64,000 nucleotides of DNA from Limnohabitans sp. (GTDB lineage: Bacteria; Pseudomonadota; Gammaproteobacteria; Burkholderiales; Burkholderiaceae_C), in assembly GCF_030158565.1 (NCBI RefSeq), contig NZ_JAOASQ010000023.1:1-64000 (forward strand). The letters are read 5' to 3'. Position 1 is the stretch's first letter. Every line of letters starts with the position of its first letter. The position numbers were made by a program, and so were the translations under genes. Positions 1 through 64,000 of this stretch are shown piece by piece. The notes beneath the pieces were generated by a model. That model was given only the letters and a program-made list of their open reading frames with translations. It was not told the origin of the DNA and did not search any database.

Positions 1-796
1 CGTTCATCACATCGACGGTGCGCTGGATGGTGCGGCTCACGCCGGACTCGCCCACGAACATGTGGTGCGCTTCTTCGGTCAGCATGAACTTGGTGGTGCG
101 GGCCAGCGGGTCGAACGCCGACTCGGCCAAAGCGCACAGCTGGAACTTGCCGTCGCGGTCGGTGAAGTAAGTGAACATGAAGAAGCTCAACCAGTCAGGC
201 GTCTTCTCGTTGAAGGCTTGCAGGATGCGGGGGTTGTCTTCGTTGCCGCTGTTGCGTTGCAGCAGCGCATCGGCTTCTTCGCGGCCGTCTTTGCCGAAGT
301 ATTTGTGCAACAGGTACACCATGGCCCACAGGTGGCGGCCTTCTTCGACGTTGATCTGGAACAGGTTGCGCAGGTCGTACATGCTGGGCGCGGTCAGGCC
401 CAGGTGGCGCTGCTGCTCGACCGATGCGGGCTCGGTGTCGCCTTGCGTCACGATGATGCGGCGCAGGTTGGCGCGGTGTTCGCCAGGCACGTCTTGCCAG
501 GCTTTTTCGCCGATGTGGTCACCGAAGTGGATCTTGCGGTCTTGCTCGCCGGGATTGATGAACACGCCCCAACGGTAGTCGCGCATCTTGACGTGGCCAA
601 ACTGGGCCCAGCCTTGCGGGTCAACGCTCACGGCCGTGCGCAGGTACACGTCCATGTCGGTGGAGCCTTCGGGGCCCATGTCGTCCCACCAGTTGATGAA
701 GTTGGGCTGCCACTGCTCCAAGGCGCGCTGCAGCGTGCGGTCTTCCGACAGGTTGACGTTGTTGGGGATTTTTTCGCTGTAGTTGATACCGGACAT
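1..796 (-). CDS. boxB: Benzoyl-CoA 2,3-epoxidase oxygenase subunit BoxB (3' end cut by window edge)
   Basis: BoxB is the diiron oxygenase that turns benzoyl-CoA into the 2,3-epoxide in the aerobic box pathway, using electrons from the reductase BoxA. Only the N-terminal 265 residues lie in the window (the family is about 475 aa). All six carboxylate/histidine positions I recall as diiron ligands are present with constant spacing: E122, E152, H155, D213, E242 and H245, inside EEGRH and EEAHH motifs. The ATG at 796 follows a GGAGA ribosome site. It lies 88 nt downstream of boxC on the same strand, so it is probably cotranscribed. boxA is expected beyond the left edge. Confidence 0.95.
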   Translation of the reverse strand, partial: MSGINYSEKIPNNVNLSEDRTLQRALEQWQPNFINWWDDMGPEGSTDMDVYLRTAVSVDPQGWAQFGHVKMRDYRWGVFINPGEQDRKIHFGDHIGEKAWQDVPGEHRANLRRIIVTQGDTEPASVEQQRHLGLTAPSMYDLRNLFQINVEEGRHLWAMVYLLHKYFGKDGREEADALLQRNSGNEDNPRILQAFNEKTPDWLSFFMFTYFTDRDGKFQLCALAESAFDPLARTTKFMLTEEAHHMFVGESGVSRTIQRTVDVMN

Positions 797-884
797 GAGA
801 GTCTCCAGAAATTAAAGCAACGGTGGGGTCAAATTTCGGTTGCAGCGCGGACCACCGGGAACCACGCTGCACAACGTCAAAACC

Positions 885-2543
885 TCAAACGCGGTTCAAG
901 TCGAACTGGACTTTTTCGCCCTTGCCGTAGACCTTCAGAGCACCCTTTTCGCCAACGGCGTTGGGGCGCTGGAAGATCCAGTTCTGCCAGGCGGTCAGGC
1001 GACCGAAGATGCGGGTCAGCATGTTTTCCTGGCTGGCAAAGCGCAGGTTGGCTTCCAGACCGGTCAACGCGTCAGGCGACATGGAAGAACGCTCTTCCAG
1101 GGCCAGGCGAATTTCGTCAGCCCAATCGATGTCATCAGGTGCAGCCGTGACCAAGCCCAAGGCCAGGGCCGCGTCAGCGTCCAGCGCTTTGCCGATGGCG
1201 CCGCGTGCGGCTTCCATGGCGGGCACTTCTTCGTAGAAGCGGCGCTGCAGGCGGGTCTGGTCGTTGACCATGGGGAAGAAACCGAAGTTCATCTCGCTCA
1301 ATTGGATCTTGGGGGCCTTGGCGGCATCGTCGGGCAAAGCCAGCATGTAAGCGCGGTCGGCGCAAAAAGCCAGCTCGGCGAGTGTGCCGACAAAACAAGT
1401 CCCCCCTTCGATCAGGGCGAACAGGCTGCGCGAAGACACGTCCATGCGGGCCAGCGTGCGGCGCAGGTGGCCAATGGTTTCACGCACCAGCCAGTGGTCT
1501 TTGTGGGCCAGCAAGGTCGCGTCAGATGCCAACACGGCAGCCGCGTCGCCCGCTGTCTTCAGCACCCAGGTGCCGATGTCCAGTTCGTTGGTGCGCATGT
1601 GCAAGATGGCGTCGTCGAGTTCGCGCACCATCTGCAGGGGCCACCAGTTCACGCCTGCGGCTTCGATGCCGGCGATGTCGGTGGGCTGTGTCGTCGCTGG
1701 GGCTTTGACGGTGAAAGTGGCGATGCGCTTGGCACGGTCAATTTCCACAGTGACGTTGGTGTAAGTCAGGGCATCGGCTGCGATGGTGCGGTTCAGTGGG
1801 GTCAATTCCACGCCTTTGGCGCCTGCGGTGCGGATGCTGCCGGCAGCCAGTTTTTTGGCACGGGTTTGGACGGCTTCCTTGAACACGGCAGGCTTGGCGA
1901 TCGCGTCCACCAGACGCCAGTCCACGGCTTTTTGACCGCGCACGCCTTCGACGCTGGTGCAGAAGATGTCGGCCAGGTCGTGGCGCACATGGCGCTTGTC
2001 GGTCACGCGGGTCAGGCCACCGGTGCCGGGCAACACGCCCAGCAAAGGCACTTCAGGCAGAGACACCGAAGAAGAACGGTCGTCGACCAGCACGATTTCG
2101 TCGCAAGCCAGGGCCAGCTCGTAGCCACCGCCCGCGCAAGCGCCGTTCAGGGCGGCGACGAATTTCAGGCCGTCGTGCTTGCTGGAGTCTTCGATGCCGT
2201 TGCGGGTTTCGTTGGTGAACTTGCAGAAGTTCACTTTCCAGCCGTGGGTCGACACACCCAGCATGAAGATGTTGGCGCCGGAGCAGAACACGCGGTCCTT
2301 CAGGCTGGTCACCACCACCGAGCGCACTTCGGGGTGCTCGAAACGGATGCGCTGCAGCGCGTCGTGCAATTCGATGTCCACACCCAGGTCATAGCTGTTG
2401 AGCTTGAGCTTGTAGCCAGGGCGGATGCCGGCGTCTTCGTTGATGTTGATCGACAAGGTCGCGATCTCGTCATCAAAGGCCAGGTTGATGTGTTTGTATT
2501 GCGAAGGGTTGGTTTGGTAATCAACCTGGAAAGCTTGCGTCAT
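885..2543 (-). CDS. boxC: 2,3-epoxybenzoyl-CoA dihydrolase / benzoyl-CoA-dihydrodiol lyase BoxC
   Basis: BoxC opens the ring of 2,3-epoxybenzoyl-CoA hydrolytically, giving 3,4-dehydroadipyl-CoA semialdehyde and formate. The 552-aa protein has the usual length of the family (about 555 aa). It is an enlarged crotonase-fold enzyme: an oxyanion-hole type segment (VFCSGANIFML) sits around residues 80-95, and a second crotonase-like half begins near residue 260. It is the first gene of the minus-strand box operon. Its upstream region holds seven TGCA tetrads that are probable BoxR sites, so expression is likely released by benzoyl-CoA. Confidence 0.95.
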   Translation of the reverse strand: MTQAFQVDYQTNPSQYKHINLAFDDEIATLSININEDAGIRPGYKLKLNSYDLGVDIELHDALQRIRFEHPEVRSVVVTSLKDRVFCSGANIFMLGVSTHGWKVNFCKFTNETRNGIEDSSKHDGLKFVAALNGACAGGGYELALACDEIVLVDDRSSSVSLPEVPLLGVLPGTGGLTRVTDKRHVRHDLADIFCTSVEGVRGQKAVDWRLVDAIAKPAVFKEAVQTRAKKLAAGSIRTAGAKGVELTPLNRTIAADALTYTNVTVEIDRAKRIATFTVKAPATTQPTDIAGIEAAGVNWWPLQMVRELDDAILHMRTNELDIGTWVLKTAGDAAAVLASDATLLAHKDHWLVRETIGHLRRTLARMDVSSRSLFALIEGGTCFVGTLAELAFCADRAYMLALPDDAAKAPKIQLSEMNFGFFPMVNDQTRLQRRFYEEVPAMEAARGAIGKALDADAALALGLVTAAPDDIDWADEIRLALEERSSMSPDALTGLEANLRFASQENMLTRIFGRLTAWQNWIFQRPNAVGEKGALKVYGKGEKVQFDLNRV

Positions 2544-2590
2544 GTGAGTGTCTCCGTTGAGGAAGGTGGATCTTGATTACAGTCAAAAAA

Positions 2591-2689
2591 TGCATTTCAG
2601 TGCATGTTGCATTGAATTTTAGTGCAGGTTAACCCAGCATACAACATGCACTTTAATGCATTTACTAAGTATTTACCCTAGGAAATGCA
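2591..2689. promoter_or_regulatory. Putative BoxR operator region upstream of boxC
   Basis: Seven TGCA tetrads occur within 99 bp, starting at 2591, 2601, 2608, 2623, 2647, 2657 and 2686. Two pairs have the form TGCA-N6-TGCA (2591-2604 and 2647-2660). TGCA repeats are the known mark of BzdR/BoxR-type operators in benzoyl-CoA gene clusters. Position between boxC and the boxR end, and the match to the second cluster at 3677-3782, make this a probable operator. Binding itself is inferred. Confidence 0.65.
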
Positions 2690-2704
2690 TTTTTCTTCCA
2701 CCCA

Positions 2705-3619
2705 TCAAACCGGCAGCGTCAAATGCTGGCGCACCGAAGTACGCAAGGCTTCAAAAGCCTGGTCTTCGCTGCGGCCACTGGTGTTGATGGCCAAGTCGGC
2801 CTTGGAATAAAAAGCCGAGCGTCCTTCCAGGATGCGCTTGAGGTCTTCCATCGCCTCGCGGCTGGCGGCCATGGGGCGCATGTCGCCTTGCGCGGCCACG
2901 CGGCCCATGTGGTCAGCGGCATCGGCCTGCAGCCAAACGGTGGTGCAGTGCGAGAGCAGCAGATTGAAGTTGGCCGAGTCCGACACCAAACCGCCCGGCG
3001 TGGCGATCACCACCTCGGGGTAAATCTGGATCGCCTCTTCGAGCGCCCGGCGCTCGTAACGGCGGTACGCATTGGCGCCATACAGATTGTGGATCTCGCT
3101 GATCTGACAACCGGCAAACTGCTCGATCTCACGGCTCAACTCAATGAACGGAAAGCCCATGTCATCGGCCAGGCGCTGCCCCAGCGATGTCTTGCCTGCA
3201 CCGCGCAAACCGATCAGGGCGATGCGGTTCTTGCGCTCTTGTGCATTGCCGCCTTCGCCAAACATTTCGCTCAACTGCACACGGGCGCGGCGCAAATCGG
3301 CCTCGCTGCGCTTGGAGAGCAACTCTCGGATCAGCAGCCACTCGGGCGAGGTGGTGGTCACGTCGCCCAACAACTCGGCCAAAGAACACTGCAAGGCACT
3401 GGCCACTTGCAGCAGCACCAGCACCGAGACATTGCCGGTGCCGTATTCCAGGTTGGCCAGGTGGCGCTCGGACACCTCGGCGGCCAAGGCCACCGCACGG
3501 CGCGTCATGCCCTGGCGCGAACGCAGCGTGCGCACACGCTCGCCCAGCGCCTCCAGAAATGGACTGCGCTTGGTCTCCGGCTCTGGTGGCGCCATCAATG
3601 CGGACTCTTGACTGCTCAT
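2705..3619 (-). CDS. boxR: BoxR, benzoyl-CoA-responsive repressor (HTH-XRE plus shikimate-kinase-like domain)
   Basis: Residues about 25-85 form an XRE-type helix-turn-helix (TRRAVALAAEVSERHLANLE). The C-terminal part is a shikimate-kinase-like P-loop domain with Walker A GLRGAGKTS. This two-domain design is specific to the BzdR/BoxR family, which represses benzoate genes and releases DNA on binding benzoyl-CoA. I chose the ATG at 3619 (304 aa); an in-frame TTG lies six bases upstream. The gene sits between the two divergent catabolic arms and is flanked on both sides by TGCA-rich regions, so it probably also controls itself. Confidence 0.92.
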   Translation of the reverse strand: MSSQESALMAPPEPETKRSPFLEALGERVRTLRSRQGMTRRAVALAAEVSERHLANLEYGTGNVSVLVLLQVASALQCSLAELLGDVTTTSPEWLLIRELLSKRSEADLRRARVQLSEMFGEGGNAQERKNRIALIGLRGAGKTSLGQRLADDMGFPFIELSREIEQFAGCQISEIHNLYGANAYRRYERRALEEAIQIYPEVVIATPGGLVSDSANFNLLLSHCTTVWLQADAADHMGRVAAQGDMRPMAASREAMEDLKRILEGRSAFYSKADLAINTSGRSEDQAFEALRTSVRQHLTLPV

Positions 3620-3676
3620 GTTCAACTTTTGATCAAAGACAAGGGAAAACCCTTAAATTTCAACAAACCCAAAACA

Positions 3677-3782
3677 TGCACTTTATTGCATACTCATGGG
3701 CACGCACAATAGTGCATCAACTGCTGTTTATACCGCCAACTGGACAGCAAGAACAGTTTTTTGTTGCATGCGAGTGCATGCA
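3677..3782. promoter_or_regulatory. Putative BoxR operator region between boxR and boxD
   Basis: TGCA tetrads start at 3677, 3687, 3713, 3765, 3775 and 3779. Pairs at 3677-3690 and 3765-3778 again have exactly six bases between tetrads. The first pair and its flank (catgcacttta) are nearly identical to the pair at 2647-2660 upstream of boxC, which supports a shared protein ligand. The region lies between divergent starts at 3619 and 3812 and could control both. Confidence 0.65.
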
Positions 3783-3811
3783 AGCCCTGACAACCTCTTG
3801 GAAAGCACCCC

Positions 3812-5383
3812 ATGACCACCGCATTGCTCCCCAACTTTTTCGCAGGCCGCTGGCAAACCGGCACCGGCGCAGGCACGCCGATGTTGGACCCGGTGCTGGG
3901 CACCGAGCTGGCCCGCGTGTCGAGCGCAGGCATCGACCTGGCCGAAGGCTTTGCCTTTGCCCGTGAGCAAGGCGGCGCGGCCCTGCGCGCCCTGAGCTAC
4001 GGCCAGCGCGCAGGCCTGCTCACCAAAATCACCGAAGTACTGCAGGCCAACCGCGATGCCTATTACGAGATCGCCACCGCCAACAGCGGCACCGTGGCCA
4101 AGGACTCGGGCGTGGACATCGACGGCGCCATCTTCACGCTGGGCTACTACGCCAAGCAGGGCGCGGCGCTGGGCGATGCCACGCTGCTGCTCGACGGCGA
4201 GCGCATCCGCATGGCCAAGGACCCGGCTTTCCAGACGCAGCACATCCAGGTACCCACACGCGGCGTGGCGCTGTTCATCAACGCCTTCAACTTCCCCAGC
4301 TGGGGCTTGTGGGAAAAAGCCGCCCCGGCCCTGCTTGCAGGCGTGCCCGTCATCATCAAACCCGCCACCGCGACCGCCTGGCTGACCCAGCGCATGGTGA
4401 AAGACGTGGTCGATGCGGGCGTTCTCCCCGTGGGCGCTTTGTCGGTCATTTGCGGCTCGTCCGCAGGCCTGATGGACCAGCTGCAAGCCTTTGACGTGGT
4501 GAGCTTCACCGGCTCGGCCGAGACCGGCAAGATCATCCGCAGCCACCGCGCCGTGACCGAGCTGTCGGTGCGCTGCAACATCGAGGCCGACAGCCTGAAC
4601 TCCGCCCTGCTCTCGCCCGCAGCCACGGCCGACAGCGAAGCCTTCAAGCTGCTGGTGGCCGAAGTCGCCCGCGAAATGACTGTCAAATCGGGCCAGAAGT
4701 GCACCGCGATCCGCCGCGTCTTTGTGCCCCGCGCACTCTACCAAGCCGCCGCCGAAGCCATTGGGGCGCGCCTGGCCAAAACCACCGTGGGCAACCCGCG
4801 CAACGAAACCGTGCGCATGGGCGCCCTGGTCAGCCAGGAACAAAAAGCCAGCGTGCTGGCGGGCCTGGCCCAGCTCAAGACCGAAGCCACCGTGCTGTAT
4901 GACGGCAACACCGCTGCCCTGGTCGATGCCGATGCCAACAGCGCCTGCGTGGCCCCGGTGCTGCTGGGCACCGAACAGCCCATGGCCGCCAAAGTGCTGC
5001 ACGCGGTCGAGGTGTTCGGCCCCGTGTCCACCCTGATGCCTTACGACAGCATCGACGAGGCCTACGCCATGATCCGCCGCGGCGAAGGCTCACTGGTGTG
5101 CTCGGTCTACAGCGAAGACCCGGCCTTCACCGCGCAAGCCTCGATCGAACTGGCCAGCAGCCATGGCCGAGTGCACGCGATTTCGCCCGACGTGGCGGCC
5201 CTGCACAGCGGCCACGGCAACGTGATGCCCATGAGCCTGCACGGCGGCCCCGGCCGCGCCGGTGGCGGCGAAGAGCTGGGGGGCCTTCGTGCGCTCAACT
5301 TCTATCACCGCCGCAGCGCGGTGCAAGGCAGCGCGCTGGCCCTGGACGCATTGGCCGCCCAAGGCGGCAAACTGGCCCTGTGA
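3812..5383 (+). CDS. boxD: 3,4-dehydroadipyl-CoA semialdehyde dehydrogenase (NADP+)
   Basis: This ALDH-superfamily enzyme oxidises the ring-opened semialdehyde made by BoxC to 3,4-dehydroadipyl-CoA. It is also called boxZ in some organisms. The 523-aa protein carries the ALDH hallmarks: the NFPSWGLWEK cofactor region, FTGSAETG, and the catalytic cysteine in SGQKCTAIRR near residue 297. It resembles the ALDH part of PaaZ but has no hydratase domain. It starts the plus-strand arm of the cluster, divergent from boxR and downstream of TGCA operators, and is followed by bclA. Confidence 0.9.
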   Translation: MTTALLPNFFAGRWQTGTGAGTPMLDPVLGTELARVSSAGIDLAEGFAFAREQGGAALRALSYGQRAGLLTKITEVLQANRDAYYEIATANSGTVAKDSGVDIDGAIFTLGYYAKQGAALGDATLLLDGERIRMAKDPAFQTQHIQVPTRGVALFINAFNFPSWGLWEKAAPALLAGVPVIIKPATATAWLTQRMVKDVVDAGVLPVGALSVICGSSAGLMDQLQAFDVVSFTGSAETGKIIRSHRAVTELSVRCNIEADSLNSALLSPAATADSEAFKLLVAEVAREMTVKSGQKCTAIRRVFVPRALYQAAAEAIGARLAKTTVGNPRNETVRMGALVSQEQKASVLAGLAQLKTEATVLYDGNTAALVDADANSACVAPVLLGTEQPMAAKVLHAVEVFGPVSTLMPYDSIDEAYAMIRRGEGSLVCSVYSEDPAFTAQASIELASSHGRVHAISPDVAALHSGHGNVMPMSLHGGPGRAGGGEELGGLRALNFYHRRSAVQGSALALDALAAQGGKLAL

Positions 5384-5389
5384 ACCCTT

Positions 5390-5458
5390 TGTAGGAGCCG
5401 CGCCCTCGCGGCGAAAACACCTCAGAAGACACATCGCTGCGAGGGCGCAGCTCCTACA
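5390..5458. repeat. REPIN-like inverted pair of GTAGGAGC palindromic repeats
   Basis: An imperfect 69-bp inverted repeat starts with tgtaggag and ends with ctcctaca. Each arm holds its own GC-rich hairpin (gccctcgcggc / gctgcgagggc). It lies between boxD and bclA. Related copies occur at 29852-29924, about 30768-30793 and 56034-56109. The GTAGGAGC head is typical of REP sequences mobilised by RAYT transposases. Confidence 0.7.
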
Positions 5459-5511
5459 CCATTTGCAAAAGCAGCCCCTTTGAAGAACACTGAGAGAACG
5501 AGGAGACAAGC

Positions 5512-7077
5512 ATGACCCGAGCCGTGACCCCACCGCCCACCGACTTCAACTTTGCACAGCACCTGATCGCCACCAACGCAGGGCGCAGCGCCAAAACCGC
5601 GCTGATCGACGACGTGGGCGCTTTGACCTACGGCGAGTTGACCGAACAGATCCGCCGCTTCGCCGGTGGCCTGAAAGCTCTGGGCCTCAAGCGCGAGGAA
5701 CGCGTGCTGCTGCTCATGCAAGACAGCAGCGACTGGGTCGTGGCTTTTCTGGGTTCGCTCTATGCGGGCGTGGTGCCGGTCGCCGTCAACACGCTGCTGA
5801 CTGCCGAAGACTACGCCTTCATGCTGAGCAACAGCCGCGCCCAGGCCGCCTTGGTGTCGGGCGCCTTGCTGCCCACCTTGCAAGCAGCACTGGATCTGAA
5901 CAAAACCGAAGTGCAGCACGTGGTGGTCTCGCGCCCCAGCGCAGCGCTGGCGGCTGGGCAATGGCACATGGCCGATCTCGTGGTACAAAGCACCCCGGTG
6001 CTGCCCGCCCAGACCCTGGCCGATGAACCGGCCTTTTGGCTGTATTCCTCGGGCTCCACCGGCAAGCCCAAGGGTACGGTGCACAGCCAGGGCAATCTGT
6101 ACTGGACCGCCGAGCTGTACGGCAAAGATGTGCTCGAACTGCGCGAGAGCGACACCGTCTTCTCGGCCGCCAAGCTCTTCTTTGCCTACGGCTTGGGCAA
6201 TGCGCTCACCTTCCCCTTGAGCGTGGGCGCCAGCGTGGTGCTGATGGCCGAGCGCCCCACCCCGCAAGCCACTTTCAAACGCATGGTCGACCACCAGCCC
6301 ACCGTGTTCTACGGCGCGCCCACCGGCTACGGCGGCATGCTGGCCAGCCCCGACCTGCCCGCCAAGAGCCAGGTCGCGCTGCGCCTGTGCTCGTCGGCTG
6401 GTGAAGCCCTGCCGCGCGACATTGGCGAGCGCTGGACAGCCCACTTCGGCTGCGAAATCATCGACGGCATTGGCTCCACTGAAATGCTGCACGTCTTCTT
6501 GTCCAACCGCCCGGGCGACGTGCGCTACGGCACCACCGGCAAGGCCGTGCCCGGCTATGAAGTGCAGCTGCGCAACGAAGACGGCAGCGTGGTCACCGGC
6601 CACAACGAGATCGGCGACCTCTACATCCAGGGCCCCAGCAGCGCCTTGATGTACTGGAACAACCGCGAAAAAACCCGTGACACCTTCCAGGGCGTGTGGA
6701 CCAAAAGCGGCGACAAGTACACCCGCGACCCCGACGGCTACTACACCTACGCAGGTCGCAACGACGACATGCTGAAAGTCAGCGGCATCTATGTCTCGCC
6801 TTTCGAGGTCGAAGCCACGCTGGTGCAGCACCCGGCCATTCTGGAAGCGGCCGTGATCGGCAAGGAAGACACCGACGGCCTGACCAAGACCAAGGCCTTC
6901 ATCGTGCTCAAACAAGGCCAAAGCCTGACGCAAGAAGAGGTCAAGGCCTTCGTGAAAGAGCGCCTGGCACCCTACAAGTACCCCCGCTTCATCGAGTTCG
7001 TGGCCGAGCTGCCCAAGACCGCCACGGGCAAGATCCAGCGCTTCCGTTTGCGCGACTTGGAAAACGCCGCACGCTGA
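5512..7077 (+). CDS. bclA: Benzoate-CoA ligase
   Basis: The enzyme activates benzoate with ATP and CoA to benzoyl-CoA, the substrate of BoxAB and the presumed inducer that relieves BoxR. The 521-aa protein is an ANL-superfamily acyl-CoA synthetase with the P-loop YSSGSTGKPKG at residues 178-188, the hinge region GRNDDMLKVSG, and the C-terminal catalytic lysine in TATGKIQRF. Its length and neighbours match benzoate-CoA ligases; related ligases accept 2-aminobenzoate or fluorobenzoates. It follows boxD after a REP-like palindrome and ends just before a strong terminator. Confidence 0.93.
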   Translation: MTRAVTPPPTDFNFAQHLIATNAGRSAKTALIDDVGALTYGELTEQIRRFAGGLKALGLKREERVLLLMQDSSDWVVAFLGSLYAGVVPVAVNTLLTAEDYAFMLSNSRAQAALVSGALLPTLQAALDLNKTEVQHVVVSRPSAALAAGQWHMADLVVQSTPVLPAQTLADEPAFWLYSSGSTGKPKGTVHSQGNLYWTAELYGKDVLELRESDTVFSAAKLFFAYGLGNALTFPLSVGASVVLMAERPTPQATFKRMVDHQPTVFYGAPTGYGGMLASPDLPAKSQVALRLCSSAGEALPRDIGERWTAHFGCEIIDGIGSTEMLHVFLSNRPGDVRYGTTGKAVPGYEVQLRNEDGSVVTGHNEIGDLYIQGPSSALMYWNNREKTRDTFQGVWTKSGDKYTRDPDGYYTYAGRNDDMLKVSGIYVSPFEVEATLVQHPAILEAAVIGKEDTDGLTKTKAFIVLKQGQSLTQEEVKAFVKERLAPYKYPRFIEFVAELPKTATGKIQRFRLRDLENAAR

Positions 7078-7081
7078 AACA

Positions 7082-7107
7082 AAAAAACCGGCCGAGGCCG
7101 GTTTTTT
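7082..7107. terminator. Bidirectional intrinsic terminator between bclA and mrp
   Basis: A 12-bp perfect stem (aaaaaaccggcc / ggccggtttttt) with a two-base centre ends in a T-run on both strands. It lies 4 bp after the bclA stop and 17 bp from the stop of the convergent mrp gene, so it probably serves both. Confidence 0.85.
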
Positions 7108-7124
7108 GTTGGGCAAGCGTCCGA

Positions 7125-8213
7125 TCAGGTGTCCTTGCTGACCTTGATGGTCGGGAACTTGCTGGAAAAATCTTTGGCCTTGGCCGCGATCTTGATCGCC
7201 ACCTGGCGGGCCACGGCCTTGTAGATCTGGGCCACTTCGCCGTCCGGGTCCGACACCACCGTGGGTTTGCCGTTGTCGGCTTGCAGGCGAATCTGCATGT
7301 TCAAAGGCAAAGCGCCCAGGTAATCGATGCCTTTGTCGGCGGCGTAGCGCTTGCCACCGTCTTCGCCAAAAATGTGCTCCACATGGCCGCAGTTTGTGCA
7401 CACGTGCACGGCCATGTTTTCCACCAGCCCCAAAATCGGCACGCCGACTTTGTCGAACATCTTGATGCCTTTTTTGGCGTCCAGCAAAGCGATGTCCTGC
7501 GGCGTGGTCACGATCACAGCACCCGTCATGGGCACGCGCTGGCTCAGGGTCAGCTGGATGTCGCCGGTGCCGGGCGGCATGTCCACGATCAAATAATCCA
7601 GTTCTTTCCAGTTGGTCTGGCGCAGCAGTTGCTCCAGCGCCTGGGTGGCCATGGGCCCGCGCCAAATCATGGCCTCGTCCTGGTCGACCAGAAAGCCAAT
7701 GGACATGACTTGCACGCCGTAGTTTTCCATCGGCTCCATGGTCTGGCCGTCTTCGCTCTCGGGACGGCCTTCAATGCCCATCATCATGGGCTGGCTGGGG
7801 CCGTAGATGTCAGCGTCCAGCAGGCCCACCTTGGCCCCCTCAGCGGCCAGCGCCAGCGCCAGGTTGACGGCGGTGGTGCTCTTGCCCACGCCGCCCTTGC
7901 CCGAGGCCACGGCCACGATGTTTTTGACTTGCGGCAGCAAGGCCACGCCGCGCTGGGCGGCATGGGCCACGATCTTGCTTGTCACATTGGCCGACACATT
8001 GCTCACGCCCGCCACGCCTTTGGCGGCGGCAATCAGGGCTTGACGCAGGGCCGGGATCTGGCTCTTGGCGGGGTAACCCAGCTCGACGTCAAACGACACA
8101 TCTCCGCCTTCGACGACCAGGTTTTTCAGGGTTTTGGTGGAGACGAAATCTTTGCCCGTGTTCGGGTCGATGACGGTTTGCAGGGCTTGCAGGAGTTGTT
8201 CGGGGGTCGCCAT
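7125..8213 (-). CDS. apbC: Mrp/ApbC-type iron-sulfur cluster carrier ATPase
   Basis: This cytosolic P-loop protein is thought to carry Fe-S clusters to apoproteins. The 362-aa protein has an N-terminal MIP18/DUF59 domain (residues 1-85), the deviant Walker A GKGGVGKST near residue 107, and a CTNCGH motif in the C-terminal third that binds the bridging cluster. The start ATG at 8213 fits the family N-terminus. It is divergent from metG, an arrangement common in betaproteobacteria. Confidence 0.93.
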   Translation of the reverse strand: MATPEQLLQALQTVIDPNTGKDFVSTKTLKNLVVEGGDVSFDVELGYPAKSQIPALRQALIAAAKGVAGVSNVSANVTSKIVAHAAQRGVALLPQVKNIVAVASGKGGVGKSTTAVNLALALAAEGAKVGLLDADIYGPSQPMMMGIEGRPESEDGQTMEPMENYGVQVMSIGFLVDQDEAMIWRGPMATQALEQLLRQTNWKELDYLIVDMPPGTGDIQLTLSQRVPMTGAVIVTTPQDIALLDAKKGIKMFDKVGVPILGLVENMAVHVCTNCGHVEHIFGEDGGKRYAADKGIDYLGALPLNMQIRLQADNGKPTVVSDPDGEVAQIYKAVARQVAIKIAAKAKDFSSKFPTIKVSKDT

Positions 8214-8317
8214 GGGGGTCGGACGCTTTCTGAGCTATCAAAGAGATGGGGCGCAGTTTACCGACAACTGCCCCCTGCACCCTCTAAAATCGCGGATTCC
8301 CCTACAAGTTGTCCACC

Positions 8318-10405
8318 ATGTCTGCCCCTACCCGCCAGCTGTTTGTCACCACCGCCTTGCCTTACGCCAACGGCAACTTCCACATCGGCCACATCATGGA
8401 GTACATCCAGGCCGACATCTGGGTGCGGTTCCAACGCATGCAGGGCAGCCAGGTCAACTTTGTGGGTGCCGACGACACGCACGGCGCACCGATCATGATC
8501 GCGGCCGAGAAAGCGGGCAAAACACCCCAGCAGTTCGTGGCCGACATCGCGGCGGGCCGCAAGCCCTATCTGGACGGCTTTCACATCGCTTTTGACAACT
8601 GGCACAGCACCGACGCGCCGGAGAACCACGAGCTGGCCCGCCAGATTTACCGCGACCTGCGCGACATCAGCGCAGCCGACGGCGGCTCGCTGATCGAGGT
8701 GCGTGCCGTGGAGCAGTTCTTTGACCCCGAAAAGAACATGTTCCTGCCCGACCGCTTCATCAAAGGCGAGTGCCCCAAGTGCCACGCCAAAGACCAGTAC
8801 GGCGACAACTGCGAGGTGTGCGGCGCGGTCTACGCGCCCACCGACCTGATCAACCCCTTCTCGGCCCTGTCGGGTGCCAAGCCCGAGCTGAAAACCTCGG
8901 AGCACTTTTTCTTCAAGCTGTCCGACCCGCGCTGCGTCGAGTTTTTGACCCAATGGACGCAAGACGGCAAGCTGCAACCCGAAGTGGCCAACAAGGTCAA
9001 GGAATGGTTCAGCGTGCGCACCAACCCCGACGGCACCACCAGCGAAGGCCTCGGCGACTGGGACATCTCACGTGATGCGCCCTACTTTGGCATCGAAATT
9101 CCCGACGCACCGGGCAAGTACTTTTATGTCTGGCTGGACGCGCCTGTGGGCTACCTCGCGTCGCTCAAAAACCTGCTGGACAAGCGCGGCGAAGACTACG
9201 AGGCCTACATGGCCAACCCGAATCTGGAGCAGATCCACTTCATCGGCAAGGACATCGTCACCTTCCACACGCTGTTCTGGCCCGCCATGCTGCACTTCAG
9301 CGGCCGCAAGACGCCCAACAAGGTGAACGTGCACGGCTTCCTGACGGTGAACAACGGCGAGAAGATGAGCAAGAGCCGGGGCACGGGCCTGGACCCGCTC
9401 AAGTATCTGAGCCTGGGCATGAACCCAGAGTGGCTGCGTTACTACCTGGCCGCCAAGCTCTCAGCCCGCAACGAAGACATCGACTTCAATGCCGAAGACT
9501 TCATGGCCCGCGTGAACTCGGACCTGATTGGCAAGTTCGTCAACATCGCTTCGCGCTCGGCCGGTTTCATCGCCAAGCGTTTTGCAGGCCAGTTGGGCAG
9601 CGTGAGCACTGACGGCCAAGCGCTGTTGAGCGCGCTGCAAGCGGCCACCCCCGGCATCACCGCCCTGTATGAAGAACGCGAATACGGCAAAGCGCTGCGC
9701 GACATCATGCTGCTGACCGACAAGGTCAACGCCTATGTCGACCAAAACAAGCCTTGGGAGTTGGCCAAGCAAGAAGGCATGGATGCCCGACTGCACGACG
9801 TGTGCACCGCCTGCATCGAAGCCTTCCGTCTGCTGAGCCTGCAACTCAAGCCCGTGCTGCCGGCGCTGGCTGCTCAGGTCGAAGCCTTTCTGAACGTGAC
9901 GCCCTTCAACTTTGCCCAGGCGCAAAACCTGCTGGGTGCGGGCCATGCCATCAATGCCTACCAGCACCTGATGCAGCGCGTCACCCCAGAACAACTCGAA
10001 GCCCTGTTCGAGCCGCCTGCAGTGGTCGAAGAAAAAATCATACCCGGCGGCGAAGAGATTGCCCCCACCATCAGCATCGACGACTTCGCCAAGGTGGATT
10101 TGCGCATTGCGGAGATCGTCAACTGCGAACCGGTCGAAGGCTCGGTCAAGCTGCTGCGCCTGACGCTGGACGTGGGCGAAGGCCGCACGCGCAATGTGTT
10201 CAGTGGCATCGCCAGCATGTACAAGCCCGAAGACCTGATTGGCAAACTCACCGTGATGGTGGCCAACCTGGCCCCGCGCAAGATGAAGTTCGGCATCAGT
10301 GAAGGCATGGTGCTGGCCGCCAGCCATGCCGACGAAAAAGCCGAACCCGGCATCCATGTGCTGCACCCCTGGCCCGGCGCCAAGCCCGGCATGCGCATCC
10401 ACTGA
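8318..10405 (+). CDS. metG: Methionine-tRNA ligase
   Basis: Class I aminoacyl-tRNA synthetase that charges tRNA(Met). The signature HIGH is at residues 22-25 and KMSKS at 349-353. A CPxC...CxxC zinc knuckle ([17 protein letters not shown]) lies in the connective domain. The last 110 residues form the EMAP/Trbp-like tRNA-binding domain ([17 protein letters not shown]). I chose the ATG at 8318 (695 aa); an in-frame TTG sits nine bases upstream. A TAAAAT at 8285-8290 is a plausible -10 element. Confidence 0.97.
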
Positions 10406-10420
10406 CAGCGGACACGCCCC

Positions 10421-12100
10421 ATGAACTGGCTGCAAGCAACTCAGATTTTTCGTCCTCGTTTGCTCGACAGCCTGCACGGCTACAACCGCCAGAAACTGGG
10501 GCAAGACATCGGCGCAGGCATCACTGTCGGCATCGTGGCCCTGCCACTGGCCATGGCCTTTGCCATCGCCTCGGGCCTCAAGCCTGAAGCGGGTCTGTTC
10601 ACCGCCATCATCGCGGGTTTTCTGATCTCGGCTCTGGGCGGCAGCAAAGTTCAGATTGGCGGACCAGCGGGCGCTTTCATCGTCATCGTCTATGGCATTC
10701 TGGAACGCTACGGCTTGGCCAACCTGATTTTGGCCACAGCCATGTCGGGTGTGGTCCTTTTCCTCATGGGGCTGTTCCGGCTGGGCAGCCTGATCCGCTT
10801 CATCCCGGTGGCGGTGGTCATTGGCTTTACCAACGGCATCGCGGTGCTGATCATGCTTTCACAGGTCAAGGACTTTTTGGGCCTGAAAGTCACGGCCATG
10901 CCTGCGGACTTTTTTGGCATGCTCAACGCACTCGCCAGCAACCTGGGCAGCACCAACTTGGCCGCCTTGCTGGTGGCCTTGGGCTCCCTGTCCTTGCTGG
11001 TGGGCTGGATGCGTTTGGGTCGACGCCTGCTGGAAACGCGCTACCAATGGGTCAGCACCATCCCCGGCTCCATCATCGCCTTGTTGTTTGCCACCCTCGC
11101 CAGCATGGCACTGTCCTTGCCCGTCGAGACCATCGGCAGCAAATTCGGCGGCATACCCGCCACCTTGCCCTCGTTTCACTGGCCCGCCTTCAGCTGGGAC
11201 AGTGCCCGCTTTCTGATCATGCCCACGCTCACGTTGGCCTTGCTGGGCGCCATCGAGTCGCTGCTGTGCGCCCGCATCGCCGACAGCATGGTGGACGACC
11301 GCCACAACCCCAACCAGGAGTTGATGGCCCAGGGCGTGGCCAACTTCGTGACGCCCTTTTTTGGCGGCATGCCGGCCACAGGCACCATCGCACGCACCGT
11401 CACCAACATCAAAAGCGGGGGCACCAGCCCCGTCTCGGGCATGGTGCATGCGTTGACATTGCTGGCTGTGGTGCTGGTCGCCGCACCCTTAGCGGGAAAC
11501 ATCCCGCTGGCCGCCTTGGCCGCCATCTTGATGTTCGTCGCCTGGAACATGGGGGAATGGCGCGAATTCATGCTGTTGCGCCAGTACCGCACGCCTTACC
11601 GCATCACACTGCTGGCGGTATTTTTCCTCACGGTGGTGTTTGACCTGACGGTCGCGGTCGAAGTCGGTTTGGTGGCCGCGTGCTTGACCTTCATCTACCG
11701 CATCTCCAGCCTGAGCCGCAGCGAAGCGGTGAGCCCTGTCGAGCACCCGAGTCTGGCAGCGCATGGCGCCAACATCCAAGCTTGGCGCCTGTACGGCGCA
11801 CTGTTTTTCGGGGCTGTGAAATTGATCGAAGAGATCGAAGACCAACTCAGCACACCCTTGCTGGTGGTGGACCTGAAAAACGTGATCTATGTGGACTCTT
11901 CAGGTGCCGACGCCTTGATGAACCTGATCCACACCTGCCGCAAGAAACAAGTTCAACTGATTGTTTGCGGCTTGATGCACCAGCCATTGGACATTGCGCG
12001 CCGCAGTGGCCTGCTCAAGCACCTGGAAGGCCAGCTCGAGTCTGACCTGCCTGCAGGCCTGGCCCGTGCCGTCAGTCAGGCGAACGCCATGGACCGGTAA
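10421..12100 (+). CDS. SulP-family anion transporter with STAS domain
   Basis: The 559-aa integral membrane protein has ten or more hydrophobic segments starting with an amphipathic N-terminus, the SulP signature region (GLKPEAGLFTAIIAGFLIS, then GGPAGAFIV), and a C-terminal STAS domain (about residues 445-550, with VVDLKNVIYVDSSGADAL). SulP proteins move sulfate, bicarbonate or C4-dicarboxylates; the sequence alone does not decide which. It begins 15 bp after metG and may be read with it. A second, divergent SulP gene lies at 23351-25036. Confidence 0.88.
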   Translation: MNWLQATQIFRPRLLDSLHGYNRQKLGQDIGAGITVGIVALPLAMAFAIASGLKPEAGLFTAIIAGFLISALGGSKVQIGGPAGAFIVIVYGILERYGLANLILATAMSGVVLFLMGLFRLGSLIRFIPVAVVIGFTNGIAVLIMLSQVKDFLGLKVTAMPADFFGMLNALASNLGSTNLAALLVALGSLSLLVGWMRLGRRLLETRYQWVSTIPGSIIALLFATLASMALSLPVETIGSKFGGIPATLPSFHWPAFSWDSARFLIMPTLTLALLGAIESLLCARIADSMVDDRHNPNQELMAQGVANFVTPFFGGMPATGTIARTVTNIKSGGTSPVSGMVHALTLLAVVLVAAPLAGNIPLAALAAILMFVAWNMGEWREFMLLRQYRTPYRITLLAVFFLTVVFDLTVAVEVGLVAACLTFIYRISSLSRSEAVSPVEHPSLAAHGANIQAWRLYGALFFGAVKLIEEIEDQLSTPLLVVDLKNVIYVDSSGADALMNLIHTCRKKQVQLIVCGLMHQPLDIARRSGLLKHLEGQLESDLPAGLARAVSQANAMDR

Positions 12101-12169
12101 AATGCCCTGTGATACGGTTTGGCAGATTCCAGGCCTGCCCGAACCCTTTGCTTTTTGAGTGAAAACACC

Positions 12170-12373
12170 ATGTCCATCTTCCGCCGCCCCGACTACCAGT
12201 CCGACACCACCCAGTTCATCAACCAGCTCAAGACCCAGCGTCCTGAACTGGATGCGCAGCAACAAGAAGGCCGTGCCCTGCTGTGGGACAAGCAGCTGAG
12301 CCGCGACGAGCAGCAAGCCTTCAAGGCAGGCCGCGTGGCCCAAAAACCCTACGTCTACCAGACACTGGCCTGA
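12170..12373 (+). CDS. DUF3460 family small protein
   Basis: A 67-aa soluble protein of a family found mainly in betaproteobacteria (N-terminus MSIFRRPDYQSDTTQFI). Its function is unknown. The ATG at 12170 is preferred because the conserved part begins there, although the frame stays open upstream. It lies between the SulP gene and scpA on the same strand; the gap to scpA is 33 bp, suggesting joint transcription. Confidence 0.85.
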   Translation: MSIFRRPDYQSDTTQFINQLKTQRPELDAQQQEGRALLWDKQLSRDEQQAFKAGRVAQKPYVYQTLA

Positions 12374-12406
12374 TCTGAGGCCTTGCGCCTTGGCATCGAG
12401 ACACCC

Positions 12407-13258
12407 ATGAGCACCCAAGCCACCGAGCTGCCCCAGCCACTGGACAGCACGCCTGCGACCATGCCGCAGGTGGTGGACCAGGTCGCCCTGGCCCGCCTGT
12501 ATGGTGAGCCCCTGTTCTCGATGCCCACCGACCTGTACATCCCCCCGGATGCGCTGGAGGTGTTTCTGGAGGCCTTCGAAGGGCCGCTGGACTTGCTGCT
12601 GTATTTGATCCGCAAGCAAAACTTCAACATCCTCGACATCCCCATGGCGGGCGTGACCCGCCAGTACCTGAGCTATGTCGACGAAATCCGCCAGCACAAC
12701 CTGGAGCTGGCCGCCGAATACCTGCTCATGGCGGCCATGCTGATCGAGATCAAGTCGCGCATGCTGCTGCCCCCCAAGAAAGTGGCCGAAGGCGAAGAAG
12801 CCGAAGACCCGCGCGCCGAGCTGGTGCGCCGCCTGCTCGAATACGAGCAGATGAAACTCGCCTCGATGCAGCTCAACACGATCCCGCAATACGGGCGCGA
12901 CTTCATCAAGGCCGAGGTCTACATCGAACAAAGCCTGCAGCCGCGCTTTCCGGATGTGAACCTGGACGAATTGCAATCGGCCTGGCGCGACATCATCAAA
13001 CGCGCCAAGCTGGTTCAACACCACAAGATCAGCCGCGAAGAACTCAGCGTGCGCGAACACATGAGCATCGTGCTCAAGCACCTGCAAGGCCGCAAATTCG
13101 TGGAGTTTGAAAACCTGTTCGACCCCACCCTGGGCGTGCCGGTGCTGGTGGTGACCTTCATCGCCTTGCTGGAGCTGGCCAAGGAAACCCTGATCGAGAT
13201 CACCCAAGCCGAGGCCTTTGCACCGATCTACGTGCGGCTGGCCTACACGCCCAACTGA
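12407..13258 (+). CDS. scpA: Segregation and condensation protein A
   Basis: ScpA is the kleisin that bridges SMC and ScpB in the condensin complex for chromosome organisation. The 283-aa product has the typical kleisin N-terminus (FEGPLDLLLYLIRKQNFNILDIP near residues 55-80), the YLLMAAMLIEIKSRMLLP helix that contacts SMC, and a C-terminal winged-helix region. The ATG at 12407 was chosen over an in-frame TTG 24 bases upstream. No scpB is adjacent. It is convergent with gpsA with only 7 bp between stops. Confidence 0.92.
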   Translation: MSTQATELPQPLDSTPATMPQVVDQVALARLYGEPLFSMPTDLYIPPDALEVFLEAFEGPLDLLLYLIRKQNFNILDIPMAGVTRQYLSYVDEIRQHNLELAAEYLLMAAMLIEIKSRMLLPPKKVAEGEEAEDPRAELVRRLLEYEQMKLASMQLNTIPQYGRDFIKAEVYIEQSLQPRFPDVNLDELQSAWRDIIKRAKLVQHHKISREELSVREHMSIVLKHLQGRKFVEFENLFDPTLGVPVLVVTFIALLELAKETLIEITQAEAFAPIYVRLAYTPN

Positions 13259-13265
13259 GGCGCGA

Positions 13266-14264
13266 TCAAACCGATTCGCCGCGTGGGCCGCGGCCCATCA
13301 GCACCTGCACGGCTTCGCGCGCTTGAAGACGACCATCCAGCAAAGCCACCACCGCCTCGGTGATCGGCATGTCCACACCCAGACTTTGCGCCCGCTGCCA
13401 GACAGTGCGGGCGCTGTACACGCCTTCGGCCACATGGCCCAGCGAGGCCACGGCCTGCGCCAGGCTCAGGCCCTGGGCCAGCAAAAGGCCCACTTTGCGG
13501 TTGCGACTCAAATCGCCGGTGGCGGTCAGCACCAAATCGCCCAACCCCGACAAGCCCATGAAGGTCTCGGCCTTGGCCCCCAGGGCCAGGCCCAGACGGG
13601 TCATTTCGGCCAGGCCGCGTGTGATGAGGGCTGCACGGGCGTTGAGCCCCAGGTCCAGGCCATCGCACAGGCCGGTGGCAATGGCCAGCACGTTTTTGAC
13701 GGCCCCGCCCACTTCCACCCCCACGATGTCTTCGTTGGCGTACACCCGCAGTGCCGAGCCATGGAAAGCTTGCACCAGTGCGTCGCGCACCGTGGCATGA
13801 GGGCTGGCCGCCACCAGCGCAGTCGGTTGGCTGCGGGCCACTTCGAGGGCGAAGCTCGGGCCACTCAGAGCGCCGGCTTGCAAATGGGGGGCCACCTGGG
13901 CTTGCACTTCGTGCGGCATGAGGCCGCTGCCGGACTCGAAGCCTTTGCACAGCCAGGCCACAGGACCGGGCACAGCATGCAAGGCCTGTAAAGTGGCGCG
14001 CAGGCCCGACATGGGCGTGGCGACGATGAAGAGGTCTTGTGCCTGGGCCTGCGCCACCAGCGGCGCCAAAGGGCCACTGAGGATGTTCAAACCAGAGGGC
14101 AAGTCCACGCCCGGCAGGTACCGGCCGTTTTGGCCCTGATCACGCAGGGCTACGGCTTGCGCCTCATCGCGGGCATGCAACCGCACCGCGTGGCCAGGGA
14201 TGCGGCAAGCCGCCATCGCGATGGCGGTGCCCCAGGCGCCAGCGCCAATGACCGTGATGCGCAT
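13266..14264 (-). CDS. gpsA: Glycerol-3-phosphate dehydrogenase [NAD(P)+]
   Basis: Makes sn-glycerol 3-phosphate from dihydroxyacetone phosphate for phospholipid synthesis. The 332-aa cytosolic enzyme shows the dinucleotide site GAGAWG at residues 7-12, the family motif [13 protein letters not shown] with the catalytic lysine near residue 187, and the [14 protein letters not shown] segment. It is the last gene of the run rhodanese-grxC-secB-gpsA, the same order as yibN-grxC-secB-gpsA in E. coli; it starts 18 bp after secB. Confidence 0.96.
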
Positions 14265-14282
14265 GCGCCAATGTCCTGCAAA

Positions 14283-14744
14283 TTACTGCTGGGTCGCAGC
14301 GGCTTGCGCTTGCTGCTGCTCGTACATGGCCTGGAAGTTGATCTCGGCCAGGTGCACAGGAGGGAAGCCAGCGCGGGTGATCAGGTCCGCCACGTTGCCG
14401 CGCAGGTAGGGGTACACGATCTGAGGGCAGGCGATGCCCATGATGGCGCCCATCTGGTCTTCGGGCACGTTGCGGATTTCAAAGATGCCGCCTTGCTTGC
14501 ACTCGACCAGGAACACGGTCTTGTCGCCGATCTTGGTGTGCACGGTGGCGGTGACACAAACTTCAAACACGCCTTCGGCCACTGGGGTGGCTTCCACGCC
14601 CAGCTGGATGTCCACGCTGGGTTGCTGCTGCTCCAGCAAGATGGCGGGCGAATTGGGCTGCTCCAGCGAAGCCTCTTTCAGGTAAACGCGCTGGATCTGG
14701 AAAACAGGGGATTGGGCTTCGGTGTTGACAGCGGTATCGGTCAT
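14283..14744 (-). CDS. secB: Protein-export chaperone SecB
   Basis: SecB is a tetrameric cytosolic chaperone that keeps preproteins unfolded and hands them to SecA. The 153-aa acidic protein has the family core [19 protein letters not shown] near residues 12-32 and the [22 protein letters not shown] strand region. A C-terminal Ala/Gln-rich tail (AQAAATQQ) is typical of betaproteobacterial SecB. It sits between grxC and gpsA. Confidence 0.97.
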
Positions 14745-14869
14745 GAAGTTCTCTTGAAGAAAAAATACGGGCAGTCCACAGGGGACCGCCCAAGGATGAA
14801 ACAGGTCAATTATCAGCGATCAGAAACAGGCCAAGGGCGCTGCCCAGCCTGTGAAAACCCCAAGGGTTT

Positions 14870-15130
14870 TCAGGCCGCTTGCAGCAAGGGCAGCAAGCCG
14901 CCCTTGGCGTCGAGTGCCATCAGGTCGTCACAGCCGCCCACATGGGTGTCACCCACATAAATTTGCGGCACAGTGCGGCGGCCTGTGATCTGCATCATGT
15001 GGTCGCGCTGAGCGGGGTCCAGGTCGATGCGGATTTCTTCGATCTGCTCCACGCCTTTGGCTTTGAGCAACTGCTTGGCACGCACGCAGTAAGGGCAGAC
15101 GGCGGTGGTGTACATCTTGACGTTTTGCAT
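14870..15130 (-). CDS. grxC: Glutaredoxin 3
   Basis: A small dithiol glutaredoxin that reduces disulfides and glutathione mixed disulfides in the cytosol. The 86-aa protein carries the active site CPYC at residues 12-15, the cis-proline segment TVPQIYVG and the GGCDDL motif that binds glutathione. It is 17 bp downstream of the rhodanese gene. Its stop codon lies inside a 9-bp hairpin (14852-14872) that lacks a T-run. Confidence 0.95.
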   Translation of the reverse strand: MQNVKMYTTAVCPYCVRAKQLLKAKGVEQIEEIRIDLDPAQRDHMMQITGRRTVPQIYVGDTHVGGCDDLMALDAKGGLLPLLQAA

Positions 15131-15147
15131 GGGGAGTTCCTTAGGTA

Positions 15148-15549
15148 TCAGGCTTTTTCGACGGGCATGCTGGCCGCTTGCCAGGCTTTGAGGCCACCGG
15201 CCAGAGACTGCACGTTCTCAAAACCGAGTTTGCGGGCCGTGGCAGCCGCGCGGGCCGAACGGGCCCCCACCTGGCAAACCATGACCACCTGGGCCGATTT
15301 GCTCTTGACGAGCTGGGCCAATTTTTCTTCCAGCTGCCCCAAAGGCAGGTTTTTGGCACCGATCACATGGCCACGCGCGAATTCGTCGGGCTCGCACACA
15401 TCGATGACGATGGCTTTTTCGCGGTTCATCAGCTGCACCATGTCCTGGGGGCTGAGGCCTTGGCCTTTGCTCAAAGCAGGGAAAAGCAATGCCAGACCCG
15501 AGGCCAGGGCCACGGTGATGAGCATCCAGTTGTCGAGGAGAAATTTCAC
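15148..15549 (-). CDS. Membrane-anchored rhodanese-like protein (YibN type)
   Basis: The 133-aa protein has one N-terminal hydrophobic segment (residues about 8-26) followed by a single rhodanese domain exposed to one side of the membrane. The active-site loop is CQVGARSAR with Cys92, so sulfurtransferase activity is possible. The start is a GTG. It heads the grxC-secB-gpsA operon and is divergent from gpmA. The YibN family's substrate is not established here. Confidence 0.9.
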   Translation of the reverse strand: MKFLLDNWMLITVALASGLALLFPALSKGQGLSPQDMVQLMNREKAIVIDVCEPDEFARGHVIGAKNLPLGQLEEKLAQLVKSKSAQVVMVCQVGARSARAAATARKLGFENVQSLAGGLKAWQAASMPVEKA

Positions 15550-15662
15550 GAATCAGACCTTTGTAAACCACAAAATACCGGCCCGTCAGCGAGCCGCCAA
15601 GTCCAGATTCTAAAATGCGAGGCTTTCCCCCTGTTTTTCGCAGCCTGTGCTGCTTTGCCAAT

Positions 15663-16400
15663 ATGTACAAAATCGTCCTGATCCGCCACGGCGAATCCAC
15701 CTGGAACCTTGAAAACCGCTTCACCGGCTGGACCGATGTGGACCTGACCCCCACCGGCGTGAGCCAGGCCATGTCGGCCGGCAAACTGCTCAAGGCCGAA
15801 GGCTGGGACTTTGACCTGTGCTACACCTCGGTGCTCAAGCGCGCCATCCACACCCTCTGGTAGACCCTGGACGAGATGGACCGCACCTGGCTGCCCGTGG
15901 TCAAGGACTACCGCCTGAACGAGCGCCACTACGGCGGTCTGCAAGGTCTGAACAAAGCCGACATGGCCAAGCAGTACGGCGAAGAGCAAGTGCTGATCTG
16001 GCGCCGCAGCTACGACACCCCACCGCCCGCCCTGGAAGCCACCGACCCCCGCTGCGAGCGCAACGACCGCCGCTACCCCAATCCCGAGGCCGTGCCCTTG
16101 ACCGAGTGCCTCAAAGACACCGTGGCCCGCGTGCTGCCTGCCTGGAACGACTCGATCGCCCCCAGCATCAAGTCCGGCAAGCGCGTGCTGATCGCGGCGC
16201 ATGGCAACTCGATCCGCGCCCTGATCAAGTACCTGGACGGCATCTCCGACAGCGACATCGTGGGCCTGAACATCCCCAACGGCATCCCGCTGGTGTACGA
16301 GCTGGACGAGAACCTCAAACCGATCCGCCACTACTACCTGGGCGATGCCGCAGCAGCCGCCGCAGCAGCCGCCGCCGTGGGCAACCAAGGCAAGGCCTGA
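15663..16400 (+). pseudogene. gpmA: 2,3-bisphosphoglycerate-dependent phosphoglycerate mutase interrupted by an in-frame amber codon
   Basis: The frame from ATG 15663 to TGA 16398-16400 encodes a complete 245-codon GpmA (family about 247 aa), apart from a TAG at 15861-15863 (codon 67). The first part has the catalytic His9 in RHGESTWN. The rest continues in the same frame with [10 protein letters not shown] (Glu87) and the second catalytic His180 in AAHGNS. Homologues have glutamine at this position ([14 protein letters not shown]), so one C-to-T change in CAG explains it. The downstream part is well conserved and shows no other damage. It may be a recent nonsense mutation, a suppressed codon or a sequencing error. 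Confidence 0.85.
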
Positions 16401-16524
16401 GGCGCACAGGGCGGCGCTGGATCGCTGCACTGGCTCTTTACCTGAAATTACAGGCCCACCCCGGCAGGGGCTGGGCCTGCGGTGTATATTGACCTGCATC
16501 TCCTACAGGGAACAGACAAGCAAT

Positions 16525-17979
16525 ATGGGACAGAAACTCAAGATCGTCGGTTGGCTCAGCGTGGGCGCTCTGGCGGGCGCACTGACCACCGTGTCGCTGC
16601 AAACCGTCGCACGCGGCAACATGGCGCCATTGCCACTCGAAGAGCTGCAACAACTGGCCGCCGTGTTTGGCATGGTCAAGAGCGACTATGTCGAGCCGGT
16701 GGACGAGAAAAAGCTCATCACCGAAGCCATCTCCGGCATGGTCTCGAGTCTGGACCCCCACTCGCAGTATTTTGACAAAAAGAGCTTCAAGGAATTTTCC
16801 GAAGGCACCTCCGGCAAATTCGTCGGTGTGGGCATCGAGATCAGCCAGGAGGACGGCCTGATCAAGATCGTCTCGCCCATCGAGGGCTCCCCGGCGGACC
16901 GCGCAGGCCTCAAAACCAATGACCTGATCACCAAGATCGACAGCACCGCGGTCAAAGGCCTGTCGCTGAGTGAAGCCGTCAAGCGCATGCGTGGCGAGCC
17001 CAACACCAAAGTGGTGTTGACCATCTTCCGCAAGGACGACAGCCGCACCTTCCCGGTGACCATCATCCGTGAGGAAATCAAGACCCAATCGGTCAAGGTC
17101 AAACTCATTGAGCCGGGCTATGGCTGGGTGCGTGTGTCGCAATTCCAGGAACGCACCGTGGAAGACTTTGCCCGCAAGGTCGAAGACATGGTCAAGCAGT
17201 CGCCCCAGCTCAAAGGCCTGGTGCTCGACCTGCGCAACGATCCGGGCGGCCTGCTCGACGCCGCCGTGGCCTTGTCGGCCGCCTTCCTGCCAGAAAACGT
17301 CACCGTGGTCTCCACCAACGGCCAGCTCGAAGAAAGCAAATTCACCTACAAGGCCTCGCCCAAGTTCTGGCGTCGCAACGAGAGCAACGACCCGATCCAG
17401 CGCCTGACGCAAGCCACCGGTGGCGTGCTCAAGAAAGTGCCCTTGGTCGTGCTGGTTAACGAAGGCTCGGCCTCGGCCAGCGAGATCGTGGCTGGTGCCC
17501 TGCAAGACTACAAACGCGGCACCTTGATGGGCAGCCAGACCTTTGGCAAAGGCTCGGTGCAGACCGTGCGTCAATTGGGCCCAGACACCGCGCTCAAGAT
17601 CACCACCGCCCGCTACTACACGCCCAATGGCCGCGCCATCCAGGCCAAGGGCATCGTGCCCGATGTGATGCTCGACGAGACCGAGAACGGCAACCTGTTT
17701 GCCGCATTGCGCACCCGCGAAGCCGATCTGCAAAAACACCTGTCCAACGGCAAAGGCAAGGAAGACGAGAAGCTGGACCCCGAGCGTGAAAAAGCGCGCG
17801 AAGAGGCCCTGAAGAAACTCGAAGAAGACGCCAAGAAACCCCTTTCAGAGCGCCGCCTGCCCGAGTTTGGCTCCGACAAGGACTTCCAGCTGCAGCAAGC
17901 CCTGAACCAGCTCAAGGGACTGCCCGTCAAAGCCAGCACCACACTGGCAGAACGCAAGGCCGAGAAAAAAGACGAGTGA
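16525..17979 (+). CDS. ctpA: C-terminal processing peptidase, S41 family
   Basis: Periplasmic Ser/Lys protease that trims C-termini of envelope proteins. The 484-aa product begins with an uncleaved-looking signal/anchor (residues 5-25), then a PDZ domain (about 95-170, with FVGVGIEISQEDGLIKI), the catalytic serine in the GSASASE block (314-320) and Lys342 in FGKGSVQ. A charged, Lys/Glu-rich tail follows. I chose the ATG at 16525, although the frame is open further upstream. It lies 124 bp after gpmA and overlaps or abuts moeB. Confidence 0.93.
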   Translation: MGQKLKIVGWLSVGALAGALTTVSLQTVARGNMAPLPLEELQQLAAVFGMVKSDYVEPVDEKKLITEAISGMVSSLDPHSQYFDKKSFKEFSEGTSGKFVGVGIEISQEDGLIKIVSPIEGSPADRAGLKTNDLITKIDSTAVKGLSLSEAVKRMRGEPNTKVVLTIFRKDDSRTFPVTIIREEIKTQSVKVKLIEPGYGWVRVSQFQERTVEDFARKVEDMVKQSPQLKGLVLDLRNDPGGLLDAAVALSAAFLPENVTVVSTNGQLEESKFTYKASPKFWRRNESNDPIQRLTQATGGVLKKVPLVVLVNEGSASASEIVAGALQDYKRGTLMGSQTFGKGSVQTVRQLGPDTALKITTARYYTPNGRAIQAKGIVPDVMLDETENGNLFAALRTREADLQKHLSNGKGKEDEKLDPEREKAREEALKKLEEDAKKPLSERRLPEFGSDKDFQLQQALNQLKGLPVKASTTLAERKAEKKDE

Positions 17980-17984
17980 GCGCC

Positions 17985-18752
17985 ATGGATGACGCCCAGC
18001 TGCTGCGTTATTCGCGGCACATCCTGCTCAATGAACTGGGCATCGACGGCCAGGAAAAACTGCTGGCCTCGCATGCCCTGATCATTGGCGCAGGCGGCTT
18101 GGGCTCTCCGGTCAGCCTGTACCTGGGCAGTGCAGGCGTTGGCCACATCACCGTGGTCGACCATGACCAGGTGGACGCCACCAACTTGCAACGCCAGATC
18201 GCCCACACCCTCGACCGCGTGGGCCAATACAAGGCCGAGTCGGTGCGCACCGCGATTGCCCAGATCAACCCCGATGTGCAAGTCAACGCCATCACACAAC
18301 GCGCCGATGCCGCCTTGCTGGACACGTTGGTGGCACAAGCCGATGTGGTGATCGACTGCTGCGACAACTTTGAAACCCGCCACGCCGTCAACCACGCCTG
18401 CGTGCTGCACGGCAAACCGCTGGTGTCGGGCGCGGCCATCCGCATGGACGGTCAGGTCTCGGTCTTTGACAGCACCCAGGCCGATGCCCCTTGCTACGCC
18501 TGCATCTTTCCGCCCGACCAAGCGCCCGAAGAAACCCGCTGCGCCACGATGGGCGTGTTCGCGCCGCTGGTGGGCATCATCGGCAGTGTGCAAGCGGCCG
18601 AGGCCCTCAAGATTTTGAGCGGCATGGGCAGCCACATGGCCGGACGCCTCTTGATGCTGGACGGGCGCGACCTGTCCTGGACCGACATCCGCATGGGGCG
18701 CAACGCCCAATGCCCTGTTTGCGCAGCACACCGGAGCCGATCCGCTGCTTGA
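17985..18752 (+). CDS. moeB: MoeB/ThiF/HesA-family adenylyltransferase
   Basis: E1-like enzyme that adenylates the C-terminus of a ubiquitin-like sulfur carrier (MoaD or ThiS) for molybdopterin or thiamine synthesis. The 255-aa protein has the nucleotide site GAGGLG (35-40), the conserved ATNLQRQ and CDNFETRH segments, the ETRCATMG block, and two CxxC pairs (CYAC, CPVC) for zinc. An alternative GTG at 17976 overlaps the ctpA stop. No moaD or thiS is nearby, so the partner is not shown; the gpmA-ctpA-moeB order is conserved in related bacteria. Confidence 0.88.
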   Translation: MDDAQLLRYSRHILLNELGIDGQEKLLASHALIIGAGGLGSPVSLYLGSAGVGHITVVDHDQVDATNLQRQIAHTLDRVGQYKAESVRTAIAQINPDVQVNAITQRADAALLDTLVAQADVVIDCCDNFETRHAVNHACVLHGKPLVSGAAIRMDGQVSVFDSTQADAPCYACIFPPDQAPEETRCATMGVFAPLVGIIGSVQAAEALKILSGMGSHMAGRLLMLDGRDLSWTDIRMGRNAQCPVCAAHRSRSAA

Positions 18753-18807
18753 ACCTTACGTCGGAGCTGAAGCGCCGACCAGCAAAAGTCCAGCCCACAC
18801 CCCATCC

Positions 18808-19338
18808 TCAATTCAATGGCGCATGGCAAGTGCCATGAAATTTTCGGAACACCGGCGGAGCCATCGCAGCGTCGGATGCTGCAAACAAGCCACGTTTGTC
18901 TTTTTGAGCCCGCTTTTGCAGCTTCGCATAAGGCCCAGCCCCCACCCGGTAGCGGTAAGCCCAAGCCATGCCGCTGCGGACCATCTCGGCCCCCAGATCC
19001 ACCCCATCCAGACGCACTTGCACCACCTGCCGACCGTAATGGTCTTGCGCCAATTCCTGCACTTGTACGGTTTTTCGCAGCGCCAGACGGATCATCGCGT
19101 CGCGTGATGCTTCACCACCGGGCTGACAGGTTTCGGGCGCGTCGATGCCATCGATACGCACTTTGACAGGCTCCTGTTGCCCTTGCGGGACCAGCAGCAA
19201 AGTGTCGCCATCCATGACCCAACTCACCCAGGCGGTCGTCGCCACGGCCTCATCCGCCCAAGCCACAGGACAAGCCAGCAAGCTGCAAAGCAAGCCCAGC
19301 GCCATGCGGGAAAAGTTGGATGCGCTCACAGGCTTCAC
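18808..19338 (-). CDS. Secreted thermonuclease-like (SNase) protein
   Basis: The 176-aa protein has a cleavable signal peptide (hydrophobic core LGLLCSLLACPVAWA, cleavage near residue 28) and one staphylococcal-nuclease domain: VMDGDTLLL, RIDGIDAPE and the YGRQVVQVRLDG strand. The acidic and arginine residues of the active site (D in DGD, R in VRIDGID, E/R in the later segment) appear present, so extracytoplasmic nuclease activity is plausible. The GTG start overlaps the MarR stop by 4 bp, pointing to translational coupling. An internal ATG at 19305 would also keep the signal peptide. Confidence 0.85.
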   Translation of the reverse strand: MKPVSASNFSRMALGLLCSLLACPVAWADEAVATTAWVSWVMDGDTLLLVPQGQQEPVKVRIDGIDAPETCQPGGEASRDAMIRLALRKTVQVQELAQDHYGRQVVQVRLDGVDLGAEMVRSGMAWAYRYRVGAGPYAKLQKRAQKDKRGLFAASDAAMAPPVFRKFHGTCHAPLN

Positions 19339-19898
19339 GTGGTGCTGCCTTGCACCGGGGCCCGCGCAGATGCAGACGCAGAGCGCCCTCTGCGGCGGTC
19401 CGCCTTGGGCAAATCCGGGCCCAGCGTTTCTTGCAATGCCAACGCCTGCTGGCGCAAGCGCTCCAGCGCGTCATCCAGCGCTGCGGCCTCAGCGGACGAC
19501 AGCACCGACAGGATGCGGCTGTTGATGTCCTGGATTTGCGGCATCAATTGCGCATACAGCGCCTGCCCGGCCGGCGACACACTGACGCGCGCACTGCGCC
19601 GGTCGTGCGGCAAAGTCGTGCGCACGATCAATTTTTTCCGCAACAAGGCCGTGATGGCGCGCGACGTACGCGCCCGATCGCGGTGCATGCGCTCTGCCAG
19701 CGCCGAGGACAGCAGGCCTTCGGGATGCGCATGCAACTGGGCCAGCATGCCCCACTCGCGGCGCGTGATGCCATAGCCGCCTTCGCACAGGCGCACCACC
19801 ATCGCGCCAGCGGCGGCCGACAGTTGGCCGATGCGGTAGAGCAACAGGTCATCGACCGAAGCCAAGCGTTGAGATGGAGACAGTGTCATCGGTGGCAT
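19335..19898 (-). CDS. MarR-family transcriptional regulator
   Basis: A 187-aa DNA-binding protein with a winged helix-turn-helix at about residues 45-120 (ITRREWGMLAQL, then RDRARTSRAITALLRKKLI) and the wing HDRRSARVSVS. It has a basic C-terminal tail. It is transcribed divergently from a Bug-Bug-sulfatase-SulP operon, and a palindrome at 19920-19932 lies between them, so it probably senses an aromatic or carboxylic ligand and controls that operon. The ligand is unknown. Confidence 0.88.
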   Translation of the reverse strand: MPPMTLSPSQRLASVDDLLLYRIGQLSAAAGAMVVRLCEGGYGITRREWGMLAQLHAHPEGLLSSALAERMHRDRARTSRAITALLRKKLIVRTTLPHDRRSARVSVSPAGQALYAQLMPQIQDINSRILSVLSSAEAAALDDALERLRQQALALQETLGPDLPKADRRRGRSASASARAPVQGSTT

Positions 19899-19919
19899 CA
19901 GGGTTTTCAGGGAGGATGG

Positions 19920-19932
19920 TTGATTAGATCAA
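19920..19932. promoter_or_regulatory. Candidate MarR operator palindrome
   Basis: TTGAT-TAG-ATCAA is a perfect 5-bp inverted repeat with a three-base centre, 22 bp upstream of the marR-type start codon and about 90 bp before the first Bug gene. Its size and TTGAT/ATCAA arms are like known MarR-family sites. The link is inferred from position only. Confidence 0.45.
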
Positions 19933-20023
19933 TCACCTCAAAACAGCATACATTGTGGCTCAGAAGCTTGCGCGGCTTGGGTCATCGCAAGTCCTCATCG
20001 ATCCACCCTGGAAAATCGCTTTC

Positions 20024-20983
20024 ATGATGAAATCCATTCGTCACCGCCTGGGTTATGGCCTGCTGCTCATGGCAGCCTTTTGCGCCCATGCCCAGGAAAA
20101 ACCGCCCCTCAAAATTCTGGTGGGCTTCCCGCCCGGTGGCTCGGCCGACGTGATGGCGCGGCTGGTGGCCGACGCCTTGCGCGAAGATTTCAGTCCGATC
20201 GTGGTCGACAACAAACCAGGCGCGGGTGGCCGCATTGCGCTGAACATGGTGAAGACCGCCAAGCCCGATGGCCAGACCGTGATCGTGCTGCCCAGTGGTC
20301 CGATGGTGCTATTCCCTCACGTTTACAAAAAACTCGACTACGACGCGGTCAAGGACTTCACACCGGTCTCGCAAATTGCCCGCTTTCAGTTCGGCGTGGT
20401 GGCAGGTCCGGCTTCGGGCGTGAAGAACGTGGGCGAGATGATCGCCAAAGCCAAAGCCCAACCAGGTGCCAACAGTTACGGCACACCAGGCGCAGGCACT
20501 TTGCCCCACTTCATGGGCGTGCTGATGGAGCAATCTGCCGGCGTGCAGTTGAACCATGTGCCCTTTCAGGGCGGTGCCCCAGCCAACAATGCCTTGCTGG
20601 GTGGCCATATCGATTACAAGTTTGACGTGGTCAGCGAAACCGCTGAGCTGCACCGCAGCGGCAAGGCCCGCATCATTGCCGTCACAGGCAGCAAGCGCGA
20701 CACACAAGTGCCCGAAGTCCCCACACTCAAGGAGTCAGGCATCAACATGGATGCGACGGCCTGGTTCGCCATGTATGGCCCTGCTGGCCTCAAGGGTGAA
20801 GCCTTGGACCGCCTGGAAAAAGCCATGATCAAAATCGTACGCCTGCCCGTATTCAAAGACAAAGTACTCCAACTCGGCTATGAGCCGATCGGCTCCAGCT
20901 CGGCCGATCTGGCGGCAGCCCAAAAAAGCGACCTGACTCGCTGGGAAAAACCGATCAAATCCACCGGCGTACAGCTGGATTGA
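20024..20983 (+). CDS. Bug-family tripartite tricarboxylate transporter receptor (first of tandem pair)
   Basis: Periplasmic solute-binding protein of the TctC/Bug family. The 319-aa product has a signal peptide ending near AHAQ (residue 24), the family motif FPPGGSADVMARL and a GAGGRIA loop that closes over the ligand carboxylate. The ATG at 20024 starts just before the basic n-region; upstream in-frame codons would spoil the signal. No TctA/TctB membrane genes lie in the window, so it is an orphan receptor. It is followed 18 bp later by another Bug gene. Confidence 0.9.
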   Translation: MMKSIRHRLGYGLLLMAAFCAHAQEKPPLKILVGFPPGGSADVMARLVADALREDFSPIVVDNKPGAGGRIALNMVKTAKPDGQTVIVLPSGPMVLFPHVYKKLDYDAVKDFTPVSQIARFQFGVVAGPASGVKNVGEMIAKAKAQPGANSYGTPGAGTLPHFMGVLMEQSAGVQLNHVPFQGGAPANNALLGGHIDYKFDVVSETAELHRSGKARIIAVTGSKRDTQVPEVPTLKESGINMDATAWFAMYGPAGLKGEALDRLEKAMIKIVRLPVFKDKVLQLGYEPIGSSSADLAAAQKSDLTRWEKPIKSTGVQLD

Positions 20984-21001
20984 CAACCAAGGGAGAACAA
21001 C

Positions 21002-21973
21002 ATGCACAACCTATTTTTTCGCCACAGCCTGCTGGGCATCTTGGGGCTGCTGATCGGGACGGCCAGCATCGCCCAGACGGCCCCGTGGCCGATCAAACCG
21101 GTCAAGTTCATCAACAGCTTCCCACCCGGCGGGCCTTCAGACATCCTGGCGCGTGCTGTCGGCGATGTGTTACAAAAACAATTCAACCAAGCCTTTGTGG
21201 TGGAAAACAAGGCCGGGGCCTCAGGCAATGTGGGTGCCGATGCGGTCGCCAAATCTGCCGCCGATGGCTATACCTTGCTGTGGGGCATCGACACCACCCA
21301 CACCATCAACCCGCACATCTACAAAACCATGCCGTTCAAGGAAGCGGACCTCAAGCCCGTCATGGTGATCGCCAGCTCGGGCCTGTTGGTGGGCGTGCAT
21401 CCCGGCACACAGATCAAGACACTGCCTGAGTTCATGCAAGTCGCCCGTCAACGCAGCCTCAACTTCAGCTCTGGTGGCAACGGCTCGCCAGGCCACTTGT
21501 GGGTCAACATGGCCAACCTCGCAGCGGCGACCCGCTTGGTGCACGTGCCTTACCGTGGCAATTCGCCGGCAGTGCTGGCGGTCGTGGCTGGCGAGGTGGA
21601 TGGCGGCACGCTGGCCACAACCGGCATGCTGCCCCAAGTCAAAAGCAACAAGGTGACGGCCTTGGCCACGACCAGCCGCAAGCGTTCACGCGTGGCCCCC
21701 GAGATCCCCACCGTCGGCGAACTGGGCCACAAAGAGCTGGAAAGTGAAGTGGTTTACGTCGTCATGGTCCCAGGTCAAACCCCAGAGTCCACCATGCAAA
21801 CGCTGAGCAAAGCCTTGCTGGATGCACTCAACAGGCCTGAACTGCAAAGCAAGATCCAGGATCTGGACATGGCCTACGAAGGCCTGAGCGGCAGCGCAGC
21901 AGTCAACCGTCTCAAAGGACTGTCGGACCACTACGGCCGCGTCATCCGGGCGACTGGCATGAAAGTCGATTGA
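21002..21973 (+). CDS. Bug-family tripartite tricarboxylate transporter receptor (second of tandem pair)
   Basis: The 323-aa product has a signal peptide ending near SIAQT (residue 22) and the Bug motifs FPPGGPSDILARAVG and NKAGASGNVGAD. It is clearly diverged from the receptor just upstream, so the pair is not a recent duplication. A good ribosome site (GGGAGAA) precedes ATG 21002. It lies 19 bp before the sulfatase gene, which suggests that the bound solute is a carboxylated or sulfated organic compound; this is inference. Confidence 0.9.
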   Translation: MHNLFFRHSLLGILGLLIGTASIAQTAPWPIKPVKFINSFPPGGPSDILARAVGDVLQKQFNQAFVVENKAGASGNVGADAVAKSAADGYTLLWGIDTTHTINPHIYKTMPFKEADLKPVMVIASSGLLVGVHPGTQIKTLPEFMQVARQRSLNFSSGGNGSPGHLWVNMANLAAATRLVHVPYRGNSPAVLAVVAGEVDGGTLATTGMLPQVKSNKVTALATTSRKRSRVAPEIPTVGELGHKELESEVVYVVMVPGQTPESTMQTLSKALLDALNRPELQSKIQDLDMAYEGLSGSAAVNRLKGLSDHYGRVIRATGMKVD

Positions 21974-21992
21974 AACGCCCCCGCCTGAGTCC

Positions 21993-23327
21993 ATGACCAC
22001 CAACCCACGCCCCAACATCATCTTCATCGTGGCCGACGACCTCGGCTTTGCGGACCTGGGCTGCTATGGCGGTCGCGATGCGCAGTTCGGCAAGGTCTCG
22101 CCCGTGCTCGACCAGCTGGCCGCCAAAGGCCTCAAATTCACACAGGGTTACGCCAACTCGCCCGTGTGCTCGCCCACCCGCTTTGCGCTCATGACGGCCC
22201 GCTACCAATACCGCCTGCGCGGCGGTGCCGACGAACCCATCAACAGCAAGAGCAAAGGCAGCACCGTGCTCGGCTTGCCGCCCGAGCACCCCAGCCTGCC
22301 CTCGCTGCTCAAGGCCAGCGGTTACCGCACAGCCCTCATCGGCAAATGGCACCTCGGTTACCCGCCGCACTTCAGCCCGATCAAGTCGGGCTACGAAGAA
22401 TTTTTTGGCCCCATGTCAGGCGGCGTGGACTATTTCACCCATGCCAGCAACAACGGCACGCACGACCTCTACACCAACGAAGAAGAAAAACACGAAGACG
22501 GCTACCTGACCGACCTGATCTCGCACAAGGCGGTGGATTTTGTGCAGCGCATGGCCCCCGGCGCTGCGCAAGGCACGCCCTTCTTTTTGAGCTTGCACTA
22601 CACCGCGCCACACTGGCCCTGGGAAACCCGCGAAGACCACGCGCTGGCAGCCGAGGTCAAGGACAACCTGTTCCACCTGCACGGCGGCAACATCCACACC
22701 TACCACCGCATGATCCACCACATGGACGAAGGCATTGGCTGGGTGGTCGATGCGCTGCAAAAAACCGGGCAACTCGACAACACCCTGATCGTCTTCACCA
22801 GCGACAACGGCGGCGAGCGTTTCAGCGACAACTGGCCGCTGGTGGGCGGCAAGATGGACCTGACCGAAGGCGGCATCCGCGTGCCGTGGATCGCGCACTG
22901 GCCTGCCGTGATCGCGCCCGGCGGCACCTCGGCCCAGCACTGCATGACCATGGACTGGTCGGCCACCATGGTCGAGCTGGCAGGCGCCAAGGCCCATGAC
23001 GACTTGCCCTTTGATGGCGTGTCTTTGGCCCCCGTGCTGCGCGATGCCCAGCACCAGTTTGAGCGGCCCCTTTACTGGCGCATGAACCACCGAGGCCAAC
23101 GCGCCCTGCGCATGGGCGACTACAAATACCTGCGGGTGGACGGCAACGACTATCTGTTCAACATCCCGGCCGACGAACGCGAACGCGCCAACCTGGGCGG
23201 GCGCCAAGCCGAGCGCTTGCAAGCCATGCGCGCTGCGTGGGAGGCGTGGGACGCCACCGTGCCCGCCATCCCCGAAGACGCGACGGTGAGCCTGGGCTAC
23301 TCGGTCAAAGACATGCCGCAGCGCTGA
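21993..23327 (+). CDS. Type I sulfatase (arylsulfatase-like), cytosolic form
   Basis: The 444-aa protein belongs to the alkaline phosphatase/sulfatase superfamily. Metal-binding D15-D16 (IVADDLGFADLG) and the formylglycine motif C59-S60-P61-T62-R63 are present, so it needs maturation of Cys59 by an FGE-type enzyme, which is not in the window. The N-terminus goes straight into the catalytic strand with no signal peptide, so it should act in the cytosol after uptake of the ester. Its place after two receptors and before a SulP transporter suggests sulfate-ester use. Confidence 0.9.
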   Translation: MTTNPRPNIIFIVADDLGFADLGCYGGRDAQFGKVSPVLDQLAAKGLKFTQGYANSPVCSPTRFALMTARYQYRLRGGADEPINSKSKGSTVLGLPPEHPSLPSLLKASGYRTALIGKWHLGYPPHFSPIKSGYEEFFGPMSGGVDYFTHASNNGTHDLYTNEEEKHEDGYLTDLISHKAVDFVQRMAPGAAQGTPFFLSLHYTAPHWPWETREDHALAAEVKDNLFHLHGGNIHTYHRMIHHMDEGIGWVVDALQKTGQLDNTLIVFTSDNGGERFSDNWPLVGGKMDLTEGGIRVPWIAHWPAVIAPGGTSAQHCMTMDWSATMVELAGAKAHDDLPFDGVSLAPVLRDAQHQFERPLYWRMNHRGQRALRMGDYKYLRVDGNDYLFNIPADERERANLGGRQAERLQAMRAAWEAWDATVPAIPEDATVSLGYSVKDMPQR

Positions 23328-23350
23328 GGCACGGGCGGCTAAGATCAGGC

Positions 23351-25036
23351 ATGGTTTCCATGCAACGTTTTTTGACTTTTCGCCACTGGCCGCGCTTGAG
23401 CGCTGATCTGGCCCGCACCGAAGTGCTGGCCGGACTGACGGTCGCGCTGGTGATGGTGCCCCAAGCGGTGGCCTATGCGGGCCTGGCGGGCATGCCCTTG
23501 GTCACAGGGCTCTACACCTGCCTGGTGCCCGCTTTGCTGGCCGCTTTGCTGGGCAGTGCCAACCGCTTGTCGGTCGGCCCTGCTGCGCTGACCTGCGTGC
23601 TGATTGGCGCATCGCTGACGGGCATGGCCGAACCAGGCTCGCCTGAATGGGTTTCACTGGCCGTGTGGCTGTCATTGTTGTCGGGCGGCATCCAGCTGCT
23701 GCTGGGGCTGGGCAATTACGGCTGGCTCATCAACCTGGTCAGCTCCCCGGTGATGATGGGCTTCACGCAAGCGGCTTCCTTGCTGATCATGGCCTCGCAA
23801 GTGCCCGCCTTGCTGGGTGTGAAAGCCTGGAGTTGGGACGTGCAGACCTGGGGTGTCTGGATGACTGGATGGCCTGCCCTGTTTGGCTTGGCAAGCCTGA
23901 TCGCGCTCTTGTTGTTGCGCAAATTCAAGCCGCGCTGGCCCGGCATCATGCTGGTGATGGCGGCGGCCTCGGCCTTGGGCTATGCCAGCGGGTATGAACA
24001 ACACGGCAGCGTGGTGGGCCTGTTGCCTGCTGGCCTGCCTGACTTTTACTGGCCACACTGGCCTGGTCTGGACATGCTCAACCAGTTGTGGGTACCCGCC
24101 ATGGTGATCGCCCTGGTGAGCTTTCTGGAGACCGCATCGAGCGCCCGCATCGAATGCCAGCGCGACGGCAAACGCTGGGACGACAGCACCGAGTTGTTTG
24201 CTCAGGGCCTGGCCAAACTGGCCTCGGCTTTCTCAGGCAGCTTCCCAACCAGCACCTCGTTTTCACGCTCGGCCCTGATGCTGTACGCGGGTGCCCGCTC
24301 GGGCTGGGCCGTGGTGGCCTCCATCGGTTTTGTCTTGCTGGCTTTGCTGCTGCTCATGCCCGCGCTGCAATATGTGCCGCGCTCGGTCATGGCCGCTGCC
24401 GTGATCGTGGCCGTGCTCAACTTGTTCCAGCCCAAACAGTTCCTCAAACTCTGGCGCATTGACCGGGTCGAGACCATGACCGCGGCGGTGACTTTTGCGA
24501 TCACCCTGGCCACGGCACCGCGCATCTATTGGGGTGTGATGGCGGGCGTGCTGGTGGGCCTGAGCCACTTTTTACACACACGGCTGCACCCGCGCATCAT
24601 CGAGGTGGGCTTGCATCCGGATGGCAGCTTGCGCGATCGACACCTGTGGAAGCTGCCGCCTCTGGCACCCCATTTGTATGCCTTGCGCATGGACGCCGAG
24701 CTGGACTTTGCCGCTGCCAGCGGTTTCGAACGCGCCATCACCGAACACTTGGCGCTCAACCCCGAGGTGGCGCATGTGTGCCTGTTTGCACACCCGATCA
24801 ACCGGGTCGATGCCACGGGTGTGGAAACCTTCAGTCAGCTGCAAAGACAACTTTTCAGCCGTGGCATCACACTGCACATCAGCGGCATCAAGCTGCCGGT
24901 GGAGACCGCCCTCAAACGGGCCGGAGAATTGCACGCAAGCCCATGGCTCAAGATGTACCGCACCGACGCCGATGCGCTGCAAGCCTTGGCACAGTTGGCG
25001 CCGCTGCCCAATGACATCGCGGCGGCCAACATCTGA
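23351..25036 (+). CDS. SulP-family transporter with STAS domain (sulfatase-linked)
   Basis: A 561-aa membrane protein with about eleven hydrophobic segments, the SulP consensus VPQAVAYAGLAGMPLVTGLYT near residues 39-59, and a C-terminal STAS domain (about 440-545). It starts 23 bp after the sulfatase gene at an ATG at 23351 (alternative at 23360). Being downstream of a sulfatase, it could import sulfate or move sulfate released in the cytosol. It is only distantly similar to the SulP protein at 10421-12100. Confidence 0.88.
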   Translation: MVSMQRFLTFRHWPRLSADLARTEVLAGLTVALVMVPQAVAYAGLAGMPLVTGLYTCLVPALLAALLGSANRLSVGPAALTCVLIGASLTGMAEPGSPEWVSLAVWLSLLSGGIQLLLGLGNYGWLINLVSSPVMMGFTQAASLLIMASQVPALLGVKAWSWDVQTWGVWMTGWPALFGLASLIALLLLRKFKPRWPGIMLVMAAASALGYASGYEQHGSVVGLLPAGLPDFYWPHWPGLDMLNQLWVPAMVIALVSFLETASSARIECQRDGKRWDDSTELFAQGLAKLASAFSGSFPTSTSFSRSALMLYAGARSGWAVVASIGFVLLALLLLMPALQYVPRSVMAAAVIVAVLNLFQPKQFLKLWRIDRVETMTAAVTFAITLATAPRIYWGVMAGVLVGLSHFLHTRLHPRIIEVGLHPDGSLRDRHLWKLPPLAPHLYALRMDAELDFAAASGFERAITEHLALNPEVAHVCLFAHPINRVDATGVETFSQLQRQLFSRGITLHISGIKLPVETALKRAGELHASPWLKMYRTDADALQALAQLAPLPNDIAAANI

Positions 25037-25048
25037 AACAGGCGTGGG

Positions 25049-26035
25049 TCAGTCGATGGTCACGCCACCGTTTTTGATGACCTGACGCCAACGCTCGGTG
25101 TCTTCCTTCATCCATTGCGCCATCTCTTCTGGCGTATTGCCTACAGGCTCGGCCCCCACCTCGGCAAAGCGGCGTTGCATTTCAGGGGTGCGCAAGATGT
25201 CGCTGATCAGACTGGACAAGCGCTGCGCGATGGCCATGGGCGTTTTGGGGGGTGCCACCAAGGCGAACCAGGCCACCGCCACCACGCCGGGGACGATCTC
25301 CTGCAAGGCAGGCGTCTGCGGCATGCTCGGGATGCGCTTGGCGCTGGTGACGGCCAGAACCTTGAGCTTGCCATTGCGCAAATGGGCCGAGGCTTGCGCC
25401 ACATTGCCAAACATCACGTTGACATGCCCGGCCAGCAAATCGGCCATGGCCGGCGCATCGCCTTTGTAGGGCACATGGACCAGCTTGGTGCCGGTTTTTT
25501 GCTTGAACAACTCTGCTGTCAGGTGCGCTGTGGAGCCGTTGCCTTGAGAGGCATAGCTGAGTTTGTCGGGGTTGGCTTTGGCGTAAGCGATCAGCTCTTG
25601 GACCGAATTGGCGGGCACCGAGGGGTGCACCATCAAGGCATTGGGCACCAAAGAGAACACCGTGATCGGCACGAACTTGGCCGGGTCGTAATTGAGCTTG
25701 GGGTACAGGCTCACATTGATCGACAAAGGCGGCGGCGGCGCAGCCATCAAGGTGTAGCCGTCTGGTTCGGCGTTGAACAACATCTCGGCGGCGATATTGC
25801 CTGCCGCACCCGGCTTGTTGTCGATCACGATCGTTTGCCCCAGCTTGCTGGACAAGGCTTCCGAGACCAAGCGGGGGAACAAGTCGGCACTGCCACCTGC
25901 AGGGTTGGGCACCAAAATCTTGAGGGTCTTTTGCGGCCAGGCTGCAGGACTTTGCGCCCCCGCAGTGGTGGCCCACCCAGGCAAGCTCAGGGCCAAAGAA
26001 GCGCTCAGGAATTCACGGCGACGGTGGTGTGTCAT
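25049..26035 (-). CDS. Bug-family receptor of the Rieske oxygenase operon
   Basis: A 328-aa periplasmic solute-binding protein with an arginine-rich, Tat-like signal (HHRRREFLSASLALSLPGWA) and Bug motifs VPNPAGGSADLFPRL and NKPGAAGNIAAE. It begins 17 bp after the oxygenase small subunit on the same strand, so it probably captures the aromatic acid that the oxygenase attacks, as TphC does for terephthalate. It is convergent with the SulP gene (12 bp between stops). No membrane components are adjacent. Confidence 0.9.
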   Translation of the reverse strand: MTHHRRREFLSASLALSLPGWATTAGAQSPAAWPQKTLKILVPNPAGGSADLFPRLVSEALSSKLGQTIVIDNKPGAAGNIAAEMLFNAEPDGYTLMAAPPPPLSINVSLYPKLNYDPAKFVPITVFSLVPNALMVHPSVPANSVQELIAYAKANPDKLSYASQGNGSTAHLTAELFKQKTGTKLVHVPYKGDAPAMADLLAGHVNVMFGNVAQASAHLRNGKLKVLAVTSAKRIPSMPQTPALQEIVPGVVAVAWFALVAPPKTPMAIAQRLSSLISDILRTPEMQRRFAEVGAEPVGNTPEEMAQWMKEDTERWRQVIKNGGVTID

Positions 26036-26052
26036 GGCAAGCTTTCAGCGTT

Positions 26053-26535
26053 TCAAAGGGGAATGACCAACAAGGTTTCGATGATGCGCGAGTCGTACAA
26101 GAACAAGCGCTTTTTGAAACGCGGTCCCTCTGGCGTGATCAGAACTTCGTCATGGCATTGGCCGGTGGAAAAAATGGCCATGTCACCGTCCAGCGACATG
26201 GTGCGCACCACCAGGTAATTCGAGCGCACCTGCAGCACGCCATCGGCCTCGCCCACGATTTGCACACCCGACAGGATGTGCCGGTAGTGGTGTGGCTCGT
26301 AAATGTTGGCCACGCGCATGGACTTGATGCGGTCGCGCAGCTGCGCGGCACTGCGGGCGTCGATGATGGCCATGGGCAAGCCCCGGTCATGGTTGAAGCG
26401 CGACTGCACGGTGTAGCGGCCATCGGGCAGCAAGAGCGCTGCAATGGCTTCCACCCGGTCTTCGTCGATGGCACGGGCCCATTCGTAGATGAGGTTTTCA
26501 ACCGCCCGGAAATGTTGATCGTGTTGCGCGCTCAT
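26053..26535 (-). CDS. Aromatic-ring-hydroxylating dioxygenase, small (beta) subunit
   Basis: The 160-aa protein has the cone-shaped beta-subunit fold of Rieske dioxygenases (SnoaL/NTF2-like), with the typical YEWARAIDEDRVEAIAALLLPDG start and a C-terminal FKKRLFLYDSRII strand. It has no metal site; its role is structural, completing the alpha3beta3 hexamer. The start codon overlaps the alpha-subunit stop by 4 bp. It resembles beta subunits of anthranilate/benzoate-type enzymes, but the substrate cannot be told. Confidence 0.88.
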   Translation of the reverse strand: MSAQHDQHFRAVENLIYEWARAIDEDRVEAIAALLLPDGRYTVQSRFNHDRGLPMAIIDARSAAQLRDRIKSMRVANIYEPHHYRHILSGVQIVGEADGVLQVRSNYLVVRTMSLDGDMAIFSTGQCHDEVLITPEGPRFKKRLFLYDSRIIETLLVIPL

Positions 26536-27827
26536 GCCAAGTCCATGTCTGATCGGTAGTTGTGCCAGAAGTTGCGGATGGCGCGCTCCGAGAGTTTGCT
26601 GGTGCCGCCGCTTTCCAGCGTTTTGCCGCCCATCTCAATGAAGCTCTCGCCGCTTTGCCCATCGGCCATGGCTTTTTGCATCATCTCGCAAACAGCCGCA
26701 TCCTCGACCGAGATCATGCCGGCCGATCCGGCCAGATTGGCTTGCACCAAGCGGGTTTGCGTGGTGGCCTCGTCGTCATCGGCGAAACCAAAATAGGTCC
26801 AGACCAAATCCGACTCGCCCACACCGCGCGGAATGAGCTGCCGGGTCGCCAAGCTGTTGGCAATTTGGTGGAGCACGAAGCTGGGGTAGGTCGTCAGGAT
26901 CTGCACGCTCACGCCATCACCAAACTCATCACGCCACTTGAGGATGCTGGGGTCCTCCAGCTTCATGTCGTCGTTCACGGACCGCAAGGCGGCGCTGGTT
27001 TTGTCAAAGTCTTCCGACTTTTTTTCGGTGCCGGCCTTGGTGTAGAAATACACATGGCGGCCGCTTTGATCGAGCGTCATGCCCGACTCTTGGGACTGGC
27101 GCGACAAACCAAAGGTGCCGTAGAAAGTGTGCAGGATGTTGGCGTGGTACGAGTCCCGAGGGTTCTCGTGGTACGTCTTCCAGTTGGCATGGATGCGCTG
27201 GGTGTCGTAGCCCAGCACCTTCAAAGGCTTGTGCAGCACACGTCGGATGCCTGCGGCCACATCACCCAGCCAGGCTTCCAGGGACTCGACATCATGAGAG
27301 AAGGTCGCAAAGACCAGACCGCAAATCGTTTCCACACGCAATTTGTGCAGACCATGTTCGGACAGTTGAAAGTCTTTGGGTAAGCCGCCCTCGCCGCGCA
27401 AACCGTGGCTGAACGCCGCGTGCGTGAGGTCACCTTTGAGGTTGTAGTTCCAGGCGTGGTAGACGCAATAAAGCTTCTTGACCTGGCCAAAGGCATCGCG
27501 GCACAGCATATTGCCCCGATGCGCGCAGCGGTTGACCACCGCATGCAGTGAGCCATCTTCCGCCCGGGTCAGCACCACCGACTGGTCACCGATGTAAGTG
27601 GTTTTGAAGCTGCCCACCTCGGGCACTTCGGCCTCCAGGCCCAAATAGTTCCAGGTCTTGCCCCGGAAGATCTTGACTTGTTCCTGTGCGTAAATGTCTG
27701 GGTCGGTGTAGACCCAATACGGGGCCCGGGTATAGCCCTCGGCAGGCCATGGGCGGGCAGTCTTTTCTCGCGAGCTGGTGGGGCCGCGCACCACGGCTTC
27801 GTGGCTGGCATGGGCTGGCGTGTTCAT
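26532..27827 (-). CDS. Aromatic-ring-hydroxylating dioxygenase, large (alpha) subunit
   Basis: Catalytic subunit of a Rieske non-heme iron oxygenase. In the 431-aa product the Rieske [2Fe-2S] ligands are C101, H103, C121 and H124 (CAHRGNMLC ... CVYHAW), and the mononuclear iron histidines are H228 and H233 in ENPRDSYHANILH, with D225 as the electron-bridge aspartate. The ATG at 27827 was chosen over a TTG nine bases upstream. It leads the alpha-beta-Bug operon. No ferredoxin, reductase or diol dehydrogenase is present nearby, so electron donors must be encoded elsewhere. Confidence 0.92.
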   Translation of the reverse strand: MNTPAHASHEAVVRGPTSSREKTARPWPAEGYTRAPYWVYTDPDIYAQEQVKIFRGKTWNYLGLEAEVPEVGSFKTTYIGDQSVVLTRAEDGSLHAVVNRCAHRGNMLCRDAFGQVKKLYCVYHAWNYNLKGDLTHAAFSHGLRGEGGLPKDFQLSEHGLHKLRVETICGLVFATFSHDVESLEAWLGDVAAGIRRVLHKPLKVLGYDTQRIHANWKTYHENPRDSYHANILHTFYGTFGLSRQSQESGMTLDQSGRHVYFYTKAGTEKKSEDFDKTSAALRSVNDDMKLEDPSILKWRDEFGDGVSVQILTTYPSFVLHQIANSLATRQLIPRGVGESDLVWTYFGFADDDEATTQTRLVQANLAGSAGMISVEDAAVCEMMQKAMADGQSGESFIEMGGKTLESGGTSKLSERAIRNFWHNYRSDMDLA

Positions 27828-27986
27828 ATCGGTCAAGCTGGGCTTTCACGTTGGAGAATGGTTAAGCCCAAACATAAGGCCAAGTCCTCAGGGCACTTGT
27901 CATGCAGATGACTGAGCCAGCCAGCGTGCAGAGCACGCATTTCCCAATGAGCCGACAGGCTTGCGCATGCGCCGCAACTCCAAAGT

Positions 27987-28430
27987 TCAACTTGGAATCT
28001 CCGCCTCGACCAGCAACGCCAGCAAAGTCAACGACTCTTGCCAACCCAGACAACACATTTCGGGCGGGATCATCTCGGGGATGCCCGACTGCTCGATGTT
28101 CACCTCGGTACCCACCAACACAGGCTTGAAAGTCACCGTCGTGGTCATCTGCCCAGGCAAATTCGGGTCATCAAATGTGTCGGTGTGGCTCAAACGCTCG
28201 TTGGGCAACAGCTCCAAAAAGGTGCCACCAAAGCTGTGCGACTGTCCATTGCCCAAATTGGTGAACGACATGCGGTAGCTGCCCCCCACACGCGCATCCA
28301 TCTCGTGCACTCGACCGGTGAAGCCGTGCGGCGGCAACCACTTGGCCATGGCATCGGGGTCGATGAACGCACGGAAGATGCGATCAGCAGGGGCACGCAG
28401 CACGCGTTGAAAACGGACGGTGTGGGTCAT
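27987..28430 (-). CDS. SRPBCC/AHSA1-family protein
   Basis: A 147-aa soluble protein of the START-like AHSA1 family: the N-terminal strand VRFQRVLRAPADRIFRAF and the AMAKWLPPHGF motif are typical. These proteins bind hydrophobic ligands; the exact role is unknown. It lies 159 bp upstream of the oxygenase alpha subunit on the same strand, but this gap and the lack of coupling give only weak support for a shared pathway. It faces away from the Y-family polymerase gene. Confidence 0.85.
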   Translation of the reverse strand: MTHTVRFQRVLRAPADRIFRAFIDPDAMAKWLPPHGFTGRVHEMDARVGGSYRMSFTNLGNGQSHSFGGTFLELLPNERLSHTDTFDDPNLPGQMTTTVTFKPVLVGTEVNIEQSGIPEMIPPEMCCLGWQESLTLLALLVEAEIPS

Positions 28431-28538
28431 GGAAAGTCATTCCTTCAGAGGGACTTGAAGCTTATCAGGGGCACAACAGCCTGCTCGCCCGATGCTTCAC
28501 ACTTTCTGTGCTTCAAGCGGTGATCGAATGCATGGACA

Positions 28539-28554
28539 CTGTGATTATTTACAG
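28539..28554. promoter_or_regulatory. LexA (SOS) box upstream of the Y-family polymerase gene
   Basis: CTGT-GATTATTT-ACAG matches the CTGT-N8-ACAG consensus of proteobacterial LexA sites perfectly, with an AT-rich centre as usual. It ends 12 bp before the ATG at 28567, where LexA would block transcription. The gene behind it encodes a translesion polymerase, a classical SOS target. Confidence 0.8.
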
Positions 28555-28566
28555 TATATTCAAGGC

Positions 28567-29844
28567 ATGCTCCGCACCCTCTTCGTTGACTTCAACAGCT
28601 ACTTCGCCTCGGTCGAGCAGCACCTGAACCCGGCCCTGCGTGGGCGGCCGGTGGGGGTGGTGCCGGTCGTGACCGATTCCTCGTGTTGCATTGCGGCAAG
28701 CATTGAAGCCAAGGCCTTCGGGGTGAAGACGGGCACGGGCGTGGCCGAGGCCAAGCGTTTGTGTCCGGGCATCGCCATCGTGCTGGCCGACCATGCCAAA
28801 TATGTCGAGATTCACCAGCAAGCCGTGGCGGCGGTGGATCGGATCGTGCCAGTGCGTCAGGTGTTGTCGATTGACGAGATGGAGTGCGAGCTGACGGGCC
28901 GCTGGCGTGAACGTGACCGGGCCATCGCATTGGCGCATCAGGTCAAGGCCGAGGTGCAGCGCAGCGTGGGCGAATGCCTGCGCAGCTCGATTGGCATCGC
29001 GCCCAACACGCTGCTGGGCAAGCTGGCCTCCGACATGCACAAGCCCGATGGCCTGACGGTGATCGAGCAGCACGAGTTGCCCGAGCGGCTGTATCCACTG
29101 AAGCTGTCAGACATTCAAGGCATTGGCCCGCGCATGCGCGAGCGCTTGTCGCGCTGCGGCATCGAGACGATGGAACAGCTCTATGCCGCGCCGCGAGATT
29201 TGCTGCACACAGCTTGGGGCGGCTTGGCGGGGGCTGACATGTACGACAAACTGCGCGGCCAGTGGTACGGGCCACGCGCCACCGTGGCGCGGTCGCTGGG
29301 GCATTCGCATGTGTTGCCGCCCGACTTGCGCCACCCCGAGGGGGCCCGCCAAGTGCTGCACCGGCTGACGCAAAAGGCGGGCATGCGGCTGCGCAAGCAG
29401 GGCTTTTACGCCACGGCCATGCAGGTGTTTGTGCGCTGTGACCACCGCTGGCAGCGCGAATCGGGCGGCGAGCGCTCTGTGCAGGTGGGCGAAACACAGG
29501 ACACCGGCTTTTTGCTGAACACGCTGGACCAGCTGTGGTTCAGTGGCTTGCACCGGTTGCAAGGCCCCAAGGCCGTGGGCATTCAGCTGTGCGGCTTGGT
29601 GCTGGCCAGTCAGCACACCCCCGATTTGTTTGACACCTTGCCTCCCCCCGAAGCCACTGCTGCACAAACCTTGCAAAACCACAGCACATTGCGCGACCGG
29701 GCCCGCCTCATGTCGGCTATGGACGCACTCAACCGCGCACAAGGCAAAAACACGGTGTACTTCGCCAGCGCCCACCACACGTTGGATGCCGCGCCCATGC
29801 GCATCGCGTTCAACCGGATTCCGGATCTGGAGACGGAGCGCTGA
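28567..29844 (+). CDS. Y-family translesion DNA polymerase (DinB-like)
   Basis: Error-prone polymerase that copies damaged DNA. The 425-aa protein keeps the catalytic acids D8 (VDFNSYFASVEQ) and D103-E104 (LSIDEMECEL), so it is not the inactive ImuB type. The Y12-F13 pair forms the steric-gate region. Two helix-hairpin-helix parts (LSDIQGIGPRMRERL) and a little-finger domain follow. A TPDLF segment near the C-terminus could bind the sliding clamp. The ATG at 28567 follows a LexA box; earlier in-frame codons would start upstream of that box. No umuD or imuA is near. Confidence 0.9.
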   Translation: MLRTLFVDFNSYFASVEQHLNPALRGRPVGVVPVVTDSSCCIAASIEAKAFGVKTGTGVAEAKRLCPGIAIVLADHAKYVEIHQQAVAAVDRIVPVRQVLSIDEMECELTGRWRERDRAIALAHQVKAEVQRSVGECLRSSIGIAPNTLLGKLASDMHKPDGLTVIEQHELPERLYPLKLSDIQGIGPRMRERLSRCGIETMEQLYAAPRDLLHTAWGGLAGADMYDKLRGQWYGPRATVARSLGHSHVLPPDLRHPEGARQVLHRLTQKAGMRLRKQGFYATAMQVFVRCDHRWQRESGGERSVQVGETQDTGFLLNTLDQLWFSGLHRLQGPKAVGIQLCGLVLASQHTPDLFDTLPPPEATAAQTLQNHSTLRDRARLMSAMDALNRAQGKNTVYFASAHHTLDAAPMRIAFNRIPDLETER

Positions 29845-29851
29845 GGCTGTG

Positions 29852-29924
29852 GTGGGAGCGGCGCCCTCGCCGCGATAGAGCGCTCGCAGACCTCAGACAT
29901 TCGCCGCGGGGGCGCGGCTCCCAC
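29852..29924. repeat. REPIN-like inverted pair of GTGGGAGC palindromic repeats
   Basis: A 73-bp inverted repeat starts with gtgggagcggcgccctcg and ends with gggggcgcggctcccac. Its spacer shares the block acctcaga..acat with the copy at 5390-5458, so the two are the same element. It lies between the convergent polymerase and DUF429 genes. Confidence 0.7.
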
Positions 29925-29943
29925 ACGGTCAGGGATCAAAGGG

Positions 29944-30759
29944 TCAGGCGGTGACGATCCAGCCTTCGAGCGGATCGCAGGGCGGCAAGCCGTATTGCGA
30001 GTGCCCGGCTTCGTGCTGCTGCTGCGCCCAGGCAGCCTGCATCAGGCACAAGGTGGCGTCGAGCGCATCGCCGCTGGCGTCATCGGCCAGGCGGCCCATC
30101 AGCGCATTGCTGGCCACCAGACGGAAACCCAAGCGGGTTTGCCCACGCTCGAGCGCGCCCAGCAATTCGCGCCGGGCCAGCAGGCGCTCGGGCGTTTGCT
30201 TGGCTTTGTCGTCGCTTTTGTAGCTGCGGTTACCCAGCATCTCACGCGCCAGCAAGCCGGGGTAGGCCTCCAGCGCCACGCGGCGGGCATCGCCCGCATG
30301 CAAACCGGGCAGGTGCACACCCGCTTGGCGCAGCAGGGGCACACCCGCGTGCAGCATGTAGGCCACGGGCGGGTTGACCCATTTCATGGACGGGCTGGAG
30401 CCTGCGGGTTTGTCGGCAGCGCGGTGCGCAAACTTGCCGCCAGCCGGGCGGGCGTTGCAAAACGCCGCAAACTGTTCGCGAATTTGGGAGCGCTCCAAGG
30501 CACAGTAATGGTCCATGCAGGCGGTCCAGTCGGTGGGCCAGCCCAGTGTCTCGACCAGCTCACGCGGCAGGCCAAAGGGCAGGTCAAAACCACCCACCCA
30601 ATCGGCAGGCTGCGCCAGCCACTCGCCAAACGCACTCAGGGTGTCAAAGGTGTGCAGGGCTTGCAGCTGCACCCTGCCCTGCCGCGCCTGGCCCTGTGCC
30701 AGCACGATGGGCTTGCGCTTGGAGGGGCTGCTGGAGAAATCACAGCCGATGAGATGCAT
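29944..30759 (-). CDS. DUF429 family protein
   Basis: A 271-aa soluble protein. The start MHLIGCDFSSSPSKRKPIVLA with an Asp in the first strand, and the later EAYPGLLAREMLG and DDASGDALDATLCLMQAAWA segments with conserved acids, are typical of DUF429, a family predicted to have an RNase H-like fold. The activity is not known. It is flanked by REP-like repeats on both sides and is convergent with the SOS-controlled polymerase. Confidence 0.8.
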   Translation of the reverse strand: MHLIGCDFSSSPSKRKPIVLAQGQARQGRVQLQALHTFDTLSAFGEWLAQPADWVGGFDLPFGLPRELVETLGWPTDWTACMDHYCALERSQIREQFAAFCNARPAGGKFAHRAADKPAGSSPSMKWVNPPVAYMLHAGVPLLRQAGVHLPGLHAGDARRVALEAYPGLLAREMLGNRSYKSDDKAKQTPERLLARRELLGALERGQTRLGFRLVASNALMGRLADDASGDALDATLCLMQAAWAQQQHEAGHSQYGLPPCDPLEGWIVTA

Positions 30760-30767
30760 GGGTAATT

Positions 30768-30793
30768 TCGCGACGAGGGCGTCGCTCCTACAG
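30768..30793. repeat. Solitary REP-like palindrome
   Basis: The segment cgacgagggcgtcgctcctac forms a small hairpin (cgacgagggcgtcg) followed by GCTCCTAC, the complement of the GTAGGAGC head. It corresponds to one arm of the paired elements at 5390 and 29852. It lies between the DUF429 and BLUF genes. Confidence 0.55.
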
Positions 30794-30846
30794 AAAAGCC
30801 TCGGCTCGGACCTCTTCTTTTGCGACAGAAGTGAACGCCTAAAGCG

Positions 30847-31269
30847 TTAGGCCCGGCCGATGATGGATGCAGTGGCCATCAGCTCTTCGAGCAGGGCCAG
30901 CGACACTTTGCCCGACACGCTGTAGGGGTCCAGCTCGGCACGCTCGGAGTACTTGAGCAAGATGTTGGTGTTCACGCGCGAGGCGTCGACCTGGCCCATG
31001 GTCCAACCACCGAAGCGGCGCTCGCTGATTTCTTCGTAATGCAGCAAAACCACATCCTTGTGGCGCGCGTCTTTCTGGATGTGGCCATACAGATCGCTCA
31101 CGGCATTGCGCCCGCCTTCGATGGCTTGCAAAAAGATGCCGCCGCCGTAGCACAGGATGCCGGTGATGCCGCTGGACGGGTTGAACTGGCGGGACTGGGC
31201 CAGGATGGATTCGATGGTCTCCGCACGGGTGTCCACAGCGCGGCTGGCGTAAAGCAGGCGTACCAACAT
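30847..31269 (-). CDS. BLUF-domain blue-light photoreceptor, stand-alone
   Basis: A 140-aa protein that is almost only a BLUF domain, which binds FAD and senses blue light. The key photocycle residues are all there: Tyr7 (LLYAS), Asn30 (FNPSSGITG), Gln48 (FLQAIEG), Trp89 and Met91 (FGGWTMG), with spacing that matches AppA/Slr1694 apart from one residue. No output domain follows; about 35 C-terminal residues remain, so it must signal through a partner. It starts 2 bp after folE, on the same strand, which points to cotranscription. Confidence 0.92.
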   Translation of the reverse strand: MLVRLLYASRAVDTRAETIESILAQSRQFNPSSGITGILCYGGGIFLQAIEGGRNAVSDLYGHIQKDARHKDVVLLHYEEISERRFGGWTMGQVDASRVNTNILLKYSERAELDPYSVSGKVSLALLEELMATASIIGRA

Positions 31270-31271
31270 GG

Positions 31272-32006
31272 TCAGTTCTTTCCAGGAATCAGGGACAGGA
31301 ATTCACGGCGCAGGTTCGGGTCCTTGAGGAAGGCACCGCGCATGACCGAGTTGATCATCTTGCTGTCCATGTCTTTCACGCCGCGCCAACCCATGCAGTA
31401 GTGGCTGGCCTCCATGACGATGGCCAGGCCATCGGGCTGGGTTTTGCGCTGGATCAGGTCGGCCAGTTGCACCACGGCTTCTTCCTGGATCTGGGGGCGG
31501 CCCATGATCCATTCGGCCAGGCGAGCGTACTTGGACAGGCCAATCACGTTGGTGTGTTCGTTGGGCAACACGCCGATCCATATCTTGCCGATCACGGGGC
31601 AAAAGTGGTGGCTGCAGGCGCTGCGCACGGTGATCGGGCCGACGATCATCAGCTCGTTGAGGTGCTCGGCGTTGGGGAACTCGGTGATCTCGGGGCCGTC
31701 CACATAACGGCCTTTGAACACTTCCTTCAAATACATCTTGGCCACGCGGCGGGCGGTGTCGCCGGTGTTGTGGTCGTTCACGGTGTCAATCACCAGCGAA
31801 TCGAGCACACCTTCCATCTTGGCGGTGACTTCGTCCAGCAACTTGTCCAGCTCACCGGGTTCGATGAATTCGGCGATGTTGTCGTTGGCGTGGAAGCGTT
31901 TGCGGGCCGCATGGATGCGCTCGCGGATCTTGACGGAAACAGGAACGCCTTCGTCTTCGGGCGTGGCGGCAGAAGCAGTCATGGCGTCTGGGGCTTTCAT
32001 TAACAT
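31272..32006 (-). CDS. folE: GTP cyclohydrolase I
   Basis: First enzyme of tetrahydrofolate synthesis: GTP to 7,8-dihydroneopterin triphosphate. The 244-aa product has the zinc ligands in SACSHHFCP and in SHYCMGWRGV, and the substrate motif EHLNELMIVGPITVRS. The N-terminus is about 35 residues longer than the core and poorly conserved; ATGs at 32006, 32000 and 31982 are all possible. It lies 79 bp after clsB and directly before the BLUF gene. NudB, which acts on its product, is encoded upstream in the same run. Confidence 0.95.
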   Translation of the reverse strand: MLMKAPDAMTASAATPEDEGVPVSVKIRERIHAARKRFHANDNIAEFIEPGELDKLLDEVTAKMEGVLDSLVIDTVNDHNTGDTARRVAKMYLKEVFKGRYVDGPEITEFPNAEHLNELMIVGPITVRSACSHHFCPVIGKIWIGVLPNEHTNVIGLSKYARLAEWIMGRPQIQEEAVVQLADLIQRKTQPDGLAIVMEASHYCMGWRGVKDMDSKMINSVMRGAFLKDPNLRREFLSLIPGKN

Positions 32007-32085
32007 GGCAAGGATCGTAACAGCGATTGAACAAGCTGGCCCGGCCGCCCGGCCAACACCCATGCCCGGGCGAAGGACTACGGCC

Positions 32086-33315
32086 TCAGTAGCGGTTGCC
32101 GCTCAAAAACAAGGCCAAGCGCATCAGGCCAAAGGCCACGCGGTCACGCAGCCTTTGCGGCCAGGGTCTTTGGGTGTAGGTATCGGCCACCACAGGGCTG
32201 CTTTGCTCATCGATGGCGCGGCTCAAGCGCTGGTGCAATTGCCGCGCAAACACCTGGTCGGCCACCACCACATTGGCCTCCCGAGCCAGCAGCAAACTCA
32301 AAGGGTCCAGGTTGGACGACCCCACCGTGGCCCAGGGGCGGTCGTGATCAGGGTCGACCACAGCCACCTTGGCGTGCAGAAAACTGGCTTCGTACTCATG
32401 AATCTCCACCCCTGCGGCCAACAACACGCCATAGACCGGCCGGGTCGCGTGGTACTGCATGAAATATTCGTAGCGCCCTTGCAGCAGCAAACGCACCCGC
32501 ACGCCCCGCTGCGCCGCATGGATCAAGGCCTTGCGCAAACGACGTCCGGGCAAAAAGTAGGCATTGGCGATGACAATTTCATGGCGCGCCGCGCCGATGG
32601 CCCGCAAATACGCTTTCTCGATCTGCGTGCGGTGCAGCACGTTGTCACGCAAAAGCAAGCCCGCTTTGGCCACGACATGGGCCTGCGCCGCACCACCGGC
32701 CTCGTGCGACCAGGGCAAGTGCAGACCCGCCGCCCGAAAGGAGCTGAAGGCCTCGGGAAACTTTTGCTGACGCACATGGCGCACGCCCTGGATGCGCCAC
32801 CACAGCTGCGACATGGTCTCTTGCATCTGCTGCACCAAGGCCCCTCGGGCGCACACTGCAAAATCAAAGCGGGGCTCGGGCAAGGCGCCATGATGCGGGT
32901 CATACCAATCGTCCAGGATGTTGATGCCGCCGCAAAACGCCAGGTGCCCATCGACCACGCACAGCTTGCGGTGCAGCCTGCGCCAACGGCTGGGGATCAA
33001 CAAACCCAAAGTGCCCAAGGGCGAATAAATGTGCCAGGCCACACCGGCGCGCTCGAAACGCTCACGCCACTCGGCTGGCAGCAGGGGGGTGCCCACACCG
33101 TCCACCACCAGCCAAACCCGCACGCCTCGCAAGGCGGCGCGCTCCAGCGCTTCGGCCACCATCAAGGCCGCGCCGTGGAAATCAAAAATATAGGTTTCCA
33201 TGTGCACCTGCGAGCGGGCTTGCTCGAGCGCCGACACCAGCGACTCGAAGTAGGCCTGGCCGCCCTCGATCAGCTTGATCTGGTGGCCGTCTCGCAAGGG
33301 CGGGTTGTGGCGCAT
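32086..33315 (-). CDS. clsB: Cardiolipin synthase ClsB-like phospholipase D family protein
   Basis: Makes cardiolipin from phosphatidylglycerol (and a second phospholipid) at the inner membrane. The 409-aa protein has two HKD motifs: HRKLCVVDG (H115, K117, D122) and HAKVAVVD near residue 318 followed by GSSNLDPLS. It lacks the N-terminal membrane helices of ClsA, as ClsB does. The ATG at 33315 starts 2 bp after the upstream nuclease gene. Confidence 0.88.
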   Translation of the reverse strand: MRHNPPLRDGHQIKLIEGGQAYFESLVSALEQARSQVHMETYIFDFHGAALMVAEALERAALRGVRVWLVVDGVGTPLLPAEWRERFERAGVAWHIYSPLGTLGLLIPSRWRRLHRKLCVVDGHLAFCGGINILDDWYDPHHGALPEPRFDFAVCARGALVQQMQETMSQLWWRIQGVRHVRQQKFPEAFSSFRAAGLHLPWSHEAGGAAQAHVVAKAGLLLRDNVLHRTQIEKAYLRAIGAARHEIVIANAYFLPGRRLRKALIHAAQRGVRVRLLLQGRYEYFMQYHATRPVYGVLLAAGVEIHEYEASFLHAKVAVVDPDHDRPWATVGSSNLDPLSLLLAREANVVVADQVFARQLHQRLSRAIDEQSSPVVADTYTQRPWPQRLRDRVAFGLMRLALFLSGNRY

Positions 33316-33317
33316 CG

Positions 33318-34070
33318 TCAGTCGGTCCAAGCCAGCTCGGCCACCAGCGGCAAGTGGTCAGACATGCGTGGCCAGATGCGCCCAGCGGGCACCATGGCGC
33401 GCACTGGGCGAAGGCCACGGGCATAGACATGGTCGAGCTGGTTCAAGGGCAAGCGAGAGGGGTAAGTGGGTGTCGGCTGATCGCGCCACTCGGCAAAGCC
33501 CGAAGCCGCCATGCGCCGCCCCAGTCCGGTGCCCCAGTCGTTGAAATCCCCCGCCACCAACACTGACGCGTGGCTCGGAATGTGGGCTGCGATGTAGTCC
33601 AGCAAAGCTTGCGTCTGACGCACGCGGCTGGCGGGCACCAGCCCAAGATGCACCACGATCACATGCACCACGCGGTCCACCACCTGCACTTCGGTGTGCA
33701 AAAAGCCGCGCTGCTCAAACCGGTGGTCCGAGATGTCGCGGTGCTGGTGCGACAGCACGGGCCAGCGCGAGAGCATGGCGTTGCCATGTTCGCCGTGGCG
33801 CGTGGTGGCGTTGGTGCGGTACACCGCTTCGTAACCCTCGGGCGCCAAATAGTCGGCCTGCGGCTGGGCAGGCCAATGGGCAAAGTGAAGTGCTTCGCGC
33901 CGGTTCATGCGCCGCACTTCCTGCAGGCAAACGATGTCGGCATCCAGCTGCTCCACCGCATGGCCAATGTTGTGGATCTCCAGCCGCCGCACAGGCCCAA
34001 GACCCTGCACACCTTTGTGGATGTTCCAAGTGGCCACCCGCAGCGTGGGGTGTTCATGGCGCTGGGGCAT
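33318..34070 (-). CDS. Endonuclease/exonuclease/phosphatase family protein
   Basis: A 250-aa EEP-fold metal-dependent hydrolase. It shows the motifs RVATWNIHKG, CLQEVR (catalytic Glu), VAGDFNDW and the final SDHLPLVAEL with the catalytic His. Its substrate is unknown; proteins like it often sit beside clsB (as YbhP does in E. coli), hinting at a link to phospholipids. The ATG overlaps the nudB stop by one base and the stop is 2 bp before clsB, so translation of the three is coupled. Confidence 0.88.
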   Translation of the reverse strand: MPQRHEHPTLRVATWNIHKGVQGLGPVRRLEIHNIGHAVEQLDADIVCLQEVRRMNRREALHFAHWPAQPQADYLAPEGYEAVYRTNATTRHGEHGNAMLSRWPVLSHQHRDISDHRFEQRGFLHTEVQVVDRVVHVIVVHLGLVPASRVRQTQALLDYIAAHIPSHASVLVAGDFNDWGTGLGRRMAASGFAEWRDQPTPTYPSRLPLNQLDHVYARGLRPVRAMVPAGRIWPRMSDHLPLVAELAWTD

Positions 34071-34540
34071 CACGCACCCTCTTGGGCAAATCGCGGCAGC
34101 ATCAAAATCGCTTCTGCGTTCGATGGCGAAAAACAGGTGTCCGCCGCCTGCTGCCAGTTCAGCCACTGCCATTCGGTGTGCTCGCTCGGACTCAGGGTCA
34201 CCGGCGTGCCTTCGGGCACCAAGAGGCCAAACACCCGCTCGGTGTTGCGGCTGACTTCAGGCGCGTAACGCCAGCGCCAGGCCGGGTAGATGTCGTAAGT
34301 GTTTTCGAGCTGCCAGTCTTGCAACTGGCACTGCGGGTGCAGCGCATCGATGCCGGTTTCCTCTTGCACCTCACGCACGGCCGTCTCGGCCCAGTCTTCG
34401 TGCAGAAAATCCTTGCTGCCGGTGACCGACTGCCAAGTGCCAGCATCCACGCGGCGGATCAGCAAGACCTGACGGCTGGGGGTGTAGATCACCACCAGCA
34501 CGGATTCGGGGATTTTGTAAATGCGTGACGCAGCGTCCAT
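34070..34540 (-). CDS. nudB: Dihydroneopterin triphosphate diphosphatase
   Basis: Nudix hydrolase that removes pyrophosphate from 7,8-dihydroneopterin triphosphate, the step after FolE in folate synthesis. The 156-aa protein has the Nudix helix AVREVQEETGID, and the preceding TGSKDFLHEDW loop with one extra residue, which is usual for NudB. The YKIPESVLVVIY N-terminus also fits. It leads the run nudB-EEP-clsB-folE-BLUF. Confidence 0.9.
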   Translation of the reverse strand: MDAASRIYKIPESVLVVIYTPSRQVLLIRRVDAGTWQSVTGSKDFLHEDWAETAVREVQEETGIDALHPQCQLQDWQLENTYDIYPAWRWRYAPEVSRNTERVFGLLVPEGTPVTLSPSEHTEWQWLNWQQAADTCFSPSNAEAILMLPRFAQEGA

Positions 34541-34584
34541 GCATTCATTCTAGGACGCTGCGTTCAGCCCACCGGACTGTCAGA

Positions 34585-36696
34585 TCACAAAGGCACCGAC
34601 AGTTTGATCCCGGTCATCCAATTGCGGGGCAGGCCGGGCTCGAAGTATTGCTTGGCCGCCTGGTTCACGACGACCGAGCCCACCATGGCGGTGTCTGTCA
34701 CATTGTCCACACCGGCCCACAGTTCTGCACGCACCGGCCCCCACACACTGCGGTGACGCACGCGCAAGTTCAACTGACCGCCACCCGCTACACGGGCATC
34801 GGCATCGTTGAGATCATTGGCCCAGAAGGCCGAGCGCGCCACCCAGTCGGCCGAAGCGGACCAGCCCAGGGGGCGTGGATTGGCTTTGGAGACAAAGCCC
34901 TGCTCCGCCCATTGCATCGAGGCAAACAGCTGCTGGTCCGGAATGCCGGGCATGCGCTTGCCCGATGGCACAGGGGTGGTGCCCGAGCTGAAGTCTGCGT
35001 CATACACCGCCCGCAACCAGGCCATGGACAACTGACTGCGCCATTGGGCAGACCAGGCATGCTGCAAGGACAGCTCGCTGCCTTCGCGCAAAGTGCGGGC
35101 TGCATTTTTATACGCCGTCTTGCCGCCCGCACTCTTGAGCGTGACGATCTCATTGTCCGTAGTGATGCGGAACACGCTGGCGTCCACGCGTGTGGCAGCT
35201 GCGGGTGTCCATTTCAGGCCCGCTTCGCTGTGCTGACTGCGCGAGGCCAGCAAGCCCGTGTTGAAGAGCCCTTTGATCGCGCTGTTGTCCACTGTGTATG
35301 CCGCTTCGGCCAGAGTGGGCGTTTCAAAGCCCTTGCCCCAGTTGGCGTAAACATTGAGCGTGTCGAGCGCGTGCCATGTCGCCCCGAGCACGGGACTGGT
35401 GGCGATGTAGCGCACGCTGCCCATGCCATTGCCGTCGACCAAAGGCAAGTCGTCCCGGTTTTCCAGCTTGATCTGACTGTGGCGCAGACCAGCAGTGAAG
35501 GTGTAGGGGTTATGGCCTTGACCATCGGTCCAATGCCAGTTCACCTGGCCATAGGCGTCGTTGTTGCTGGCTTTGTTGAGTTCGTCGCGTTTGAGAGCAC
35601 CGAATTTTTCACCGTTGACCGTGTCACCGCCCTGGCGGCGCTCGGCGCTTTGGTCCAGATCGAATCCGAGCACCCAATCCACCGGGCCGTGGGCCAAGTC
35701 TTGCGCCTTGCCTTTGAGCTGTGCACCCAGTCCGTAGAAGTCGCGTTCCAGGCCCACCCATGCCGAGCCGGCCACCGCCGTTCTGGCTTGGTATTGGAGG
35801 TTGGTGCGGGTGCCGGTGTACACGCGCCATTGCATTTGCAGGCTGTCGCTGAACCGGTGATCGAGCACCGCGCCCAGCTGGTTTTGCTGCACGCTTTTAC
35901 GGGTGCGGTCCAACTCGGCGTTGTTGCCTGCGCGCCGTGGGTCGGGCTGCAGCTCTGACATTTTCAGGCCCAAAGGGTCCTGCGCCATCGGCATGTCAAA
36001 GACATTGGCCACCAGCTTCAGCTTGGTGTCTTCCTGCAGTTGCGTGGTCAGCACGCCATTGAATTGCTTGCGCTGTGCGGCGCTGTTCTTGCGGTAGCCG
36101 TCGATGTCGAAGGTGCTGTAGTCGGCCACGATGCCGACATTGCCGGTGCGACCGCTGAACTGCAGGTCATGGCGGCGCAGGCCATAGCTGCCCATGGTGG
36201 TGGAGACATCCAGCTGAGGCTGCTCCCCGGCTTCACGCGTGAAGGTCTGGATCACGCCACCGGCCGAGTTGCCGTACAGCTGCGCCAGAGGCCCGGTCAG
36301 CACTTCAATGCGCTCAGCCGAAGTCAAGCTCACCGTGGAGGCCTGGCCTTGCCCGTCGGGCGTGGTGGCCGGGATGCCGTCGGTGATCAGGCGTATGCCG
36401 CGCAGGCCAAAAGCCGAACGCGAGCCAAAGCCGCGAATGGAAATTTGCAAGTCCTGCGCGTAGTTGTTGCGGTTGAGCGCCACCACGCCGGGCACTTGGG
36501 CCAGGGCTTCTGACAGGTTGACTTGTGCACCTGCGTTGCGGATCGATTCGCCATCGATGACACGCACAGAAGCAGGTGCATCGAACTGCTTTTGCGCCAG
36601 GCGACCGCTTTGGACCGTGACTTCATCGGTGCTTTGCGCATGGGCCGTTGCGCCCACCAAACCCAAAACACCCGCGAGATAAATACGAGATTTCAC
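34585..36696 (-). CDS. TonB-dependent outer membrane receptor, YncD/PqqU-like
   Basis: A 703-aa outer membrane receptor with a signal peptide (cleavage after THAQ region, about residue 21), a TonB-box-like DEVTVQS, a plug domain (about 40-155) and a beta-barrel ending in an aromatic-poor LSVPL. The plug segments NNYAQDLQISIRGFGSRS and DGIPATTPDGQGQ match what I recall of E. coli YncD (PqqU), a receptor for PQQ. The start is GTG. The next genes upstream are a cytochrome c and a PQQ-type dehydrogenase, which supports PQQ uptake as the role; siderophore uptake is the main alternative. Confidence 0.85.
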   Translation of the reverse strand: MKSRIYLAGVLGLVGATAHAQSTDEVTVQSGRLAQKQFDAPASVRVIDGESIRNAGAQVNLSEALAQVPGVVALNRNNYAQDLQISIRGFGSRSAFGLRGIRLITDGIPATTPDGQGQASTVSLTSAERIEVLTGPLAQLYGNSAGGVIQTFTREAGEQPQLDVSTTMGSYGLRRHDLQFSGRTGNVGIVADYSTFDIDGYRKNSAAQRKQFNGVLTTQLQEDTKLKLVANVFDMPMAQDPLGLKMSELQPDPRRAGNNAELDRTRKSVQQNQLGAVLDHRFSDSLQMQWRVYTGTRTNLQYQARTAVAGSAWVGLERDFYGLGAQLKGKAQDLAHGPVDWVLGFDLDQSAERRQGGDTVNGEKFGALKRDELNKASNNDAYGQVNWHWTDGQGHNPYTFTAGLRHSQIKLENRDDLPLVDGNGMGSVRYIATSPVLGATWHALDTLNVYANWGKGFETPTLAEAAYTVDNSAIKGLFNTGLLASRSQHSEAGLKWTPAAATRVDASVFRITTDNEIVTLKSAGGKTAYKNAARTLREGSELSLQHAWSAQWRSQLSMAWLRAVYDADFSSGTTPVPSGKRMPGIPDQQLFASMQWAEQGFVSKANPRPLGWSASADWVARSAFWANDLNDADARVAGGGQLNLRVRHRSVWGPVRAELWAGVDNVTDTAMVGSVVVNQAAKQYFEPGLPRNWMTGIKLSVPL

Positions 36697-36742
36697 ATGC
36701 TGCTTTCAATGTCTGTCTTCAACGCCCTGCCGTCAAACAGGT

Positions 36743-37072
36743 TCAGGGAGCGATCTGGATTGGGATCGAGTTGTACCACGCGGCCAGGTCTTCGATTTGC
36801 TGATCCGTCAGCGGCTTGGCCATCAAGACCATGGTTTCGTTTTGCCGCTTGCCGCTGCGGTAGAGCTTCAACTGCTCATCGAGGTACTGCAAGGACTGCC
36901 CTGCCAAGTTGGGCGCACTGGGCAACGTGGCCAAGCCCTTGACACCATGGCATGCCGCACACTGGCTGGCGATGGCCTGACCGGCCTTGGGGTTGCCGGC
37001 CGCCTGCGCAGCAGATGTGCCCACAGCCAAAAGCCATACGAAAGACCAGCACAGTGAATCTGAAATTTTCAT
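36743..37072 (-). CDS. Periplasmic c-type cytochrome (class I, CccA-like)
   Basis: A 109-aa product with a signal peptide (cleavage near AQAAG, residue 25) and a single heme motif CAACH at residues 38-42. A probable axial Met lies in ETMVLMAKPL. It would take electrons in the periplasm, plausibly from the PQQ-type dehydrogenase encoded just upstream. The ATG at 37072 precedes the n-region of the signal. It is separated from the dehydrogenase by a terminator and from the receptor gene by 46 bp. Confidence 0.88.
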   Translation of the reverse strand: MKISDSLCWSFVWLLAVGTSAAQAAGNPKAGQAIASQCAACHGVKGLATLPSAPNLAGQSLQYLDEQLKLYRSGKRQNETMVLMAKPLTDQQIEDLAAWYNSIPIQIAP

Positions 37073-37100
37073 GAGGGAACTACCGAATAAATCCAACAAA

Positions 37101-37127
37101 AAGCACCCGGGGCTCACCCGGGTGCTT
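37101..37127 (-). terminator. Intrinsic terminator after the PQQ-type dehydrogenase gene
   Basis: A perfect 11-bp stem (aagcacccggg / cccgggtgctt) with a five-base loop is followed on the minus strand by TTTGTT. It lies 17 bp after the dehydrogenase stop and 29 bp before the cytochrome start, so it may end or weaken transcription into the cytochrome and receptor genes. Confidence 0.75.
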
Positions 37128-37144
37128 GACTTTCAAACCAGCGA

Positions 37145-38422
37145 TCAGTTGCCGCTGTAGGTCACGCGATAGATGGCACCGGCGTAATCGTCAGAGATCA
37201 ACAGCGAGCCGTCCTTCATCACAGCCACATCGACCGGACGGCCGTTGTAGATGCCGGTTTCGCTGTCCAGCCAGCCTTCGGCGAAGGTCTCCAGCTTGCC
37301 AGCCGTGCCATCGGCCTTGACGGGCACGTACTGGATCAGTGCGCCACTGGCGGGGCTGCGGTTCCAAGAGCCGTGTGCGGCCAGGAAAACACCACCCCGG
37401 TATTTGGCAGGGAACTGCTTGCCCGAGTAGAAGGTCATGCCCAATTGCGCCTGGTGGGCGGGCAACTCGACTTGCGGGAACACGACGTTGGCGGGCTCCT
37501 TCATGTCCTTCAGGTCAGCTGCAGCAGGGCTGCCTGCGACTTTGTAATGACCGCCCCAGTAGGGGTAACCGAAGTGCTCACCCTTCTTGGTCGAGCGGTT
37601 CAACTCGCCCGGCGGGATGTCATTGCCCAGGCCATCGGTCTGGTTGTCGGTCCACCACAGGGTGCCGTCTTTGGGGTTGAAGTCCTGGCCCACCGAGTTG
37701 CGTGCACCGATGGAGAACACTTCGCGGTTCTTGCCGTCCAGGTCCATGCGCACGATGCCGCCAATGCCCAAACGGTTGAACTCGTCGATCTTGTCGGCAG
37801 GCTGCACATTGAAGGGCTGGCCCAGCGTGATGTAGAGCTTGTTGTCCGGACCCACGCGGCAGGTGCGCGCACCGTGGTTGTAGGACTCGTACTCGGTCGG
37901 GATCAATTTGCCCTGTGGCACCACGGTGCCCACGGCCACGTCCGGACCTTCATAGAAGAACTCGGCTGCGGGGAAGGTCAGCACGCGGTTGTGCTCGGCC
38001 ACGATCAGGAAACCGTCTTTGGTCCAGCACACACCGTTGGGCACCTTGAAGTTCAAGGATGGGGCAAAGGCCTTGACCTCGTCGGCCACACCATCGCTGT
38101 TGCGGTCGGTCACAGCCCACACGGTGGTCTTGCGTGTGCCAACAAACAGCATGTTGGTCGATGGGGCCACGGCCATGTGGCGAGCATCGGGCACGATGGC
38201 AAACAGGTCGATCTTGAAGCCCTCGGGCAACTTGATCTTCTTAAGGTTGTTGCGAATGGCGTCGGCGTTTTTGCCAGCTTGCGGCACCACGGGGATGTTC
38301 AGATCGGTGGTGGCCACCTTCATCTGCTGCATGGCGGCCAGGTTGTCCTTGCCTTGCTGTGCGTGGGCTGCAGTGGCCAGCAATGCCGCCACGGCCACAG
38401 CGCCAAAACGGTGAAATTTCAT
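37145..38422 (-). CDS. PQQ-dependent sugar dehydrogenase-like (glucose/sorbosone dehydrogenase family) protein
   Basis: The 425-aa product has a signal peptide (cleavage after ATAAHAQ, residue 22) and the six-bladed propeller typical of soluble PQQ glucose/sorbosone dehydrogenases: LPEGFKIDLFA, MAVAPSTNMLFVGTR, YNHGARTCRVGPDNKLY, GIGGIVRMDLDG, ARNSVGQDFNP, and ISDDYAGAIYRVTY at the end. The substrate is unknown. The ATG at 38422 has a clear AGGAGA site. Longer upstream frames would not give a signal peptide. It should work in the periplasm with the neighbouring cytochrome c. Confidence 0.87.
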   Translation of the reverse strand: MKFHRFGAVAVAALLATAAHAQQGKDNLAAMQQMKVATTDLNIPVVPQAGKNADAIRNNLKKIKLPEGFKIDLFAIVPDARHMAVAPSTNMLFVGTRKTTVWAVTDRNSDGVADEVKAFAPSLNFKVPNGVCWTKDGFLIVAEHNRVLTFPAAEFFYEGPDVAVGTVVPQGKLIPTEYESYNHGARTCRVGPDNKLYITLGQPFNVQPADKIDEFNRLGIGGIVRMDLDGKNREVFSIGARNSVGQDFNPKDGTLWWTDNQTDGLGNDIPPGELNRSTKKGEHFGYPYWGGHYKVAGSPAAADLKDMKEPANVVFPQVELPAHQAQLGMTFYSGKQFPAKYRGGVFLAAHGSWNRSPASGALIQYVPVKADGTAGKLETFAEGWLDSETGIYNGRPVDVAVMKDGSLLISDDYAGAIYRVTYSGN

Positions 38423-38809
38423 GGGTGTCTCCTGTTGAATGAAAATTTCAGCACCACTCGGGTGGCGTCTGAAGAAGTCTTTTCTTGACCCGATCAAGAT
38501 CAGACATCCACGCGCAGTATTTGATGCATCCCCCTGACGATGGTGGTATCTCGTTACTTACAAGGTAAACCCTTGCACCGTTGGGCTTGCCTTGAAAAAG
38601 CGCTTTCTCCTCTGCCAGCAAGGCACTGCAGCCATGCGATCTGCCGTATTGAAAAAAATTAATGGCACTTGCAAATTTTTATCCGCACTCAAAGCGTTGT
38701 TTGGCGCGCATCGACTCACACAGGTGACAGCGCCACACACAGCGACTGACTACATTGCGCTGTCACGCCCAGAAGTCTTGGGATCCCTCCGCACAAAAAA
38801 GACCTGTCC
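38423..38809. other. 387-bp intergenic region, no gene seen
   Basis: This is the longest non-coding stretch in the window. It lies between divergent starts of the sugar dehydrogenase and the RHH gene and must hold both promoters. It is more AT-rich than its surroundings between about 38580 and 38700. A 98-codon frame from 38592 runs into the RHH gene in another frame, but has no family features and unusual composition, so I do not call it. No palindrome stands out. Confidence 0.6.
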
Positions 38810-39184
38810 ATGTGTGAATACTTTGTCAAAGCAGACCCCAAGCAGTACGAACAAAAATCCCGCACCGTGCGCATCCACGGTGTGTTGACCAGCATCCGTC
38901 TGGAAAACATGGCCTGGGACATCTTGGCCGAAATGGCCGAGGCAGAGAACTGCACCACCAACGCGCTCATCACCAAATTCCACGAAGAAATCCTGGACCA
39001 TTGGGGCGTAGTGCCCAACTTTGCCTCCTTCTTGCGCGTGACCTGCATGCGCTATTTGCGCCGCGGCATGATCGAACTGGAAAAACAGTTGCAAACCACC
39101 GATGGGCTGGACAACCCCCTGCCCGGCAACGTGTCCGCTTTTGAGCGCTTTACCCCCAGCATGGCCGAGGTCTTGCACAGCTGA
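38810..39184 (+). CDS. Ribbon-helix-helix domain protein
   Basis: A 124-aa protein. The part SRTVRIHGVLTSIRLENMAW followed by two helices (DILAEMAEAENCTTNALITKFHEEI) fits the RHH_4 type of ribbon-helix-helix domain, and FASFLRVTCMRYLR is a typical continuation. Such proteins may bind DNA as dimers; the target is unknown. It is followed 32 bp later by an ABC ATPase gene on the same strand. Confidence 0.78.
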   Translation: MCEYFVKADPKQYEQKSRTVRIHGVLTSIRLENMAWDILAEMAEAENCTTNALITKFHEEILDHWGVVPNFASFLRVTCMRYLRRGMIELEKQLQTTDGLDNPLPGNVSAFERFTPSMAEVLHS

Positions 39185-39216
39185 TGTGAGCTAGGACAAG
39201 CGCTAACATCGCGGGC

Positions 39217-39840
39217 ATGTTCCAACACATTCAAAAAACCATGGACCATGCCGTGGTCCTGTCCGTCACAGGACTGACTGGCCCGGCAGGCCCTGCGGGT
39301 GCCCAACCCTTGTTGGACGCATTGCACTTCGACATTCCAGCGGGCGTCACAGCCCTGACCGGTGACGAAGGCACCGGCAAAACCAGTCTGCTGCGTTTGT
39401 TGGCGGGCGATTTGACCGCCGTATCGGGCAGTGTGAGCGTCGCACCTGACGACGACGTGTTCTGGGTGGACCTCCAAGGCGCCGAACACGACCAGGCCAC
39501 CGTGCAAGCGTGCTGGGATGCCCTGAGCCCACGCTACCCGCGCTGGAACGAGGCGCTGCTGCAGGACCTGGCCGATGCACTCGACATGACGCAGCACCGA
39601 TCCAAACGGCTGGAGATGCTCTCTAGCGGCAGCCGACGGAAGGTGATGGTCATCGCGGCCCTGGCCTCGGGCGCCACAGTGACGCTGCTGGACCAACCCT
39701 TTGCAGCACTGGACCTGAAATCCATCCGCGCCATCAAAGACTTCTTGCGCGAAGCTGCCGAGCACCCCAGCCGCGCCTGGGTCGTGGCCGACTACGAAGC
39801 GCCTGACGATTTGCCACTGGCCAGCATCGTGCATCTGTGA
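39217..39840 (+). CDS. Orphan ABC-type ATPase
   Basis: A 207-aa protein with a complete nucleotide-binding domain: Walker A GDEGTGKTS (49-57), a degenerate signature LSSGSRRKV near 130, and Walker B VTLLDQPFAALD. It has no membrane domain, and no permease gene is adjacent. It resembles small ATPases of the CcmA/heme-exporter size class but is not convincingly any known one. It may work with a membrane partner encoded elsewhere or as a soluble ATPase. Confidence 0.75.
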   Translation: MFQHIQKTMDHAVVLSVTGLTGPAGPAGAQPLLDALHFDIPAGVTALTGDEGTGKTSLLRLLAGDLTAVSGSVSVAPDDDVFWVDLQGAEHDQATVQACWDALSPRYPRWNEALLQDLADALDMTQHRSKRLEMLSSGSRRKVMVIAALASGATVTLLDQPFAALDLKSIRAIKDFLREAAEHPSRAWVVADYEAPDDLPLASIVHL

Positions 39841-40078
39841 TGCGGGCAGGGCCTTGACTGAGCCACCGCCACGGCGCAAATCCAAGCACTCAAATAAGCA
39901 ACACAACACGCAAATCAACACATTTGCGATCTATGCCTCATAATGCACCGGTGCCCGTGATTAAAAAACGGCACAAGTCAGGTGATCGGTCAGTTTCGCG
40001 CGCTACGGCGGCACTTTTCGGGTTTGTTGTACTTTCGGGACCCCATCGCTTTGTTTTTTGTATTTCTGAGGAGTCCCC

Positions 40079-40462
40079 ATGGGCAATAAACTTTACGTCG
40101 GCAATCTGCCGTACACCGTTCGCGACGAAGACCTGCAACAGGCTTTCGGCGAATTCGGCGCCATCACCAGCGCCAAAGTCATGATGGAACGCGACACAGG
40201 TCGTTCTAAAGGTTTCGGCTTTGTCGAAATGGGCAGCGATGCCGAAGCGCAAGCCGCCATTGAAGGCATGAATGGCCAATCTTTGGGTGGCCGCAGCATC
40301 ACCGTGAACGAAGCCCGTCCGATGGAAGCTCGTCCTCCACGTACCGGTGGTTTCGGTGGTGGTGGCGGTTACGGCGGTGGCGGCCGTTCAGGCGGTGGCG
40401 GCTACGGCGGTGGCGATCGCTCCGGCGGTGGCGGCTACGGCGGCGGTCGCGGCGGCTACTAA
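40079..40462 (+). CDS. Glycine-rich RNA-binding protein (RRM domain)
   Basis: A 127-aa protein with one RRM domain (residues 3-80; RNP2 LYVGNL at 5-10, RNP1 KGFGFVEM at 44-51), then a tail of repeated GGGGYGGG and RSGGGGY units. This matches bacterial and plant glycine-rich RNA-binding proteins that are often raised by cold. The strong GAGGAG site precedes ATG 40079. About 240 bp of non-coding sequence lies upstream and could form a structured leader. Role: probably RNA chaperone; targets unknown. Confidence 0.92.
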   Translation: MGNKLYVGNLPYTVRDEDLQQAFGEFGAITSAKVMMERDTGRSKGFGFVEMGSDAEAQAAIEGMNGQSLGGRSITVNEARPMEARPPRTGGFGGGGGYGGGGRSGGGGYGGGDRSGGGGYGGGRGGY

Positions 40463-40536
40463 GCCCTGCGTATCCCGTTAACGGCAGTGATGCCGTGACA
40501 AAATTTCTGGCTCAGCTTTGCGCTGAGCACAGACAC

Positions 40537-40574
40537 AAAAAAGGCTTCAAGACTTCGGTTTTGAAGCCTTTTTT
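40537..40574 (+). terminator. Intrinsic terminator downstream of the RRM gene
   Basis: The arms aaaaaaggcttcaa and ttgaagcctttttt continue inward to a TTCG tetraloop, ending in a T-run. It lies about 75 bp after the RRM stop. A smaller hairpin (gctcagc / gctgagc) precedes it at about 40510-40528. Confidence 0.85.
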
Positions 40575-40620
40575 GTGGGTGCCCATCGGCCAGTGCCTGC
40601 ATGGGCTGGGGCACAAAAAC

Positions 40621-40644
40621 CAACGCCACCCGAGGGTGGCGTTG
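40621..40644 (-). terminator. Intrinsic terminator downstream of aspS
   Basis: A perfect 11-bp stem (caacgccaccc / gggtggcgttg) with a GA centre is followed on the minus strand by GTTTTTGTGC. It lies 22 bp beyond the aspS stop and faces the RRM terminator. Confidence 0.75.
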
Positions 40645-40666
40645 TGCGTGAAAGCGTCAGTGCAGT

Positions 40667-42478
40667 TTAAGCTTTGACCGCATCCACATTGCGCAAGCGG
40701 ATGTGCAATTCGCGCAACTGCTTTTCGTCCACAGGGCTTGGCGCTTGCGTGAGCAAGCACTGGGCACGCTGTGTCTTGGGGAAGGCGATCACGTCGCGAA
40801 TCGACTCGGCACCGGTCATCAGCGTGACGATGCGGTCCAGACCGAAGGCCAAGCCGCCATGTGGAGGCGCACCGTATTGCAAGGCGTCCAGCAAGAAGCC
40901 GAATTTGAGTTGGGCTTCTTCGGGCGTGATCTTGAGGGCATCAAACACTTTTTGCTGCACGTCAGCGCGGTGGATACGCACCGAGCCGCCGCCCATTTCC
41001 CAGCCGTTCAACACCATGTCGTAGCCCTTGGAGATGCACTTCTCGGGCGCGGTGACCATCCAGTCTTCGTGGCCGTCTTTGGGCGCGGTGAAGGGGTGGT
41101 GCACGGCGGTGTAGCGTTGGCTTTCGTCGTCGAACTCGAACATCGGGAAGTCGACCACCCACATTGGGGCCCAACGGTTTTCAAACAAACCGTTCTTCTT
41201 GCCGAACTCGCTGTGGCCAATCTTGATGCGCAAAGCGCCGATGGCGTCGTTGACGATTTTGTCCTTGTCGGCACCGAAGAAAATCAGGTCGCCGTTTTGC
41301 GCGCCCGAGCGCTCCAGCACGGCGTTGAGGGCCGCGTCGTGGATGTTCTTGACGATGGGCGACTGCAAGCCGTCACGGCCCTTGGACAGGTCGTTCACGC
41401 GGATGTAGGCCAAGCCCTTGGCACCGTAGATCTTGACGAACTCGGTGTACGCGTCGATCTCGCCACGGCTGATGCCGCCGCCTTCAACAGAACCATTGGG
41501 CACGCGCAGGGCCACCACGCGGCCGCCCTTCATGTTGGCAGCGCCTGAGAACACTTTGAAGTCCACATCGCCCATGACATCGGTCACTTCGGTGAACTGC
41601 AGTTTCACGCGCAGGTCGGGCTTATCGGAGCCGTACAGGTGCATCGCATCCTGGTAGGTCATGACCGGGAACTCGCCCAGGTCCACGCCGATGGTTTTCT
41701 GGAACACGCGCTTGATCATGCCCTGGAACATGTCGCGGATTTCTTCTTCGGTCAGGAACGATGTTTCGATATCGATCTGGGTGAATTCGGGCTGGCGGTC
41801 AGCGCGCAAGTCTTCGTCGCGGAAGCACTTGGTGATCTGGTAGTAACGGTCGTAGCCAGCCACCATCAAGAGCTGCTTGAACAGCTGAGGCGACTGTGGC
41901 AAGGCAAAGAACTGGCCGTCGTGCACGCGGCTGGGCACCAAATAGTCACGCGCGCCTTCGGGCGTGCTCTTGGTGAGCATGGGGGTTTCGATGTCCACAA
42001 AACCATTTTCATCGAGGTACTTGCGCACTTCCATCGCCACTTTGTAGCGCAGCATCAGGTTGTTTTGCATGTACGGACGGCGCAGGTCCAGCACGCGGTG
42101 GGTCAGGCGGGTCGTTTCGGACAGGTTGTCTTCGTCGATCTGGAAAGGCGGCGTGACCGACGCGTTGAGCACGATCAGCTCATGGCACAGCACTTCGATC
42201 TTGCCGCTTTTGAGGTTGTCGTTGGTGGTGCCTTCGGGGCGGGCACGCACCACGCCTTTGATCTGCACGCAAAACTCGTTGCGCACGTCTTCGGCCACTT
42301 TGAACATCTCGGGGCGGTCGGGATCGCACACGACTTGCACATAGCCTTCGCGGTCACGCAGGTCGATGAAGATCACGCCGCCGTGGTCACGGCGACGGTT
42401 GACCCAGCCGCACAGGCTCACGGTTTGGCCGTTCAGGGCTTCGGTCACCAGACCGCAATAGTGGGAACGCATGGACAT
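40667..42478 (-). CDS. aspS: Aspartate-tRNA ligase
   Basis: Class II synthetase charging tRNA(Asp), and probably tRNA(Asn) if AsnRS is absent. The 603-aa product has the N-terminal OB-fold ([23 protein letters not shown]), class II motif 2 ([18 protein letters not shown]), the bacterial GAD insertion (about 295-430) and motif 3 ([10 protein letters not shown]). I chose the ATG at 42478 (MSMRSHYCG). It lies 54 bp after DUF502 in the fmdB-DUF502-aspS run. Confidence 0.97.
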
Positions 42479-42532
42479 GTTGTTTTGCTTTCTAAATTCA
42501 AAGAGGTCATCAGCCGTTGGCCATGACCCCAC

Positions 42533-43207
42533 TCACGAGGACTGTTTGACGGCTGAGGACTCAACCGATGGAATTTGATCGGGACCACCGGGCACCACCA
42601 CCCCCATGGAAATGATGTACTTGAGAGCGTCGTCCACGCTCATGTCAAGTTCGATCACGTCGGCCTGGGGCATCATCAAAAAGAAGCCCGAGGTGGGGTT
42701 GGGTGTGGTGGGCACATACACGCTGACCATGGCCTGGTTCAGGTGCCTGGCCACTTCGCCACCCGGTGTGCCGGTCAAAAAGGCGATGGTCCAGGAACCC
42801 TGACGGGGGTACTGCACCAAGAGGGCTTTGGAAAACGCATTGCCACTGCCCGAGAACAAGGTGTCGGCCACTTGCTTGACGCTGGTGTAAATGCTGCGCA
42901 CCACGGGGATGCGGTTCATCAGGCTGTCCCACTTGCGCAGCCACCACTGGCCAAACATATTGGCCACAAACACGCCGGTGGCCAAAATCACCAAGGCCAC
43001 CAGGATCACGCCCAGACCGGGTACGCCGCGCAAAGCTTCGGCCAGCTTGTGCATGCCGGGGATCAGCGAATCGGCCGCGTGAAGCACGGCCAGAAAGATG
43101 CCGTCCAGCAAGCCCACCAGCCAGGTCAGCACCCAGACGGTGATGCCCATGGGCAGCCACACCAGCAGACCGGTGATGAAGTACTGTTTGAAGCTGCGTG
43201 TTTTCAT
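42533..43207 (-). CDS. DUF502 family membrane protein
   Basis: A 224-aa inner membrane protein with two clear transmembrane segments (about 10-35 and 62-85) and a conserved soluble part: NRIPVVRSIYTSVKQVADTL, then TPNPTSGFFLMMP. The function of DUF502 is not known. It lies 21 bp after the fmdB-like gene and before aspS, an order seen widely in betaproteobacteria. Confidence 0.9.
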   Translation of the reverse strand: MKTRSFKQYFITGLLVWLPMGITVWVLTWLVGLLDGIFLAVLHAADSLIPGMHKLAEALRGVPGLGVILVALVILATGVFVANMFGQWWLRKWDSLMNRIPVVRSIYTSVKQVADTLFSGSGNAFSKALLVQYPRQGSWTIAFLTGTPGGEVARHLNQAMVSVYVPTTPNPTSGFFLMMPQADVIELDMSVDDALKYIISMGVVVPGGPDQIPSVESSAVKQSS

Positions 43208-43228
43208 GAAGTGGCGATCAGTTGGGGA

Positions 43229-43540
43229 TCAATGGCAAGCGCAGGATGTACCGCAACCGCCAGCAGCCGCAGGAGTGGAGGTATCGGCAGCTGCCGCCGC
43301 AGGCTCGGCGCTGGTGGCAGGGCTGGCCGCCGCAGCAGCACCGGTCACACCGCCGCTTCCGCCTTTGAAATCGGTCGCATACCAGCCCGAGCCCTTGAGC
43401 TGGAAACCCGGTGCGCTGAGCTGTTTGCTGAACTTGGGTGCACCGCAGGCTGGGCAGTCGGTCAGGGGTGCGTCGGAGATTTTTTGCAGAACATCCTTGG
43501 CATGTCCGCAGGACTCACACTTGTAGGCGTAAATGGGCAT
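43229..43540 (-). CDS. FmdB-family zinc-ribbon protein
   Basis: A 103-aa protein. Residues 1-42 form the FmdB zinc ribbon with C8-x2-C11 and C29-x2-C32. A low-complexity Gly/Ala-rich stretch and a second cysteine group (CGTSCACH) close the protein. FmdB proteins are called putative regulators, but no function is proved. It is the first gene of the DUF502-aspS operon, downstream of a good -10 element. Confidence 0.88.
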   Translation of the reverse strand: MPIYAYKCESCGHAKDVLQKISDAPLTDCPACGAPKFSKQLSAPGFQLKGSGWYATDFKGGSGGVTGAAAAASPATSAEPAAAAADTSTPAAAGGCGTSCACH

Positions 43541-43579
43541 GAAGAGGGCTCTTTTCAGGTTGAAAATTCAAAACCCTCA

Positions 43580-43605
43580 ATTATAGGCGGGGGGCACCTG
43601 TTCAA
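43580..43605 (-). promoter_or_regulatory. Probable promoter of the fmdB-DUF502-aspS operon
   Basis: On the minus strand a perfect -10 box TATAAT (43585-43580) is preceded by TTGAAC (43605-43600). The spacing is only 14 bp, so the -35 match may be accidental. The -10 box lies 40 bp before the start codon. Confidence 0.45.
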
Positions 43606-43643
43606 GCCCCCTGGGCCGCTTTCCGGCCGAATTCAGACCGGAC

Positions 43644-45089
43644 TCACTCCACGCCCACCAATTTGTGGTGCCCCGCGTGCTGATTGCGGATCGCCTGGCG
43701 GCCCCAGGAGCCGATCAGCATGCCCGAGAGGCTGGCCAACACCCCGGCCAACTGGGCTGGAAACGCCTCGCCCGCAGGGGTGAAGGTGAACAAAAGCCAG
43801 GTCAGCAAACCCAACACAATCGCAAACAAAGCGCCCTGGGTGGTCGCTTTCTTCCAGTACAGCCCAAAAGCCAGGGGCACAAACGCCCCCACCAGGGTGA
43901 CCTGGTAAGCGCCAGAGACCATTTCATAGATCGAAGTGCCTTGCATGACGATCGCATAAGCCAACACCAGCACGCTGAACACCAGCACCGTGATGCGCAT
44001 GGCTTTGAGCTCTTGTTGGTCGCTTTGGTGCGGGAAAAACTGACGCCAGATGTTTTCGGTGAAGGTCACACTGGGCGCCAGCAAGGTGGCCGAGGCGCAG
44101 GACTTGATGGCCGAGAGCAACGCCCCGAAAAACAGCACCTGCATCACAAAAGGCATCTGGGTCATGACCAGCGTGGGCAAAACTTTTTGCGGGTCTTCGG
44201 CGATCAGCCTGGCGGCCTCCTGCGGCATGATGATCATGGCGCTGACCACCAAAAACATGGGCACAAAGGCAAACAGGATGTAGAGAACGCCCCCGATGAC
44301 CGGGCCACGGGTCGCCGCAAACTCGCTGTTGGCCGACATCACGCGCTGAAACACGTCTTGCTGGGGGATGGAGCCCAGCATGATGGTGATCGCAGCTGCA
44401 AAAAAGAAAATGATGTCCTTGAAGTTCGGCTCGGGCCAGAACTTGAACATGTCCTGGCTCACCGCCAGCGCCAGCACCTTGTCGGCACCACCGGCCTGCT
44501 GTCCGGCGAACACCGCCAGGATGGCCAGCCCCAACACCAGAATGATCATCTGGATGAAATCGGTGATGGCCACCGACCACATGCCGCCAAACAGGGTGTA
44601 GGCCAGGATGGACACCACCCCGATCACCATGCCCAGAGGCAGGCTGATGGCGCCATCGGACAACACATTGAAGACCAGGCCCAAAGCCGTCACCTGCGCC
44701 GAGACCCAGCCGAGGTAACTGACCATGATGATGACCGAGCAGATCACCTCCACGCTGCGGCCATAGCGCTCGCGGAAATAGTCGCTGATGGTCAGCAAGG
44801 TCATGCGGTAGAGCTTGGCCGCAAAGAACAGGCCCACCAAAATCAGGCAACTGCCCGCGCCAAAGGGGTCTTCCACCACACCATTGAGGCCGCTGTTGAC
44901 GAATTTGGCCGGGATGCCCAACACCGTCTCGGAGCCAAACCAAGTGGCAAAGGTGGTGGTGACGATCATCGCCAGCGGCAAATGCCGGCCCGCAATGGCA
45001 AAGTCGGCCGAGTTTTTCACGCGCTTGGCGGCCACCAGGCCAATCGCGATGGTCACCAGCAGGTAGGCGATCACGAGGGTCAGCAACAC
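43644..45089 (-). CDS. Sodium:solute symporter family protein
   Basis: A 481-aa inner membrane protein of the SSS family with about thirteen hydrophobic segments. It shows the typical early motifs NSADFAIAGRHLPLAMIVTTTFATWFG and the loop YLGWVSAQVTALGLVFNVL. SSS proteins couple Na+ flow to uptake of sugars, amino acids or carboxylates; the substrate here is not decided. The start is GTG with an AGGAGA site. It lies 29 bp after ubiB. Confidence 0.88.
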   Translation of the reverse strand: MLLTLVIAYLLVTIAIGLVAAKRVKNSADFAIAGRHLPLAMIVTTTFATWFGSETVLGIPAKFVNSGLNGVVEDPFGAGSCLILVGLFFAAKLYRMTLLTISDYFRERYGRSVEVICSVIIMVSYLGWVSAQVTALGLVFNVLSDGAISLPLGMVIGVVSILAYTLFGGMWSVAITDFIQMIILVLGLAILAVFAGQQAGGADKVLALAVSQDMFKFWPEPNFKDIIFFFAAAITIMLGSIPQQDVFQRVMSANSEFAATRGPVIGGVLYILFAFVPMFLVVSAMIIMPQEAARLIAEDPQKVLPTLVMTQMPFVMQVLFFGALLSAIKSCASATLLAPSVTFTENIWRQFFPHQSDQQELKAMRITVLVFSVLVLAYAIVMQGTSIYEMVSGAYQVTLVGAFVPLAFGLYWKKATTQGALFAIVLGLLTWLLFTFTPAGEAFPAQLAGVLASLSGMLIGSWGRQAIRNQHAGHHKLVGVE

Positions 45090-45118
45090 GGCAATGTCTC
45101 CTGTTTAGAAACGAAAAA

Positions 45119-46684
45119 TCAGTACAACTGCAAGTGCGACCAGACCTGCAGCCCCAGCAAGCTGAGCAGGAATCCCATGCCCAAATACAGCAGGATTTGC
45201 AGCAAACGGTTGGTGCGGCGCTGCTCGGCCAGCAGCTGCTCCAACTGGCGTGCATCGCCTTGGCGCGGCTGTTTGAGGTAGTCGTGCAACAGACGGGGCA
45301 GTTGCGGCAACAGCTTGGCGTAATGCGGGGCTTGCGCCTTGAGCTCTTCCCACAGCTTTTTGGGACCGATCTGGTCGAGCATCCACTTTTCGAGGAAGGG
45401 CTTGGCCGTGCTCCACAGGTCCAGCTCGGGGTCGAGTTGGCGCCCCAGGCCTTCGATGTTGAGCAGGGTCTTTTGCAAGAGCACCAGCTGCGGCTGGATC
45501 TCGACATGGAACCGGCGCGAAGTCTGGAACAGACGCATCAGCACCATGCCCAACGAAATTTCCTTGAGCGGTCGGTCAAAGTAAGGCTCGCACACGGCGC
45601 GGATCGCGGCTTCGAGTTCATCCACACGCGTGTCTGCAGGCACCCAGCCCGACTCGATGTGCAACTCTGCCACGCGCTTGTAGTCACGGCGGAAGAAGGC
45701 GGTGAAGTTCTGCGCCAGGTATTCCTTGTCGTATTCGGTCAGCGTGCCGACGATGCCAAAGTCCAGCGAAATGTAGCGACCAAAAGTCTCGGGCGCCAGG
45801 CTGACCTGGATGTTGCCGGGGTGCATGTCGGCGTGGAAAAAACCATCGCGAAACACCTGTGTGAAGAACAGGGTCACGCCATCGCGCGCCAGCTTGGGGA
45901 TATCCACTCCGGCGTCACGCAAGCGCTCCACATGGCTGATGGGCACACCGTGCATGCGCTCCATCACCAACACCTCGGGCTGGCAATAGTCCCAGACCAT
46001 CTCGGGGATCAGCACCAGGTCCAGGCCTTCCATGTTGCGGCGCAACTGCGCAGCGTTGGAGGCTTCGCGCACCAGGTCCAGCTCGTCGTTGAGGTACTTG
46101 TCGAACTCGGCCACCACCTCGCGCGGTTTGAGGCGTTTGCCGTCGGCGCTCAGGCTTTCGACCCAGCCGGCCATCATGCGCATGAGGCTCAGGTCTTTTT
46201 GGATGACGGGCAACATGCCCGGGCGCAAGACCTTGACCGCCACTTCGCGCAGTTCGCCAGACTTGCTGCGCAAGGTCGCGAAGTGCACCTGCGCGATCGA
46301 TGCGCTGGCCACGGGTTCACGCTCGAAGCTTTCAAAGATCGTGTCCACGGGCTTGCGAAAAGCCCGCTCGATGGTGGCCACAGCAATGTCCGAGCTGAAA
46401 GGCGGCACGCGGTCTTGGAGCTTGGCCAACTCTTCGGCGATGTCCAATGGCAGCAAATCGCGCCGGGTGGACAAGACCTGACCGAACTTCACAAAAATCG
46501 GGCCCAGGCGCTCCAGCGCCTCGCGCAGGCGCACCGCACGGGGCGAACGCAGGTCGCGACCCACCGACAGGATGCGCGCCAACAGGCGGATCCAGGGCTT
46601 TTGGAAGCTGGAGAGCACCAACTCGTCCAGGCCATAGCGCAGGACAATGAAGACGATGAACGCGCCGCGGCCGAGGCGGCTCAT
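45119..46684 (-). CDS. ubiB: Ubiquinone biosynthesis kinase-like protein UbiB
   Basis: ABC1/ADCK-type atypical kinase-like ATPase required for ubiquinone synthesis, attached to the inner membrane. The 521-aa product has the KxGQ motif ([16 protein letters not shown]), the alanine-rich loop region ASASIAQVH, the HADMHPGN catalytic-like loop and two C-terminal membrane helices ([18 protein letters not shown]). It overlaps ubiJ by 4 bp. Confidence 0.95.
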
Positions 46685-47229
46685 GCTGCGCTGCCGGAAA
46701 CGATGTCGGTGCCGGGACGCTTGGCCACGAAGCCGCGCAGGGCCTCCATGGCTTTGCGGGCCGCTTGGGCCAGCGTGTGGGCCATGGCATCCCCCACCAG
46801 GCGTGCCAGGTCTTCTTCAGCGTCCCAACGCACATGGTCGATCAACCAGTTGATCTCGGCGGCCAATTGCACATCGCCTTCGATGCGCACTTTGGGCTTG
46901 TCGCCCTTGGCCAAGGCCGACGCCAGCGACAGGGGCGATTCTTCGGTCACCGTAAGACGCAGGTCAAAGCCTTCAAAGCGGCCGCGCTCCAACAGCCCTG
47001 CGGGCGTGGGCGTGAGTTGCAGTTGGATGCGGTCCCAAACCAGCTCAATGCGCTGGCCTTTTTGACGCGCCAGGCGGGCCATGGCCTCGGGTTCGCTTTG
47101 CAGTACATGGTTGAGGAACAGGACAAGGCGGTTGACCGACTCATCGACCACCCAGGCGGGTGGCTGAAAGTTGGAAGCGAATTGGGGCAGCGCCTGCGCG
47201 GCCCAAGAAAAAGGGGACTGTGTTGCCAT
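46681..47229 (-). CDS. ubiJ: Ubiquinone biosynthesis accessory factor UbiJ (SCP2 domain)
   Basis: A 182-aa protein with an N-terminal SCP2-like lipid-binding fold and a C-terminal helical part ([21 protein letters not shown]). UbiJ is thought to hold the hydrophobic intermediates for the Ubi complex. Identification rests on size, the SCP2-like strands and its place directly before ubiB with a 4-bp overlap. Confidence 0.82.
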
Positions 47230-47277
47230 AGTCCCCGATTATTCCCGAAACAAAGGCCCCGCCTGGGGGCCGGTGTT

Positions 47278-48252
47278 TTATTGCAGCGCTTGCACGCCAG
47301 CAACCAGCCAACCACCGCCTTGTTTGGACTTGGTCATGTTCCAGACTTCGCGGAAGGGGCTGGGGCCTGCCGAAGCATCTTCGCGGATCATGCCGTTGAA
47401 CTCAACGCTGGCCAGATAAGCCTCAGCCTGCTCTTCGATGCCCAACAACTGTGCCTCAAGCATCACCACTTCTGTCTTGTTGGGCTGGCCAGGGAACTGG
47501 CTTTCACGCTCAGTCAATTGGCTGCGAATTCCGGACACCATGGTGTCGGTCATCATGGAGCGCAAAGTCGCGATGTCCGAACGGTCCCAAGCGTCTTGCA
47601 AGGTGACAAAGTTCTGTTTGGCAGCAGCCACGAAACCGGCCACATCAAAGTCAGCAGGAATACCCCAGGCCTGAGAGCCGCTCAAGGCAGAGCCAATCAT
47701 CGAACCACCGGTTTGAGCGGCTGCCGAGCCGTCAAACTGTGTCCCCTGGGCTTCCCAGGGACGGGCCGAAGCATCGTTGCCGACTGTCTCGGGCTTGTAT
47801 TGTTTGAACGAGGCGGGCTGCTCAGCAGAGGCGCCTGCGCCTTGGTAAGCCAGACCCCCTTGTTGGGCTGCACCACTTTTACGGCGCATGATCATGCCGA
47901 TCACCGCCATCACGGCTACGCCAATCAACAAGAACATCAGGACGTTGCCAAAAGCTTCACCCATGCCCAAGGAATGGGCCAGCCAAGCCAAGCCCAAGCC
48001 AGCCGCCAAACCGCCCAGCATCGCACCCCAAGGCTTCTTGGCTGCAGGTGCTGCGACCGGCGGTTTTGCAGCGGCAGGCGCCGCTTGCTGCGCGGGGGTT
48101 GCCGCTTGTTGTGGACGCACAGCTTCACGTTGCGTCACTTGGTTCGATTGCTGGCCAATGGATTTGCCACCGCCCATGCGACGGGCAGCTTCAGCATTCA
48201 AACTGCCCAGGGCCAAAACGCCAGCGAGCAAAAGGGTCAAGAACTTGTTCAC
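47278..48252 (-). CDS. Tim44-domain protein
   Basis: A 324-aa product with a signal peptide or N-terminal anchor (LTLLLAGVLALGSLNAEA), a low-complexity Ala/Gln/Pro-rich part (30-75), two hydrophobic segments (about 82-125), and a C-terminal Tim44-like domain (about 195-324). GTG 48252 is chosen because GGAGA lies just before it. Its function is unknown; it commonly sits between ubiE and ubiJ-ubiB in betaproteobacteria, so a link to envelope or quinone metabolism is only a guess. Confidence 0.87.
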   Translation of the reverse strand: MNKFLTLLLAGVLALGSLNAEAARRMGGGKSIGQQSNQVTQREAVRPQQAATPAQQAAPAAAKPPVAAPAAKKPWGAMLGGLAAGLGLAWLAHSLGMGEAFGNVLMFLLIGVAVMAVIGMIMRRKSGAAQQGGLAYQGAGASAEQPASFKQYKPETVGNDASARPWEAQGTQFDGSAAAQTGGSMIGSALSGSQAWGIPADFDVAGFVAAAKQNFVTLQDAWDRSDIATLRSMMTDTMVSGIRSQLTERESQFPGQPNKTEVVMLEAQLLGIEEQAEAYLASVEFNGMIREDASAGPSPFREVWNMTKSKQGGGWLVAGVQALQ

Positions 48253-48290
48253 GGTGTCTCCAATGGATAACAAAACTCACAAATCTGGCA

Positions 48291-49022
48291 TCAACACTTG
48301 ATGCCTGCGTGTAAGGCTACCACCCCTGCCGATAAATTATGAAAATCCACATGGCCAAATCCGCTGTTTTTCATAAGGGTTTTCAGCTCTTCCTGGCCGG
48401 GATGCATACGAATGGATTCAGCCAAATAGCGGTAACTGTCGGCATCGCCGGCGACCAGCTTGCCCATGTGCGGCAGGATCTTGAAGCTGTACCAGTCGTA
48501 GATTTTCTCCAGCGGCTTGGCCACTTTGGAGAACTCCAGCACCAGCAATTTGCCACCAGGCTTGAGCACACGGCACATCTCTTTGAGCGCCACATCCTTG
48601 TGCGTCATGTTGCGCAGGCCAAAGGCCACGCTGACCACGTTGAAATGGTTGTCCGGAAAAGGCAGCTTCTCGGCATCGCACACCAAGGTGGGTAAAGCCA
48701 GTCCATGGTCGAGCAAACGGTCACGGCCAGTGCTGAGCATGGCTTCGTTGATGTCGGTGTGCACCACACGACCTGTGGCGCCGACCTTCTTGGCAAAGGC
48801 CATGGACAAGTCGCCCGTGCCGCCCGCAATGTCGAGCACCTGGTCGCCTTCTTTCAGGTTGGCCACCTGCACGGTGTAGGCCTTCCACACGCGGTGCAGC
48901 CCCATGGACATGAGGTCGTTCATCACATCGTATTTGGACGCGACCGAGTCAAACACGCCACGCACGTGCTTGGCTTTTTCTGTTTCGTCGACGGTTTTGA
49001 AACCGAAATGGGTGGTGCTCAT
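48291..49022 (-). CDS. ubiE: Demethylmenaquinone/ubiquinone C-methyltransferase
   Basis: SAM-dependent enzyme that adds the C-methyl group to the quinone ring. The 243-aa product has the UbiE signature [17 protein letters not shown], the SAM motif [13 protein letters not shown], and the second signature [19 protein letters not shown] 49022 is used (a TTG lies 12 bases upstream). It starts 8 bp after the DUF971 gene and heads the ubi group ubiE-Tim44-ubiJ-ubiB. Confidence 0.96.
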
Positions 49023-49030
49023 GAGAATGC

Positions 49031-49447
49031 TCAATGGTTGTGGCCGCAGCTGCTGCCGCCTTTGACGGGCATGGGGGCATCGCGGTCAGTGCCTGCGGCT
49101 TGCAGGCGCTCTTCGTACTGTTGCCACAAAGCCGCTTGCTGGTCGCCCAGAAAGTACAGGTACTCCCAGGTGAACAGGCCCGAGTCGTGGCCATCCGAAA
49201 AGGTCGGCTTGACAGCGTAGTTGCCAACAGGCTCGATCTCGATCACCGAGACCTCGCGCTTGCCGGTCTGCAGCACCTCCTGGCCGGGGCCATGGCCTTG
49301 CACTTCGGCCGAGGGGGAGTAGATGCGCATCAGCTCGAACGGGATGCGAAATTGCGCCCCATCGGAAAAGCCGATTTCCAGCACCTTGGTCTGGCCATGC
49401 ACAGTCAGGGACTCGGGCGTGGGTGTTTCTTTTTTCAAACCGGCCAT
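49031..49447 (-). CDS. DUF971 (gamma-butyrobetaine hydroxylase-like N-terminal) protein
   Basis: A 138-aa protein with the DUF971 core: [35 protein letters not shown] and [28 protein letters not shown]. The domain is related to the N-terminal zinc/Fe-S-linked part of gamma-butyrobetaine hydroxylases, here without the oxygenase domain. The tail SSCGHNH could bind metal. The function is unknown. It is just upstream of ubiE. Confidence 0.87.
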
Positions 49448-49475
49448 AGTGACTTTCGCGTGTTGCTTTCCAGCG

Positions 49476-52400
49476 TTAAACCAGCACGCGTTCAATGCCA
49501 CCGGCATTGGCAGCGCTGACGTACTCGGGCATCCAGTTCTCGCCCAGGATGTGCTTGGCCATCTCGACCACGATGTAGTCGGCTTCGAGCAGGCCGTTTT
49601 TCATGTCGTCGCCAAAACGAGACAAGCCTTGCAGGCAACTGGGGCAGCTGGTCAGGATTTTCACATTGGCCTGAGGCGCCAGCGCACCGCTGCTGCGCAG
49701 GGCAGCTTCGCCTTTGAGCAGCTCTTCTTCCTTGCGAAAGCGCACCTGGGTCGAGATGTCCGGGCGCGTCACGCCCAGCGTGCCCGACTCGCCGCAGCAG
49801 CGTTTGCTCTCCAGCACGTTGTCACCCATCAAGGCCTTGACGGTCTTCATGGGCTCTTGTTGCTTCATGGGACTGTGGCAAGGGTCGTGGTAAAGATAGG
49901 CCCCGCCCGCGTCGAGCTTCATGCCTTTTTCCAGCAAGAACTCGTGGATGTCGATGATGCGGCAGCCGGGGAAGATCTTGTCGAACTGGTAGCCCTGCAG
50001 CTGGTCGTAGCAGGTGCCGCAGCTCACCACCACGGTCTTGATGTCGAGGTAGTTCAGCGTGTTGGCCACGCGGTGGAACAGCACCCGGTTGTCGGTGATG
50101 ATCTTCTCGGCCTTGTCGAACTGACCCGAGCCCTTTTGCGGGTAACCGCAGCACAGGTAACCCGGTGGCAGCACGGTCTGCACGCCCGCATGCCAGAGCA
50201 TGGCCTGCGTGGCCAGGCCCACCTGGCTGAACAAGCGCTCGGAGCCGCAGCCAGGGAAGTAGAACACCGCTTCGGTTTCCGAGGTCGTGGCCTTGGGGTC
50301 ACGGATGATCGGCACGTAATCGTTGTTCTCGATGTCCAGCAGCGCACGCGCTGTTTTCTTGGGCAGGTTGCCCGGCATCTTCTTGTTGATGAAGTGGATC
50401 ACCTGCTCTTTGATCGGCGCGGTGCCCACGGTGGCCGGCGGTGCGCTGGTCTGCTTGCGGGCCACGCCTTTGAGCAAACCGGCCACAAAACGCTGGGCCT
50501 TCATGCCCACGCCCACCATGGCCATGCGGGCCAGCTTGATGGTTTCGGGGTTGGTCGCATTGAGCATGAACATGGCCGCGGCATTGCCGGGACGGAAGCT
50601 CTTTTGCCCCATCTTGCGCAACAAGTTGCGCATGTTCATGGTCACATCGCCAAAGTCGATGTTGACCGGGCAAGGCGTCAGGCATTTGTGGCAGACGGTG
50701 CAGTGGTCGGCCACGTCTTCAAACTCTTGCCAGTGCTTGATCGACACGCCACGGCGGGTCTGCTCTTCGTACAAGAAGGCCTCCACCAGCAAGGAGGTGG
50801 CCAGGATCTTGTTGCGCGGGCTGTAGAGCAAATTGGCCCGCGGCACATGGGTCGAACACACGGGCTTGCACTTGCCGCAGCGCAGGCAGTCCTTCACGCT
50901 GGCGGCGATCTCGCCAATGTCCGACTGCTGCATGATCAGCGACTCGTGGCCCATCAGGCCAAAGCTGGGCGTGTAGGCGTGCGTCAGGTCGGCGACGTGC
51001 ACATCGTCGCCCAGACCGGTCAGGGCCGCGCCGCGCAGCAGCTTGCCCTTGTTGAAACGGCCTTGCGGGTCCACCTTGGCCTTGTAGGCGGTGAAGTTGG
51101 CCAGCTCGGCGTCGGTCAAAAACTCCAGCTTGGTGATGCCAATGCCATGCTCGCCCGAGATCACGCCATCCAGACTGCGGGCCAACACCATGATGCGGGC
51201 CACCGCTTCGTGCGCGGTTTGCAGCATCTCGTAGTTGTCGGAGTTGACCGGGATGTTGGTGTGCACATTGCCGTCACCCGCGTGCATGTGCAGCGCCACC
51301 CACACGCGGCCTTTGAGCACGCGCTGGTGAATGGCGGTGACCTCGTTCAGGATCGGCAAAAAGGCCGAGCCGGAGAAGATGTTCTGGAAAGCCGGACGGA
51401 TTTGCGTCTTCCAGCTGGCGCGCAGGCTGTGCTCTTGCAACTGTGGAAACAGCGCGTCGACATCGGTCAACCAACCTTGCCACTGATCGCGCACCTCGCG
51501 CACCACCGCCAGGGCTTGCGCCACGCGGTCTTCCAGCAACTCGGCCGAAGGGATGTCGCTGGCGTCGTCTTGCTTGCCCAAGGGCAAGTTGCCCCGCTCA
51601 AGGAAGCTTTCCAGCTCAGTGCAAAACTTGAGTTTGTTGCGCAGGGAGAGCTCGATGTTGATGCGCTCGATGCCGTCGGTGTACTCGGCCATGCGCGGCA
51701 GCGGGATCACCACGTCTTCGTTGACCTTGAAGGCGTTGGTGTGGCGCGAGATGGCCGCGGTCTTTTTGCGATCCAGCCAGAACTTCTTGCGCGCCTCGGG
51801 GCTGATGGCGATGAAGCCTTCGCCACTGCGCGAGTTGGCCATGCGCACGATCTCGGACGTGGCCTTGGCCACGTCGTCGGCGTTGTCACCGGCGATGTCG
51901 CCAATCAGCACCATCTTGGGGAAGCCACCGCGCTTGCATTTGGTGGAATAACCCACGGCACGCAGGTAGCGGTCGTCCAGGTGCTCCAGACCCGCCATCA
52001 CGGTGCCGGTGCGCTTTTGCTCGGCGAACATGAAGTCCTTGATTTCGACGATGCTCGGCACCGCGTTGCGGGCATGGCCAAAGAACTCCAGGCACACGGT
52101 GCGGGTGTGCGTGGGCATGCGGTGCACGACCCAGCGGGCGCTGGTGATCAGGCCATCGCAGCCTTCTTTTTGCACGCCAGGCAAGCCACTCAAGAACTTG
52201 TCGGTCACGTCCTTGCCCAGGCCTTCCTTGCGGAAAGTCTTGCCCGGAATGACCAGGGTTTCGGTGCGGATCGGGGTTTTGCCGTCGGCCTTGAAGTAAC
52301 GCAGCTCAAAAGTGGCCACGTCGGCGTCGTGGATCTTGCCCATGTTGTGGTCCATGCGGACCACGTCCAGCCATTCGGCGTCGGGCGTGACCATGCGCCA

Positions 52401-53354
52401 GCTGGCCAGGTTGTCGAGCGCCGTGCCCCACAAAACCGCCTTTTTGCCGCCCGCGTTCATGGCGATGTTGCCGCCAATGCAGCTGGCTTCGGCCGATGTC
52501 GGGTCCACCGCAAACACAAAACCGCCGCGCTCGGCCGCATCGGCCACGCGCTGGGTCACCACACCGGCTTCGGTGTAGATAGTGGGGATCTTGTGCGCTA
52601 TACCGGGCAAGTCGACCATCTCGACCTCGGTCATGGCTTCGAGCTTTTCGGTGTTGATGACCGCGCTCTTCCAGGTCAGCGGGATCGCGCCGCCGGTGTA
52701 ACCCGTGCCGCCGCCGCGTGGCACGATGGTCAGGCCCAAGTCAATGCAGCCTTTGACCAGGCCCGCCATTTCGGTCTCGGAATCAGGGGTCAGCACCACA
52801 AAGGGGTACTCCACGCGCCAGTCGGTCGCGTCGGTCACATGGCTCACCCGCGAGAGGCCATCGAACTTGATGTTGTCTTTGGCCGTCAGACGCCCCAGGG
52901 TCTTTTGCACCTGGCTGCGCAGCTTGGCGCGGTTGGCAAAACGCTCGTTGAATTGGGTCACAGCCTGAGCAGCCAGGTCCAGCAAAGCCCCCACCAGGGC
53001 GTCGCGGGCGGCATCCACATCGGGGGTGCGGCGTTTTTGCACCTCGCCCAGGCGGTGCTGCAAGGCGTCCACCAGCAGCTTGCGGCGGCCGGGGTTGTCC
53101 AGCAGGTCGTCCTGCAAATAGGGATTGCGCTCGACCACCCAGATGTCGCCCAGCACTTCGTACAGCATGCGGGCTGAACGGCCTGTGCGGCGCTCATCGC
53201 GCAGCTGGTTCAGCAGATCCCAGGCCTTCTCGCCCAGCAGGCGGACCACGATCTCGCGGTCAGAAAAGCTGGTGTAGTTGTACGGGATCTCGCGCAGGCG
53301 CGGCGCATCGGCGTCGGCTTGCATCAAATGTTGGAGCGTGGTGGGTGCATTCAT
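49476..53354 (-). CDS. Giant fused FAD-linked oxidase / Fe-S oxidoreductase (DUF3683, D-lactate dehydrogenase-like)
   Basis: A 1292-aa cytosolic or membrane-edge protein. The order is: N-terminal DUF3683-type region (1-150), FAD-binding PCMH domain (about 190-400, [14 protein letters not shown]), FAD-linked oxidase C-terminal domain ([23 protein letters not shown]), two 4Fe-4S ferredoxin clusters ([23 protein letters not shown]), and two CCG domains ([19 protein letters not shown]). This joins parts that are separate in GlcDEF or LldEFG. It probably oxidises a 2-hydroxy acid such as D-lactate. ATG 53354 fits the family start; 53390 is in frame. Confidence 0.9.
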
Positions 53355-53529
53355 AGGGGTAGGCGCGGTCAGCAGCGTGTCAATACGCATTCAGCCAGAC
53401 ACGGAAACTGGCTTGAACCCGGCTGAGGCTGAATGTTACCGCAGTGCAACAAACACGCGCCGGTCATAGGGGCAGGCATCCCTGTGCGGACACCACACCA
53501 GCTTGCACACTTTATGATCCATCTGACTT

Positions 53530-54273
53530 ATGCACACCCACTCGCTCTGGCCCTACCCGCGTTGGATTGCCCACCGAGGCGCTGGCCAACTCGCCCCCGA
53601 AAACACCCTGGCCGCCTTCCGGGTGGGCGCCGCGCACGGCTTTCGCATGTTCGAGTGCGATGCCAAAATCAGCGCCGACGGCGTGGTGTTTCTGATGCAC
53701 GACGCCACCTTGGAACGCACCACCAACGGCCAAGGCGTCGGCGGCGATCTGCCTTGGCATGCCCTGTCTGAGCTGGATGCAGGCCACTGGCATTCAAGCC
53801 CTTACAGGGGTGAGCCTCTGGCCACACTGGAAAATGTGGCGCATTTTTGCCTGACCCACGGCTACCACCTGAACATCGAGATCAAACCCACACCCGGCAT
53901 CGAGGCCTTCACAGGGAAAATGGTGGCGCAAGAAGCCGCTCGGCTTTGGCAAGGCGCAAAAGTGCCCCCACTGCTGACCTCATTCAAGCCCGAAGCTTTG
54001 GCTGCGGCTGAGCAAACAGCGCCCCTGTTGCCACGCGGCTTGTTGCTCGACCACTTCTGGGCTGACTGGCTGCCCACCGCCCAAGCCCTGACTTGCATGG
54101 CCGTGGTGTGCCACTACAAATTGTGGGATACCGCCGCAGTGGCCCAAGTCCATGCCGCTGACATGAAATGCCTGAGCTACACCGTCAACGACGCATTGAC
54201 AGCGCAGCACCTGCTGGCCTTGGGCATCGATGGCCTCATCACGGACCGGGTGGACCTGTTCGATCCAGACTGA
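53530..54273 (+). CDS. ugpQ: Glycerophosphodiester phosphodiesterase
   Basis: Hydrolyses glycerophosphodiesters to glycerol 3-phosphate and an alcohol. The 247-aa protein lacks a signal peptide, so it acts in the cytosol, as UgpQ does. It has the GDPD motifs HRGAGQLAPENT (H15, R16), FECDAKISADG with metal-binding acids, and HDATLERTTNG, plus the IEIKP segment. It is divergent from the giant oxidoreductase. No ugp transporter genes lie near. Confidence 0.92.
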   Translation: MHTHSLWPYPRWIAHRGAGQLAPENTLAAFRVGAAHGFRMFECDAKISADGVVFLMHDATLERTTNGQGVGGDLPWHALSELDAGHWHSSPYRGEPLATLENVAHFCLTHGYHLNIEIKPTPGIEAFTGKMVAQEAARLWQGAKVPPLLTSFKPEALAAAEQTAPLLPRGLLLDHFWADWLPTAQALTCMAVVCHYKLWDTAAVAQVHAADMKCLSYTVNDALTAQHLLALGIDGLITDRVDLFDPD

Positions 54274-54303
54274 TGCCCGCCCAACCTGGGGCAGGATGGG
54301 GCT

Positions 54304-54579
54304 TTATTTTTGGGCCCAACCCCGGTGCAGGGCCCACTCGACGGTAGCGGCCACCAGCACCAAAAGCATGTAGGTACTCATTTTCCCGTCATGGCCTTGC
54401 ACCACCAAGCCTGCCACCAAGACCAAGACCCCGGCCACCGCATGGATGGCCATGCGACGGCGCAGCGGTGCGCCGCCAGAGCCCATCACCCAGCGCCCAG
54501 CCCAAGGCATGAGCACCGCCATGGCCAGCGCAGGCAGCACGAAGTTGAACAGGTGCAAGATGAGTTGCCAGAAAGTCAT
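54304..54579 (-). CDS. Small predicted membrane protein, unknown function
   Basis: A 91-aa protein with three hydrophobic stretches (about 5-25, 45-62 and 68-84) separated by basic loops (RRR). I do not recognise a family. It has a normal codon pattern for the window and stands alone, convergent with ugpQ and divergent from hemA, with no visible partner. Confidence 0.65.
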   Translation of the reverse strand: MTFWQLILHLFNFVLPALAMAVLMPWAGRWVMGSGGAPLRRRMAIHAVAGVLVLVAGLVVQGHDGKMSTYMLLVLVAATVEWALHRGWAQK

Positions 54580-54692
54580 GAGGGCGTGAAAAGATCAATG
54601 TGGGCCATCAACCAGCGTGATGGATTGCGCCCAGATTGTGCCTTGAAAGGCCTCTGCTGCCGCGCCTAGTCATGCCTGCGCGGGCGGCTTTC

Positions 54693-54698
54693 TATAAT
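54693..54698 (+). promoter_or_regulatory. Perfect -10 box directly before hemA
   Basis: TATAAT ends 6 bp before the hemA ATG at 54705. If used, transcription would begin at or next to the start codon, giving a nearly leaderless mRNA. No good TTGACA-like -35 lies 16-18 bp upstream, so the strength is uncertain. Confidence 0.5.
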
Positions 54699-54704
54699 CG
54701 AAGG

Positions 54705-55976
54705 ATGGCTGTCTGGACCCTCGGTTTGAACCACACGACTGCGCCGCTGGATTTGCGCGGCCGGTTTGCGTTCGCCGTGGACCAATTGGCCCCCACTTTG
54801 CAGGGTTTGCGCAGCGACTTGGCCCAGCGCACCGACCAGACGCCCGAAGCGGCGATCTTGTCCACCTGCAACCGCACCGAAATTTATTGCGCCGCCGACC
54901 AGGCGGCCACCGCCGACACCCTTCGCTGGCTGGCCCAGGCCGGTGGCGTGACGGCGCAAGAGCTGCAATCGCACACCTATTTGCTCGAAGGCAACGAAGC
55001 CGCACGGCACGCCTTTCGGGTGGCCAGCGGGCTCGACTCGATGGTGCTGGGCGAAGCCCAAATCCTGGGGCAACTGAAAGACGCGGTGCGTGCCGCCGAA
55101 CAAGCCGGCGCTTTGGGCAGCACCCTCAACCAGCTGTTTCAACGCACTTTTGCCGTGGCCAAGGAAGTGCGCACGGCCACCGAAATCGGTGCCCACTCGA
55201 TCAGCATGGCCGCCGCCTCGGTGCGCCTGGCCAGCCAGCTGTTTGAAGACCTGAAAAACATCAAGGTGCTGTTTGTCGGCGCAGGCGAGATGATCGAGTT
55301 GGTGGTGACGCACTTTGCCGCCCGCCAGCCCAAGGCCATCGCGATCGCCAACCGCAGCCTGGAGCGGGGCGAAAAGCTCGCTGGCCGCTTTGGGGCCGAA
55401 GTCATGCGCCTGGCCGAGTTGCCCGATCGCCTGCACGAGTTCGACGCCGTGATCAGCTGCACCGCCAGCACCCTGCCCCTGATCGGTCTGGGTGCGGTCG
55501 AGCGGGCGCTCAAGAAACGCAAACACCGCCCCATGTTCATGGTCGATCTGGCCGTGCCGCGTGACATCGAGCCCGAGGTCAAATCGCTCGAAGACGTGTA
55601 CCTCTACACCGTGGACGATCTGGCCAGCGTGGTGCAAGCGGGCCAGGCCCAGCGCCAAGCGGCAGTGGCCGAGGCCGAAGTGATCATCGACGCGGGCGTG
55701 CAAAGCTTCAACCACTGGCTGGGCCAGCGCGACGCCGTGCCCCTGATCCAGCAGCTGCACAGCCAAGCCGACAGCTGGCGCGAGGCCGAACTGGCCCGCG
55801 CCCGCAAGCTGCTGGCCAAAGGCGAGGACCCCGAAGCCGTGCTGGAAGCCTTGGCCAAAGGCCTGACCCAGAAAATGCTGCACGGCACCCTGGCCGAACT
55901 GCGCAGCGCCGACCCCGCGCACCGCGAGCAGACCATGCAGGCGGTTCAGCGGCTGTTTTTGCGGCAAGAGCGTTAG
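54705..55976 (+). CDS. hemA: Glutamyl-tRNA reductase
   Basis: First committed enzyme of C5-type heme synthesis: reduces glutamyl-tRNA(Glu) to glutamate 1-semialdehyde with NADPH. The 423-aa product has the catalytic Cys55 in [10 protein letters not shown], the NADPH site [13 protein letters not shown], and a C-terminal dimerisation helix. The stop codon is TAG. It leads the hemA-prfA-prmC group common in proteobacteria. Confidence 0.96.
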
Positions 55977-56033
55977 CGGCTGGCACTGATCGCCCCTCCG
56001 TGATCAGCACTCGGCTGCACGAAATCACTCCAT

Positions 56034-56109
56034 TTTTGTAGGAGCCAGCCTGCTGGCGATGGAGCCTGATGGTCGCCCAACCATCGCTTGCAGGCAAGCT
56101 CCTACAAAA
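56034..56109. repeat. REPIN-like inverted pair, second subtype
   Basis: Perfect 12-bp outer arms ttttgtaggagc / gctcctacaaaa enclose two inner hairpins (ccagcctgctgg and ttgcaggcaa type), with gcgatgg / ccatcgc pairing across the centre. The head GTAGGAGC is shared with the elements at 5390 and 30768, but the inner sequence differs. It lies between hemA and prfA. Confidence 0.7.
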
Positions 56110-56134
56110 CGCGTCCTATTCAAGTCACCGTCCC

Positions 56135-57223
56135 ATGAAACCCTTTTTGATCCAACAACTCGAACGCTACGCCCTGCGGCTGACCGAGCTGGACTTTTTG
56201 CTGTCCCGCGAAGACATCATGGCCGACATGACGCAGTTCCTGAAGCTCTCGCGGGAACATGCCGAGGTCAGTGCCGTGGCCTCGCGCTTTGCCCGCTTTC
56301 AGCAGCGCAGCGCCGATCTGGCTGCCGCCCAAGCCATGCTGGATGACGCCGACCTGCGCGAGATGGCCGAAGAAGAAGTGGCCAGCGCCAGCGCCGAGCT
56401 GCAAACGCTGGAGGGCGAATTGCAGCGCATGCTGCTGCCCAAAGACCCCGATGACGCCCGCCCGGCGTTTGTCGAAATCCGCGCGGGCACCGGGGGTGAC
56501 GAGTCGGCGCTGTTTGCCGCCGACTTGCTGCGCATGTACACCCGCTATGCCGAAAGCCAGGGCTGGAAGTGCGAGATCGTGTCTGAATCGGTGAGCGAGC
56601 TGGGCGGCTACAAAGAAGTCGTGGTGCGCATCGAAGGCGACCAGGTTTACGGCGCACTCAAGTTTGAATCGGGCGGCCACCGGGTGCAGCGCGTGCCCGC
56701 CACCGAAACCCAAGGCCGCATCCACACCAGCGCCTGCACCGTGGCGGTGCTGGCCGAGCCGGACGAAGCCGAGGCCATCAAGATCAACCCCTCCGATTTG
56801 CGCATCGACACCTACCGCGCCAGCGGTGCGGGCGGGCAGCACATCAACAAGACCGATTCGGCCGTGCGCATCACCCACTTGCCCACCGGCATCGTGGCCG
56901 AATGCCAGGACGGCCGCAGCCAGCACAGCAACAAGGCGCAGGCCCTGAAGGTGCTGACGGCCCGCATCCAGGAAAAAGACCGGGCCGAACGCGCCGCCAA
57001 AGACGCGGCCGAACGCAAGAGCCTGATCGGCAGCGGCGACCGCTCGGACCGCATCCGCACCTACAACTTTCCGCAAGGGCGCCTGACCGACCACCGCATC
57101 AACCTGACGCTTTACAAGCTGCTGAGCATCATGGAGGGCGATTTGAAAGACGTGGTCGATGCGCTACAGGCCTACGAAGCCGCAGAGCAACTGGCGGCGC
57201 TGGAGATCGGGGCGACGGCGTGA
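56135..57223 (+). CDS. prfA: Peptide chain release factor 1
   Basis: Ends translation at UAA and UAG. The 362-aa product has the stop-codon reading loop PAT in [14 protein letters not shown] and the catalytic GGQ at residues 233-235 ([15 protein letters not shown]). Both are intact, so UAG should be read as stop in this organism, which bears on the amber codon in gpmA. ATG 56135 is preferred. It overlaps prmC by one base. Confidence 0.97.
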
Positions 57224-58098
57224 TGGACGCGCACGCCTTGTCCAGCGTGGCCCAATGCCTGCGCCAGGCCCACACCCAAGGCTTGGCCAGGGTGGACGCG
57301 CAGATGCTGCTGCTGCATGCCCTGACGCGCCCACTGCATGACCGCGCCTGGCTGCTGGCCCACGACACCGATCTGTTGACCACAGCGCAACAACACCGCT
57401 GGGACCAGGCCCTGCAGCGCCGCCTGCAAGGCGAGCCTGTGGCTTACATCACCGGTTACAAGGACTTTTTTGGCCTCACGCTGAAGGTGGACGCCCGCGT
57501 GCTGGACCCACGCCCCGACACGGAAATCTTGGTCGAATGGGCGCTGGAACTGCTGCCCATCGCCCAAACCGACCCAGCCAGCGCATCTGAACGGCGGCCA
57601 AAAGCACTGCGCGTGCTGGACTTGGGCACCGGCAGCGGCGCCGTGGCACTGGCCCTGCAGCACCAGCGCCCTGCCGCGCAGGTGACGGCGGTGGACGCCA
57701 GCGCCGACGCCCTGGCCGTGGCCAGCGCCAACGCCGAGCGCCTGAATTTGCCCGTGCAGTGCGTGCAGAGCCATTGGATGGACGCTGTGTCCGGCACCTT
57801 TGAGCTGATCGTCTCAAACCCGCCCTATGTGGCCGACAACGACCCGCACCTGGCCGCCCTGACGCACGAACCCCTGCAAGCGCTGACCAGCGGGGCCGAC
57901 GGCCTGGATGACATCCGCCAGATCATCGCCCAAGCCCCCAACCGCCTGGCCCCGGGCGGCTGGCTGCTGCTGGAACACGGCTGGGACCAGGCCGCCGCCG
58001 TGCAAGCATTGCTGACCCAAGCCGAGTTCACCGAGGTGCAGTCCCGCCAGGATCTGGCCGGAGTAGACCGCTGCACAGGTGGGCGCTGGAGCCGGTGA
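57223..58098 (+). CDS. prmC: Release factor glutamine methyltransferase
   Basis: Methylates the glutamine of the GGQ motif in RF1 and RF2. The 291-aa product has the N-terminal helical domain, the hinge PVAYITGYKDFFGL, SAM motif I VLDLGTGSGAVALAL, and the substrate-glutamine motif N199-P-P-Y202. It starts in the TGATG overlap with the prfA stop, so the enzyme and its substrate are translationally coupled. Confidence 0.95.
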   Translation: MDAHALSSVAQCLRQAHTQGLARVDAQMLLLHALTRPLHDRAWLLAHDTDLLTTAQQHRWDQALQRRLQGEPVAYITGYKDFFGLTLKVDARVLDPRPDTEILVEWALELLPIAQTDPASASERRPKALRVLDLGTGSGAVALALQHQRPAAQVTAVDASADALAVASANAERLNLPVQCVQSHWMDAVSGTFELIVSNPPYVADNDPHLAALTHEPLQALTSGADGLDDIRQIIAQAPNRLAPGGWLLLEHGWDQAAAVQALLTQAEFTEVQSRQDLAGVDRCTGGRWSR

Positions 58099-58244
58099 AC
58101 ATCGTGACCCGCAAAGTGCGGGAACACAGAAACGCCACACAGGCGACAGCCAACGCCGCTGGATGGGTATTCCTCCCATTGCGCCCAAAACGCATTTGAC
58201 GCAGCATGCCTTTCAGTTTGTTCGTTTTCCACTGAAAGGCCCCC

Positions 58245-59231
58245 ATGCAACTGATGCCCCAACGCCTGCTCCAAACCCTGCTGAGCGCCACTTGTCTGCT
58301 GGCCAGTGGCCTGGTTGCAGCCCAGTCCTACCCCGCCAAACCCATCACCCTGGTGGTGCCCTTTGCAGCAGGGGGGCCGACCGACATCGTGGCCCGCACG
58401 CTGGCGGCCACCATGGGCAAATCACTGGGCCAAACGGTGCTGGTCGAGAACAAGGTGGGTGCCGGTGGCACCTTGGCGGGCGCCTACGTGGCCAAAGCCA
58501 CTCCCGATGGCTACACCTTCTTGATTCACCACAACGGCATGTCCACCGCCCCTGCGCTGTACCGCAAGATGGCCTTCAACCCCTTGACCGACTTCGAGTA
58601 CGTCAGCCAGGTGGTGGACGTGCCCATGACCCTGCTGGGCCGCAAAGACTTGCCCGCCAAGAACCTGCAAGAGCTGAGCAGCTACGTCAAAGCCAACGCC
58701 AAGAGCATCAACCTGGCCAACGCCGGCCTGGGCGCGGTGTCCCACCTGTGCGGCATGCTGTTTCAGCAAGCGCTGGGGGTCGATCTGACCACGGTGCCGT
58801 TTTCAGGCACAGCGCCTGCCATGAACGCCTTGCTGGGCGGACAAGTGGACCTGCTGTGCGACCAGACCACCCAAACCACGCAACACATCAAGGCGGGCAC
58901 CGTGCGCATGTACGGCGTGACCACCAAGCAGCGCATCCGCGCCCTGCCCGATGCCCCGACCCTGAGCGAAAGCGGCTTGAAAGACTTTGAAGTGCTTGTC
59001 TGGCATGGCGTCTATGCCCCCAAGGGCACGCCGGCTGCCGTGATCGACAAGGTGGGCTCGGCCATCCGCACCAGCCTGAAAGACCCGGCCTTTGCCACCC
59101 GCATGGCCGACTTGGGGGCCGAGATCGTGCCGGAATCCAAGCAATCGCCCGAAGGCCTGCGGACCTGGCTGCAGTCTGAAATCAACAAATGGGGCCCGGT
59201 GATCCGCTCAGCGGGCGTCTATGCCGACTGA
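58245..59231 (+). CDS. Bug-family tripartite tricarboxylate transporter receptor
   Basis: A 328-aa periplasmic binding protein with a signal peptide (cleavage near VAAQS, residue 27) and Bug motifs VPFAAGGPTDIVARTLA and NKVGAGGTLAGAY. It is not next to any transporter, regulator or catabolic gene, only to a VOC protein on the other strand. It interrupts what is usually a prmC-grxD junction. The ligand is unknown. Confidence 0.9.
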   Translation: MQLMPQRLLQTLLSATCLLASGLVAAQSYPAKPITLVVPFAAGGPTDIVARTLAATMGKSLGQTVLVENKVGAGGTLAGAYVAKATPDGYTFLIHHNGMSTAPALYRKMAFNPLTDFEYVSQVVDVPMTLLGRKDLPAKNLQELSSYVKANAKSINLANAGLGAVSHLCGMLFQQALGVDLTTVPFSGTAPAMNALLGGQVDLLCDQTTQTTQHIKAGTVRMYGVTTKQRIRALPDAPTLSESGLKDFEVLVWHGVYAPKGTPAAVIDKVGSAIRTSLKDPAFATRMADLGAEIVPESKQSPEGLRTWLQSEINKWGPVIRSAGVYAD

Positions 59232-59258
59232 AACTTTTTTCAGCCTTTGACGCGCGGT

Positions 59259-59651
59259 TCAGGCCAACTCGGAAATCTCAATCAGGTTCAGGTCGGGATC
59301 GCGCACATAGACCGACCTGATCTTTTGCGTCGCCCCTGTGCGCATGACCGGTCCCTCGACGATGGGCCAGTTCTGCGCGATCAGGCGAGCGACCACTTCG
59401 TCCAGCGGCACCGAGGCGATGAAGCACAGGTCCAAAGCACCCGGCACAGGCAAGTGGGCCTTGGGCTCGAACTCCTTGCCACGGACATGCAGGTTGATTT
59501 TCTGGTGGCCAAATTTGAAGGCCTGGCGCGTCACGGGCGGTGTGCCGCCCACAAAGCTCTCCAGCGTCATGCCCAGGACACGGGTGTAGAAGTCCACACA
59601 GGCGTTTTCGTTGAAGGTGGTCAGCACCAAATGGTCGAGGTGATCAATCAT
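59259..59651 (-). CDS. VOC (glyoxalase/dioxygenase superfamily) protein
   Basis: A 130-aa protein with two beta-alpha-beta-beta-beta units. The first metal ligand is the His in LDHLVLTTFN, others could be H in KINLHVRG and E in LIEISEL, so it may be a metal enzyme such as a glyoxalase-like or virulence-type VOC protein. Function unknown. It is convergent with the Bug gene. Confidence 0.85.
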   Translation of the reverse strand: MIDHLDHLVLTTFNENACVDFYTRVLGMTLESFVGGTPPVTRQAFKFGHQKINLHVRGKEFEPKAHLPVPGALDLCFIASVPLDEVVARLIAQNWPIVEGPVMRTGATQKIRSVYVRDPDLNLIEISELA

Positions 59652-59825
59652 GTTCTGGCAAGGCTTGGGTTGGCTCCTGGAGCTGCATTTTGGCGGATTT
59701 CCGACTCGGTGTGCACAGGGGCGGCCAAGGCCTGCTTCAGCCGGTGACCCCTTCGGACATTGCAGGTTTTCAATCGGGGCGATAATTCAACCCATTCGAC
59801 ACCGATCCCATTTGGAGTAAAAACC

Positions 59826-60149
59826 ATGAGCGACACCCAGCAACGCATCGACGAACTCGTCAAAGGCAACGACATCACCCTGTTCATGAAGGGCAGCGCC
59901 AGCTTCCCGATGTGCGGTTTTTCGGGCCGTGCCATCCAGATCCTGAAGGCCTGCGGTGTGGACCCCAAGACCGTCAAGACCGTGAACGTGCTGGACGACG
60001 CTGAAATCCGTCAAGGCATCAAGGAATACAGCAACTGGCCCACCATCCCCCAGCTCTACGTCAAAGGCGAGTTCATTGGCGGCTCGGACATCATGATGGA
60101 CATGTACGAATCGGGCGAGCTGCAGCAAGTGATCAACGGCCAGGCCTGA
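59826..60149 (+). CDS. grxD: Monothiol glutaredoxin Grx4
   Basis: Binds and delivers [2Fe-2S] clusters together with BolA-type proteins. The 107-aa protein has the monothiol active site C30-G-F-S33 preceded by MKGSASFPM, the WPTIPQLYVKGEFIGGSDI segment that binds glutathione, and the usual length. A GATAAT at 59780-59785 could be its -10 box. A terminator follows. Confidence 0.96.
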   Translation: MSDTQQRIDELVKGNDITLFMKGSASFPMCGFSGRAIQILKACGVDPKTVKTVNVLDDAEIRQGIKEYSNWPTIPQLYVKGEFIGGSDIMMDMYESGELQQVINGQA

Positions 60150-60170
60150 TCCTTCTGCACTGCGCGAACA

Positions 60171-60193
60171 AGCCACCTTCGGGTGGCTTTTTT
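60171..60193 (+). terminator. Intrinsic terminator after grxD
   Basis: A 7-bp stem (agccacc / ggtggct) with a TTCG tetraloop is followed by six T residues, 22 bp after the grxD stop. Confidence 0.85.
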
Positions 60194-60197
60194 GTGC

Positions 60198-60833
60198 TCA
60201 ATCAACGCTGTGGCGCCAGCGCTGCTGCGCTGCCAAGACCGCCTGCGGATAAGGCGCTTGCCCGCGCGAGCCGTTGTAACGACCCAGACCCATGAACAGA
60301 TCACCGCCTTCGCGGTCCAGGTAGTGGCGCAAGATCACACAGCCAAAGCGCAAATTGGTCTGCATGTGAAAGAGTCGGCCTTCATGGCCATCGCCGATGG
60401 TGCGGACCCAAAACGGCATCACCTGCATGTAGCCCCGCGCACCGGCTGAAGAGATGGCAAATTTCCGGAACGCGCTTTCCACCTGCACCAGACCCAACAC
60501 CAAAGACAGGGACAAACCCGCCCGCCGAGCCTCGTACCACAGGGTTTGTAAAAACTCCTGCCGCTCGGTGGGGTGATTTTTGTAGCGGCTCAAACGCTGG
60601 CTGCTGGCCACCTGCCATTGGGCATAAGCCTGCTGCTCAGCCTCGGTCCTCAGGACGGGCTCAGGCGGCGCAGCATCGGTCACCGCTGCGCTCAGCGCGG
60701 TGCGCACCGTGTGCGACAAAGGCTCTTCAATTTGCGAGCCTGCATGGGCCTGCCCAGGCCAGGTCGAAAGACTGGCCGCCGCCATGCACCCCAAGGCACA
60801 TCGGCGGCTCACAAGATCAGGGGCGCCCGACAT
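60198..60833 (-). CDS. Lytic transglycosylase (SLT domain)
   Basis: A 211-aa periplasmic murein-cleaving enzyme. The N-terminus MSGAPDLVSRRCALGCMAAASL has twin arginines and a cysteine, so export by Tat or as lipoprotein is possible. The SLT domain spans about 95-205: the catalytic Glu lies in LVQVESAFRKFAISSAGARGYMQVMP, and the later GLGRYNGS matches the family. ATG 60833 lies 12 bp after the proS stop; a TTG at 60848 would overlap proS. Confidence 0.88.
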   Translation of the reverse strand: MSGAPDLVSRRCALGCMAAASLSTWPGQAHAGSQIEEPLSHTVRTALSAAVTDAAPPEPVLRTEAEQQAYAQWQVASSQRLSRYKNHPTERQEFLQTLWYEARRAGLSLSLVLGLVQVESAFRKFAISSAGARGYMQVMPFWVRTIGDGHEGRLFHMQTNLRFGCVILRHYLDREGGDLFMGLGRYNGSRGQAPYPQAVLAAQQRWRHSVD

Positions 60834-60844
60834 GCCCCCAGCGC

Positions 60845-62590
60845 TCAAGCCGACAGACGGGCCTGAACGTGCACCAGGATGTCGGCCACCGCCACTTTGC
60901 TGGACTCGGCATCACGGCGATGCTGGTACTCGACCACACCGTCTTTGAGGCCCTTGTCTCCGATGGTGATGCGGTGCGGCACACCGATCAGCTCCCAGTC
61001 GGCGAACATGGCGCCGGGGCGCTCGCCACGGTCGTCCAGGATCACGTCCACACCTGCGGCCAGCAAGCCGTTGTAGATGCGCTCAGCTTCCAGCTTGACG
61101 GCTTCGCTGCGGTCCATGCCGATGGGGCAAACCACGGCGGTGAAGGGGGCAATGGCGTCGGGCCAGATGATGCCGCGCTCGTCGTGGTTTTGCTCGATGG
61201 CAGCCGCTGGCAAGCGTGTGACGCCGATGCCGTAGCAGCCCATCTCGAGAAACTGCGGCTTGCCGTTCTCGTCCAGGAAGGTGGCATTCATGGCCTTGGA
61301 ATATTTCGTGCCCAGGTAGAACACATGGCCGACTTCGATGCCGCGCTCAATCGCCAGCTCGCCCTGACCGTCGGGCGACTTGTCACCCGCGACCACGTTG
61401 CGGATGTCGGCCACCAAGGCGGGCTCGGGCAGGTCACGGCCCCAGTTGACGCCGGTGATGTGGAAATCTTCTTCGTTGGCACCGCAGATCCAGTCGGCCA
61501 TGACGGCCACATCGCGATCGGCCACCAAGTGCACGGGCTTTTTCAGGTTCAAAGGGCCGAGGTAGCCAGGCTTGCAGCCGAAGTGCTCTTCGATCTCGCT
61601 CAGTGTGGCGAAGCGGAAACCGCCTTCCATGCCGGGCAGCTTGCCGACTTTCACTTCGTTCATGTCGTGGTCGCCGCGCAGCAGCAAGAGCCAGACTTGC
61701 GATTTCACGATCTCGCCCTGCTCGTTCAGGGTGTCGGTGGCCAGCACCAACGACTTGACGGTGGTGGACAGCGGCACGTTCAGCAAAGCAGCCACGTCTT
61801 CGCAGGTGCTATTGCCGGGCGTGGCGGTTTTCGTCTGGGCTTGCATGGCTGGGCCGCGAGGCTGGCTCGGAGCCAGGGCCTCGGCTTTCTCCATATTGGC
61901 GGCGTAGCTGCTGGTAGGGCAATAAACAATGGCGTCTTCGCCGGTGGCAGCAATCACCTGGAACTCTTCGGACAGGTCACCCCCGATGGCACCGCTGTCA
62001 GCGGCCACGGCGCGGTAGGTCAGGCCAAAGCGGTCAAAAATCTTGCGGTAGGCCCCGGCCATCACCTGGTAGCTAGCCTTGGCGCTGACCATGTCGCGGT
62101 CAAAGCTGTAGGCGTCTTTCATGGTGAATTCGCGGCCACGCATCAGGCCAAAGCGGGGGCGGCGCTCGTCGCGGAATTTGGTCTGGATTTGGTAGAAGTT
62201 TTTGGGCAGCTGTTTGTAGCTGCGCACTTCCTGGCGCACCACATCGGTCACGACCTCTTCGCTGGTGGGCTGGATCACGAAGTCGCGGCCATGGCGGTCC
62301 TTGATGCGCAAGAATTCGGGGCCCATCTTGTCAAAGCGGCCTGTTTCTTGCCACAGCTCGGCGGGCTGCACCACGGGCATGGTCATCTCGATGGCGCCTG
62401 CGCGGTTCATCTCTTCGCGCACGATGGCTTCGACCTTGCGGATCACACGCAAACCCATGGGCATGTAGTTGTAAATGCCTGCGCCCAGCTTTTTGATCAT
62501 GCCTGCGCGGGTCATCAGTTTGTGGCTGACGACTTCAGCGTCTGCAGGCGCTTCTTTGAGGGTGGAAATGAGGAATTGGGAAGCTTTCAT
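60845..62590 (-). CDS. proS: Proline-tRNA ligase
   Basis: Class II synthetase for tRNA(Pro). The 581-aa product is the bacterial long form: motif 1 to 3 in the N- and middle part ([26 protein letters not shown] is motif 2), the INS editing domain (about 235-390) that removes Ala-tRNA(Pro), and the C-terminal anticodon-binding domain. It is divergent from rppH and upstream of the lytic transglycosylase. Confidence 0.97.
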
Positions 62591-62689
62591 CGCGGCACAC
62601 TAACAAAACGGGGGAATCAGGGAAACATCCAAGAGCGAGCGCCAATGCGGCGTGCATAATGGACACAATTTAAAAATTTGAGGTTGATT

Positions 62690-63307
62690 ATGCTTGACCG
62701 TGAAGGCTTTAGGCCGAACGTCGGCATCATTCTGCTCAACCAGAGAAACCAGGTTTTCTGGGGCAAGCGCATCAGGACCCACAGCTGGCAGTTTCCGCAA
62801 GGCGGCATCGATCGGGGCGAAAGCCCTGAACAGGCCATGTTCCGTGAACTGCACGAAGAAGTGGGGCTCCACCCGGAGCATGTGCGCATCGTGGCCCGAA
62901 CCCGTGACTGGTTGCGCTATGAGGTGCCAGACCGCTTCATCCGCAGGGATGCTCGCGGCTTTTACAAAGGCCAGAAACAGATCTGGTTCCTGCTGCAGAT
63001 GGTTACCCATGACCACCACTTGAACCTGCGCGCCACTGACCACCCGGAGTTCGATGCCTGGCGTTGGAACGACTATTGGGTGCCGCTGGATGTGGTCGTC
63101 GAGTTCAAGCGTGGTGTGTATGAAATGGCCTTGACCGAGCTGGCGCGGTTTCTGCCGCGCCAGGAGCGGCACAACCGCTACCTGCGTGGCGGTATGCGCG
63201 GCCCACGGGATGCCATGGACATGGACAACAGCCAAGCCGACCTGCAACCGCCCATGCACATGGAGTTGCCGCCGGGCGCGAGTTTCGATCCGAACCCGCA
63301 AGGTTGA
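62690..63307 (+). CDS. rppH: RNA pyrophosphohydrolase RppH
   Basis: Removes pyrophosphate from 5'-triphosphate mRNA and so starts RNase E-dependent decay. The 205-aa product has the RppH start [15 protein letters not shown], the complete Nudix box [22 protein letters not shown] (residues about 38-59), and [10 protein letters not shown] Met/Pro-rich tail of about 40 residues is extra compared with the E. coli enzyme (176 aa) and common in this group. ATG 62690 was chosen over an upstream in-frame start. Confidence 0.94.
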
Positions 63308-63312
63308 ACAGC

Positions 63313-63339
63313 AAAAAGCCCGCGCAAGCGGGCTTTTTT
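63313..63339. terminator. Bidirectional intrinsic terminator between rppH and proB
   Basis: An 11-bp stem (aaaaagcccgc / gcgggcttttt) with a GCAA loop has T-runs on both strands. It lies 5 bp after the rppH stop and 20 bp from the proB stop. Confidence 0.85.
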
Positions 63340-63359
63340 GTGGCTTCAGGCGCAGACCA

Positions 63360-64000
63360 TCAAAGGCTGAGGATCAGGTTGTCCCGGTGCACCATTTCCG
63401 GCTCGGCGGTGTAGCCCAGCAAGGCCTCGTAGTCGTGCGAGGGTTTGCGGCAGAGCAAGCGCGCTTCGGCACTGGCGTAGTTGGCCAGGCCACGGGCGAT
63501 TTCAGCACCCTGCTCATCGCGGATGGCGATCACATCACCACGCGAAAACTCACCCGCCACGCCCGTCATGCCAATCGGCAAAAGGCTCTTGCCTTCGGTC
63601 AGCACCTTGTGGGCCGCACCGGCATCCACCGTGACCGAGCCACGCAGCTGCAGGTGGTCAGCCATCCATTGTTTGCGGGCCTGCTGTTTGGCGGTTTGCG
63701 CCACCAGCAATGTGCCCATGTTGTCGCCCTGGCACAGGCGCAGCAAGGCATCGGGCTCACGGCCCCAGGCGATGACTGTGGATGCCCCTGACCCGGCTGC
63801 ACGCTTGGCCGCCAGGATCTTGGTGATCATGCCGCCTTTGCCAATGCTCGAACCTGCGCCACCGGCCATGGTCTCCAGCACCGGGTCGCCGGCACGGGCT
63901 TCGTGCACAAATGTCGCAGCAGGGTCTTTGCGCGGATCGGCGGTGTACAACCCCTTCTGATCGGTCAGGATGACCAGCAGATCGGCCTCCACCAGATTGG
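63360..64000 (-). CDS. proB: Glutamate 5-kinase (5' end cut by window edge)
   Basis: First enzyme of proline synthesis (glutamate to glutamyl 5-phosphate). Only the C-terminal 213 residues are in the window. The visible part starts within the amino-acid kinase domain ([21 protein letters not shown]), includes GTGGMxTK-like [13 protein letters not shown], and ends with the PUA domain ([14 protein letters not shown] to the end). It is convergent with rppH. Confidence 0.93.

Follow-up and report, generated by a model that had tools for sequence, protein, structure and literature searches.

Why does the phosphoglycerate mutase gene of a Limnohabitans strain carry an in-frame stop, and why exactly at codon 67? 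The window analyzed here, a stretch of 64,000 nucleotides, lies at the start of a contig of 193 kb, which belongs to an assembly of 3.05 Mb (75 contigs, 92% complete). As a preliminary description of this DNA had stated, the frame from 15663 to 16400 on the forward strand is intact except for TAG at 15861-15863 (codon 67), the single internal stop before the end at TGA 16398-16400. Read across this stop, the frame matches TIGR01258 with 375 bits over positions 2-245, above the family cut-off and with "1 TAG" inside, and the N-terminal and C-terminal parts each exceed the same cut-off separately. The interrupted gene comprises the following elements.

15663 to 16400, forward strand: gpmA, 2,3-bisphosphoglycerate-dependent phosphoglycerate mutase, interrupted (TIGR01258).
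15663 to 15863, forward strand: N-terminal open reading frame of 66 amino acids, containing RHG (His9).
15876 to 16400, forward strand: possible C-terminal open reading frame starting at Met72, 174 amino acids, containing AHGN (His180).

The two conserved histidines are indeed split by the stop, as had been proposed earlier: His9 is located 5' and His180 3' of TAG, and no single polypeptide carries both. We take these residues to be the catalytic histidines of GpmA. Since translation should stop after 66 residues and thereby separate them, we predict a null allele. A lone stop in this gene is unremarkable as such, because 77 different single substitutions could make one. It is the position of the amber codon at a recombination edge that is noteworthy, unlike the mere presence of a stop. 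Among the gpmA matches listed for 149 genomes and for 150 genomes of the family (with the own genome in both sets), this is the sole stop-containing match that reaches profile position 245. Eleven other rows above the cut-off contain stops (two in the 149-genome set, nine in the family set), with alignments ending at positions 229-240 of 245, and these stops may be natural C-terminal ends. One further weak gpmA match with a stop inside occurs in genome G052.

Codon 67 is variable among relatives. Our survey covered 80 named loci recruited via a neighboring gene, 78 of which hold both gpmA halves. Codon 67 is CAC at 26 of these 78 loci, TAC at 25, CTG at 11, CAT at seven, TTC at five, TAT at three and TTG at one, corresponding to His (33), Tyr (28), Leu (12) and Phe (5). 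Gln, which homologues had initially been assumed to carry here as CAG, is present at none of the 78 loci, nor at any of the 24 readable loci out of 30 further ones that were counted apart, the other six being located on the opposite strand and giving no sensible reading. An origin of the amber from a Gln codon is therefore rejected. The databank proteins give the same picture: among the 300 matches listed, the motif at residues 63-67 was readable in 228 (72 lacked a pattern match), and it reads RTLWL in 73, HTLWY in 66, WTLWH in 23, RTLWH in 16 and HTLWH in 15, besides rarer forms, with Gln at residue 67 in none of the 228. The window encodes His at residue 63, which in databank proteins mostly accompanies Tyr, His or Phe at residue 67. 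Across the family, residues 63 and 67 seem to covary (R/L, H/Y, W/H, L/F), with R/H and H/H also occurring, and they are perhaps a structural pair.

The region upstream of the stop is a mosaic. As proxies for the recipient we used four genomes of the Jir72 clade (L066-L069, L066 being Limnohabitans sp. Jir72), and as proxy for the donor the genome of Hippo3 (L078). The tract, its flanks and the codon in which the sequence type changes are organized as follows.

13266 to 14264, reverse strand: gpsA, recipient-type left flank (NF000940 over cut-off), grouping with L066-L069.
14283 to 14744, reverse strand: secB (NF004394 and TIGR00809 over cut-off), within which the left boundary of the tract falls.
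14506 to 15862, no strand: Hippo3-like recombination tract, based on identity, trees and permutation.
14870 to 15130, reverse strand: open reading frame within the tract, presumably glutaredoxin-like, named from the CPYC motif in its translation.
15148 to 15549, reverse strand: rhodanese-domain protein within the tract, below specific cut-offs.
15861 to 15863, forward strand: in-frame TAG, codon 67 of gpmA, with bases 1-2 donor-type and base 3 recipient-type.
16525 to 17979, forward strand: S41 C-terminal processing peptidase (ctpA-type), recipient-type right flank (TIGR00225 over cut-off).

Over the tract, 1320 of 1357 positions are identical to Hippo3, versus 1117-1139 of 1357 to the four Jir72-clade genomes. 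The tree of the tract joins the window with Hippo3 (support 1.0), while both flanks place it with the Jir72 clade (support 0.997 for the left flank, 0.991 for the right one), so the placement of the tract is discordant with either side. The same switch is seen at diagnostic sites, where the four recipient proxies agree among themselves and differ from the donor proxy. Before 14506 all 50 sites are recipient-type; between 14506 and 15862, 64 of 73 are donor-type, seven recipient-type and two neither; and from 15863 to 17000, 62 of 68 are recipient-type and six donor-type. The nine non-donor sites within the tract and the six donor-type sites after it imply that these genomes are only proxies for the true parents. 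The left edge falls within 14467-14505, as bounded by sites where the four recipient proxies agree. In 200-base bins, Jir72 or its clade is nearest in most bins before approximately 14.3 kb, identity to Hippo3 is 94-100% from 14325 to approximately 15.9 kb, and beyond that point the Jir72 clade is again mostly nearest, with single bins nearest to other relatives. The S41 peptidase encoded to the right shares 96% identity with that of Limnohabitans sp. Jir72 and 95% with that of Limnohabitans lacus, which indicates a freshwater bacterium of the Limnohabitans type. When the genus was searched with the tract, 86 of 90 genomes matched, the best non-own match reaching 97% and the next 91%.

The mosaic is largely confined to this place. 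A scan of the 64 kb with Jir72 as the other parent yielded 14506-16039 as the best Hippo3-like run, with a score of 170. None of 2000 permutations came near this value, the highest scoring 26, in a test that shuffles sites and ignores relatedness. Weaker runs nearer to Hippo3 score 42, 37, 26, 18 and 12, the first three being located at 21435-22985, 29510-30103 and 44-1374; as those scoring 42 and 37 exceed the permutation maximum, other small exchanges in the window are possible. Of the 62 bins (500 bp each) in which both relatives are aligned, 14 are closer to Hippo3 than to Jir72, and four bins reach 96% identity to Hippo3, three of them within the tract and one outside (bin 501). Extensive strain mixing across the whole window was not seen, albeit with these weaker Hippo3-nearer runs.

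We propose that an intracodon recombination seam between two strain alleles made the TAG and truncated GpmA, and we consider this the best and a probable explanation. A Limnohabitans recipient of a Jir72-like clade would have imported approximately 1.36 kb resembling a Hippo3-like relative, comprising part of secB, the glutaredoxin-like gene, the rhodanese gene and codons 1-66 of gpmA. On its right side the exchange would end inside codon 67, which is TAC in donor-type relatives and CTG in recipient-type ones. The donor presumably had TAC (with His63) and the recipient CTG (with Arg63), and the seam would join the TA of the donor to the G of the recipient. Translation would then end after residue 66 and the catalytic histidines would be parted, resulting in a null allele. 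The bases themselves are donor-type up to 15862 and recipient-type at 15863. We compared the window with relatives of the RTLWL type (A, seven loci) and of the HTLWY type (B, 13 loci), groups that were picked by that motif. The window follows B at codon positions 63.2, 67.1 and 67.2. At the remaining four (67.3, 92.2, 146.1 and 173.3) it follows A, so that all seven diagnostic sites are consistent with a single switch.

Seams were also modeled for six A and eight B loci (48 pairs) at 536 positions over the first 537 bases of gpmA, 25,728 seams in total. Exactly 48 of them make a stop, one for each pair and every one at 15863, the agreement of the pairs at codon 67 being expected because the 14 loci were picked as RTLWL or HTLWY types. 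With the same pairs and positions in the reverse direction, none of the 25,728 seams makes a stop. The seam is thus an economical explanation, because one of 536 seam positions yields the stop, versus 77 ways to make one by point mutation. The right edge is soft, however. With one recipient proxy at a time, the highest-scoring segment extends to 15862 for L067, 15887 for L069, 16039 for L066 and 16172 for L068, and forcing the end to 15862 costs 0, 1, 3 and 5 score units, respectively. The edge lies at 15862 or up to approximately 15916, and later with two of the four single proxies. In addition, a seam within three adjacent mismatches is mechanistically awkward, which counts against it.

The softness of this edge leaves room for the main rival, a natural tract that runs past codon 67 (ending within 15864-15916 or later) and in which the stop arose separately at 15863, by point mutation of TAC or as a single wrong base call. 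TAC is found in 25 of the 78 relatives and is one base away from TAG. Three of the four single recipient proxies place the edge beyond 15862, and from 15864 to 15916 the window is identical to the donor proxy Hippo3 at 53 of 53 positions and likewise to the recipient proxy L067 at 53 of 53, which is why a longer tract with a separate change fits as well. Yet the second event would have to land on the very first recipient-type base after the donor run and produce a base equal to that of the recipient, although 77 stop-making changes were possible in gpmA, and the change from TAC to TAG is a transversion. We therefore regard this order of events as unlikely, and the seam itself, rather than a later mutation, as the probable source of the stop.

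If the allele is null, the consequence for the cell depends on other mutases. The preliminary description had suggested that GpmI elsewhere takes over, but the cofactor-independent enzyme (iPGM, gpmI) was detected in none of the 90 genomes of the genus, the own genome included, and no apgM was detected in the own genome (92% complete); a takeover by either is therefore improbable. A second gpmA was not found in the assembly, where the remaining PF00300 places correspond to other histidine phosphatases: a GpmB/alpha-ribazole-type protein on contig C50, an alpha-ribazole-type protein on C7, a SixA-like protein on C38 and a member of a hypothetical family on C70. All four are below the cut-offs of the matching models and were discarded as substitutes for GpmA. 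The C50 protein (positions 4754-5341, locus L001) is intact and belongs to the same superfamily as GpmA, but, unlike GpmA, it falls under the TIGR01258 cut-off (58.4 bits versus 81.7) and is also below all other listed models. Two other genomes of the genus, G047 and G068 (92% and 95% complete), have neither a TIGR01258 match over the cut-off nor an iPGM; their gpmA is probably missing from the assemblies.

According to PMC2964296, 56 of 60 betaproteobacterial genomes encode only the cofactor-dependent enzyme (dPGM), four only iPGM and none lacks both, and phosphoglycerate mutase is essential in several bacteria. Combined with the lack of any other detected mutase, this predicts that the allele is strongly deleterious. 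It would then be a dead-end variant, an artefact, or the broken allele of a cell that has a further copy within the 8% of the genome not assembled. Given that the search for gpmI and for an apgM-type mutase was negative, the amber is probably either a recent loss or an artefact. A very recent loss had been among the options offered at the outset and fits best of these, yet by neither of the routes envisaged: the relatives surveyed carry no Gln from which the amber could have derived, and no iPGM that might take over was detected in the genomes of the genus.

That the sole enzyme for a step of central metabolism should be null already casts doubt on the consensus sequence. The assembly might have merged two co-occurring strains, so that the amber would be present in no cell; the TAG may also stem from low coverage, from a wrong base or from an unusual step in building the consensus. 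The fragmentation and incompleteness of the assembly point in this direction, as does a gpmA without visible backup. Intact recipient-type proteins that are 97% alike exist (P0122-P0124), none closer at full length among the 120 matches listed. However, neither a TAC nor a CTG parent has the junction word, so a k-mer misjoin alone should not yield TAG. A consensus taken by majority from linked reads of the two types would select one parental codon and should not yield TAG either, unless reads carry the joint. This reasoning favors a real molecule. The mosaic is moreover confined, with three of the four 500-bp bins at 96% to Hippo3 falling in the tract, and a second gpmA is not found in the assembly. 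We consider an artefact improbable, and the mosaic is more plausibly a real molecule.

Could the cell instead read through the amber codon? The preliminary description had judged UAG to be a normal stop, citing an intact RF1 gene and the closing TAG of the upstream open reading frame that it labeled hemA, and all three points hold. TAG terminates 22 of 280 long non-overlapping open reading frames in 389 kb of the genome, the hemA-type frame closes with TAG at 55974-55976, and the release factor gene is complete.

56135 to 57223, forward strand: prfA, intact release factor 1 (TIGR00019, 508.8 bits).

Given this stop usage and the intact RF1, reassignment of the amber codon is rejected. For suppression or readthrough, which had also been offered as an option, no positive evidence emerged. 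No tRNA with a CUA anticodon is among the 29 tRNA genes found in this 92% complete genome, an incomplete set (39 in a complete relative) that lacks tRNAs for Gln, Tyr and Trp and is accompanied by two further weak matches. Interrupted genes were sought by scanning the stop sites in the 389 kb and judging them by eye. A first version gave 68 candidates, mostly antisense shadows, and a stricter second version returned one site and missed gpmA. In the third version, 35 of 1449 stop sites, gpmA included, have a coding signal on both sides, the others mostly looking like ordinary borders of neighboring genes, and no other stop clearly splits a gene.

Some databank proteins resemble the downstream piece. 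Among the 120 matches listed, 13 GpmA proteins are shorter than 244 amino acids, and six of these begin at Met72 (P0121, P0125, P0151, P0191, P0227 and P0229). P0121 and P0125, which are close to this clade, are 174 amino acids long and differ from the C-terminal piece of the window at three and six residues, respectively. Both may derive from broken alleles or from contigs ending near the polymorphic codon, and contig edges or other breaks also explain the short Met72-start forms. An N-terminal copy of 66 amino acids identical to that of the window is not among the 120 matches listed. Another protein, P0127, looks by eye like a GpmA chimera of two species, with its N-terminal third differing in origin from the rest. 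Decoding of the amber by a suppressor tRNA or readthrough, with production of full-length GpmA, would account for the lack of another mutase and could agree with an allele present in more than one strain, if P0121 and P0125 are so interpreted, but against the ordinary use of UAG, the intact RF1, the absence of a CUA anticodon from the tRNAs found and the lack of other split genes it is very improbable. Just as far-fetched is the reading that several strains of the clade share a circulating TAG allele of the sole phosphoglycerate mutase, tolerated via UAG readthrough, with P0121 and P0125 as its downstream pieces.

Next to prfA, an inverted element with arms GTAGGAGC...GCTCCTAC is located at 56038-56105, between the hemA-type frame and prfA. 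A second copy is present at 5391-5457 and a single arm at 30784, and neither TGTAGGAGC nor its complement occurs in contig C38. We presume that it resembles the REP elements of pseudomonads.

If the seam at codon 67 is real, this locus would provide a clean natural case in which two working alleles gave rise to a dead one via an in-codon joint, in a gene without visible backup. If it is an artefact, it advises that in-frame stops of fragmented assemblies be checked against strain mosaics before recoding or gene loss is called. In the literature covered by our narrow search, in-codon joints are mainly known from simulations and one virus study. With a uniform distribution of breakpoints, recombination falls within codons two thirds of the time (PMC3364941). 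Intracodon recombination sites have been reported in a virus and are called more prominent in viruses and bacteria (PMC3598932). A naturally observed, stop-making intracodon seam in a bacterium was not encountered in this narrow search, which included PMC2532693 on intragenic recombination. Similar to gpmA here, mutase genes of Pseudomonas putida F1 and Clostridium phytofermentans have an in-frame stop and were read as pseudogenes, yet P. putida F1 keeps another full-length iPGM (both according to PMC2964296), whereas the search of the own genome revealed no further mutase. The proposed seam is closest to the intracodon homologous recombination of the NetRecodon and GenomePop simulations, with which it would share a breakpoint inside a codon that creates a codon of neither parent; the difference is that in gpmA this new codon is a stop.
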